Positions 1 through 38,271 of a stretch of 38,271 nt of DNA are shown here, piece by piece. The notes under the pieces are model-generated. The model saw only the letters and a list, made by a program, of their open reading frames with translations, made no database searches and was not told the origin of the DNA. Numbering within the stretch: position 1 is the stretch's first letter; each line of letters opens with the position of its first letter. Source of the DNA: an uncultured Pseudomonadota bacterium (GTDB lineage: Bacteria > Pseudomonadota > Gammaproteobacteria > Methylococcales > Methylomonadaceae); NCBI GenBank assembly GCA_903848935.1, contig CAINHO010000013.1, positions 1-38,271 on the forward strand, read 5' to 3'. Position numbers and translations under genes: made by a program.

Positions 1-105
1 CTCTCTGCTCACGCTATGCGGTGCGAGGTGCGGCATGAGAGTCGCGTTAAATCTCAAACGTTCGTGCCGCTTGTTTATTTTGATAAGAGCAAAAACAAAA
101 AGGAA

Positions 106-126
106 CGCGGCGAAACAACCGCCGCG
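106..126. other. Perfect 7-bp hairpin upstream of the RM gene
   Basis: CGCGGCG at 106-112 pairs exactly with CGCCGCG at 120-126 across a 7-nt loop, followed by a short A-rich run. It lies about 30 nt before the start of the restriction-modification gene. There is no T-tract on the plus strand, so it is not a clear terminator; it could be a leader structure or an operator-like inverted repeat. Nothing else in bases 1-155 could be assigned. Confidence 0.35.
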
Positions 127-155
127 CTGATTAAAAAAAGCAAAAGAAGAAACCA

Positions 156-3002
156 ATGACAGAAAAAATCAACATCGACACCCAACGCGACCGCGCCGCA
201 AAATTCGCCAAACAATTTGAAACCGCCAGTTATGAAATGGGACAGGCACAACGATTTGTCACAGATTTTTGTGAAATTTTCGGCATCGACCACCGCCGTT
301 TGTTAGATTTTGAAACGCGGGTAAAAAAATCAGGTGGAAAACGCGGACGCATCGACGCTTTTATTCCGAGCTTGTTACTGGTCGAAATGAAATCAGCAGG
401 CGAAGATTTAGACAAAGCCTACACACAAGCAACCGAGTATTTTCACGGCTTGAAAAATGAAGAATTGCCACGCTCTGTGTTGGTAAGCGACTTTCAAAAC
501 CTGCACCTTTACAACCTCGAAACACACGCCGAACCCATAAAAATCAAACTCGCCGACTTAGCTCAAAAAATTGACCATTTTCAATTTTTGGCAGGCTACG
601 AACGAATTGCCATTGAAAACCAGCAGAAAATCAACGAAAAAGCCGCTGAAAAAATGGCGGACTTACACGATGAAATTAAAAAAACAGGTTACGACGGCAA
701 AGATTTAGAAAATTATTTAGTGCGCTTGTTGTTCTGTTTATTTGCCGAAGACACGGGGCTTTTTGGTGAAAACGGTGCATTTTTAAATTACCTGCACAAT
801 CACACCAAAATCGACGGCTCAGATTTGCACGGCGCATTAACCTTGTTATTCGATACGCTAAACGCTGAACCTAAAAAACGCGCTAAAAATTTACCTGAAC
901 ACCTCGCAAAATTCCCGTACATCAACGGCGCGTTATTTCAAGGCGGTTTGAAACCGTGTTATTTCGACGAAGCCACCCGCAACACGCTCATCGAATGTGC
1001 AAATCTTGATTGGAGCGACATCAGCCCCGCTATTTTTGGCTCATTATTTCAAGCCGTGATGCACGACGAAGAAGACACGGGCAAAGCCAAAACCAAGAAA
1101 CGGCGCGAATTCGGCGCACATTACACCAGCGACGCTAACATCATCAAAACCATTAACCCGCTTTTTATGGATGATTTACGCGCCGAATTTGAGAAATGCA
1201 GCAAGCAAAAACTCCCCGCCTTTCACGAAAAATTAGCCAGCCTTAACTTTTTTGACCCCGCGTGCGGTTGTGGCAATTTCTTAATCGTGGCGTATCGAGA
1301 ATTGCGCTTGCTTGAAATCGAAGTTATCAAAAAAATTTACGGCAACAAACTCACCCAGTTAGACGTTGGCGAAACGCTGATTTTATGCAACGTTCACCAA
1401 TTTCACGGCATCGACATTGACGACAGCGCGACACACATTGCCACCGTGGCGATGTGGCTCGTTGACCATCAAATGAATTTGGAAGTCGGCAAAGTCTTCG
1501 GTAATTATTTCAACCGCATTCCACTCGTTAAAAAAGCCAACATCGTTCACGCCAACGCGCTGCAAATCGACTGGCAAAGCGTCATCAAACCCAAAGATTG
1601 CAGTTTCATCATGGGAAATCCGCCGTTTGTTGGTCGTCAATATCAAACCGAAGAACAGAAAAAAGATTTAACGTTAATTTTTCAAGGTATGAACGGCGCA
1701 GGCGTTTTAGATTTAGTTGCCGCGTGGCACATCAAAGCAGCGCGATACATTCAAGAAAATAAACAAATAGCCGTTGCGTTTGTTTCAACCAATAGCCTCA
1801 CGCAAGGCGAACAGGTGGCGATTTTGTGGTCAGAACTTTTGAAATTGAAAGTAAAGCTACATTTTGCACACCGCACATTCTGCTGGAGCAATGAAGGGCG
1901 CGGCGTAGCGGCGGTGCATTGTGTGATTATGGGATTTTTTTGTGAATCGGTGAACGTGCGTAAGGGAGAAAAATTTTTTACGCCGACTAGCTACAAATTA
2001 TTTGATTATGGTGACAACATCAAAGGCGAACCACTCGAAATTGAAGTTTCGCAAATCAATCCGTATTTAGTCGATGCACTGACGGTTTTGATTGATAAAC
2101 GCCGCAAACCATTGAATTTAAATACGCCTGAAATGGTTTTTGGGAATATGCCAAACGATGGCGGACACTTGTTATTGTCACAAGAAGAAGCGGACGAAAT
2201 CAGAAAAATCGACTCGATTGCAGCGAAATATATTCGTCGATTGTTAGGGTCAGAAGAATTTATTAACAATATTCCACGTTATTGTTTGTGGCTAAAAGAC
2301 AGCACGACAAGCGACCGTGTTAAATCGCCTGAAATCCAAAAACGTATGGCAGTAATTAAAAAAATACGCGCTGAAAGCAAACGTGAAGCTACGCAAAAAT
2401 TAGCTGAAACACCGTATTTATTTGGTGAAATTCGACACACTATCCCCCCTTATTTGTTAATTCCTCGCGTATCTTCTGAACAACGAAAGTTTTTGCCCAT
2501 TGGTTATTTTGAATCAAACATAATTTGCAGTGACGCTAACTTCATGCTGCCAAACGCGACGCTTTATGATTTTGGAATGCTTTGTTCAACCTTCCATAAT
2601 GCTTGGATGCGAACAGTTTGCGGACGTTTAAAAAGTGATTATCGTTATTCAAACACGATTATTTATAACAATTTTCCGTTTCCTGTTGACATGAAACCAG
2701 CGGCAAAAAAGAAAATTGAAGACGCAGCGCAGTCGGTTTTAGATGCGCGAATCATTGAAGAAAAACGTTGTGAAGCAGCAGAGCAAAAATGTTCGCTGGC
2801 GACAATGTACGCGGCAAATAATATGCCCGAAGAATTATTGAAGGCGCATAAAAAATTAGATGCTGCGGTTGATTCCGCTTACAACTTCACAGGCAAAAAA
2901 GACGACGCGGCGCGGGTGGCATTTTTGTTTGAGAAATATCAGGAATTGGTTGCGCCGTTGGTGGAAGTTGAGAAGGTGAAAACTAGAAAGGTGAAGAAAT
3001 GA
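156..3002 (+). CDS. MmeI-like Type IIL restriction-modification enzyme (nuclease + adenine methyltransferase in one chain)
   Basis: Bifunctional enzyme expected to methylate one strand of an asymmetric site and cut DNA at a fixed distance from unmodified sites. Seen: residues 67-79 hold a PD-(D/E)XK nuclease core with D67, nine residues, then E77-M-K79, the spacing I recall for MmeI. The following stretch (about 80-110) also resembles the MmeI N-terminus. Residues 160-350 are a helical spacer. Methyltransferase motif I (DPACGCGNF) is at 367-375 and motif IV (NPPF) at 488-491, the N6-adenine type. Residues ~620-870 should be the target-recognition domain, followed by a lysine-rich helical tail. 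At 948 aa it is close to MmeI (919 aa), so it appears complete. Its stop overlaps the next gene's start by 4 nt. The recognition sequence cannot be read from the DNA. Confidence 0.9.
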   Translation: MTEKINIDTQRDRAAKFAKQFETASYEMGQAQRFVTDFCEIFGIDHRRLLDFETRVKKSGGKRGRIDAFIPSLLLVEMKSAGEDLDKAYTQATEYFHGLKNEELPRSVLVSDFQNLHLYNLETHAEPIKIKLADLAQKIDHFQFLAGYERIAIENQQKINEKAAEKMADLHDEIKKTGYDGKDLENYLVRLLFCLFAEDTGLFGENGAFLNYLHNHTKIDGSDLHGALTLLFDTLNAEPKKRAKNLPEHLAKFPYINGALFQGGLKPCYFDEATRNTLIECANLDWSDISPAIFGSLFQAVMHDEEDTGKAKTKKRREFGAHYTSDANIIKTINPLFMDDLRAEFEKCSKQKLPAFHEKLASLNFFDPACGCGNFLIVAYRELRLLEIEVIKKIYGNKLTQLDVGETLILCNVHQFHGIDIDDSATHIATVAMWLVDHQMNLEVGKVFGNYFNRIPLVKKANIVHANALQIDWQSVIKPKDCSFIMGNPPFVGRQYQTEEQKKDLTLIFQGMNGAGVLDLVAAWHIKAARYIQENKQIAVAFVSTNSLTQGEQVAILWSELLKLKVKLHFAHRTFCWSNEGRGVAAVHCVIMGFFCESVNVRKGEKFFTPTSYKLFDYGDNIKGEPLEIEVSQINPYLVDALTVLIDKRRKPLNLNTPEMVFGNMPNDGGHLLLSQEEADEIRKIDSIAAKYIRRLLGSEEFINNIPRYCLWLKDSTTSDRVKSPEIQKRMAVIKKIRAESKREATQKLAETPYLFGEIRHTIPPYLLIPRVSSEQRKFLPIGYFESNIICSDANFMLPNATLYDFGMLCSTFHNAWMRTVCGRLKSDYRYSNTIIYNNFPFPVDMKPAAKKKIEDAAQSVLDARIIEEKRCEAAEQKCSLATMYAANNMPEELLKAHKKLDAAVDSAYNFTGKKDDAARVAFLFEKYQELVAPLVEVEKVKTRKVKK

Positions 3003-3292
3003 GTTATACCGTTGAACAAACGGCGAGTTTTTCTCAATGGCACAAAACGTTGCGTGATTTACGCGCCAAAATCGCTATTGCTCGACGCATTGAGCGTGCT
3101 GAAAACGGTAATTTAGGCGACGTAAAATCGATAGGTGACGGCGCATTAGAAATGCGCGTTGATGTTGGCACAGGTTATCGCGTTTATTTCGTGTTGCGCG
3201 GCGGTGAATTGGTGATTTTGCTTGCAGGCGGTGATAAATCCACGCAACAAGCAGATATAAAACGAGCGATTAAATTAGCAAAAGAGGTTTAA
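2999..3292 (+). CDS. RelE/ParE-superfamily toxin, Gp49-like addiction-module killer protein
   Basis: A 97-aa protein of the phage-derived Gp49/HigB-like killer family (PF05973), expected to be an mRNA-cleaving ribosome-associated toxin. Seen: the family pattern near the C-terminus, with GYRVYFVLRGGELVILLAGG followed by DKSTQQADIKRAIKLAK, and a basic helix at 23-33 (RAKIAIARRIE). Length is normal for the family, so the toxin looks intact. The ATG overlaps the TGA of the restriction-modification gene (ATGA), so its translation is probably coupled to that gene rather than driven by its own promoter. The partner antitoxin follows 2 nt later but looks shortened. Family assignment is confident; activity here is inferred. 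Confidence 0.85.
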   Translation: MSYTVEQTASFSQWHKTLRDLRAKIAIARRIERAENGNLGDVKSIGDGALEMRVDVGTGYRVYFVLRGGELVILLAGGDKSTQQADIKRAIKLAKEV

Positions 3293-3294
3293 CC

Positions 3295-3501
3295 ATGAGT
3301 GAAGAATTAGTGCCATTTGACATGGTCGCATTGCTTGATAGCGATGAAGCGATTAAAGAATATCTGTTTCAAGTTTTAAACGACGGAGACAGTAAAGAAT
3401 TGATGAGAGCTTTAGGTTATGTTGCAAAAGCAAAAGGCATGATGTTAATTGCTGCGACACCGTCTAAAAATACAAAAGCCCATCGATCGTTAGCTGTTTG
3501 A
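3295..3501 (+). CDS. Shortened antitoxin of the Gp49-type module (HTH part apparently lost)
   Basis: A 68-aa protein. Its first ~50 residues match the start of addiction-module antidote proteins, through the segment DSKELMRALGYVAKAKGM. Family members are normally about 95-105 aa and continue into a Cro/CI-like helix-turn-helix. Here the sequence after G49-M50 becomes unrecognisable and stops within 20 codons. The stop codon lies inside a stretch resembling the 3' end of the RM gene (see 3494-3604), so the 3' half was probably replaced by a recombination or deletion. It may be non-functional, or may still bind the toxin without DNA-binding autoregulation. Confidence 0.7.
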   Translation: MSEELVPFDMVALLDSDEAIKEYLFQVLNDGDSKELMRALGYVAKAKGMMLIAATPSKNTKAHRSLAV

Positions 3502-3604
3502 AAAATATCAGACGTTGGTTGCGTTGGTGGAGGTTAAAAATGTGAAACTGCGTTATGCCATCAATTCACAACATTCCATTAAAACGATTCTTCGTTTTGT
3601 ATAA
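3494..3604 (+). pseudogene. Fragment resembling the 3' end of an MmeI-like RM gene
   Basis: Reading from 3494 gives LFEKYQTLVALVEVKNVK, which closely matches the end of the intact enzyme at 2925-2980 (LFEKYQELVAPLVEVEKVK), with one codon deleted. The frame then runs to a stop at 3602-3604 with a different tail. A TAG lies immediately upstream in this frame (3491-3493) and there is no start codon, so it is a remnant. It is not an exact duplicate, which suggests the debris of a second, diverged RM gene of the same family. An alternative is that the downstream VKLRYAIN part is the leftover C-terminus of the antitoxin. Confidence 0.6.
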
Positions 3605-3657
3605 ATCAAAAAACGTGCGACTATCCGCGTTTCACTATTAACCTCAACAATAAACTT

Positions 3658-4143
3658 ATGATAAATAACGATGTATTACGCCGTGTGCGTTACGCTTTAA
3701 ATTTAAATGATGCCGCAATGATGGATGTATTTGCGTTGAGCGATTACGACATCACGCGCGAAGATTTACTTAAACTGCTTAAAAAAGACAATGAAGATAA
3801 TTTTGTCGCGCTCACTAATGTGCAATTGGCTTTGTTTTTAGACGGTTTAATTGCTTACAAACGCGGTAAGAAAGAAGACGCAGCAGTTAAAAAACCAGAA
3901 GGTGAATTAGACAATAACGCCATTCTCAGAAAATTGAGAATTGCCTTTGAGTTTAAAGAAGAAGATATGCTGCACACGCTCCAACTAGCGGATTTTGAAT
4001 TGTCAAAACCTGAACTCAGTGCTTTTTTTCGACACGCTGATCACAAACATCACCGGAAATGCGGCGATCAAGTGCTAAGAAATTTTTTGCAAGGGCTTAT
4101 TATTCATTGCCGACAATCGGAAAATGATGAGATGGACGACTAA
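3658..4143 (+). CDS. yehS: DUF1456 family protein, YehS-like
   Basis: A 161-aa protein made of two similar ~70-residue helical repeats. The first begins MINNDVLRRVRYALNLND and the second, near residue 85, begins DNNAILRKLRIAFEFKEE. This doubled arrangement and length are diagnostic of the DUF1456/YehS family, which is widespread in gammaproteobacteria. The cellular role is not established and no catalytic residues are evident. The region between the repeats (70-85) is charged. The gene ends 4 nt inside the convergent coiled-coil gene on the other strand, with no room for a terminator. It starts after the RM/toxin debris and probably marks the right border of the island. Confidence 0.85.
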   Translation: MINNDVLRRVRYALNLNDAAMMDVFALSDYDITREDLLKLLKKDNEDNFVALTNVQLALFLDGLIAYKRGKKEDAAVKKPEGELDNNAILRKLRIAFEFKEEDMLHTLQLADFELSKPELSAFFRHADHKHHRKCGDQVLRNFLQGLIIHCRQSENDEMDD

Positions 4144-4679
4144 CTTTTCTCAATAAATTTCAACGTCCTTTCTGGCAAAATATCTTTATTTTTGCCTTCC
4201 AAATATAGCCGTGCATCTTCGTGAACCGTAGACATAAAACGGATTAACTGAATTTCACGGCGCATTTTTTCTTCAAATTCGGTGGTTTCCCACATTTCGT
4301 TGAGCAGATATTTCGCGTGGTGATGAATGGTGAAGGCAATCGCTTCGGGCAAATGCGTGTAACTGCTTTGAATCGAGTGTTTGAGCTGGTCGAGCGAGGC
4401 AAGATATTGTTTGTAATCCTTCACGTCTTGTTTGCATTTGGTTTTGAACATCAACAATTCAGCGGTGTGTTGGGTTTGTAAAATTGTTAATTCGTGTTTT
4501 AACTGCTGACTGCGTTTTTTGAGTTCCGCGATTAAGGCTTTTTCCGCCAACACTTGCGCGTGTTTTAATGCAGCTTGTTGTGCTTGATTATCGCGTTTCC
4601 ACGTTAGATTTTCAGTTTTGAGCGAGTGAATCGTGGTGATGATATTTAAAAGCCAGTCTTTCAACATAATTATTTGCAA
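4140..4679 (-). CDS. Unrecognised coiled-coil protein, partner of the upstream membrane gene
   Basis: A 179-aa protein that I do not recognise. Residues ~15-100 are strongly helical and rich in K, Q, E and L with heptad-like spacing, suggesting a long coiled coil. Residues 105-175 are a mixed helical region including the run FTIHHHAKYLLNEMWE. No signal peptide or membrane segment is seen. An ATG four codons downstream (4667) is an alternative start. It overlaps the upstream 177-aa gene by 10 nt, so the two are almost certainly cotranslated. With slyX they form a three-gene minus-strand set. A scaffold or complex-forming role is only a guess. Confidence 0.6.
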   Translation of the reverse strand: MQIIMLKDWLLNIITTIHSLKTENLTWKRDNQAQQAALKHAQVLAEKALIAELKKRSQQLKHELTILQTQHTAELLMFKTKCKQDVKDYKQYLASLDQLKHSIQSSYTHLPEAIAFTIHHHAKYLLNEMWETTEFEEKMRREIQLIRFMSTVHEDARLYLEGKNKDILPERTLKFIEKS

Positions 4680-5203
4680 TCTAAAGTCGATATTTTGTGA
4701 TGCAATTCTAACAGAGCTTGCACGTTTTGTTCTGTCCGATAACGGCGATTTTCGGCTTGTAGTTGTGAAAAATAGTCTTTAGAAAGCGTGTGTTTGATAC
4801 GCTGTAAATCTTGTTCAATCGAGTCGGATAGCGTGTTAATTTGTTGCTGATTATTTTTTTCGAGAATGTATTTACGTTGTCGTTCTTTGAAATAATCGAG
4901 CTGCAACCGCTGAAAATGAAACAGCCGTTTTTGATTTGAACGGGTATTTTTGATGAACAAAAATTGGCGATTTTCACGTTGTTCTTCTGAAAAATAATCT
5001 CGTATCCCGCGCCACACACGTTGAAAAATACTGAATAATCCCGCGAAAATTAACACGCCAAATGCTGCGAGCAATAAAAAAGCCGCAAATTGCGTAGCAA
5101 AAGCGGCGAAGATTATAAAGGTAAAAATCAGCAACACTTTTGCCAAAAGAAATAATGGCAAACACAACAATATCATCCATAACGCGAATCGAATAAACAT
5201 CAA
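4670..5203 (-). CDS. Unrecognised inner-membrane protein with cytoplasmic coiled coil
   Basis: A 177-aa protein. Residues 2-60 are almost entirely hydrophobic and fit two closely spaced transmembrane helices (about 4-33 and 38-60). Residues 65-177 are charged, Q- and R-rich and predicted helical (EEQRENRQFLF and QRLQLDYFKERQRKYILEKN). The probable layout is a membrane hairpin carrying a cytosolic coiled coil. It sits 6 nt downstream of slyX and overlaps the next coiled-coil gene, so the pair may form a membrane-tethered complex. I cannot place it in a named family. The ORF is intact and clearly better than antisense alternatives. Confidence 0.6.
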   Translation of the reverse strand: MMFIRFALWMILLCLPLFLLAKVLLIFTFIIFAAFATQFAAFLLLAAFGVLIFAGLFSIFQRVWRGIRDYFSEEQRENRQFLFIKNTRSNQKRLFHFQRLQLDYFKERQRKYILEKNNQQQINTLSDSIEQDLQRIKHTLSKDYFSQLQAENRRYRTEQNVQALLELHHKISTLDCK

Positions 5204-5209
5204 ATATGT

Positions 5210-5419
5210 TTAATAATGTGGCGGTAATTCATGATTTGGCAACGATTCTTCGGGGGATTTTGAAGCCAAACTATCCACCCGTTCATGAATGGTTTTATAC
5301 GCTCGTTCGAGGCGGTCAATTTGTTGCTGTTGCGTAGCGATAATATCGTTCAACGTTTGCAATAAATCGTCTTGATACGCGGCTTTGATTTCTAATTCGA
5401 TGAGGCGATTTTCGGTCAT
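5210..5419 (-). CDS. slyX: SlyX family protein
   Basis: A 69-aa protein with the SlyX pattern: an N-terminal helix (ENRLIELEIKAAYQDDLLQTLN), a continuous coiled coil through residue ~50, a disordered linker, and the characteristic C-terminal PPHY. SlyX is a small conserved protein of unknown molecular function, often located near slyD or other housekeeping genes. Here it leads a minus-strand set with two uncharacterised coiled-coil genes. The start follows the fhcA terminator by about 30 nt, so readthrough from the fhc operon could contribute to its expression. Confidence 0.85.
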   Translation of the reverse strand: MTENRLIELEIKAAYQDDLLQTLNDIIATQQQQIDRLERAYKTIHERVDSLASKSPEESLPNHELPPHY

Positions 5420-5447
5420 GAGAATTTTTACAAAAGGTTAAAACAAA

Positions 5448-5478
5448 AAAAGCGCGTTGATAAATTCAACGCGCTTTT
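5448..5478 (-). terminator. Strong rho-independent terminator after fhcA
   Basis: A perfect 13-bp stem (AAAAGCGCGTTGA at 5448-5460 with TCAACGCGCTTTT at 5466-5478) and a 5-nt loop. On the minus strand it is followed by a T-rich tract, and it lies 13 nt past the fhcA stop. A-rich sequence on the other side makes it potentially bidirectional. It separates the ispD-gat-fhc run from slyX. Confidence 0.85.
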
Positions 5479-5491
5479 GTTTTGAGAAAAT

Positions 5492-7156
5492 TTACGCGAC
5501 CGCTTTCAAGTCATGAACGGTCAGACTGCCGCGTCCGTCTTCGGTAATCTCGTCGTCACTCATTCTAAAATTATCGACTTTCATCGTGAGATATTTATCA
5601 AAATAGGCTTTTAAATCTTTTTCGATAGATTTGTCATAATCAGGCTTGACGATGTGCGTCGTTCCCCATTTTGTGTGAACCACTTTGCCATCAATCACCA
5701 CCACTTCGCCGTCTTTGAAAACATAATCTGGTTTTTCAAACATTTTTTGACGGTCAATATCATCGGTATAAACCGTAATATCTGCCCAATTTCCTGCGCT
5801 CAAACCACCACGATTTTGCAGTCCAATCAATTTTGCCGCACCGGCTCGCGTCATAATCGCAATTTCTTGCAACGTATATTCGCGTTCAATCGAAGCAAGC
5901 GTAGTCATTTTTTGCGCTTCGGGGTGAATCGTAGACAGCACGTCATTTCTAAACGTTCTATCCATCAGCAAACGAATCAAATGTGGATAACTGGTAAATG
6001 GCGCACCGTTCGGATGATCGGTGGTTAAGAAAATCCGCCACGGATCATCAACGAGCAAAAACGTTTCCAAACCAATTGCCCACTGCAACGCATTCACAAA
6101 GTTTTTATCTTTGTATTTGAATGGCACCACGCCACAACCCGCGTCGCATTCAATATCCATCGTCACCCATTTTGCAGGGCTGGCAAACTTATGATTTGCG
6201 TGTTGACGCATACTGTCGCCCGACGCAGTCACCGTTTGCCCGAACAAAATTTGTCCCACGTCGATGGTGATATTTTTGTTTTTGTTAATCGCTTCGGCAA
6301 TTTTTGCCACGCCCGACGAAAATTTGAAATCGCCTTCCGTGCCGTAACTGTGAAATTGAATGTGCGTTAAGTGCATCGGCAAACCGCCAATGCCTTGAAT
6401 CGTATCGAGCGTGGTATCCATATTTCCTGGAACGCCCAAATTACAACCATGAACGTGCAACGGATGCGACACGCCGATTTCTTTCACCGCCGTCGCCAAC
6501 ACGCGCAAAATCTCACGCGGCGTAACACCGTAATGACTATTTTGTTCGTCTAAATCGAGTTTGCGTTGATTGAATTTAAACGCATTGATGCCGCCTGGAT
6601 TCACAACTTTCACGCCAATCGCTTTCGCAGATTGCATCGTCCAGGCAACGTAATCGTTAATGGCTTTTTGGTCTTTTTTCGCGGTTAGCATTCGCAACAA
6701 ATAATCGTCGCTGCCCAACATGACGTAACCGCCTTTGTCCAAAATCGGAATATCACCCATTTCCATGTGCGCTTGACGGGCGTTAATTGGCAACAAAGCA
6801 GGTTCAAAACCAGCGGTGTAACCCATTTCAGCGTAACGATAACCCGTCACAAATGTACTCGGCATCGCGTGTCCGCAACCTGAACGACAAACATCATTAC
6901 TGGCGACAGGGTCTTGGCGATGGTCTTCGGGCAATAAAGTTCGCGCAATGTTTCCTTTGCCGCCGCCGATGTGCGTGTGCATATCGATTGCACCCGACAT
7001 CACGATTTTGCCTTTCAAATCGTATTCTTTATCGACTTGAAAATCGCCGACAGGTTTGTCGATAATTTTGCCGTTTTGAATGTAAATATCTTGTTGTTTG
7101 CCATCGACACCGCTGGCTGGGTCGTACACTTTGCCGCCCGTTAATCTGATTAACAT
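5492..7156 (-). CDS. fhcA: Formyltransferase/hydrolase complex subunit A (formylmethanofuran dehydrogenase subunit A homologue)
   Basis: In methylotrophic bacteria FhcA is the amidohydrolase subunit that releases formate from formyl-methanofuran. It is the last step of tetrahydromethanopterin-linked formaldehyde oxidation, in the cytoplasm. Seen: the metal-binding motif H60-T-H62 (AIDMHTHIGGGKGN), the likely carboxylated lysine K183 in GVKVVNPGG, a histidine pair at 234 and 236 (HVHGCN), and the aspartate D380 in TTDHPNG. These are the expected binuclear zinc ligands of the FmdA/FwdA family (assignment by analogy). The length of 554 aa is normal. The start overlaps the fhcB stop by 7 nt, indicating coupled synthesis. 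Unusually, fhcD and fhcC do not follow; a terminator does. Confidence 0.95.
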   Translation of the reverse strand: MLIRLTGGKVYDPASGVDGKQQDIYIQNGKIIDKPVGDFQVDKEYDLKGKIVMSGAIDMHTHIGGGKGNIARTLLPEDHRQDPVASNDVCRSGCGHAMPSTFVTGYRYAEMGYTAGFEPALLPINARQAHMEMGDIPILDKGGYVMLGSDDYLLRMLTAKKDQKAINDYVAWTMQSAKAIGVKVVNPGGINAFKFNQRKLDLDEQNSHYGVTPREILRVLATAVKEIGVSHPLHVHGCNLGVPGNMDTTLDTIQGIGGLPMHLTHIQFHSYGTEGDFKFSSGVAKIAEAINKNKNITIDVGQILFGQTVTASGDSMRQHANHKFASPAKWVTMDIECDAGCGVVPFKYKDKNFVNALQWAIGLETFLLVDDPWRIFLTTDHPNGAPFTSYPHLIRLLMDRTFRNDVLSTIHPEAQKMTTLASIEREYTLQEIAIMTRAGAAKLIGLQNRGGLSAGNWADITVYTDDIDRQKMFEKPDYVFKDGEVVVIDGKVVHTKWGTTHIVKPDYDKSIEKDLKAYFDKYLTMKVDNFRMSDDEITEDGRGSLTVHDLKAVA

Positions 7157-8421
7157 ACTGATTCCTCGCGTAAAACTTGTTCAATCGCGTTTAAAACTTC
7201 CGCCGTGCTAGGCAAACCCGAATCACGCAATTTTTTCAATCGAATCGCTACCACGTTATCGAGCCGAAACGCATGACCCGCGTGGTCAATCGCAGGCGTG
7301 CCGACAGGAATAAATACGTCGGGTTCTTTTTCAAATGTCATTCCAGAACGCGCCACCACAATTGTCGGTAAATGTGTTTTAGGTGGATTCGCTTGCGTGT
7401 TAAACGCATTGACCCAAACCAGTGCGTCGGCTTCACCGTTATTTAATAGTTCATTCGTTTCAAATAAAAACGGGTCGTATTCGGGATAACCTTTGGCAAA
7501 ACTCACTCGTGCGGCGTAACCCGTTGTCCAACCGCAAACTTGATTTGCCGTTTGATCGCCTTCTTTACCGCCCAATGGGAAACCTGAACAGCGCGTGGTT
7601 TGATTTACGTCTTTGACCATTTCAGAAATCGTTTGCACGGTAAGTTCTGCGTGCGAATAATTCAATGCGCCCGCTGCCCACGTCACAACGCCATATTTTG
7701 CCGCTTTGAGTTTTTCAGCAATCGCCGTTAAATCGGCAATCGAAATGCCTGCAACGTTTTCAGCTTGAATCGGTTGACCTTTGACCAAGGCGCGTAAAAC
7801 GGTCACAACTTCAGGTAAATTTTCAGTGGAACATTCAAAAACTTGTGCGGTTTTACCCGACGGAGAAGTTGACGCATTGCCAGAAGGTTTTGTGCCTAAA
7901 TAAATAATGTCGCGGTCGCTGGTGTTTTCTAAAAACATCGCTTCGTTCCACAGATATTTTTCAAAAAAGCGTGGCGCGAAACCTTCTAAATCTGCACCGA
8001 CAATCAGCAATAAATCACAACGGTTTTTAACTTCGGCAAGCGTGGTATTCATCCAGCCTGAATCTTGCAATGTCAAAAGGTTTTTGCGGGCGTTGTTAAA
8101 ATTCATATTATCAATGACTGCGCCGGTTCTATCCGCTAACGCCAATAAACCACGCATTCCATTTACGTCCGTCGCGCAACCACCAATCACGGGATAATTG
8201 GTATTTTTCAACAAATTTGCGGCGTGTGAAATGGCTTCTTTTAGTTCGACTTCTTTGCCATTGATACGCGCTTTGGTGTCGGTAATTGGTTGCTCAAACG
8301 CGGGCGTATTCACCGCGCAACCGTTTTTAACAACGCTGATTTTTAAACCATCGACTTTAATCGTTAAATCGTCCGTGCCAATGCCGCAAAACGGACTGGG
8401 AACTTCTGTAATTTCACTCAT
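7150..8421 (-). CDS. fhcB: Formyltransferase/hydrolase complex subunit B (formylmethanofuran dehydrogenase subunit B homologue)
   Basis: A 423-aa homologue of the molybdopterin/tungstopterin subunit of archaeal formylmethanofuran dehydrogenase. In bacteria the subunit is part of the Fhc complex but is thought to have lost redox activity. Seen: where archaeal proteins have a CxxC-type cluster motif near the N-terminus, this one has SPFCGIGTDDLTI with a single cysteine, consistent with loss of the iron-sulfur site. The segments GGCATDVNGMRGLLALADRT and TRCSGFPLGGKEGDQTAN identify the family. The ATG at 8421 is preferred over the TTG one codon upstream; GAGG lies about 9 nt before it. It follows the carbinolamine dehydratase gene by 12 nt and overlaps fhcA. 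Confidence 0.93.
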   Translation of the reverse strand: MSEITEVPSPFCGIGTDDLTIKVDGLKISVVKNGCAVNTPAFEQPITDTKARINGKEVELKEAISHAANLLKNTNYPVIGGCATDVNGMRGLLALADRTGAVIDNMNFNNARKNLLTLQDSGWMNTTLAEVKNRCDLLLIVGADLEGFAPRFFEKYLWNEAMFLENTSDRDIIYLGTKPSGNASTSPSGKTAQVFECSTENLPEVVTVLRALVKGQPIQAENVAGISIADLTAIAEKLKAAKYGVVTWAAGALNYSHAELTVQTISEMVKDVNQTTRCSGFPLGGKEGDQTANQVCGWTTGYAARVSFAKGYPEYDPFLFETNELLNNGEADALVWVNAFNTQANPPKTHLPTIVVARSGMTFEKEPDVFIPVGTPAIDHAGHAFRLDNVVAIRLKKLRDSGLPSTAEVLNAIEQVLREESVC

Positions 8422-8433
8422 CAAAACTGTCCT

Positions 8434-8817
8434 CTAGTCTTTTTTTATGTATTTAAAACGTGGGTCTTCGGGCGTACCTTCAAAAACGCCCTGCGAATCC
8501 GCCGCCGCATCCCACATCACCACTTCTTCAATTTTTTTCGCCAAGGCAAAATCTTTTTCAGTAATGCCTTTGGCGGCGTGCGTGACTAATTTCACAATCA
8601 CAAATGCGTAAGACACGGTTAAATCAGGATGATGCCAGGCTTTTTCGGCGAGATGTCCCACCGTATTCACCACCATTAAGGTTGCTTTCCAACCGCTTGT
8701 TTTTATTTTCCGGCGAATCCAACCGTTTTCATAAATCCAATGCGGCAATTCATTTTCTAAGCGGGCTTGAACTTCTGCATCGCTTAACGCGGGGTGATGC
8801 GTTGTTTCTTCTGACAT
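8434..8817 (-). CDS. phhB: Pterin-4a-carbinolamine dehydratase
   Basis: A small dehydratase of the PCD/DCoH family that dehydrates 4a-hydroxy-tetrahydropterins. Seen: the family signature KAWHHPDLTVSYAFVIVKLVTHAAKGITEKD, described here as two conserved halves, HHPD (residues ~64-67) and the TH motif about 18 residues later. The ORF is open further upstream, but the ATG at 8817 has AGGAG six nt before it, giving 127 aa. It lies 12 nt before fhcB. That position suggests a pterin-related job tied to methanopterin C1 metabolism rather than phenylalanine hydroxylation, since no phenylalanine hydroxylase gene is nearby. That role is inference; the family call is firm. Confidence 0.88.
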   Translation of the reverse strand: MSEETTHHPALSDAEVQARLENELPHWIYENGWIRRKIKTSGWKATLMVVNTVGHLAEKAWHHPDLTVSYAFVIVKLVTHAAKGITEKDFALAKKIEEVVMWDAAADSQGVFEGTPEDPRFKYIKKD

Positions 8818-8881
8818 TGTGAACTCCTGATTTAATGGAACGGCATTGTAGCGCGACAACTCGCGTAAGTGTTTAAGATTT

Positions 8882-10414
8882 TTATGCGAGTTTCGCTTTC
8901 AAAATTTTGTTGATTTCAGCGGGATTGCCTTTGCCTTGCATGGCTTTCATAACTTGCCCGACGAAGAAACCAAACATTTTTTCGTTGCCGCCGCGATATT
9001 GCTCCGCTTGTTTTTCGTTTGCTGCCAAAATGGTGTCGATAATTGCTTCAATCGCGCCTGTGTCGGTGATTTGTCTCAAACCTTGCGTTTCAATGATTTC
9101 GTCAGCCGATTCTGAACCATTCCACAACAACTCAAACACTTGTTTGCCAATTTTGTCTGAAATACTGCCATAAGCAATTTCTAACCCTAAGCCTGCTAAT
9201 CTTTCAGGGCTAATTTTAGATTGCTCTACCGATAAACCTTCTTTATTCAAACGCCTTAATAGCTCTCCCATCACCCAATTAGCAACAAGTTTTGCTGAAA
9301 TTTGTGTTACCTCATTTTGAATATGGTTAGCAATCAAATTTTTTTCATCGTCACGAATGAAATTCTTTTTTGCTTTTTCAATGTCAAATCTTTGCTTGAA
9401 TTCTTCATGGGTGTCTTCAAAAAACTCAGCGAATGATGGTTCAGAAAGAAAATACTCAACTTGATCGAGGCTTAAACAATAATCCTCACCGTAACGTTTC
9501 CGTTTAGAATCGGGCAGTTCGGGCATATTTCTTTTAATGTCAGCTTTTAATTCATCGCTGATAAAAACAGGCAGCAAATCGGGATCTGGGAAGTATCGGT
9601 AGTCATTCGCTTCTTCTTTGCTACGCATCGAGCGCGTTTCATCTTTGTCCGAGTCGTACAAACGGGTTTCTTGAACGACTTTGCCACCGTTTTCAATCAG
9701 TTCAATTTGGCGTTCAACTTCGTAGTTAATCGCCTTTTCAATAAAATTAAACGAGTTGATATTTTTAATTTCAGCGCGAGTGCCAAATTCGGCTTGCCCT
9801 TGAGGACGTATAGAAACGTTCGCATCGCAACGAAATGACCCCTCTTGCATATTACCGTCACAAATTCTCAAGTTATGCACAAGTTCATGTATTTTTCGTA
9901 CATAAGCAACGGCTTCTTTTGCCGAACGCATATCGGGTTCTGACACGATTTCTAACAATGGCGTGCCAGCACGATTTAAATCGATGCCAGTCGAACCGTG
10001 AAAGTTTTCGTGTAACGATTTGCCTGCGTCTTCTTCTAAATGGGCGCGGGTTATGCCGATGGGTATGGGTGGTTTGCCGTCGATTTCAATATATAAACGC
10101 CCTTTGCCGACAATCGGTAATTCAAATTGGCTGATTTGATAACCTTTCGGTAAATCAGGATAAAAATAATTTTTGCGGGCAAAAACAGAATACGGCGCAA
10201 TTTCAGCCTCAATTGCCATACCGAAAATAACCGCTTTTCGCACGGCATCTTCATTCAAAACAGGCAAAACGCCTGGCATTCCCAATGAAATAACGCAGGC
10301 TTGTGTATTTGGTTCTGCGCCATAAGCCGTCGCCGCGCCAGAAAAAATTTTAGTTTTTGTCGCTAATTGTGCGTGAATTTCTAAACCAATCACGACTTCC
10401 CATTGTGTGTTCAT
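8882..10414 (-). CDS. gatB: Aspartyl/glutamyl-tRNA amidotransferase subunit B
   Basis: Kinase/amidotransferase subunit of GatCAB, which converts Asp-tRNA(Asn) or Glu-tRNA(Gln) to the amide form. Seen: N-terminal [13 protein letters not shown], the cradle motif [14 protein letters not shown] (83-96), [17 protein letters not shown] (145-161), and the C-terminal YqeY-like tail with [13 protein letters not shown]. At 510 aa it is about 30 residues longer than usual. The extra residues are concentrated at about 335-373, between [13 protein letters not shown] and [13 protein letters not shown], in a charged stretch. SD sequence GAGGAAC lies just before the ATG. It follows gatA by 14 nt; gatC is not adjacent. 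Confidence 0.96.
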
Positions 10415-10428
10415 TTTGTTCCTCTGAA

Positions 10429-11874
10429 TTAAAGTGAAGGCGATTGTTTATGAAAATCCGTTACATTTTGATAAGCGTGCGCGACATTCAATAATCGCGC
10501 TTCGTCGAAATAATTGCCAATCACTTGCAAACCAACGGGCAAACCGTTGATAAATCCAGCAGGAATCGACATTGCAGGCAACCCCGCGAGGTTAATCGCA
10601 ATCGTGTAAATATCCGCCAAATACATTTCAATCGGATTGGCAATTTTTTCACCGATATTAAACGCAGGCGTTGGAGTCACAGGGCTAAAAATCACATCGA
10701 CTTCGTTCAACGCATTTTTGAAATCTTCGCTAATCAAACGGCGAACTTGTTGGGCTTTCAAATAATAGGCATCGTAATAACCGGCAGAAAGTGCGTAAGT
10801 TCCCATTAAAATACGACGTTTCACTTCTTTGCCAAACGCCTCGCCGCGTGAACGCGTGTACAAATCGTTCAAATCAGCAGGATTTTCACAACGGTAGCCA
10901 AACCGCACGCCGTCAAAACGTGATAAATTCGACGAACATTCTGCCGACGCAATGACGTAATACGCAGGAATTGCGTATTTCAAATTCGGCATGGACACTT
11001 CTTTGATTTCTGCACCCAATTTACGATATTCGTTAATCGAGGTTTCTAAGGTTGCCGCCATGTCGGCGTTTAAATCGGCGGTAAAAAATTCTTTTGGTAG
11101 CCCGATTTTTAAACCTGCCAAGGGTTTGTTTAAATCCGCACAATAATCAGGAACGGAAACATCGACGCTAGTCGAATCTTTCGCGTCAAACCCTGCCATT
11201 GTTTGCAACAAAATCGCACAATCTTCCGCACTTCGCGCCATCGAACCACCTTGATCTAAACTCGAGGCGTAGGCAATCATGCCGTAACGTGAAACCCGTC
11301 CGTAAGTGGGTTTGATTCCTGTGATGCCACAAAATGCAGCGGGTTGACGAATCGAACCGCCCGTATCTGAGCCAGTTGCACAAACCGCGAGTTTTGCTGC
11401 GACAGCGGCGGCTGAACCACCTGACGAACCACCTGAAACCGCATTTTTATTCCACGGATTTTTCACCGCGCCATAAAAACTGGTTTCATTCGACGACCCC
11501 ATTGCGAATTCGTCCATGTTTAATTTGCCTAAATTCACCACGCCAGCCGCGTTTAATTTTCCAACAACCGTTGCGTTGTATGGTGCGATAAAATTATCGA
11601 GCATTTTTGAACCGCACGTTGTTTTCACGTCTTGAGTGCAAAAAATATCTTTGTGCGCCATCGGAATGCCCGTTAATAATTCAGCCTTACCGTTGGCAAT
11701 TCTAACGTCAGCAAGTTGCGCGGCGTGTAATGCAAAATCTTCCGTGACAGTAATAAACGCATTCAAATCGGCGTGTTGTTTAACGCGATTTGAAAAATGC
11801 TGCGTGAGTTCGACGCTAGAAAATTCTTTGGCGCGTAAGCCTTGCGCGAGTTCGGTAATGGTTTTGTTGTGCAT
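10429..11874 (-). CDS. gatA: Aspartyl/glutamyl-tRNA amidotransferase subunit A
   Basis: Glutaminase subunit of GatCAB that supplies ammonia for tRNA-dependent transamidation. Seen: the amidase-signature Ser-cisSer-Lys triad at K75 ([10 protein letters not shown]), S150 ([12 protein letters not shown]) and S174 (TGGSIRQPA), a constant offset of 4 from the commonly cited K79/S154/S178. The C-terminal [19 protein letters not shown] is typical. Length of 481 aa is normal. An AGGA sequence precedes the ATG. In most bacteria gatC lies immediately upstream; here ispD ends 39 nt upstream and no ~95-codon ORF fits between. Confidence 0.97.
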
Positions 11875-11913
11875 AAAATGAGATTTCCTAAGAATTAAGA
11901 TGCGTGAATTTTA

Positions 11914-12630
11914 TCATTTTTCGACGAGCTTGAGGCGTTGTTGTTCCAAGTAAAATTGCGCCAACGCCAAATCTTCGGGGCGCGTAATTTTAATGTTGTC
12001 TGTGCGTCCTTCAACTATTTTCGGCGAAAATCCTTGGGTTTCTAATGCACTTGCTTCGTCGGTAATTCCCTCGTTTCCTTGTGTCAATTCCAATGCAATT
12101 TTCAATTCGCCATAACGGAACATTTGCGGCGTTAACGCTCGCCAAATGCGATTGCGATTTAGCGTGCTAACGATTTGCTTACCGTTCACATCTTTGAGCG
12201 TATCGTGCGACGACACCGTCAAAATTCCACCCACAGCATCGTCGCGCAATTCAAAAATCAATTTTTCAATATCGTGCGACGTAATACACGGACGCGCTGC
12301 ATCGTGAACCAAAACCCAATCGTGTGAATTTGCCTGCATTTCAATTGCTGCCAACGCATTTAAAACTGAATCTGCTCGCTCTTTGCCACCTTCGGCACGA
12401 ATGATTTTTGCGTGTTTTGAAATCGGTAAATTATCCCAATACGCATCACCATCTGAAATTGCCACGACGATTTTTTCAAAAATGGCGGCTTCAATCAAGC
12501 GTGTCAACGTGTGTTCAAGAACGGTTTGTTTGTCATTGAGCGAAAGATATTGCTTCGGACAATGAGCATTCATCCGTTTACCTACGCCCGCCGCCGGAAC
12601 AATGCCCCAAAATTTAGTGTTTGTCGTCAT
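11914..12630 (-). CDS. ispD: 2-C-methyl-D-erythritol 4-phosphate cytidylyltransferase
   Basis: Third enzyme of the MEP isoprenoid pathway, joining CTP and MEP to CDP-ME. Seen: the nucleotide-binding N-terminus VPAAGVGKRM followed by PKQYLSL (residues ~10-31), the VLVHDAARPC segment (~105-114) and the RAxTPQxF motif (RALTPQMF, ~163-170), ending with NIKITRPEDLALAQFYL. Length of 238 aa is standard. The start lies inside the 3' end of the oligopeptidase gene (17-nt overlap, different frame), so the two are co-translated. No ispF follows, although ispDF pairing is common. Confidence 0.95.
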   Translation of the reverse strand: MTTNTKFWGIVPAAGVGKRMNAHCPKQYLSLNDKQTVLEHTLTRLIEAAIFEKIVVAISDGDAYWDNLPISKHAKIIRAEGGKERADSVLNALAAIEMQANSHDWVLVHDAARPCITSHDIEKLIFELRDDAVGGILTVSSHDTLKDVNGKQIVSTLNRNRIWRALTPQMFRYGELKIALELTQGNEGITDEASALETQGFSPKIVEGRTDNIKITRPEDLALAQFYLEQQRLKLVEK

Positions 12631-14932
12631 TCACTTGAATTCCATTATGTCGTAACAGCGCATCACACGAAGGATTACGTCCACGAAAGTTTTTAAATAA
12701 TTCCATCGCGTCATCACTGCCACCCATTTCTAAAATATTGGTTAAAAAGGCTTTTCCTGTTTCAGCATCGAAAATTCCTTTTTCTTCAAATAGTGAAAAC
12801 GCATCGCTCGATAAGACTTCTGCCCATTTGTAACTGTAATAACCAGCGGCATAACCGCCTGCGAAAATGTGAGAAAAACTGTGTGCGAAACGATTAAATT
12901 CTGGCACCGGTAACACGGCAACTTTTTCACGAATGTCATTCAAAATTTCATAAATGCGCCCTCCCCTTTGCGGCTCGAAATCGCGGTGAATATGGAAATC
13001 GAACAAACTAAATTCTAATTGCCGAACCATTATCATGCCCGCTTGGAAATTCTTTGCCGCGAGCATTTTTTCAAATAACGTATCTGGCAACGCTTCGCCC
13101 GTTTGATAATGCGCCGAAATTAACGCCAGTGCGTCTTTTTCCCAGCACCAATTTTCTATGAACTGACTAGGTAATTCCACTGCATCCCACGCCACGCCGC
13201 TAATTCCCGACACGCCTAAATAATCCACTTGCGTCAAAACATGATGCAAGCCGTGTCCGAATTCGTGGAACAACGTCGTTACATCATCATGCGTCAACAG
13301 CGACGGTGTATCAGCGGTGGACGGGGTAAAATTACACACCAAAAATGCCACGGGCAATTGAATGTTATTGCCATCCAATTTGCGTCGTCCGATGCAATCA
13401 TCCATCCACGCACCTCCACGTTTTTGAGTTCGGGCAAATAAATCTAAATAAAAACGTCCGCGCTTCTGCCCTTCCCTATCGCAAACTTCAAATAATTGAA
13501 CGTTTTCATGCCAACGATCGAAATCTTGAATTTCTGAAATTTGCAGCCCATATAAACGTTCCAGAATCGCAAATAATCCGTCCAAAATTTTCGCGATGGG
13601 AAAATAACTTTTCACTTCTTCTTGGGACAATTGGTAATGTTGTTGACGCATTTTTTCGGATAAATAACTCACGTCCCACGCCTGCAAGTTTTCGATGGCG
13701 TAATTTTCGAGCGCGAATTGTTTTAAATCTTCCAAATCTTGACGCGCTTGTGGCAACGATTTTTGCGCTAAATCTTCCAAAAATGAAATCACTTCATCGG
13801 TTGAATTCGCCATTTTCGTGGCAAGTGATAAATCAGCGTAATTGGAAAAACCAAGTAATTGCGCTTCTTCGTGACGCAACGTGAGAATTTGTTCCATGAT
13901 TTTGGTGTTATCAAAATCATTTTCAGTCGCCCGCGTAACAAACGCAGTGTAATGTTCGCGGCGCAATTCGCGATTGTCTGCATACGTCATCACCGCCAAA
14001 TACGATGGAAATTGCAACGTGATTAACCAACCGTTGGCTTCAGGTTTCATGTGAAACGTACCACAAGATTCTTCATTATGTTTCACATGAAACAACTCGG
14101 CACTTTGTTTCGCTTGCGCCAACGCCGTTTCTGGCAAACCGGCTAATTCGTTCACGTCCGTGATTAACATCGTCCATATATTCGTCGCGTCCAAAACATT
14201 TTCTTCGTAACGACTGGTCAAGGAACTTAATTGTTGAGAAATTTCTTTGTAACGCTGTTTTTGTTCCACGGGTAACGCTACGCCTGATAATTGAAAATCA
14301 CGCAAGGCATTAGTAATGACTTTCTGCTGGGATTTCGTTAACGTCGCAAAAGTTTCATGTGAAACAATCGATTCATAAGCGTGGAACAGTTTTTCATTTT
14401 GTCCCATTTCGGTGGCGTAATCGCTCAACTTCGGCAAACAGGCATTGTACGCATCACGCAATGTATCATTATTCATCACCGCATTTAAATGACTGATGGG
14501 CGACCACGCTTTACTCAAGCGGTCTTCTGCAGTTTCAATCGGTTCAATTAAGTTTTCCCAAGTGTATACATCGTTTGTGTTCAAAGAATCGGCAACGGCT
14601 TTTCGGGCATTCGCCAATAATTCATCAATCGCAGGTTCAACGTGTTCGGGTTTGATTTGGCTAAAATGCGGTAAATCGGTTTGAGTTAATAATGGATTTG
14701 TCATTTTCAAAGAGTTAATAAAAGAGAGTAGGGCAGGGGAGTCAAAACGCCAATTCAAATAGCGTTGCGTTTCGGCGTGATACAAAACAGGAATTAGCGT
14801 GGCAAATTGCGTTTGCCAGGCTTCGTGTTCGGCAATATCAACGATTTCGGCGACGATATTATTTTTATTCAAAAGGGTTTGCGCGTCGTCACACAAATGA
14901 CAACCGTCCGTACCGAGTAATAATAAACGCAT
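12614..14932 (-). CDS. prlC: Glutaredoxin-like domain fused to oligopeptidase A (M3 family)
   Basis: One uninterrupted 772-aa ORF with two parts. Residues 1-75 form a thioredoxin-fold domain of the DUF836 glutaredoxin-like type, with C11-H-L-C14, the cis-proline segment LIPVL and the ending RFDSPALLSFI. Residues 77-772 are a complete M3 zinc metallopeptidase that degrades short peptides, including cleaved signal peptides, in the cytoplasm. Its zinc motif HEFGH is at 556-560 (TLFHEFGHGLHH). The peptidase could start at an internal ATG (14704), but no Shine-Dalgarno sequence precedes it, favouring a real fusion. Compared with recalled OpdA sequences there are ~18 extra residues between AKQSAEL and GWLITL, and this insert carries two parS-like DNA sites (14044, 14080). 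Its 3' end overlaps ispD. Confidence 0.88.
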   Translation of the reverse strand: MRLLLLGTDGCHLCDDAQTLLNKNNIVAEIVDIAEHEAWQTQFATLIPVLYHAETQRYLNWRFDSPALLSFINSLKMTNPLLTQTDLPHFSQIKPEHVEPAIDELLANARKAVADSLNTNDVYTWENLIEPIETAEDRLSKAWSPISHLNAVMNNDTLRDAYNACLPKLSDYATEMGQNEKLFHAYESIVSHETFATLTKSQQKVITNALRDFQLSGVALPVEQKQRYKEISQQLSSLTSRYEENVLDATNIWTMLITDVNELAGLPETALAQAKQSAELFHVKHNEESCGTFHMKPEANGWLITLQFPSYLAVMTYADNRELRREHYTAFVTRATENDFDNTKIMEQILTLRHEEAQLLGFSNYADLSLATKMANSTDEVISFLEDLAQKSLPQARQDLEDLKQFALENYAIENLQAWDVSYLSEKMRQQHYQLSQEEVKSYFPIAKILDGLFAILERLYGLQISEIQDFDRWHENVQLFEVCDREGQKRGRFYLDLFARTQKRGGAWMDDCIGRRKLDGNNIQLPVAFLVCNFTPSTADTPSLLTHDDVTTLFHEFGHGLHHVLTQVDYLGVSGISGVAWDAVELPSQFIENWCWEKDALALISAHYQTGEALPDTLFEKMLAAKNFQAGMIMVRQLEFSLFDFHIHRDFEPQRGGRIYEILNDIREKVAVLPVPEFNRFAHSFSHIFAGGYAAGYYSYKWAEVLSSDAFSLFEEKGIFDAETGKAFLTNILEMGGSDDAMELFKNFRGRNPSCDALLRHNGIQVNDDKH
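14044..14057. other. parS-like ParB-binding site A
   Basis: GTTTCATGTGAAAC differs from the core of the near-universal chromosomal parS palindrome (TGTTTCACGTGAAACA) only at the central CpG, which is TG here. Over 16 nt the match is 13. It encodes the FHMKP segment of the peptidase on the minus strand, inside the apparent insertion. Confidence 0.6.
14080..14093. other. parS-like ParB-binding site B
   Basis: GTTTCACATGAAAC with flanking T and A matches the 16-nt parS consensus at 15 of 16 positions, the exception again being the central CpG (CA here). It is the reverse complement of sites A and C and lies 36 bp from A. It encodes FHVKH on the minus strand, a peptide commonly produced where parS sites lie within genes. 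Confidence 0.7.
14352..14365. other. parS-like ParB-binding site C
   Basis: GTTTCATGTGAAAC with a 3' flanking A matches parS at 14 of 16 positions. It lies 272 bp from site B and is read in a different codon frame from A and B (minus-strand translation VSHET). Conservation is therefore at the DNA level rather than a protein repeat. Confidence 0.65.
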
Positions 14933-14955
14933 CGTTTTACCGTGTTTTGCAGAAT

Positions 14956-14981
14956 AAAAAAAAGCGCGAATGAATTCGCGC
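14956..14981 (-). terminator. Rho-independent terminator between hpf and the oligopeptidase fusion
   Basis: Stem GCGCGAA (14964-14970) with TTCGCGC (14975-14981), 4-nt loop, followed on the minus strand by eight T residues. It ends transcripts coming from the kds-lpt-rpoN-hpf run just before the oligopeptidase gene, so that gene needs its own promoter or readthrough. Confidence 0.75.
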
Positions 14982-14997
14982 CCACCTTTTTATGCGT

Positions 14998-15031
14998 TCA
15001 AGGTGAAGCGATTTGCACCTTTCACCTTGAA
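14998..15031 (-). other. Second hairpin in the hpf 3' untranslated region
   Basis: TTCAAGGTGA (14998-15007) pairs perfectly with TCACCTTGAA (15022-15031) over a 15-nt loop, 14 nt past the hpf stop. It has no long T-tract on the minus strand, so it is more likely an mRNA 3'-end stabiliser or processing structure acting with the terminator downstream. Confidence 0.5.
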
Positions 15032-15045
15032 TCTTTTATCGCATT

Positions 15046-15333
15046 TTAATGATTCGCGTGTTTTTCTTTGTGTTTCAAAATTTGACGATCTAATTTCGTG
15101 ACCAATTCATCAATCGCCACATACATATCTTCTTGATGATCTTCGGCAAAAAATTTCGTTCCTGCAAAATGCAACGTCGCTTCCGCTTTTTGTACCAATT
15201 TTTCCACGCTCAAAATAACGTGAACGTCGGTGACTTTGTCGAAATGACGTGCTAATTTTGAAAATTTATCTTCCGTGTGCGCTTTTAATGCGTCGGTGAT
15301 TTCTAAATGATGACCACTAATAATGACTTGCAT
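15046..15333 (-). CDS. hpf: Short ribosome hibernation promoting factor
   Basis: A 95-aa short-form HPF/YfiA-family protein that binds the 30S decoding region in stationary phase and promotes 100S dimers. Seen: MQVIISGHHLEITDALK at the start, a central strand-rich segment (DVHVILSVEKLVQKAEATLH) and the helix with DMYVAIDELVTKLDRQILKHKEK. The frame is open upstream, but the ATG at 15333 begins the family-standard N-terminus and has AAGGAC before it. It follows rpoN by 55 nt, the usual order. The ptsN and rapZ genes that often follow in this cluster are absent, and transcription ends in terminators. Confidence 0.92.
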   Translation of the reverse strand: MQVIISGHHLEITDALKAHTEDKFSKLARHFDKVTDVHVILSVEKLVQKAEATLHFAGTKFFAEDHQEDMYVAIDELVTKLDRQILKHKEKHANH

Positions 15334-15388
15334 AAGTATTGTCCTTATAAAAAATAAAACGTACAAAGTAAAAAAATTTCAGCGGGCG

Positions 15389-16873
15389 TTACAACAAACG
15401 CTTACGCTGACTGGAGGAGGAAATAAACATCGCTTCACGATATTTAGCCACGGTTCTACGAGCCACGTTAATACCCTTAGCTTTTAAAAACTCCGCTATT
15501 TTACTATCACTCAGCGGTTTTGTGACATTTTCATTGCCAATGAGTTCTTTGATTAACGCCCGAATCGCCGTTGATGAACATTCGCCGCCACCGTCAGTCG
15601 AAACGTGGCTCGAAAAAAAGTATTTAAATTCAACGATGCCATTCGGTGTGTGCATATATTTTTGCGTGGTGACGCGCGAAATGGTGGATTCGTGTAGTTC
15701 TAATTCTTCCGCCACATCGCGCAACACCATCGACTTCATAGCAATCGAACCGTGTTCAAAAAATGCCATTTGTTTCTCGACGATGCACCGCGCCACACGC
15801 AATAACGTATCGTTGCGACTGTGCAAACTTTTGATAAACCATTTCGCTTCCTGCAAATGTTCTTTCATGATGGTGTTGTCTTTGCCAGAATCTGATTTTT
15901 TAATCAGTCCTGCGTACATTTCATTGACGCGCAATTTGGGCGCAATTTCAGGATTTAAATCGACGTGCCAGCGGTCGTTAATTTTTCGCACATAAACATC
16001 AGGCACCACATATTCTGAAAATGTACTTTGAATTTGTTCGCCCGGTTTCGGGTCTAACGTGCGAATTAACGCCACAATCGCATCTAACTCTTCTTCCGTC
16101 ACGGCGAGTTTTCGCACCAATTTACTTTGTTCGTGTGTCGCAAGCAAATCCAAGTGGCGCGTCACTAAAATCAAGGCATCGGCTTTGCAAGGCGTGTCCT
16201 CCGGCAATTGTTGCAATTGCAATCGTAAACAATCGCTCAAATCTACCGCCGCGACACCGGCAGGATCAAAGTATTGAATTCGATGCAGCACAGCATGAAC
16301 TTCATCGAGTTCTAAATCGGGCATTTGTTCGCGCAAACTGTAAAAAATATCATCGATGCTGGCGGTTAAATAACCTTCAGTGTTTATCGAATCAATAATT
16401 GCAATAGCAATTGCGTAATCGCGCTCTGAAAATGAAACCAAATCCAATTGTGCCAACAAATGCGCCTGCAAACTCAATGTGGTCGTGCGTTGGCTTTCAA
16501 AGTCTCCATCAAAACTAGCCACTTCTTGAATCGTACCGAATTCGTAATCGGGCATCGAATCATATTCGTGTTCAGGTTCGTAAATGTCGTCCCATGATGT
16601 ATCAATCGGCAATTCGTCAGGAATATCGGTTTGCGAACCTTCACTGCCTTGCATCAAGTCGATGTTATCGCTTTTTTTATCGTGCAAAGGCGCGTCCAAT
16701 GAAAACGACCCAAATTCATCGTCTTCCAATTCCAACATAATGTTGGATTCTAACGCCTGCTGAATTTCTTGCTGTAAATCCAATGTGGACATTTGTAACA
16801 ATTTAATCGCTTGTTGCAACTGTGGAGTCATCGATAATTGATGCCCCATTCGTAAATTTAAAGATTGTTTCAT
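15389..16873 (-). CDS. rpoN: RNA polymerase sigma-54 factor
   Basis: Alternative sigma factor that recognises -24/-12 promoters and needs AAA+ activators. Seen: the glutamine-rich activator-interacting N-terminus (LNLRMGHQLSMTPQLQQAIK, residues 5-24), an acidic linker (~50-120), the core-binding region, the DNA-binding helix-turn-helix region, and the RpoN box ARRTVAKYR at about 471-479. Length of 494 aa is normal. It sits between lptB and hpf as in most gammaproteobacteria. A matching sigma-54 promoter candidate lies upstream of fliL at 20301, so it probably drives the adjacent flagellar operon. Confidence 0.97.
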   Translation of the reverse strand: MKQSLNLRMGHQLSMTPQLQQAIKLLQMSTLDLQQEIQQALESNIMLELEDDEFGSFSLDAPLHDKKSDNIDLMQGSEGSQTDIPDELPIDTSWDDIYEPEHEYDSMPDYEFGTIQEVASFDGDFESQRTTTLSLQAHLLAQLDLVSFSERDYAIAIAIIDSINTEGYLTASIDDIFYSLREQMPDLELDEVHAVLHRIQYFDPAGVAAVDLSDCLRLQLQQLPEDTPCKADALILVTRHLDLLATHEQSKLVRKLAVTEEELDAIVALIRTLDPKPGEQIQSTFSEYVVPDVYVRKINDRWHVDLNPEIAPKLRVNEMYAGLIKKSDSGKDNTIMKEHLQEAKWFIKSLHSRNDTLLRVARCIVEKQMAFFEHGSIAMKSMVLRDVAEELELHESTISRVTTQKYMHTPNGIVEFKYFFSSHVSTDGGGECSSTAIRALIKELIGNENVTKPLSDSKIAEFLKAKGINVARRTVAKYREAMFISSSSQRKRLL

Positions 16874-16912
16874 GAACGATAGACCTATTACGATTTGATG
16901 AACCGATAGAAG

Positions 16913-17635
16913 TTATAAACTAAAATTTTTACCCAAATACACATCACGAACTTCTTTATTCGCAACAATTTCTTCGGCGTTTCCTTCGGCAATTACTTTG
17001 CCGTCACTCAAAATATAAGCACGATCACAAATATCTAGGGTTTCACGCACATTATGTTCTGTAATTAAAACGCCAATGCCGCGTTGTGTTAAATGTTGAA
17101 TAATTTTTTTAATGTCCTCGACTGAAATGGGATCAACACCGGCAAACGGTTCATCAAGCAAAATAAATTTTGGATTTGAGGCGAGAGCGCGAGCAATTTC
17201 AACGCGGCGACGTTCCCCGCCAGACAAACTCAACGCAAGCTGATTTTTTAAATGCGTCACGCTGAACTCGTCCATTAAATCCATCATTTGCAATTCCATT
17301 TGTCCAGCCGTCAAATCTTCACGCAATTCCAGCATGGCGCGTAAATTATCTGCCACCGATAATTTGCGAAACACGGACGGCTCTTGTGGCAAATAACCGA
17401 TGCCATTTTGAGCGCGAATGTGCATCGGCATATCAGTCATAGATTTGCCATCGAGCGTGATTTCGCCGTCATCCGCTTTCACCAAACCAACCAACATATA
17501 AAAACTGGTGGTTTTCCCCGCGCCATTTGGCCCAAGCAAACCGACGACTTCGCCGGTTTTGACATTTAACGAAACACCATTGACCACCGGGCGTTTGTTG
17601 TAGTTTTTGCGTAAATCTTTCGCCGCGAGAATCAT
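16913..17635 (-). CDS. lptB: LPS export ABC transporter ATP-binding protein
   Basis: Cytoplasmic ATPase of the LptB2FGC complex that pulls lipopolysaccharide out of the inner membrane and pushes it along the LptA bridge. Seen: Walker [10 protein letters not shown] (35-43), Q-loop YLPQEPS, ABC signature [15 protein letters not shown], Walker [13 protein letters not shown] and the switch histidine in [11 protein letters not shown]. Length of 240 aa is standard. It follows lptA by 2 nt and precedes rpoN. Confidence 0.97.
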
Positions 17636-17637
17636 AA

Positions 17638-18147
17638 TTACGACTTCGGCTGCATCACAACGTGGACACGCTGTTTGCTGTTATCGGTCGCATTTTTATC
17701 CCCCGCTTTGACCAAAGACGTTTTAATATCGTACTCAATATAATCACTCGAATAAGTGCCGTTTCCTTGCAAAACCGTCGCGTCACCCATCAAAACCAAC
17801 AAATTTCGTTTTGGATAAAATTCGCCCGTCGAAGCCTGACCGGTAATGTCTTTGCCGCCTGCGCTGGGTGTTTGTTTGAATCGTGCGTTTTTGCCAGTGA
17901 ATACTAATTTTTCAGCTTCGCCGTCTTTGAAATGCACCACTAATCTGTCCGAATTCACTCGAATACTGCCTTGTGTGGCAATCACGTTTCCGGTGTAAGT
18001 GCTGAGTTCTGATTTTTCGTCATACGTCGCGCCATTTGAATCAATGGTAATCGGCTGTTTCGCGTCGCTTTCTAACGCCACGCAACAAGTGCTGTAGAGT
18101 AGGGCGGCGAATAGCCAAATGCGTTTATTTTTTATCATAGTTGCCAT
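17638..18147 (-). CDS. lptA: LPS periplasmic bridge protein LptA
   Basis: Periplasmic beta-jellyroll protein that forms the bridge carrying LPS from LptC to LptD. Seen: a signal peptide of about 24 residues (hydrophobic [16 protein letters not shown]), then the OstA fold with [22 protein letters not shown] and [15 protein letters not shown]. Length of 169 aa is normal. The first ATG (18147) overlaps lptC by 23 nt; a second in-frame ATG at 18138 is an equally good start, since neither has a clear Shine-Dalgarno sequence. Two cysteines near the signal cleavage region (C21, C22) are unusual, but no lipobox is apparent. Confidence 0.92.
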
Positions 18148-18691
18148 GTACTTTTGCTAATAATTCTAAGTGAACAGGCGAGCTAAACGTCGCCTTCATG
18201 CCTAAACCTGTGGTGATATTATTGCCGCTGCGTAATTCGGTAAATTCGCTGGTTTGCGCGAAAGACGTTTGAGGGGAAACCGTTAAATTCGAGGTATGAA
18301 TCATCAACTCGCGTCCTTGTGAACTGGCGGCGCGTTCGATTTCAACTTTGCCATTTAACCAAAGCGTTTCGCCGCCTTTTTCTAATTTTCCCGTTTCAGC
18401 GTGAATCTGCCACGCAGGATTGAGCGCGTTATAAAAAAACATCAACGGATTTTCTAACTGTGTCGTGCCATCATCGCTGTAATGCGCCATTTTATTGGCA
18501 GTCAAATGTGAACCTAAACCACCTTGTTCATTCATTTGCCATTTTTGATAACCGACACTGAAAAAATCCGCGCTGTGAGCCACCGCTTCATGCCGTTCAA
18601 CATCCTCAGTGACCAACCATTTCGCCAACAAACCGCTCACAATTGCCAGTGCAATCACATAACCATAAAAATCGTTATGTTTCGGCATCAT
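18125..18691 (-). CDS. lptC: LPS export protein LptC
   Basis: Single-pass inner-membrane protein that receives LPS from LptFG and passes it to LptA. Seen: an N-terminal transmembrane helix (about residues 10-24, YVIALAIVSGLLAKWL) followed by a periplasmic jellyroll with GKLEKGGETLWLNGKVEIER, as expected of the family. Length of 188 aa matches. Its start overlaps the kdsC stop by 4 nt and its end overlaps lptA, so the kdsC-lptC-lptA order is translationally coupled. Confidence 0.92.
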   Translation of the reverse strand: MMPKHNDFYGYVIALAIVSGLLAKWLVTEDVERHEAVAHSADFFSVGYQKWQMNEQGGLGSHLTANKMAHYSDDGTTQLENPLMFFYNALNPAWQIHAETGKLEKGGETLWLNGKVEIERAASSQGRELMIHTSNLTVSPQTSFAQTSEFTELRSGNNITTGLGMKATFSSPVHLELLAKVHGNYDKK

Positions 18692-19218
18692 CCTAAATAG
18701 TCCGCCAAAATTGTCTCGAAATTATCTTGCGATTGCATAATCATATCGCACACTTCACGAACCGCACCGAGTCCACCACCTAATTTTGTAGACCAATCGG
18801 CACACGCAGTCACTGCTTCATTCGCGTCAGCCACGGCAATCGCTAACCCAACTTTTGTCATAATTGGCAAATCCACCACGTCATCACCGACATAAGCCAC
18901 TTGTTCAGGCGTTAAGTCTAATTTTCGTAACAGCTCTGCAAACGCGGCACGCTTATCTTTTTGACCTTGATAAACCAATGTTACGTCTAATTCTTCCATG
19001 CGTTTTGTGACAATTAGCGATTCACGTCCCGAAATCACTGCGATTTCAATGCCTGTTTGTTGCAACATTTTGATGCCATGACCATCATGAGCATGAAACG
19101 CTTTGAATTCATTGCCTAAATGGTCAAAAAATAATTTCCCATCGGTCAACACGCCATCGACATCTAAAATCAAAAGTCGAATTTGACGGGCTTGTTCCAT
19201 TACTCGTACTGGTATCAT
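18688..19218 (-). CDS. kdsC: 3-deoxy-D-manno-octulosonate 8-phosphate phosphatase
   Basis: HAD-family phosphatase that makes Kdo from Kdo-8-phosphate for LPS inner core synthesis. Seen: HAD motif I with D19 and D21 in LDVDGVLTDG, motif II around ISGRES, and motif III/IV YVGDDVVDLPIM with the glycine-rich GLAIAVADANEAV after it. Length of 176 aa is typical of the tetrameric C0-type enzyme. It starts directly after the kdsD stop. A second methionine at residue 7 is a possible alternative start. Confidence 0.95.
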   Translation of the reverse strand: MIPVRVMEQARQIRLLILDVDGVLTDGKLFFDHLGNEFKAFHAHDGHGIKMLQQTGIEIAVISGRESLIVTKRMEELDVTLVYQGQKDKRAAFAELLRKLDLTPEQVAYVGDDVVDLPIMTKVGLAIAVADANEAVTACADWSTKLGGGLGAVREVCDMIMQSQDNFETILADYLG

Positions 19219-20196
19219 CTAAACTATCCCCGCACGAATCAAATCGTGCATATTTAACGCGCCACACACTTTTTGCTGATCATCGACCACGCACAAAGCA
19301 CTAATTTTATTTTGTTGCATAATTTGCATTGCTTCCGCCGCCAAACAATCGGCGTGAATTACTTTGCTATTTTGGGTCATTACGTCGCGGATTTCGCAAT
19401 TCGGTAAACTTAAATTGTTTCCGAGCAATCGTCGCAAATCACCGTCGGTAAAAACACCGAGCAATTCATTTTCTAAATTGACAATCGCTGTCATGCCTAA
19501 TTTTTTACTGGTCATTTCTAAAATCGCACCGCTGACCAACGTGTTTTCGCTGACTTTAGGAACCGCCAAATCGGTGTGCATAATATCGCTCACACGCAGT
19601 AATAATCGTCGTCCTAATTGTCCGCCTGGATGCGAAAACGCAAAATCATCCCGCGTAAAACCACGGGCTTCTAATAACGAAACCGCTAACGCATCGCCCA
19701 TTACTAACGTCGCCGTTGTGCTGGAAGTGGGTGCCAAACCTAACGGACAGGCTTCTTGTTCGACCGAAACATCTAAATGAATTGTGGCAAATTTCGCCAA
19801 GGTTGATTGTGGATTTCCCGTTAACGCAATCAGCGAAATATTCAGTCGTTTTATCAACGGCAAAATGGCTAGAATCTCTGTGGTTTCACCCGAATTCGAC
19901 AACGCCAACACCACGTCTTGCGCGGTCATCATGCCTAAATCACCGTGACTCGCTTCGCCTGAATGCACAAAAAAAGCGGGTGTTCCGGTGCTGGCTAATG
20001 TCGCGGCAATTTTTCCACCGATATGTCCTGATTTTCCAACACCGGTGACGACAATTCGACCTTGGCAGGCGAACAAAATTTTACACGCCGCCACAAAATT
20101 GGCATCGATCCGCGAGGCTAAATCGGCAATGGCTTGAGCTTCAACTTGAATGACGGCAAGACCTAATTCTCGCAGCGCGTTGTCATGGATTTTCAT
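19219..20196 (-). CDS. kdsD: D-arabinose 5-phosphate isomerase
   Basis: Converts ribulose-5-phosphate to arabinose-5-phosphate, the first committed step to Kdo. Seen: an SIS domain at about 30-175 (VVTGVGKSGHIGGKIAATLA, then HSGEASHGDLGM and ALSNSGETTEI) and a tandem CBS pair at about 205-325 (VFTDGDLRRLLG and ISALCVVDDQQKVCGALN). Length of 325 aa is standard. It is the first gene of the minus-strand kds-lpt-rpoN-hpf run; the divergent 230-nt region separates it from fliL. Confidence 0.96.
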   Translation of the reverse strand: MKIHDNALRELGLAVIQVEAQAIADLASRIDANFVAACKILFACQGRIVVTGVGKSGHIGGKIAATLASTGTPAFFVHSGEASHGDLGMMTAQDVVLALSNSGETTEILAILPLIKRLNISLIALTGNPQSTLAKFATIHLDVSVEQEACPLGLAPTSSTTATLVMGDALAVSLLEARGFTRDDFAFSHPGGQLGRRLLLRVSDIMHTDLAVPKVSENTLVSGAILEMTSKKLGMTAIVNLENELLGVFTDGDLRRLLGNNLSLPNCEIRDVMTQNSKVIHADCLAAEAMQIMQQNKISALCVVDDQQKVCGALNMHDLIRAGIV

Positions 20197-20218
20197 AGAG
20201 AAATGGGCAAAATTACGA

Positions 20219-20234
20219 TGCGGTTATTATGCCA
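20219..20234 (-). promoter_or_regulatory. Weak promoter candidate for kdsD (extended -10 or -24/-12-like)
   Basis: On the minus strand TGGCATAATAACCGCA has GG and GC ten bases apart, the spacing of a sigma-54 promoter, but the -12 part (CCGC) is poor. TGGCATAAT also reads as an extended -10 element (TGn + CATAAT) of sigma-70. It lies 22 nt upstream of the kdsD ATG. The sigma-70 reading is preferred. Confidence 0.3.
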
Positions 20235-20300
20235 CGGTTTATGGAATTGATGTTGCTTGCAAATAAATCGAGCTGAAGAATTAAGCCGCTATGCTTTATT

Positions 20301-20316
20301 TGGCATAATTGCTGCT
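20301..20316 (+). promoter_or_regulatory. Sigma-54 (-24/-12) promoter candidate for the fliL operon
   Basis: TGGCATAATTGCTGCT aligns without gaps to the sigma-54 consensus TGGCACG-N4-TTGCW. GG (20302-20303) and GC (20314-20315) are exactly ten bases apart. Predicted start of transcription is about 20327, 100 nt before fliL. Polar-flagellate gammaproteobacteria usually drive this operon with sigma-54 and a FleQ/FlrC-type activator. A TATAAT at 20367 without a good -35 is an alternative. Confidence 0.6.
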
Positions 20317-20426
20317 TTGTGAAATACAATAACAATAACGTCGTCAGCCGTTATTGGTTTTATAGGTATAATCGCCAGCAATTTTCTGGTGTCTAAGTTA
20401 ATGACTAAAACGTATAGGTTCTCGAT

Positions 20427-20924
20427 ATGGCTCAAATGGAACAAGAGGGCGCGGCAGCAAAACCGTCTAAGAAACCCCTAATTATCTTGGTGCTCGCGGT
20501 AATTCTTTCTTTAGCTGCCGGTGCGGGCGGAATGTTCTTTTTTATGAAACAACAACTCCCGCATGAAATCGAAGCCGCGTGCGCTGAACCCCCGCTGCCT
20601 GTAATTACTACGCTTTATACGGAATTATCGAAACCGTTAATCGTGAATTTCCCACAAGGCGCGTCGATACGTTTGGTCAAAATTACCTTGGCGTTGTCAG
20701 CAGAAAATGAAGCGACGATTGCCATTTTGAAAAAGAATGAGCCAATGTTATTGAATAATTTGTTAATGCTCATTAGCGCACAAGATACGGGGAGTTTAAA
20801 AACGCATGAAGGCAAAATTGCCTTGCGAAATGCTATTTTTGATGACGTGACGGCGATGCTTGAAAAAATCTCGCCAGGCGCAGAAATCAAAGAAGTTTTC
20901 TTCACTTCATTTATCATGCAATAA
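20427..20924 (+). CDS. fliL: Flagellar basal-body-associated protein FliL
   Basis: Inner-membrane protein that surrounds the stator near the C-ring and supports torque. Seen: a short cytoplasmic head (~1-17), one transmembrane helix (about 18-38, LIILVLAVILSLAAGAGGMF) and a periplasmic stomatin-like domain with FPQGASIRLVKITLALS and a C-terminal helix ending EIKEVFFTSFIMQ. Length of 165 aa is typical. It is the first gene of a continuous plus-strand flagellar run ending at fliA, and ends 4 nt before fliM. Confidence 0.92.
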   Translation: MAQMEQEGAAAKPSKKPLIILVLAVILSLAAGAGGMFFFMKQQLPHEIEAACAEPPLPVITTLYTELSKPLIVNFPQGASIRLVKITLALSAENEATIAILKKNEPMLLNNLLMLISAQDTGSLKTHEGKIALRNAIFDDVTAMLEKISPGAEIKEVFFTSFIMQ

Positions 20925-20928
20925 CGTT

Positions 20929-21939
20929 ATGAGTGACTTACTTTCACAAGCAGAAATTGATGCCTTACTCAATGGCATGGGCGGTGGCAGCGATGATTTT
21001 GATTCAAGTGATGAGGAAGATTCGAGCATCTATTCTGAAGATGTCGCAGAGGAAATGGAAGAACGCGGCATTGTTAAATCGTATGATTTAGCGCATCAAG
21101 AACGTATTGTTCGTGGGCGAATGCCTACGTTAGAAATGATTAACGAGCGTTTTGCTCGTTTGCTACGGGTTTCAGTATTTCAATTTATTCGCCGTTCAGC
21201 AGAGATTTATATTTCAGGCATTCAAATCAAAAAGTTTTCTGAATTTACTCAAGGTTTGCTTGTGCCTACCAGTTTGACGGTGATTCGCGTCAATCCGTTG
21301 CGCGGCAAAGCGTTGATTATCATGGAACCGAGTTTGATTTTCACGGCAGTAGATAACTTCTTTGGTGGTGGCGGCTTTTTTGAAAATGCACCGTCGGAAG
21401 GCAAAGAGTTTACGCAGACTGAAATGCGGATTGTCATGATTATCGTCGAGCTGATTTTTAAAGATTTAAAAGAGGCGTGGAAACCGGTAATGGCCTTAGA
21501 TTTCGAGTATTTAAGTTCGGAAATCAATCCGCGTTTTGCCAACATTATCGAACCCGGCGAATTGATTGTAGTATCTACATTTCACGTTGATTTAGAGGGT
21601 GGTGGCGGTGATATTCATGTGGCATTGCCTTACACGATGTTGGAGCCGATCCGAGATTTACTTGATGTTATTAACAGCAGTCAAGATGACGTAGATGAAA
21701 ATTGGTATGACTCGCTTTATCGTGAAGTGATGCGCGTCGCCGTTCCCGTCAATAGCGTTTTGGTTGAAAAAAATATGTCGATTCGTAGCGTGCTACAACT
21801 TAAAAAAGGCGATGTGATTCCGATTGATTTACCTGATTTCGTCTCTTTAAATGCCGCGCATGTGCCGATATTTACGGGTAAAGTCGGGATTTCAGATGGC
21901 AATTACGCCGTTCAAATTACAGACCGTATTACTAATTAA
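20929..21939 (+). CDS. fliM: Flagellar motor switch protein FliM
   Basis: C-ring protein that binds phosphorylated CheY and sets rotation direction. Seen: the CheY-binding N-terminal peptide LSQAEIDALLNGM, the middle CheC-like domain with GGGGFFENAPSEGKEFTQTE, and the C-terminal SpoA domain (LQLKKGDVIPIDLPD). The frame is open 23 codons further upstream within fliL, but the ATG at 20929 gives the standard N-terminus, 336 aa. The conserved CheY-binding peptide implies a chemotaxis system elsewhere, since no che genes are in the window. Confidence 0.96.
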   Translation: MSDLLSQAEIDALLNGMGGGSDDFDSSDEEDSSIYSEDVAEEMEERGIVKSYDLAHQERIVRGRMPTLEMINERFARLLRVSVFQFIRRSAEIYISGIQIKKFSEFTQGLLVPTSLTVIRVNPLRGKALIIMEPSLIFTAVDNFFGGGGFFENAPSEGKEFTQTEMRIVMIIVELIFKDLKEAWKPVMALDFEYLSSEINPRFANIIEPGELIVVSTFHVDLEGGGGDIHVALPYTMLEPIRDLLDVINSSQDDVDENWYDSLYREVMRVAVPVNSVLVEKNMSIRSVLQLKKGDVIPIDLPDFVSLNAAHVPIFTGKVGISDGNYAVQITDRITN

Positions 21940-21963
21940 AAATTATATTCAGCGAGAAATAAC

Positions 21964-22299
21964 ATGAGCGATGATACAGAAACCGTTGCATTCAAAGAAT
22001 TTGAAGATTACGAAGGCGAACAAGAACTCGCCAATGAAGAAGTTAATTTAGATGTCATTTTAGACGTTCCGGTCGTTATTTCGATGGAAATCGGACGCAC
22101 CAACATCAGCATTCGCAACCTTTTACAATTGAACCAAGGTTCAGTCGTGGAATTGGAGCGTTTTGCCGGTGAAGCGTTAGATGTTTTGGTCAATGGAATG
22201 TTGATTGCTCACGGCGAAGTCGTGGTGATTAACGATAAATTCGGTATTCGTTTAACCGACGTGATTAGTCCGTCAGAGCGCGTCAAACGTTTGGCATAA
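21964..22299 (+). CDS. fliN: Flagellar motor switch protein FliN
   Basis: A 111-aa C-ring protein; its SpoA domain forms the bottom of the switch complex and the docking site for the FliH-FliI export ATPase. Seen: acidic N-terminal tail (1-30) followed by the SpoA domain: LDVPVVISMEIGRT, LLQLNQGSVVELERFAGEAL and INDKFGIRLTDVISPSERVK. Its stop codon shares one base with the fliO start. Confidence 0.96.
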   Translation: MSDDTETVAFKEFEDYEGEQELANEEVNLDVILDVPVVISMEIGRTNISIRNLLQLNQGSVVELERFAGEALDVLVNGMLIAHGEVVVINDKFGIRLTDVISPSERVKRLA

Positions 22300-22655
22300 T
22301 GCGACAAAACGAAATTATTTCTAGCACCGATTTCGCCAGTTGGGCATTTGGCTTGCTGATTGTTTTAGCGATTTTTGCGATTTGTGTGTGGGCAATTCGA
22401 CAACTTCAATCAGCGACACAAATGGGTGGCGACCGCTTGCAAATTGTCGGTGGTTTGTCGTTGGGAATGCGTGAAAAGTTGGTGCTGGTTCAAGCAGGAA
22501 AAAAACAATTGATTCTAGGCGTAACACCGAGTCGCATTGAAATGTTGCACATTTTGGAAGGTGACGATTGTTTGAACAAAATCGCATTTGAACCAGCCGA
22601 AAACAGTTTTGCTTACAAGTTAAAACAAGTCATGAAAGGAAAAGTCGATGCGTAA
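22299..22655 (+). CDS. fliO: Flagellar biosynthesis protein FliO
   Basis: A 118-aa small membrane protein that helps assemble the FliP pore ring of the export gate. Seen: one transmembrane helix (about 15-34, [19 protein letters not shown]) and a conserved cytoplasmic domain with [19 protein letters not shown] and [17 protein letters not shown]. Position between fliN and fliP supports the call; it overlaps fliN by one base and fliP by eight. Confidence 0.9.
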
Positions 22656-23409
22656 ACGTACCGTGATTTTCATTTTGCTTACACTTTCAGCCGTATTTTT
22701 AAGCGGTGTAGCGTTCGCATTGCCATCGGGAATTGAAGCGTTGACCGTGACCTCAAATCCTAAAGGCGGTCAAACTTACAGCGTGACGTTGCAGATTTTG
22801 GCGTTGATGACGATGATGACGTTGTTGCCCGCGATGCTGCTGACGATGACTTCGTTTACGCGAATTATGATTGTGTTCAGTTTGTTGCGCCAAGCGTTAG
22901 GCACGGGACAAGTGCCAAGTAATCAGGTGTTGCTCGGCTTATCTTTATTTTTGACTATTTTCATCATGATGCCGGTCATCGACAAAGTGAATATCGAAGC
23001 GGTGCAGCCGTATATGGAAGAAAAAATTGACGCGATGCAAGCGATTGAAAAAGCCTCGATTCCATTTCGTCAATTTATGACTAAACAAACCCGCGAAAGT
23101 GATTTGGAACTTTTCGTGCGAATTTCGGGCAAAGGCGAATTATCGAATGCCGAAGAAATTCCGTTTTCATTGCTCCTTCCAGCTTATGTGACTAGCGAAA
23201 TTAAAACGGCATTTCAAATCGGTTTTCTGATTTTTTTACCGTTTCTGATTATCGATTTAGTAGTCGCCAGCGTGTTGATGTCGATGGGTATGATGATGCT
23301 GTCGCCGATGATTATTTCGTTACCTTTTAAAATTATGTTGTTTGTGCTTGCCGATGGCTGGTCGCTGATTATGGAAATGCTCGCGGCGAGTTTTTTTGTT
23401 GGCACTTAA
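22648..23409 (+). CDS. fliP: Flagellar export gate protein FliP
   Basis: Core subunit of the FliPQR export gate. Seen: a cleavable N-terminal signal (residues 1-24 ending SGVAFA), the conserved first membrane segment [20 protein letters not shown], the periplasmic loop (~115-190) and the segment with [13 protein letters not shown] near the C-terminus. Length of 253 aa is normal. Confidence 0.97.
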
Positions 23410-23424
23410 CGGAGCGTCAAACGC

Positions 23425-23694
23425 ATGACACCCGAAATTATTTACACCGTCGCGCAAAATGCGATGGTGGTGGCGGTTAAACTCACCATTCCTTTATTGC
23501 TTCCGACGTTGGTCGTGGGTTTAATAATTGCTATGTTTCAAGCGGCGACACAAATCAACGAATCTACGTTGACGTTTGTGCCGAAAGTCGCGGTAATCGG
23601 AGCGGTTTTACTCCTAATGGGCCCGGCGATGTTACAAATGTTTCTCGATTATTTTCGTGATTTAATCAAGGAAATTCCCCTCTTAATCGGCTAA
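23425..23694 (+). CDS. fliQ: Flagellar export gate protein FliQ
   Basis: An 89-aa two-helix membrane protein of the FliPQR gate. Seen: the opening MTPEIIYTVAQNAMVVAVKL, the inter-helix segment QAATQINESTLTFVPKV that is nearly invariant in the family, and a second helix (~50-70). It lies 15 nt after fliP and ends 4 nt before fliR. Confidence 0.96.
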   Translation: MTPEIIYTVAQNAMVVAVKLTIPLLLPTLVVGLIIAMFQAATQINESTLTFVPKVAVIGAVLLLMGPAMLQMFLDYFRDLIKEIPLLIG

Positions 23695-23698
23695 TCCG

Positions 23699-24472
23699 AT
23701 GAACTTCACCGAAGCTCAATTACTCCAAACGTTGGCGATGCTCACATTTCCACTGATGCGAATCAGCGCGATGTTTGTGACGATGCCCGTGTTGAGTGTT
23801 CACGCGATTCCTGCTCAAATCCGCGTTATTTTGACCGGCGCAATTTCATTTATTGTCATTCCGTTATTGCCGCCGTTGCCGCAAGTTGAAATGTTGAGTT
23901 ATGCAGGTATGCTAATTGGCGTGCAACAAGTGGTGATTGGCATCACGACAGGTTTTATTCTGCAAATGGTTTTTGCCGCTGTGATTTTCGCTGGACAAGG
24001 TGTGGCGTATGGCATGGGTTTAGGTTTTGCATCAATGGTCGATCCGCTCAATGGTCAACAAGTGCCAGTCATTTCGCAAATTTACATGATTAGCACGACG
24101 CTATTATTTTTGAGTTTGGACGGACATTTGCTGTTGATTCAATTATTGGTTGATAGTTTTACCTCGTTGCCGATTGGTGAATCGCTGACTACCAATGATA
24201 TGTGGGCGATTATTTCGTGGAGCGGACGAATGTTTTCAGACGGTTTATTGTTGTCAATGCCGGTGATTATTAGCTTGTTGTTGGTGAACGTAATTTTTGG
24301 TGTCGCCTCGAAATCCGCGCCGCAATTACAAATTTTTTCGGTCGGCTTTCCGATTACGTTGATGTTGGGCATTTTGCTGATTTGGTTAACGTTGCCCGAT
24401 ATGTTGGCGTTAATGCCCGATATGTTGGACGATGGTTATGATTTGATTAAACAATTATTACGATTAACTTAA
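23699..24472 (+). CDS. fliR: Flagellar export gate protein FliR
   Basis: A 257-aa polytopic membrane protein that completes the FliPQR export pore and contacts FlhB. Seen: about six hydrophobic segments, the conserved LTFPLMRISAMFVTMPVLS at the N-terminus, FAGQGVAYGMGLGFASMVDP in the middle, and APQLQIFSVGFPITLMLG near the C-terminus. It ends 4 nt before flhB. Confidence 0.95.
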   Translation: MNFTEAQLLQTLAMLTFPLMRISAMFVTMPVLSVHAIPAQIRVILTGAISFIVIPLLPPLPQVEMLSYAGMLIGVQQVVIGITTGFILQMVFAAVIFAGQGVAYGMGLGFASMVDPLNGQQVPVISQIYMISTTLLFLSLDGHLLLIQLLVDSFTSLPIGESLTTNDMWAIISWSGRMFSDGLLLSMPVIISLLLVNVIFGVASKSAPQLQIFSVGFPITLMLGILLIWLTLPDMLALMPDMLDDGYDLIKQLLRLT

Positions 24473-24476
24473 AAAA

Positions 24477-25607
24477 ATGGCTGAAGATTCCGGACAAGAA
24501 AAAAGCGAAGAACCCACCCAGAAACGCTTAGACGACGCAAAAAAGAAAGGTCAAATTGCCCGGTCGCGTGAACTCAATACGTTTGTGATGTTGATTGTCA
24601 GTGCATGGTTGCTGATGTCACAAGGTGGACAAGTGGGGGCGGGCTTAATTACGATGATGAAAAATAATTTTCATGTGTCCCGCGAAGTTATTTTTGAACC
24701 GCTTACAACTGTCGTATTTCTTAAACAAGCCATGCACGATGGTTTGTTGCTCATTGTGCCGTTGATGGCAGTTTTAACAGTCACCGCCATTATTGCTCCC
24801 ATCGCGTTAGGAGGTTGGATTTTTAATATGGAAACCATCGCACCAAAATTCGACAAGCTTGATCCTATCAAAGGCTTGCCCAAATTATTCTCCGTCAACG
24901 GCTTAGTCGAACTCCTCAAAGCCTCACTCAAAATCACGCTCGTGGGGCTTGTCGGCTGGTTATTATTCAATTCGATTTTCGCCGAATTATTGGGTTTAAG
25001 TTCTGAACCGATGGAACAAGCCGTGATTCATGCGGTCAAACTGATAGCTCATAGCTTTTTAATTTTAAGTGGCGCGTTAATTTTGGTGGCAGCGATTGAT
25101 GTACCGTATCAATTGCACAAACACAGCACCGACTTAAAAATGTCGTTGCAAGAAATCAAAGACGAACACAAGGAAGCGGAAGGTAGTCCCGAAATCAAAG
25201 CGCGAATTCGTCGCACGCAAATGGAAATGGCACAAAATCGTATGATGAAAGAAGTGCCGAATGCTGACGTGATTATTACTAACCCGAGCCATTACGCGAT
25301 TGCGTTGAAATATGACCAGACTTCAGGGGCAGCCCCGATTTTGGTTGCGAAAGGCGTGGATTTAATTGCTGCCCACATTCGGAATATCGCCATCGAAGCC
25401 AATGTGCCACTCGTCGCTGCACCACCTTTGGCGCGTGCCTTGTATTATTCGACCGAATTGGATAACGAAATTCCACAAGGTTTATATTTAGCGGTGGCAC
25501 AAGTATTAGCGTACATTTTCCAATTAAAAGAAGCCTATAAAACGCACGGCACGAAACCTGCACCTCCAAAAGATATTAAAGTGCCGTCCGAATTTAAACA
25601 GGAATAA
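24477..25607 (+). CDS. flhB: Flagellar export switch protein FlhB
   Basis: Membrane protein that switches export specificity from hook to filament after cutting itself. Seen: GQEKSEEPTQKRLDDAKKKG at the N-terminus, four membrane segments (about 30-210), and the cytoplasmic domain with the autocleavage site N269-P270-S271-H272. Most FlhB proteins have Thr at 271 (NPTH), so NPSH is a conservative change. Cleavage chemistry needs only Asn and Pro, so it is probably active. Length of 376 aa is normal. Confidence 0.96.
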   Translation: MAEDSGQEKSEEPTQKRLDDAKKKGQIARSRELNTFVMLIVSAWLLMSQGGQVGAGLITMMKNNFHVSREVIFEPLTTVVFLKQAMHDGLLLIVPLMAVLTVTAIIAPIALGGWIFNMETIAPKFDKLDPIKGLPKLFSVNGLVELLKASLKITLVGLVGWLLFNSIFAELLGLSSEPMEQAVIHAVKLIAHSFLILSGALILVAAIDVPYQLHKHSTDLKMSLQEIKDEHKEAEGSPEIKARIRRTQMEMAQNRMMKEVPNADVIITNPSHYAIALKYDQTSGAAPILVAKGVDLIAAHIRNIAIEANVPLVAAPPLARALYYSTELDNEIPQGLYLAVAQVLAYIFQLKEAYKTHGTKPAPPKDIKVPSEFKQE

Positions 25608-25614
25608 CCGCGTC

Positions 25615-27711
25615 ATGGATTCAACTAAACTCAAAAGTATTTTGGCAATGCTCGGCAAAGCCGAACTTGGTGCGCCATTTGTAATCGTCGTGATTTTAGC
25701 GATGATTATGCTGCCGCTGCCCGCATTTTTGCTCGATATTTTCTTTACCTTTAACATTGCCTTTTCGCTGATTATTTTATTGGTCGTGGTTTATACGCTG
25801 AAACCGTTGGATTTTGGTTCATTCCCAACGGTGATTTTGTTGGCGACGTTGTTACGATTGGCGTTAAACGTTGCGTCAACCCGCGTCGTTTTACTCGAAG
25901 GGCATAACGGCGGCGATGCGGCAGGAAAGGTGATTGAAGCCTTTGGTGCGTTTGTTATCGGTGGAAATTTTGCCGTGGGTTTAGTGGTGTTTACCATTTT
26001 GGTGATTATCAATTTTATGGTGGTCACGAAAGGCGCGGGACGGGTTGCCGAAGTCGGCGCACGTTTCACGTTGGACGCGATGCCAGGTAAACAAATGGCG
26101 GTTGATGCGGATTTAAACGCCGGTTTAATTACTCAAGACGAAGCGCGTTCTCGTCGTGCCGAAGTTGCGATGGAAGCAGATTTTTACGGGTCGATGGATG
26201 GTGCGAGTAAATTTGTGCGCGGCGATGCGATTGCGGGGATTATCATTTTATTCGTGAACATGATTGGCGGGTTGTGCATCGGGATGTTGCAACACGATTT
26301 GACCTTTGCGGTTGCTGGCGAAAGATATGTGTTACTGACCATCGGTGACGGTTTAGTGGCGCAAATTCCCTCGTTATTGTTGTCTACCGCTTCGGCATTA
26401 GTCGTGACAAAAGTCGGCACAGGAACGCAAAACATCGGTCAACAAGTCAGCGCACAATTGTTTGAAAATCCCAAAGCCTTGATGATTACCGGCGGCGTGA
26501 TTGGCGCGTTAGGTTTAATTCCTGGAATGCCAAATCTAGTATTTCTATTATTATCGTCTGCGTTGGGCGGTTCGGCATATTTCATCGACAAACGCCGCAA
26601 ACTTGCAGGCATCGAGGCATTAAATATCAAAAAACCCGAAGTCGTTGCCCCGACAGAAAATCGTGATTTGAGTTGGGAAGATGTGATGCCCGTCGATATT
26701 ATTGGTTTGGAAGTCGGCTATCGCTTGATTCCATTGGTGGATAAAAACCAAGGCGGACAGTTGATGGTGCGGATTAAAGGTGTGCGGAAAAAATTGTCGC
26801 AAGAGTTAGGTTTCTTAATTCCGTCGGTTCATATTCGCGATAACTTGGATTTAAGTCCGACGACGTATCGAATTTCATTGATGGGCGTGACGGTTGGCGA
26901 AGCGGAAATTGTTCCCGAAATGGAAATGGCGATTAACCCAGGGCGCGTATTTGGCGAATTGGTCGGTAAAGCCTGTAAAGATCCAGCATTTGGTTTAGAC
27001 GCGGTGTGGATTGAACCGAATCAAAAAGATTACGCACAAACAATGGGTTATACCGTGGTAGATTCGGGAACGGTGGTAGCAACACATTTAAGTCATTTAT
27101 TGCAATCGCACGCGCATGAATTATTGGGTTACGAAGAAACGCAACGAATGCTCGATAATTTGGCAAAAACTGCGCCGAAGTTGGTGGAAGATTTGGTACC
27201 GAAAACGTTGTCGTTGGGTATTGTGGCGAAAGTATTGCAAAACTTGCTGATTGAACAAGTGCCAATCCGCGATATGCGGACGATTGCCGAAACTTTGGCG
27301 GAATACGGAAGCAAAAGTCAAGATACTGACATTTTAACCTCCGCCGTGCGAACTGCGTTGGGTCGTTTAATTATTCATGAAATTACTGGAACTGCCGATG
27401 AATTAACAGTTATCACCTTAGATAGTGAGTTGGAACAGATATTGCAAAAGTCTTTACAAACGGCGAGCGAAAACGGTACCGGCGTTGAACCAGGGCTGGC
27501 AGATCAAATGCACGATTCATTGCAAGAGAATACGCAGCAAATGGAAATAGATGGGCAGCTTCCGATTTTATTGGTGTCTTCCTATATCCGCCCTTGGTTA
27601 TCACGCTTCGTTCGTCACTCGATTCCGAATTTACATGTTTTGGCATACAACGAAATCCCCGCCGATCGGCAGGTGAAAGTCATTGCAAATGTCGGACGAC
27701 GCACTAACTGA
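25615..27711 (+). CDS. flhA: Flagellar export protein FlhA
   Basis: A 698-aa export gate protein with eight predicted membrane helices in residues ~20-325 and a large cytoplasmic domain that forms a nonameric ring and receives chaperone-substrate complexes. Seen: the FHIPEP-type conserved cytosolic loop between helices 4 and 5 (ARFTLDAMPGKQMAVDADLN, about 147-166) and C-terminal segments with VPIRDMRTIAETLAEY. Start ATG is 7 nt after the flhB stop. Confidence 0.97.
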   Translation: MDSTKLKSILAMLGKAELGAPFVIVVILAMIMLPLPAFLLDIFFTFNIAFSLIILLVVVYTLKPLDFGSFPTVILLATLLRLALNVASTRVVLLEGHNGGDAAGKVIEAFGAFVIGGNFAVGLVVFTILVIINFMVVTKGAGRVAEVGARFTLDAMPGKQMAVDADLNAGLITQDEARSRRAEVAMEADFYGSMDGASKFVRGDAIAGIIILFVNMIGGLCIGMLQHDLTFAVAGERYVLLTIGDGLVAQIPSLLLSTASALVVTKVGTGTQNIGQQVSAQLFENPKALMITGGVIGALGLIPGMPNLVFLLLSSALGGSAYFIDKRRKLAGIEALNIKKPEVVAPTENRDLSWEDVMPVDIIGLEVGYRLIPLVDKNQGGQLMVRIKGVRKKLSQELGFLIPSVHIRDNLDLSPTTYRISLMGVTVGEAEIVPEMEMAINPGRVFGELVGKACKDPAFGLDAVWIEPNQKDYAQTMGYTVVDSGTVVATHLSHLLQSHAHELLGYEETQRMLDNLAKTAPKLVEDLVPKTLSLGIVAKVLQNLLIEQVPIRDMRTIAETLAEYGSKSQDTDILTSAVRTALGRLIIHEITGTADELTVITLDSELEQILQKSLQTASENGTGVEPGLADQMHDSLQENTQQMEIDGQLPILLVSSYIRPWLSRFVRHSIPNLHVLAYNEIPADRQVKVIANVGRRTN

Positions 27712-27735
27712 TTTAAGGGAAATTAAGGACTTCTA

Positions 27736-29532
27736 ATGAAGATTAAACGCTTTTTTGCAGAAAACATACGACAAGCCATGCAAATGGTGCGCGAAGAATT
27801 AGGCGCAGATGCGGTCATTATGTCCAATCGCGCGGTTGAAGGCGGTGTTGAGATTGTTGCTGCTCGTGATTTTGACGAACAAACCATGCGTTCGAAAAGT
27901 ACCCCGCATGACAATCGTCAACCGGATTTTTTTCAACCGTCTTCATCATCGCAGCATGTTAAAAAAGTTGATTTGCCCGATTTTCAAGCCGAAAAAAATC
28001 GTTTACACGTCATTAGTAGTCCCCGCAAACAAGACGATCAAGTTTTTGGTAACAGCACCGCTAAACGCGGCATTGATCAATATGTCGGTTACGCCGAAAA
28101 AGTACAGTTGCGCGGTAATCCTGACGCAGTAAAGCATAATTTCAATAAAGAACCCGCTCGCACACAAGCCGCATCGCAACCGTATTCTGCACCGTCGATT
28201 ATGATTAAAGTGCCGAAGAAAGCGAAACCTCAGCCAATGCCACCACAACGCGAACCGATTTACCGTGAGCAAATGCCACAACGTGAATCGATGTACCGCG
28301 ATGAACCGCAACGTGAGCAAATCCCACAACGTGAAATGTATCGTGAACCCGTTCAACAACGCGAAGCCATTATGCCGCAAGCGCGTAACACCCAAGCGGA
28401 AGTTCGCAACGAAGCACATGAATTACGTCAACATTTTCGCGACGATTATGAAGAAGATGAATTTGACGAGTTTTTGAACGAAGCCATTCAAGAAACTTAT
28501 ACCGAACCTAAATGTGAAACGGCGCGTGTTAAACCCGTGATGCACGAAATGCCTGAACCGATACAATCACCGATCGTCGAAGAAAAAGAAAGTCCATCCG
28601 AAAAACTGTTGTTACAAGTCACGAAAGAATTGAAATCGTTACGCAACACAATGGACAGCAAATTATCGAGCCTCAATTTTGCGCGTCATTCTAACAATCC
28701 AAATGCCACGCCGATTCGTAGCGAACTTCTGCAAAAATTAGCCCGAATGAGTGTGTCGAAAAAGTTGAGTATCAAAATCGCTAATCGGTTCGCCAATCAC
28801 ACCAATTTCGATTTTGTATTTACTCAAGCGCAAGAATTGCTCGCCAAAGTCTTGCCGCTGGCAACGGACGATTTGCTCGAAACTGGCGGGGTTGTGGCAT
28901 TAGTTGGGCCAACCGGTGTGGGTAAAACGACCAGCGTTGCCAAACTCGCCGCGCAATTCTCACTGAAACATGGTGCAAATCAGGTCGCGTTAATCACCAC
29001 GGATAATTACCGTATCGCCGCGCATGAACAGTTAAATACTTACGGACGTATTCTTAACATTCCGGTGCGAGTTGCGTCGAATGCGTCGGAATTGCGGCAG
29101 TTAATTCACAGTTTTTCGGATAAAAAATTGATTTTGATCGATACCGCTGGCATGAGCCAACGCGATATGAAGTTGATTGAACAAATTAACACGTTAAAAG
29201 AAAACGATTTAACGGTTAAATCTTATTTGGTCATGTCGGCTGCGACTGAATATAAAGCCATGAACGAAATTATTGATGCGTTTCACATGTTCAAACCGCA
29301 AGCGGCAATTTTGACGAAACTCGATGAAGCGGCAACCATCGGTTCGGCGTTATCGTCGCTTATTGAACATAATTTACCTCTATCTTTTATTACTAACGGT
29401 CAACAAGTCCCTGAAGATATGCGTCATCCGAGTGCGAGAGAATTAGTGGCTCAATGCGTTGCTGAATTGGATGTTGAAGACGACGATTACGAAGAAAACA
29501 ACGAAGCGTGGGTGGCTCAAGGTTATGCTTAA
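27736..29532 (+). CDS. flhF: Flagellar polar-placement SRP-type GTPase FlhF
   Basis: GTPase that marks the cell pole for flagellum assembly. Seen: the N-terminal B domain MKIKRFFAENIRQAMQMVRE, then a long low-complexity linker (about 50-290), then the N and G domains with P-loop GPTGVGKTT at 391-399, IDTAGMSQRD for the second GTP motif and TKLDEA for the guanine-specific motif. At 598 aa it is longer than many FlhF proteins (about 390-500), and the excess lies in the linker. That linker includes a QRE-rich imperfect repeat at residues 170-215. The 3' end overlaps flhG by 8 nt. Confidence 0.95.
   Translation: MKIKRFFAENIRQAMQMVREELGADAVIMSNRAVEGGVEIVAARDFDEQTMRSKSTPHDNRQPDFFQPSSSSQHVKKVDLPDFQAEKNRLHVISSPRKQDDQVFGNSTAKRGIDQYVGYAEKVQLRGNPDAVKHNFNKEPARTQAASQPYSAPSIMIKVPKKAKPQPMPPQREPIYREQMPQRESMYRDEPQREQIPQREMYREPVQQREAIMPQARNTQAEVRNEAHELRQHFRDDYEEDEFDEFLNEAIQETYTEPKCETARVKPVMHEMPEPIQSPIVEEKESPSEKLLLQVTKELKSLRNTMDSKLSSLNFARHSNNPNATPIRSELLQKLARMSVSKKLSIKIANRFANHTNFDFVFTQAQELLAKVLPLATDDLLETGGVVALVGPTGVGKTTSVAKLAAQFSLKHGANQVALITTDNYRIAAHEQLNTYGRILNIPVRVASNASELRQLIHSFSDKKLILIDTAGMSQRDMKLIEQINTLKENDLTVKSYLVMSAATEYKAMNEIIDAFHMFKPQAAILTKLDEAATIGSALSSLIEHNLPLSFITNGQQVPEDMRHPSARELVAQCVAELDVEDDDYEENNEAWVAQGYA
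28243..28380 (+). repeat. Imperfect tandem repeat in the flhF linker (P-Q-R-E...Y-R units)
   Basis: At least five degenerate units built on (P/Q)QRE followed by a variable spacer and YR (QREPIYREQM, QRESMYRDEP, QREQIP, QREMYREPV, QREAIM) encode FlhF residues 170-215. At DNA level the units share the CAACG(T/C)GA(A/G) core, so they probably arose by slippage. Unit number may vary between strains. Confidence 0.7.
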
Positions 29533-30394
29533 ACAATTAGATCAAGCGTCTGGTATTCGCAAAATGAACAAAGCTAAACCGGTGCGAGTGATTGCCGTGG
29601 CGAGTGGTAAAGGCGGTGTGGGAAAAACGAATATCTCAGTCAATGTCGGTATTTCTTTAGTACAAATGGGGCAGCGCGTTGTGTTAATGGACGCGGATAT
29701 GGGCTTGGCGAATGTCGATATTTTGTTGGGCGTGTATCCAAAATACAATTTGTCGCACGTTTTAACCGGTGAAAAAACGCTTGATGAAATCATGGTGACG
29801 GCACCGTCGGGTTTAAAACTGATTCCAGGTGCGTCGGGTATTCAAAAAATGACGGAACTTTCGACCATCGAACAAGCCGCTGTGATTCGGGCATTTAGTG
29901 AAATCGACCAGCAAATTGATGTGTTAATTGTGGATACGGCGGCTGGGATTTCGTCGAGTGTGGTAAATTTTTCTCGGGCTTGTCAGGAAATTATTATTGT
30001 GGTTTGCGATGAACCGACTTCTCTCACTGATGCGTATGCGTTTATCAAGTTATTGAATAGAGATTATGGCTGCAACAGTTTTCAGATTATTACGAATATG
30101 GTGCAATCGGTACAGCAGGGCAAAGCGTTGTTTCAAAAACTCAATAGAGTCACTGACAATTATTTGGATGTGCAATTGCAGTTTGTGGGTGCGATTCCTT
30201 ACGACGAGTATTTGCGTCAATCGGTACAAAAACAAACACCAGTTGTTTTAGGTTTTCCACGCAGCAAATCCGCTCAAGCCATGAAAGCCATTGCGGCGAA
30301 AATTGACAGTTGGCCGTTAAAAACGCAAGCTGGCGGCTACATTGAATTTTTTATTGAACGCATGGTCAAATACGCGCAAAAGGATGTCGCATGA
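29525..30394 (+). CDS. flhG: Flagellar number regulator FlhG (FleN), MinD-like ATPase
   Basis: A 289-aa membrane-associating ATPase that limits flagellar number by restraining the sigma-54 activator (FleQ/FlrA) and stimulating FlhF GTP hydrolysis. Seen: the FlhF-activating N-terminal helix LDQASGIRKM, deviant Walker A GKGGVGKT at 28-35, the MDADMGLANVDILLGV segment, LIVDTAAGIS, and a C-terminal basic amphipathic region. The ORF is open upstream inside flhF, but only the ATG at 29525 gives the DQAxGIR start. It overlaps the next small gene by 4 nt (ATGA). Confidence 0.95.
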   Translation: MLKQLDQASGIRKMNKAKPVRVIAVASGKGGVGKTNISVNVGISLVQMGQRVVLMDADMGLANVDILLGVYPKYNLSHVLTGEKTLDEIMVTAPSGLKLIPGASGIQKMTELSTIEQAAVIRAFSEIDQQIDVLIVDTAAGISSSVVNFSRACQEIIIVVCDEPTSLTDAYAFIKLLNRDYGCNSFQIITNMVQSVQQGKALFQKLNRVTDNYLDVQLQFVGAIPYDEYLRQSVQKQTPVVLGFPRSKSAQAMKAIAAKIDSWPLKTQAGGYIEFFIERMVKYAQKDVA

Positions 30395-30642
30395 ATACGC
30401 AAATGCCTTATTCACCTTGCCTCACTAATCCGATGCCGTATTTGCAGGTTTCGCCGCGATTGATCAATAGAAAATTGAATGTTATACGTCATGCCGTTCA
30501 CGCAGTACAAAAACAAACGGGTCGAGTATTCGATGAAGATGTGGCGACTTATTTGGGTGTCACACTTGATGAGTACCACCATATCTTACAAGACGCGAAC
30601 ACCTATCGCCTCTTCGGCTGCTCAAAGCAGGAGGTTTTATGA
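30391..30642 (+). CDS. Small protein resembling sigma-28 (FliA) region 3, function unknown
   Basis: An 83-aa protein. Its residues ~27-75 align with FliA residues ~97-146 of the gene directly downstream: QKQTGRVFDEDVATYLGVTLDEYHHIL against ENQTGCAAKDSDIAEHLGISLDEYYRII, compared here as shared QTG, A, LG, LDEY, I, D, R and F positions (about one third identical by eye, one 1-residue gap). It lacks sigma regions 2 and 4, so it cannot be a complete sigma factor. Residues 1-25 are proline-rich and unlike FliA. It overlaps flhG and fliA by 4 nt each, so it is translated as part of the operon. A partial-duplication origin and a regulatory role toward FliA or FlgM are hypotheses. Confidence 0.7.
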   Translation: MNTQMPYSPCLTNPMPYLQVSPRLINRKLNVIRHAVHAVQKQTGRVFDEDVATYLGVTLDEYHHILQDANTYRLFGCSKQEVL

Positions 30643-31370
30643 GCGCAGTAGCTATGTACAGTTCCGTTCAAACCGGCAATATCGACGCACAAATCATGCA
30701 ACACGCGCCGTTGGTGAAACGTATCGCTTACCACTTGTTGAGTAAATTACCGGATTCCGTGCAAGTTGATGATTTAATTCAAGCGGGTATGTTGGGGTTA
30801 TTGGAATCGATGAAGAATTACGATGCCAGTAAAGGCGCGAGTTTTGATACTTACGCAGGTATTCGGATTCGCGGTTCGATGTTGGATGAAGTGCGCCGTT
30901 GTGATTGGGTGCCACGTTCGGTGTATAAAAAATCGCGGATTATTAGTGATGCCATTCGTATTATCGAAAATCAAACCGGATGTGCCGCCAAAGACAGTGA
31001 TATTGCCGAACATTTAGGCATTAGCTTAGATGAATACTACCGAATTATTCGTGATTCGAGTAATTGTCGGGTGTTCAGTATTGAAGAATTAGCCCAAACT
31101 GGCGATAATTACCTCGAAGAGTCTTCCGGCGTATCGGAGGCACCGCTGGAAAGTGTTACTCGTGAAAACTTTCAACACGCCCTCAGTACGGCAATTGCCA
31201 GTTTACCTGAACGCGAACGACTGATTATTTCGTTGTATTACGATGAAGAACTGAATTTACGCGAAATCGGTCAAATTTTAAATCTTACCGAGTCCCGTGT
31301 CAGTCAAATTAGTTCTCAAGCGGTGATTCGATTACGCTCGCGACTCAGTGGCTGGATAGATAATGATTAA
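30639..31370 (+). CDS. fliA: RNA polymerase sigma-28 factor for flagellar genes
   Basis: A 243-aa group 3 sigma factor that transcribes late flagellar, motor and chemotaxis genes and is held by FlgM. Seen: region 2 (VQVDDLIQAGMLGLLESMKN, then FDTYAGIRIRGSMLDEVRR), region 3 (97-146) and region 4 with ERERLIISLYYDEELNLREI and the HTH LTESRVSQISSQAVIRLR. A perfect AGGAGG (30629-30634) precedes the ATG, inside the end of the small gene. Strong expression is expected. Confidence 0.97.
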   Translation: MSAVAMYSSVQTGNIDAQIMQHAPLVKRIAYHLLSKLPDSVQVDDLIQAGMLGLLESMKNYDASKGASFDTYAGIRIRGSMLDEVRRCDWVPRSVYKKSRIISDAIRIIENQTGCAAKDSDIAEHLGISLDEYYRIIRDSSNCRVFSIEELAQTGDNYLEESSGVSEAPLESVTRENFQHALSTAIASLPERERLIISLYYDEELNLREIGQILNLTESRVSQISSQAVIRLRSRLSGWIDND

Positions 31371-31373
31371 CTC

Positions 31374-31407
31374 TTAACACGTTATGCCGGTCTGGTCGGC
31401 GTGTTAA
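31374..31407 (+). promoter_or_regulatory. Hairpin and weak sigma-28-like promoter between fliA and motA
   Basis: TTAACACG (31374-31381) pairs perfectly with CGTGTTAA (31400-31407), with an inner CCG/CGG pairing; no T-tract follows. A sigma-28-like element (TTAACTCT-N11-GCCGGTCT, 31367-31393) overlaps it but matches the consensus in only 5 of 8 positions on each side. Either could give the motor genes separate control. Confidence 0.3.
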
Positions 31408-31428
31408 TCACGCAAAAGGGCATAGCGC

Positions 31429-32172
31429 ATGGATATTTTAAGCATTGTTGGACTTTTCGGCGCAGTTGGCGCGATTCTTACTGGCATGACAATCGAAGGC
31501 GGGAACATTAACTCATTGGTTAATTTACCCGCCTTTGTTATTGTATTTGGTGGCACAATTGGCGCGGCGTTATTGCAATCGCCAATGAAATTAGTGAAAA
31601 AAGCTCTCAATATGTTGCCGTGGATAGTAATGCCGCCGGCACAAAATTTTCGGGAACAACGTGACAAAATTGTCGGCTTATCAATGCTGGCGCGTAAAAA
31701 TGGATTACTAGGGCTTGAGCCGCAAATTGAAATTGAGACGGATGAATTCATGAAACAAGGGATTCAACTGTTGGTCGATGGTTGCCAACCTGTACTGATG
31801 CGCGATATGTTGGAACTGGAACTTTCCGCCATTGAATCTAATGAATTACAAGCGACAAAAGTGTTTGAAGCGATGGGCGGTTATGCTCCGACGATTGGTA
31901 TTATTGGTGCAGTTTTGGGGTTAATTCACGTCATGCAAAATCTAGCGAGTCCTTCGTCACTCGGCGCAGGGATTGCCACAGCTTTCGTGGCAACAGTTTA
32001 CGGTGTAGGTTCTGCGAATTTAATTTTTTTACCTATTTCGAATAAACTCAAAACCCAAGTGTTGGCAATGAGCCAGGGGCGAGAAATGCTGATTGAAGGT
32101 TTTAACTCCATTGCAATGGGAGAAAATCCACGAATTATCGAAATCAAACTTAGCAGCTATGTGAACAATTGA
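31429..32172 (+). CDS. motA: Flagellar motor stator protein MotA (MotC type)
   Basis: Inner-membrane stator subunit that conducts ions and turns the rotor. Seen: about four membrane segments (1-20, 32-50, 150-170, 180-205), the ATGGYAPTIGIIGAVLGL-like stretch FEAMGGYAPTIGIIGAVLG in helix 3, and charged cytoplasmic residues in the loop (~65-145). Length of 247 aa and the missing long N-terminal segment of E. coli MotA resemble the MotC/PomA group. AAGGG lies 8 nt before the ATG. motB follows within 2 nt. Confidence 0.93.
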   Translation: MDILSIVGLFGAVGAILTGMTIEGGNINSLVNLPAFVIVFGGTIGAALLQSPMKLVKKALNMLPWIVMPPAQNFREQRDKIVGLSMLARKNGLLGLEPQIEIETDEFMKQGIQLLVDGCQPVLMRDMLELELSAIESNELQATKVFEAMGGYAPTIGIIGAVLGLIHVMQNLASPSSLGAGIATAFVATVYGVGSANLIFLPISNKLKTQVLAMSQGREMLIEGFNSIAMGENPRIIEIKLSSYVNN

Positions 32173-32174
32173 TT

Positions 32175-33020
32175 ATGGCACGCCGAAAAAGACCTAAAAT
32201 TGAAGATGCCCATAACACCGATCGTTGGATGGTATCTTATGCCGATTTTGTAACCTTATTGTTTGCCTTTTTCGTGGTAATGTATTCGATTTCGTCGCTA
32301 AACGAAGGGAAATATAAAACGTTGTCCTCGTCGTTATCAGATGCGTTCTTGTCAAATGAGCGCGAGGCTGTTCCCGTTAAAATTTTCGAGCAACCACCCA
32401 CTATCGCTGAACCACTACCCTTAGAAAGTGAGCCTTATGCTGAAGTAGAACAGCGGCGCGAATTAAGTGAAGCTATTTTGCAAGAGCGGCAAAAATTAAG
32501 TGATGCGTCCAAGCAGTTTGAAGAAATGTTGTCACCGATGATTAAAGATAATTTGATTGCGGTGAAGAAGCATGATTTTTGGGTGGAATTACAAATGAGC
32601 AGCGAGTTACTTTTCACCAGTGGCAGTGATCAGTTATCCAAAAAAGCGACCGATGTGATTAAAACTATTGCTGCTGTGGTTGCACCCTTGCCGAATGCCA
32701 TTAGTGTTGAAGGTTATACCGACAACATTCCAATTGAAACGGTGATTTTTCGTTCAAACTGGGATTTATCGTCGTCGCGTGCTACCAGCGTGGTGCATGA
32801 AATGATTAAAGCCGGCGTTGATCCACTACGGTTGTCGGCGACCGGTTATGGAGAATATCATCCGATTGCTGATAACGCTGACGAAAAAGGACGTTTTCAA
32901 AATCGGCGCGTGACCTTGGTCATCGCATCGCAAGCCTTTTCCCGTTACGGTGTCAGCGACGAAGAACGCGCTAAGTTATTGAACTTACAGTCTTCTAGCG
33001 TACCGATTAAAAAACACTGA
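32175..33020 (+). CDS. motB: Flagellar motor stator protein MotB (MotD type)
   Basis: Stator subunit that anchors MotA to peptidoglycan and carries the ion-binding aspartate. Seen: a basic head (MARRKRPK), the membrane helix with D24 in MVSYADFVTLLFAFFVVMY, a linker/plug region (~45-125), and an OmpA-like peptidoglycan-binding domain (about 150-255) with VEGYTDNIPI, NWDLSSSRATSVV and ATGYGEYHPIADN then NRRVTLVI. An upstream TTG at 32169 is possible, but the ATG at 32175 is preferred; 281 aa. Confidence 0.93.
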   Translation: MARRKRPKIEDAHNTDRWMVSYADFVTLLFAFFVVMYSISSLNEGKYKTLSSSLSDAFLSNEREAVPVKIFEQPPTIAEPLPLESEPYAEVEQRRELSEAILQERQKLSDASKQFEEMLSPMIKDNLIAVKKHDFWVELQMSSELLFTSGSDQLSKKATDVIKTIAAVVAPLPNAISVEGYTDNIPIETVIFRSNWDLSSSRATSVVHEMIKAGVDPLRLSATGYGEYHPIADNADEKGRFQNRRVTLVIASQAFSRYGVSDEERAKLLNLQSSSVPIKKH

Positions 33021-33059
33021 CGCGCCACGACACAAGTGGGGCGTGAATTGGAGTCAATC

Positions 33060-33233
33060 ATGTTAGAAATTCAAGCCGTTACCCCCACTTATCCCGTCTT
33101 TAAAGCGAAAAAAATTCACAAAGATGAATATCGCACGCCTAATAAGCCGCATCGAAATAATCCGAGATTAGAAGAACACGAGGAAGAACTGGATGAATCT
33201 GCTCCTAGCCAACATATTGACGAATGTGTCTAA
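33060..33233 (+). CDS. Small charged protein of unknown function downstream of motB
   Basis: A 57-aa protein with no membrane segment. It begins MLEIQAVTPTYPVFKAKK, continues with a basic, proline- and asparagine-rich middle, then an acidic run (RLEEHEEELDE), and ends QHIDECV. The composition suggests an intrinsically disordered peptide with conserved ends. GGAG six nt before the ATG supports the start; a GTG at 33036 would add 8 residues. It overlaps the DUF2802 gene by 41 nt, so it is likely a real cotranslated gene. A short G/C-rich imperfect hairpin (33021-33043) lies just upstream. Confidence 0.55.
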   Translation: MLEIQAVTPTYPVFKAKKIHKDEYRTPNKPHRNNPRLEEHEEELDESAPSQHIDECV

Positions 33234-33642
33234 TGACTTTTTGTTGATGGGCTTTAGCATTATGACCGTCGCATTTGTAGTGACATTTTTTGCGGTATTT
33301 TGGTTAAGCCGTCTGGTTTGGCAGTTGAAACGTGAATACGCTAATTTGACTACGATTGTGGACGGCAACAAAAATGACATTTATGGCTTATGTTCAGCGG
33401 CGTTGACGGTGAATGAAAATGCCGCTACTACGCATGAACAATTACACGAGTTAAAGCAGCAGTTGGCGAATGTTGTCGAAAAAATGAATGAATTACAGCA
33501 AGGTGATTTTGTGAATAGTCCGTATAACGTGGATATTCGTAAAATCCGCGATGGTGCGAATGTCGAAGAATTGATGAAGCAATCTGATTTAAGTTACGAC
33601 GAAGCAGCCTTGCTGATTCGTTTACATGGCGGCAAAGCCTGA
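33193..33642 (+). CDS. DUF2802 family membrane protein
   Basis: A 149-aa protein. It has one transmembrane helix (about 16-38, DFLLMGFSIMTVAFVVTFF) followed by a coiled coil (~45-105, with HEQLHELKQQLANVVEKMNEL) and a conserved helical C-terminal end (NVEELMKQSDLSYDEAALLIRLHG). That C-terminal pattern and the position after the stator genes fit the DUF2802 family found in flagellar/chemotaxis clusters of Pseudomonas relatives. The molecular role is unknown. AGGAAG before the ATG supports the start. Confidence 0.75.
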   Translation: MNLLLANILTNVSNDFLLMGFSIMTVAFVVTFFAVFWLSRLVWQLKREYANLTTIVDGNKNDIYGLCSAALTVNENAATTHEQLHELKQQLANVVEKMNELQQGDFVNSPYNVDIRKIRDGANVEELMKQSDLSYDEAALLIRLHGGKA

Positions 33643-33674
33643 TTTAAAAATTTCAATAGTGAGAGAAAAACATT

Positions 33675-34718
33675 GTGAATGAAGAAAGCAAAAGCGGTTT
33701 AAATTACAAAGATGCAGGCGTTGATATTGCGGCGGGGAATGCGCTAGTTGAACGCATTAAACCTATTGCAGCAAGAACCCGTATCCCTGGTGTGATGGCT
33801 GGACTAGGTGGTTTTGGCTCGTTGTTTGAGTTGCCATTAGATCGTTATAAAAATCCTGTTTTAGTTTCAGGCACCGATGGTGTGGGTACAAAATTAAGAT
33901 TGGCGATTGATTCGGGCATTCACAACACGGTTGGCATCGATTTAGTGGCCATGTGTGTAAACGATATTATCGTGCAAGGCGCAGAACCGCTGTTTTTCTT
34001 GGATTATTTTGCGACTGGAAAATTGGACGTAAATATCGCTGCTGCGGTTATTGATGGTATCGGTAAAGGCTGTGAATTAGCAGGTGCTGCGTTAGTCGGT
34101 GGCGAAACTGCCGAAATGCCCAATATGTATGCTGATGGCGATTATGATTTAGCGGGATTTTGCGTCGGGATTGTCGAAAAATCCGCAATGATTGATGGAA
34201 GTAAAGTCAGTGCAGGCGACAAATTGATTGGGTTGGCATCTTCGGGCGCACATTCCAACGGTTATTCGTTAATTCATAAAATTATTGAACGTAATCAAAC
34301 TTCATTAGATGAACCGTTTGACGGTAAAACATTGGGTGAAACGTTGTTAGCACCGACGCGCATTTATGTGAAATCGTTGCTGTCGTTAATCAAACAAATT
34401 CCTGTTCATGCTTTAGCGCATATTACGGGTGGTGGTTTGACGGAAAATTTACCGCGTGTGATTCCAGACGGTTTGAGCGCACGCATTGATTTGAAAGCGT
34501 GGCAATTCCCCGCAATTTTTGATTGGTTGCAAAGCAATGGCAACGTGTCGCAAGCCGATATGTTGATTACATTCAATTGCGGCGTGGGTATGGTGGTTTG
34601 TGTGGCTGCCGAAGATGAATCTGCGACATTAACTTTGCTTGCTGAACTCGGTGAAACCGCGTTTGTGATGGGTGAAATTGTCACTGGCGAAGGCAAAGCA
34701 GAAGTGCGTTACAACTAA
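33675..34718 (+). CDS. purM: Phosphoribosylformylglycinamidine cyclo-ligase (AIR synthase)
   Basis: Fifth step of purine synthesis, closing the imidazole ring with ATP. Seen: the glycine-rich opening [34 protein letters not shown] (~61-74), [20 protein letters not shown] and [12 protein letters not shown], and the C-terminal [13 protein letters not shown]. Length of 347 aa is normal. The start is a GTG at 33675; the nearby ATG is out of frame. purN, commonly the next gene, is absent. Confidence 0.96.
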
Positions 34719-34758
34719 CGACTTTTCTGGTTGTTGTCCCGATGAAAGTTCTGAACAA

Positions 34759-34789
34759 TTGATTCAGATTGTTACACCTGCCTTATAAT
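34759..34789 (+). promoter_or_regulatory. Sigma-70 promoter candidate for zwf-pgl
   Basis: TATAAT at 34784-34789 is a perfect -10 element. The best -35, TTGATT at 34759-34764, is 19 bp upstream, slightly too far. It lies 43 nt before the zwf ATG within the 114-nt purM-zwf gap, where no clear terminator was found. Confidence 0.45.
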
Positions 34790-34832
34790 TTTCCGTAGTA
34801 AATCCCTTTAGCTTTTTTTGGAGTCATCGCGC

Positions 34833-36323
34833 ATGAACGCTGAATCTTGTACTTATGTTATTTTTGGCGCGACAGGTAATTTGTCGCGTATTAAATTGAT
34901 GCCTGCTTTTTATCATTTGGACGTAGCAAATCAATTGCCCGAAGGCACGAAAATTCTCGCCATTGGACGACGGGAATGGACACAAGAAAAATGGCTTTCT
35001 GAAGTTAAAGAAATGATTCAAATCAAAGTTAAAGAGACTTTTGATGAGGAAATTTTTAAACGTTTTGCCGAACGGTTGCATTATCACTTCGGCGATTTGC
35101 AACAACCAGAATGCTACAGCACGTTAGCAACGACGCTTGAACAACCGCAATTCCCCAAAAATGCGGCGTTTTATTTGTCGATTAGTCCGTCGGATTTTGG
35201 TTCAGTGATGGAGCAATTGGGCAATAATCAGCTGTTTGATGAACAATACGGCTGGAAACGTGTGGTTATTGAAAAACCGTTTGGTTACGATTTGGAAAGC
35301 GCACAAGCGTTACAAAAACGCATTTCCCATTATTTAACTGAAGATCAGATTTACCGCATTGATCATTATTTAGGAAAGGGTACCGTTCAAAATGTGTTGG
35401 TGTTTCGATTTGCAAATGTGATGTTTGAACCACTTTGGAATCGTAATTACATCGATCACATTCAAATCACCCATTCTGAAAGCATTGGCATTGAAGGGCG
35501 CGGCGATTATTACAATGGGTCAGGCGCAATGCGTGATATGTTGCAAAGTCATTTATTGCAATTGTTGACGTTAGTGACAATGGAACCGCCGGTTTCGATG
35601 GAGGCTGATGCGTTGCGTGACGAAAAAGTGAAGGTTTTAAAATCGATTCGTCCAATTTCAAAAGAAGCGGTTCATGCTCATGCGTATCGCGCTCAATATG
35701 CAAGCGGCACGGTGAATGGCGAAAAAGTGGAAGGCTATTTACAAGAGGCACACATTCCCGCCGACAGTATCACTGAAACCTATGCGTCGATGAAATTGTA
35801 TGTCGATAATTGGCGGTGGCGCGGTGTGCCGATGTATTTGCGAACGGGCAAACGTATGAGAACAGGACAATCGGTGATTTCGATTTGTTTCCGTCATCCA
35901 CCGCTGCATTTTTTCCGCGATACCGAAATTCACTGTATGAATCAAAATTGGGTGTTGCTCGGCATTCAACCCGAAGAATGTATCCGCATTGAAATGACCG
36001 TAAAAGAACCAGGTTTAGAAATGAAAACTCGTACCAGTTCACTCGATGCGAGTTTTAGAAATTCTGACGAAAAAGCGATTGATGCCTATGAAGATCTTTT
36101 ATTAGATGTATTGAAAGGCGATCGGTCGTTATTTTTACGGTTCGACGAAGTGGAATATGCGTGGAAAATCGTTGATCCGATTTTGCAAACTTGGGCGAGT
36201 GAACGGGATTATGTAGCGACGTATCCTGCTGGATCATGGGGACCTGAAGACAGTCGATTATTTGATAAAGAAAGCCAAAAATGGCGGACTTCTTTAACAC
36301 CCGAATGCACAAATGCAAAATAA
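34833..36323 (+). CDS. zwf: Glucose-6-phosphate 1-dehydrogenase
   Basis: First enzyme of the oxidative pentose phosphate route, making NAD(P)H and 6-phosphogluconolactone. Seen: nucleotide-binding IFGATGNLSRIKLMPAFYHL at the N-terminus, the substrate site RIDHYLGK (followed by GTVQN rather than the common EMVQN) and the coenzyme-related EKPFGYDL segment. Length of 496 aa is normal. The ATG at 34833 is preceded by GGAG nine nt upstream; an upstream TTG is rejected. It overlaps pgl by 11 nt. Confidence 0.96.
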   Translation: MNAESCTYVIFGATGNLSRIKLMPAFYHLDVANQLPEGTKILAIGRREWTQEKWLSEVKEMIQIKVKETFDEEIFKRFAERLHYHFGDLQQPECYSTLATTLEQPQFPKNAAFYLSISPSDFGSVMEQLGNNQLFDEQYGWKRVVIEKPFGYDLESAQALQKRISHYLTEDQIYRIDHYLGKGTVQNVLVFRFANVMFEPLWNRNYIDHIQITHSESIGIEGRGDYYNGSGAMRDMLQSHLLQLLTLVTMEPPVSMEADALRDEKVKVLKSIRPISKEAVHAHAYRAQYASGTVNGEKVEGYLQEAHIPADSITETYASMKLYVDNWRWRGVPMYLRTGKRMRTGQSVISICFRHPPLHFFRDTEIHCMNQNWVLLGIQPEECIRIEMTVKEPGLEMKTRTSSLDASFRNSDEKAIDAYEDLLLDVLKGDRSLFLRFDEVEYAWKIVDPILQTWASERDYVATYPAGSWGPEDSRLFDKESQKWRTSLTPECTNAK

Positions 36324-37002
36324 TATCGAATGGCAACAATTTGAAACTGCTGATTTAATCGCACAAATAGTTTGTGAGCGGATTTTAGCATTGGCAAAAG
36401 ATGCGATTGCTGAACATGGACAATTCAAATTCGTATTAGCGGGCGGGAAGACACCGGAAAAAGTGTATCGGTTGTTGGCGAAAAGCGATGCCGATTGGTC
36501 AAAATGGTTTATTTATCATGGTGATGAGCGTTGTTTGCCGATTGGTCATGCGGATAGAAATAGCGTAATGGCGGCAAATACATTTTTGAATGAGGTAGCG
36601 ATTCCTAAAAATCAAATTTTTGATATGCCAACAGAGCTAGGCACAGAAGAAAGTGCAGCGGCATATCGTCCAATTGTGAGGGCTGCGATGCCGTTTGATT
36701 TGGTGTTGCTCGGAATGGGCGAAGATGGACATACCGCAAGTTTGTTCCCGAATCATGTTCAAGATGAAGTGGATGATGTGATTTATACCGTTTATTTTTC
36801 GCCAAAACCGCCCGCAGAACGGATTACAATGAGTGCAAAAGCGTTAAGTAATACGCATTGTTGTTTTTTCTTAATTAACGGCGCAAATAAACGGACTGCG
36901 TTGAAGATGTGGCGCAAAGGTGATGATTTACCTGTTACGAGTGTGAATGCGTTACAAAATTTGGTGGTTTTTTTCGATAAAGCTGCCGCTGATGTAGATT
37001 GA
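36313..37002 (+). CDS. pgl: 6-phosphogluconolactonase
   Basis: A 229-aa DevB-type lactonase that hydrolyses the product of Zwf to 6-phosphogluconate. Seen: VLAGGKTPEKVYRLL near the N-terminus, the WFIYHGDERCLP segment with its conserved GDER, the PFDLVLLGMGEDGHTASLFP motif, and PAERITMSAKALS. The start lies inside the zwf 3' end, giving translational coupling. Confidence 0.94.
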   Translation: MQNNIEWQQFETADLIAQIVCERILALAKDAIAEHGQFKFVLAGGKTPEKVYRLLAKSDADWSKWFIYHGDERCLPIGHADRNSVMAANTFLNEVAIPKNQIFDMPTELGTEESAAAYRPIVRAAMPFDLVLLGMGEDGHTASLFPNHVQDEVDDVIYTVYFSPKPPAERITMSAKALSNTHCCFFLINGANKRTALKMWRKGDDLPVTSVNALQNLVVFFDKAAADVD

Positions 37003-37036
37003 TTTTAAACTAAAACTTTTGACATAAGGATTGAAG

Positions 37037-37828
37037 ATGATTATTAGAGATGATGAAATTGCCGATTTGGAAACCCCGACAGGCACGATGCGAGCGCATA
37101 TTTTTCGTCCTGCTGCACCTGGAAAATATCCTGGAATTTTGATGTTTTCGGAAATTTTTCAAGTCACTGCGCCGATTCGTCGTACCGCCGCGATGCTTGC
37201 TGGACATGGTTTTGTTGTGGCTTGCCCTGAAATTTATCATGAGCTTGAACCGTTAGGTTCTGTGCTTGCTTATGATGAAGAAGGGACTACTCGTGGTAAT
37301 TCACACAAAATTACTAAAGAGCTATCGTCTTATGATAGTGACGCGCGGGAGGTGTTGGATTATTTAAAAACATTGGATTACTGCACGGGTAAGTTAGGTG
37401 TGATGGGGATTTGCATTGGTGGACATTTAGCGTTCCGCGCGGCAATGAATCCAGATGTATTGGCAACAACTTGTTTTTATGCGACTGATATTCACAAAAA
37501 AGGATTGGGATTAGGTACAAACGATAATTCGCTTGATCGTGCTAATGAGATTAAAGGCGAGCTTTTGCACATTTGGGGACGGCAAGATCCGCACGTTCCA
37601 CTTGAAGGGCGTAATCTTCTCAAAGCAAGATTAGAAGAGGTTGGTGCGAAATTCACTTGGCACGAATTCAACGGGCAACACGCTTTCATGCGTGATGAAG
37701 GGCCCCGTTATGATCCTGCTCTTGCATTACAAAGTTGGGGCTTATTGCTAGAAATGTTTCATCGACGTTTAGGTTACGGTGATTTGGACATGATGCAAGG
37801 TACTGCACCGGCAGAAAGTCGCCATTAA
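37037..37828 (+). CDS. Dienelactone hydrolase family protein
   Basis: A 263-aa alpha/beta hydrolase of the dienelactone hydrolase type. Seen: a cysteine nucleophile in the elbow GICIGGH (about residues 123-129), an aspartate in GRQDPHVP and a histidine in NGQHAFMRDEG, the Cys-Asp-His triad of this family. The real substrate is unknown. The ATG at 37037 has AAGGA eight nt before it; a TTG two codons upstream is rejected. It is followed by a strong terminator and then the rRNA promoter. Confidence 0.85.
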   Translation: MIIRDDEIADLETPTGTMRAHIFRPAAPGKYPGILMFSEIFQVTAPIRRTAAMLAGHGFVVACPEIYHELEPLGSVLAYDEEGTTRGNSHKITKELSSYDSDAREVLDYLKTLDYCTGKLGVMGICIGGHLAFRAAMNPDVLATTCFYATDIHKKGLGLGTNDNSLDRANEIKGELLHIWGRQDPHVPLEGRNLLKARLEEVGAKFTWHEFNGQHAFMRDEGPRYDPALALQSWGLLLEMFHRRLGYGDLDMMQGTAPAESRH

Positions 37829-37837
37829 AATGAGTTT

Positions 37838-37885
37838 TGTGCGTAGATTATTTTGCAATCTACGCACGCAATATTTTTTGTTTTG
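37838..37885 (+). terminator. Rho-independent terminator after the dienelactone hydrolase gene
   Basis: GTGCGTAGATT (37839-37849) pairs with AATCTACGCAC (37857-37867) across a 7-nt loop, an 11-bp perfect stem. A T-rich tract begins about 5 nt later (ATATTTTTTGTTTT). It insulates the upstream genes from the rRNA operon. Confidence 0.88.
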
Positions 37886-37929
37886 GGAGTTGGGTTGTCG
37901 GCAAAATTAAAGAAGTTTTAAATTTTTTG

Positions 37930-37957
37930 TTGACAGAATTTTTTTAGACTGTAGAAT
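37930..37957 (+). promoter_or_regulatory. rRNA operon promoter (sigma-70)
   Basis: A perfect TTGACA (37930-37935) and TAGAAT (37952-37957) with a 16-bp spacer and an AT-rich upstream tract, as expected of a ribosomal P1-type promoter. Transcription should begin near 37964, about 205 nt before the 16S 5' end. The 341-nt gap 37829-38169 holds the preceding terminator, this promoter and the rRNA leader; no ORF or tRNA is seen in it. Confidence 0.85.
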
Positions 37958-37990
37958 ACTCGGAATCAGCTGCAGACACGCAGCGAAATA

Positions 37991-38027
37991 GCTCTTTAAA
38001 AATTTAAATCAAAATAATTTGTGTGGG
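37991..38027 (+). promoter_or_regulatory. boxA and boxC-like rRNA antitermination region
   Basis: GCTCTTTA (37991-37998) matches the boxA element bound by NusB-S10, and TGTGTGGG (38020-38027) resembles the boxC element of E. coli leaders. Together they mark the rRNA leader and support processive, Rho-resistant transcription of the operon. Confidence 0.75.
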
Positions 38028-38169
38028 TGTTTGTGTTGGTTATGAGTGGTAAATAAATAATCGGCTTCAGAACGAAGCAGAGTAATTCAAAAGCAATTTT
38101 AAATTACGTTAGTTAATTCTAGTCGAGCCAAAAAATTGGCAACTCATTTTAGAGTTGCAAAGCTGATTT

Positions 38170-38271
38170 AAACTGAAGAGTTTGATCATGGCTCAGATTG
38201 AACGCTGGCGGTATGCTTAACACATGCAAGTCGAACGGTAGCAGCTCTTCGGAGGCTGACGAGTGGCGGAC
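38170..38271 (+). rRNA. rrs: 16S ribosomal RNA, 5' end (cut by the window edge)
   Basis: From AAACTGAAGAGTTTGATC onward the sequence matches bacterial 16S position 1 and the 8F primer site. It continues with GGCTCAGATTGAACGCTGGC and a TATGCTTAACACATGCAAG segment. The V1 hairpin is short (GCAGCTCTTCGGAGGCTG), then GACGAGTGGCGGAC. Only ~102 nt are present. The V1 form is consistent with Methylococcales, but this is too short for a firm placement. Confidence 0.97.

Follow-up and report, generated by a model that had tools for sequence, protein, structure and literature searches.

parS-like sites with a relaxed centre, very probably re-sited into the oligopeptidase gene opdA in a genus of the Methylomonadaceae

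What are three near-copies of a bacterial centromere site doing inside a gene for a peptidase? The question arises from a window of 38,271 bp, the whole stretch of DNA analysed here (contig C13), from an uncultured bacterium of a methane-oxidiser-like lineage in the Methylomonadaceae. Genes for formylmethanofuran dehydrogenase subunits A and B and for a pterin dehydratase stand in a row at positions 5492–8859, as expected for a methylotroph.

Chromosomal parS sites of ParABS systems are mainly TGTTNCACGTGAAACA (PMC7022226). The palindromes in the window depart from this sequence at the centre. Comparison with relatives leads us to consider it highly probable that they are the bacterium's own chromosomal parS, re-sited into opdA and with a relaxed central dinucleotide. 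We infer from their sequences and distribution that they bind ParB and act in segregation.

Three palindromes in the window

The sites lie at 14044–14057 (site A, GTTTCATGTGAAAC, with TG at the centre on the plus strand), 14080–14093 (site B, GTTTCACATGAAAC, or TGTTTCACATGAAACA as a 16-mer with its flanks) and 14352–14365 (site C, GTTTCATGTGAAAC). All are exact matches, and none is assigned a strand. On the gene strand, site C comes first (14365–14352, frame 0) and encodes VSHET, residues 190–194. It is followed by B (14093–14080) and A (14057–14044), which encode LFHVKH and TFHMKP in one common frame, different from that of site C. Each site is one mismatch from the canonical 14-mer GTTTCACGTGAAAC, a transition at a central base; the first-pass annotation had thus read them correctly when it placed 14-mers at 14044, 14080 and 14352 and set them apart from canonical parS by the central CpG alone.

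A scan of the whole genome (2,395,145 bp in 51 contigs, 90.8% complete), which that annotation had proposed, finds near-exact matches in the opdA cluster only. Sites A, B and C are the sole places within one mismatch of GTTTCACGTGAAAC, and the degenerate form GTTTCANNTGAAAC occurs five times, three times in opdA and twice with other centres. The canonical 14-mer has no exact match in this assembly, from which, at 90.8% completeness, it could be missing. A simple composition model expects 0.055 copies of GTTTCAYRTGAAAC per genome and, for three inside 322 bp, about 1.5e-12. With three mismatches allowed, the window holds 11 matches for 10.98 expected, which is chance level; with two allowed, the genome holds 15 such places, against 13 for a reversed control pattern. 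The signal is therefore confined to near-exact matches. The cluster is real, well above chance and best read as functional parS whose host gene and centre are both unusual.

Two features of chromosomal parS were compared. A palindrome near TGTTNCACGTGAAACA is present at all three sites; an intact CACGTG core is present at none of them and at 16 of the 36 opdA sites in the genus. Because all sites of this genome have CA or TG centres, we class them as a parS variant rather than as canonical parS. Motif searches that demand CACGTG would score the genome as having ParB without parS.

The host gene and its insertion

The cluster lies in an oligopeptidase A gene of the opdA/prlC type (12614–14932, minus strand). 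Its product matches Pfam Peptidase_M3 (E = 4.3e-156), TOP_N and a glutaredoxin-like family, and its closest solved relatives carry the name oligopeptidase A. The glutaredoxin-like domain (DUF836, PF05768; residues 2–72, 14717–14929, minus strand) forms the N-terminus of the oligopeptidase in the same frame. A DUF836-type domain is matched apart from opdA in many other genera and, within the genus, is a separate match adjoining opdA in G002, G007 and G008.

We found opdA in all 61 genomes (this one and 60 relatives) and aligned 30 loci: 17 from the genus, counting this one, and 13 from the family's other genera. Sites A and B are carried by a coding insertion (14048–14095, minus strand; approximately residues 280–295). 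The insertion is specific to the genus: it is absent from all 13 OpdAs of the other genera, and the genus members G001, G009 and G010 have lost it or retain just a few residues. The first-pass annotation had spoken of about 18 extra residues absent from usual OpdA; the insertion stands, with its length revised to a net 16 residues relative to the 13 other OpdAs. The idea of a parS-type cluster embedded in a coding gene is likewise borne out, by sites within the opdA reading frame here and at orthologous positions in the genus. In the AlphaFold model, whose mean pLDDT is a modest 64, residues 282–298 have pLDDT below 50 and no secondary structure. The insertion is thus predicted to be a flexible or disordered loop, which would fit the tolerance of added residues in an enzyme.

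Orthologous sites across the genus

Sites were scored in the genus when within one mismatch outside the centre, and in other genera with up to two mismatches allowed outside the centre. On this basis, none of the 13 other-genus loci has a parS-like site in opdA, and 14 of the 17 genus genes together have 36, two or three each, at orthologous positions. The centres are CG (16 sites), CA (12) or TG (8), and none of the other 13 dinucleotides occurs. Sites are spaced by 36, 272 and 308 bp, apart from G012, G013 and G016, which have sites A and B only, 45 bp apart, and whose branching place differs between two tree runs. Among the 14 site-bearing genes, site A has an ortholog in 12 (missing in G003 and G011), site B in 13 (decayed in G006, which has ParB) and site C in 11 (missing in G012, G013 and G016).

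Canonical GTTTCACGTGAAAC occupies two opdA positions in G002, G015 and G017 and one in G004 and G006. Six ParB-encoding genomes have no centres other than CA or TG in opdA (this genome, G000, with G003, G007, G008, G011 and G014), and CG and TG centres are mixed inside the single genomes G004, G006 and G017. G012, G013 and G016 carry exact GTTCCACGTGAAAC and GTTTCACGTGGAAC. The sequence GTTYCAYRTGRAAC was found in 1 of 80 named opdA loci of up to 22 kb each, and that locus (L126), judged from its site spacing, is that of G012, of the same genus.

All 12 non-central columns of site C are invariant across 11 genus genomes, a property of 2 of 1986 14-nt windows, site C being one of them. Its central codon is CAT, CGT or TGT. 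The residue therefore varies among His, Arg and Cys while the palindrome is kept, which argues for selection on the DNA; this, with the two reading frames, agrees with the earlier claim that DNA rather than protein is conserved. Synonymous positions were compared in 182 codon columns of these 11 genomes, defined by a conserved residue with four or six codons and constant first two bases, and including the twofold Leu TTR, Arg AGR and Ser AGY codons. The third base is invariant in 10 of the 182, among them the neighbouring pair V190 (GTT) and S191 (TCA) of site C. Four of the ten lie in true fourfold boxes (V190, S191, R227 and R681). The Glu codon of site C is invariant too, which is little evidence because the same holds for 17 of 26 Glu columns.

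Similar sequences occur at a few places outside opdA. VSHET sites in a pheT-like gene (named by eye) of G001 and G007 encode VSHETLHPG in the frame of that gene. Since, in addition, one of the two genomes lacks parAB, we took these as chance. At L101 (G012:C117:1039 and 1095), GTTCCATGTGGAAC and GTTCCACGTGAAAC lie beside ybeY-like and GidA-family genes on a contig that, from its resemblance, we presume may be foreign, in a bin with 4% contamination, and this candidate was set aside. An extra GTTCCACGTGAAAC lies in a small gene adjoining rpoN at L096 (G004:C59:420) and L102 (G017:C57:6407). The G004 copy shares a contig with opdA and lies 2.9 kb away from the closest opdA site; the small gene of G017 has an AMPK1_CBM match just above cut-off and a helix-hairpin-helix match below cut-off. 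In the window, this small gene is missing between rpoN and the next gene.

Sites at recF in other genera

Where are the sites of relatives that have none in opdA? We opened seven loci in the family's other genera, and in six (G022, G027, G032, G228, G236 and G242) a site or pair of sites lies at the 3′ end of recF or immediately beyond it, where it encodes MFHVKH, MFHVEH or similar. RecF was confirmed by TIGR00611 in G022 and G242, and the other four match a RecF/RecN/SMC N-terminal domain. The seventh locus (G036) has its site in another open reading frame. A CA or TG centre occurs at the recF loci of G228, G236 and G242; in G228 and G242, among the matches listed, it lies beside a canonical site. 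Farther out, L250 and L251 (family f3) have their sites elsewhere than recF; site positions across the order rest on the matches listed.

In the genus itself, recF is absent between dnaN and gyrB in all four contigs that hold both genes (G002, G003, G004 and G010; L230, L258, L260 and L205), where the two are about 100 bp apart. Because the family sites lie mostly at the recF 3′ end, beside dnaA–dnaN, and the visible genus contigs have no recF there, the result amounts to a re-siting of the centromere. We infer a shift from recF to opdA, and would apply the same caution to whether recF was lost before or after opdA gained the sites. The literature listings we searched show no report, for this group, of a relocated parS or of lost parAB.

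Loss of the sites with parAB

The genome has one ParB gene, on contig C22 (G000:C22), in the order gidB–parA–parB–atpI–atpB; these gene names are partly by eye, with ParB confirmed by profile. The ParB passes the PF02195 and TIGR00180 cut-offs, and the ParA matches ParA-type families, none of those listed being above its NCBIfam cut-off. ParA and ParB of chromosomal type are thus both present.

The search of 18 genus genomes found no ParB in G001, G009, G010 and G015. G015 also lacks gidB, a probable assembly gap, and so was not scored for ParB; G005 was dropped for its fragmentary opdA. The remaining losses have left traces: the last bases of parB in a gidB–atpI gap of 495 bp in G001, a 29-residue ParB end in a gap of 227 bp in G010 and a 50-residue ParA start beside gidB in G009. 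Two or three sites are kept in all 13 ParB-encoding genomes with a scorable opdA and none in the three parAB-less genomes (Fisher p = 0.0018, with no correction for kinship, the three parAB-less genomes being related). In those three, site C carries two changes at non-central positions. The best trees place two parAB losses; a single shared loss has an AU p of 0.061 and is thus not rejected. Site retention accordingly depends on ParAB, with one or two loss events.

This pattern bears on whether the sites are relics, that is, once-functional parS whose unused CpG centres are eroding by transition to TG or CA, the decay that the first-pass annotation had offered as one reading. The sites here are each one central transition from canonical, as CpG deamination would yield, and true erosion does occur in G001, G009 and G010 and at site B of G006, which has ParB. 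Yet six ParB-encoding genomes have CA or TG centres only, and the 12 non-central bases of site C have stayed invariant in 11 genomes in a gene in which 172 of 182 codon columns vary. Total loss of sites is confined to the three parAB-less genomes, where the flanks break and the insertion vanishes, and TG or CA centres are also found at recF of other genera, two of them with a canonical site alongside. We therefore regard decay as very unlikely and active parS of relaxed centre as the better account.

The ParB contact stretch

The other reading offered at first was a ParB of altered specificity; on this view the protein would have evolved together with a new parS of CA/TG centre. Such a protein might be expected from G000, G003, G007, G011 and G014, which encode ParB and have a changed centre at every place within one mismatch of parS. 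The best solved-structure match of the ParB is 6t1f, which we take to be Caulobacter ParB, and the alignment to 6t1f was used to map the Caulobacter contact residues onto the protein. The parS-contacting residues are given in PMC7383237, according to which R173 and G201 (Caulobacter numbering) distinguish parS from the Noc site; both are kept here. Q162 is His in all 30 aligned ParBs, including those of G022 and G027, which represent genera with canonical parS. The helix-turn-helix contact stretch shows no split between the six CA/TG-only genus members and the seven with at least one CG site. The one ParB position that separates the two groups, residue 231, is outside the stretch, and CG is mixed with TG within G004, G006 and G017. 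Because the contact stretch does not set the two groups apart, neither decay nor a new specificity is required, and we consider an altered ParB even less probable than decay. Equally improbable is another palindrome-reading regulator, or protein-level selection on the FHVK repeat in OpdA: in most genus members the insert does encode an FHVK/FHMK-like peptide twice, and all sites of this genome are within one gene, but site C is in another frame with a central His, Arg or Cys, several species have canonical parS at the orthologous positions, and neither idea predicts the loss of sites along with parAB.

Distance to the origin

The first-pass annotation had also proposed that the window is origin-proximal. 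This is supported by the relative G003, in which a 221-kb contig has dnaN–gyrB at its start and opdA at 78.3–80.5 kb, placing the cluster about 78 kb from dnaN–gyrB, or about 3% of a 2.6-Mb chromosome. The G003 dnaA match (among the matches listed) lies on another contig and stops 321 bp short of its end, which would fit a join of that contig to the dnaN–gyrB contig. For the window itself the claim does not carry over directly: among the matches listed, dnaA is on a separate contig (C11). G003 and the window differ in gene order to the left of opdA, and parts of C11 align to the G003 opdA contig. GC skew and codon-site skew by strand, tried for placing the origin on contigs, were swamped by gene orientation.

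A model for a probably re-sited centromere

If the sites are active parS, CTP-bound clamps of the genome's single chromosomal-type ParB would load at opdA and spread from there, and ParA would move the ParB complex and so segregate the origin region. Two sites lie in the short added loop (FHVK-n-FHMK) and the third, outside the loop, in codons held to spell the palindrome. The bacterium's own ParB would tolerate CG, CA or TG at the central step, which would make CA and TG a permitted variant rather than decay. The close spacing of the sites may offset weaker single sites, and the one-sided change of centre, which leaves one perfect half-site in each site of this genome, is a possible reason for the tolerance.

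The SMC search adds a further element. TIGR02168 scores above cut-off in G014 only, with pieces in G002 and G015, and the other 15 of the 18 genus genomes, this one included, have only weak matches among those listed (the best 22 candidates were scored in most genomes). Because most members have no good SMC match among those listed, SMC loading is unlikely as the selective reason for the sites there. We hypothesize, with the balance about even, that re-siting occurred upon loss of recF through an added parS-coding loop and synonymous codon tuning, and that the centre was released to CG, CA or TG with the ParB contact stretch unchanged and mostly without a recognisable SMC.

A genus that keeps, relaxes or loses parS alongside ParAB may serve as a natural experiment on the definition of a bacterial centromere. 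The tolerated centre, the constraint on coding-embedded parS and the relocation of a centromere are all testable within it, and the parAB-less relatives, with the apparent lack of SMC, bear on which segregation parts are dispensable in small genomes.

Comparison with known systems

parS within genes has precedents. In Pseudomonas aeruginosa, parS1 and parS2 are within recF (PMC5521831) and nine of ten PAO1 parS are predicted inside coding sequences (PMC4368675). The genus resembles P. aeruginosa in having parS-like sites in coding sequence, and the recF–gyrB location matches six of the seven other-genus family loci; unlike P. aeruginosa, the genus has as host a peptidase gene that carries a loop insertion, and the four contigs have no recF between dnaN and gyrB.

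An intact CACGTG core is reported as important for ParB binding in P. aeruginosa, with changes inside it lowering binding (PMC4368675). For Burkholderia cenocepacia c1, whose parS is canonical, symmetric changes, those at the centre included, are described as abolishing binding except at positions 1–16 and 5–12, the one-sided changes listed as high-scoring include none at position 8, and all six centromeres of that study display a central CG (PMC5450999). The open-access literature searched yielded no mention of CA or TG cores in connection with parS. The exact sequences of G012, G013 and G016 are like the T5C or A12G parS variants of PMC5450999; unlike those variants, the sites of the present genome are altered at position 8 or 9, in the central CG.

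Set against ParABS parS as a whole, the cluster differs in its CA or TG centres, in its place in opdA instead of recF/gyrB and in the lack of a good SMC match, among those listed, in the 15 genomes. It is like ParABS parS in being a 14- to 16-bp palindrome in clustered copies, accompanied by chromosomal-type ParA and ParB and, in G003, proximal to the origin.
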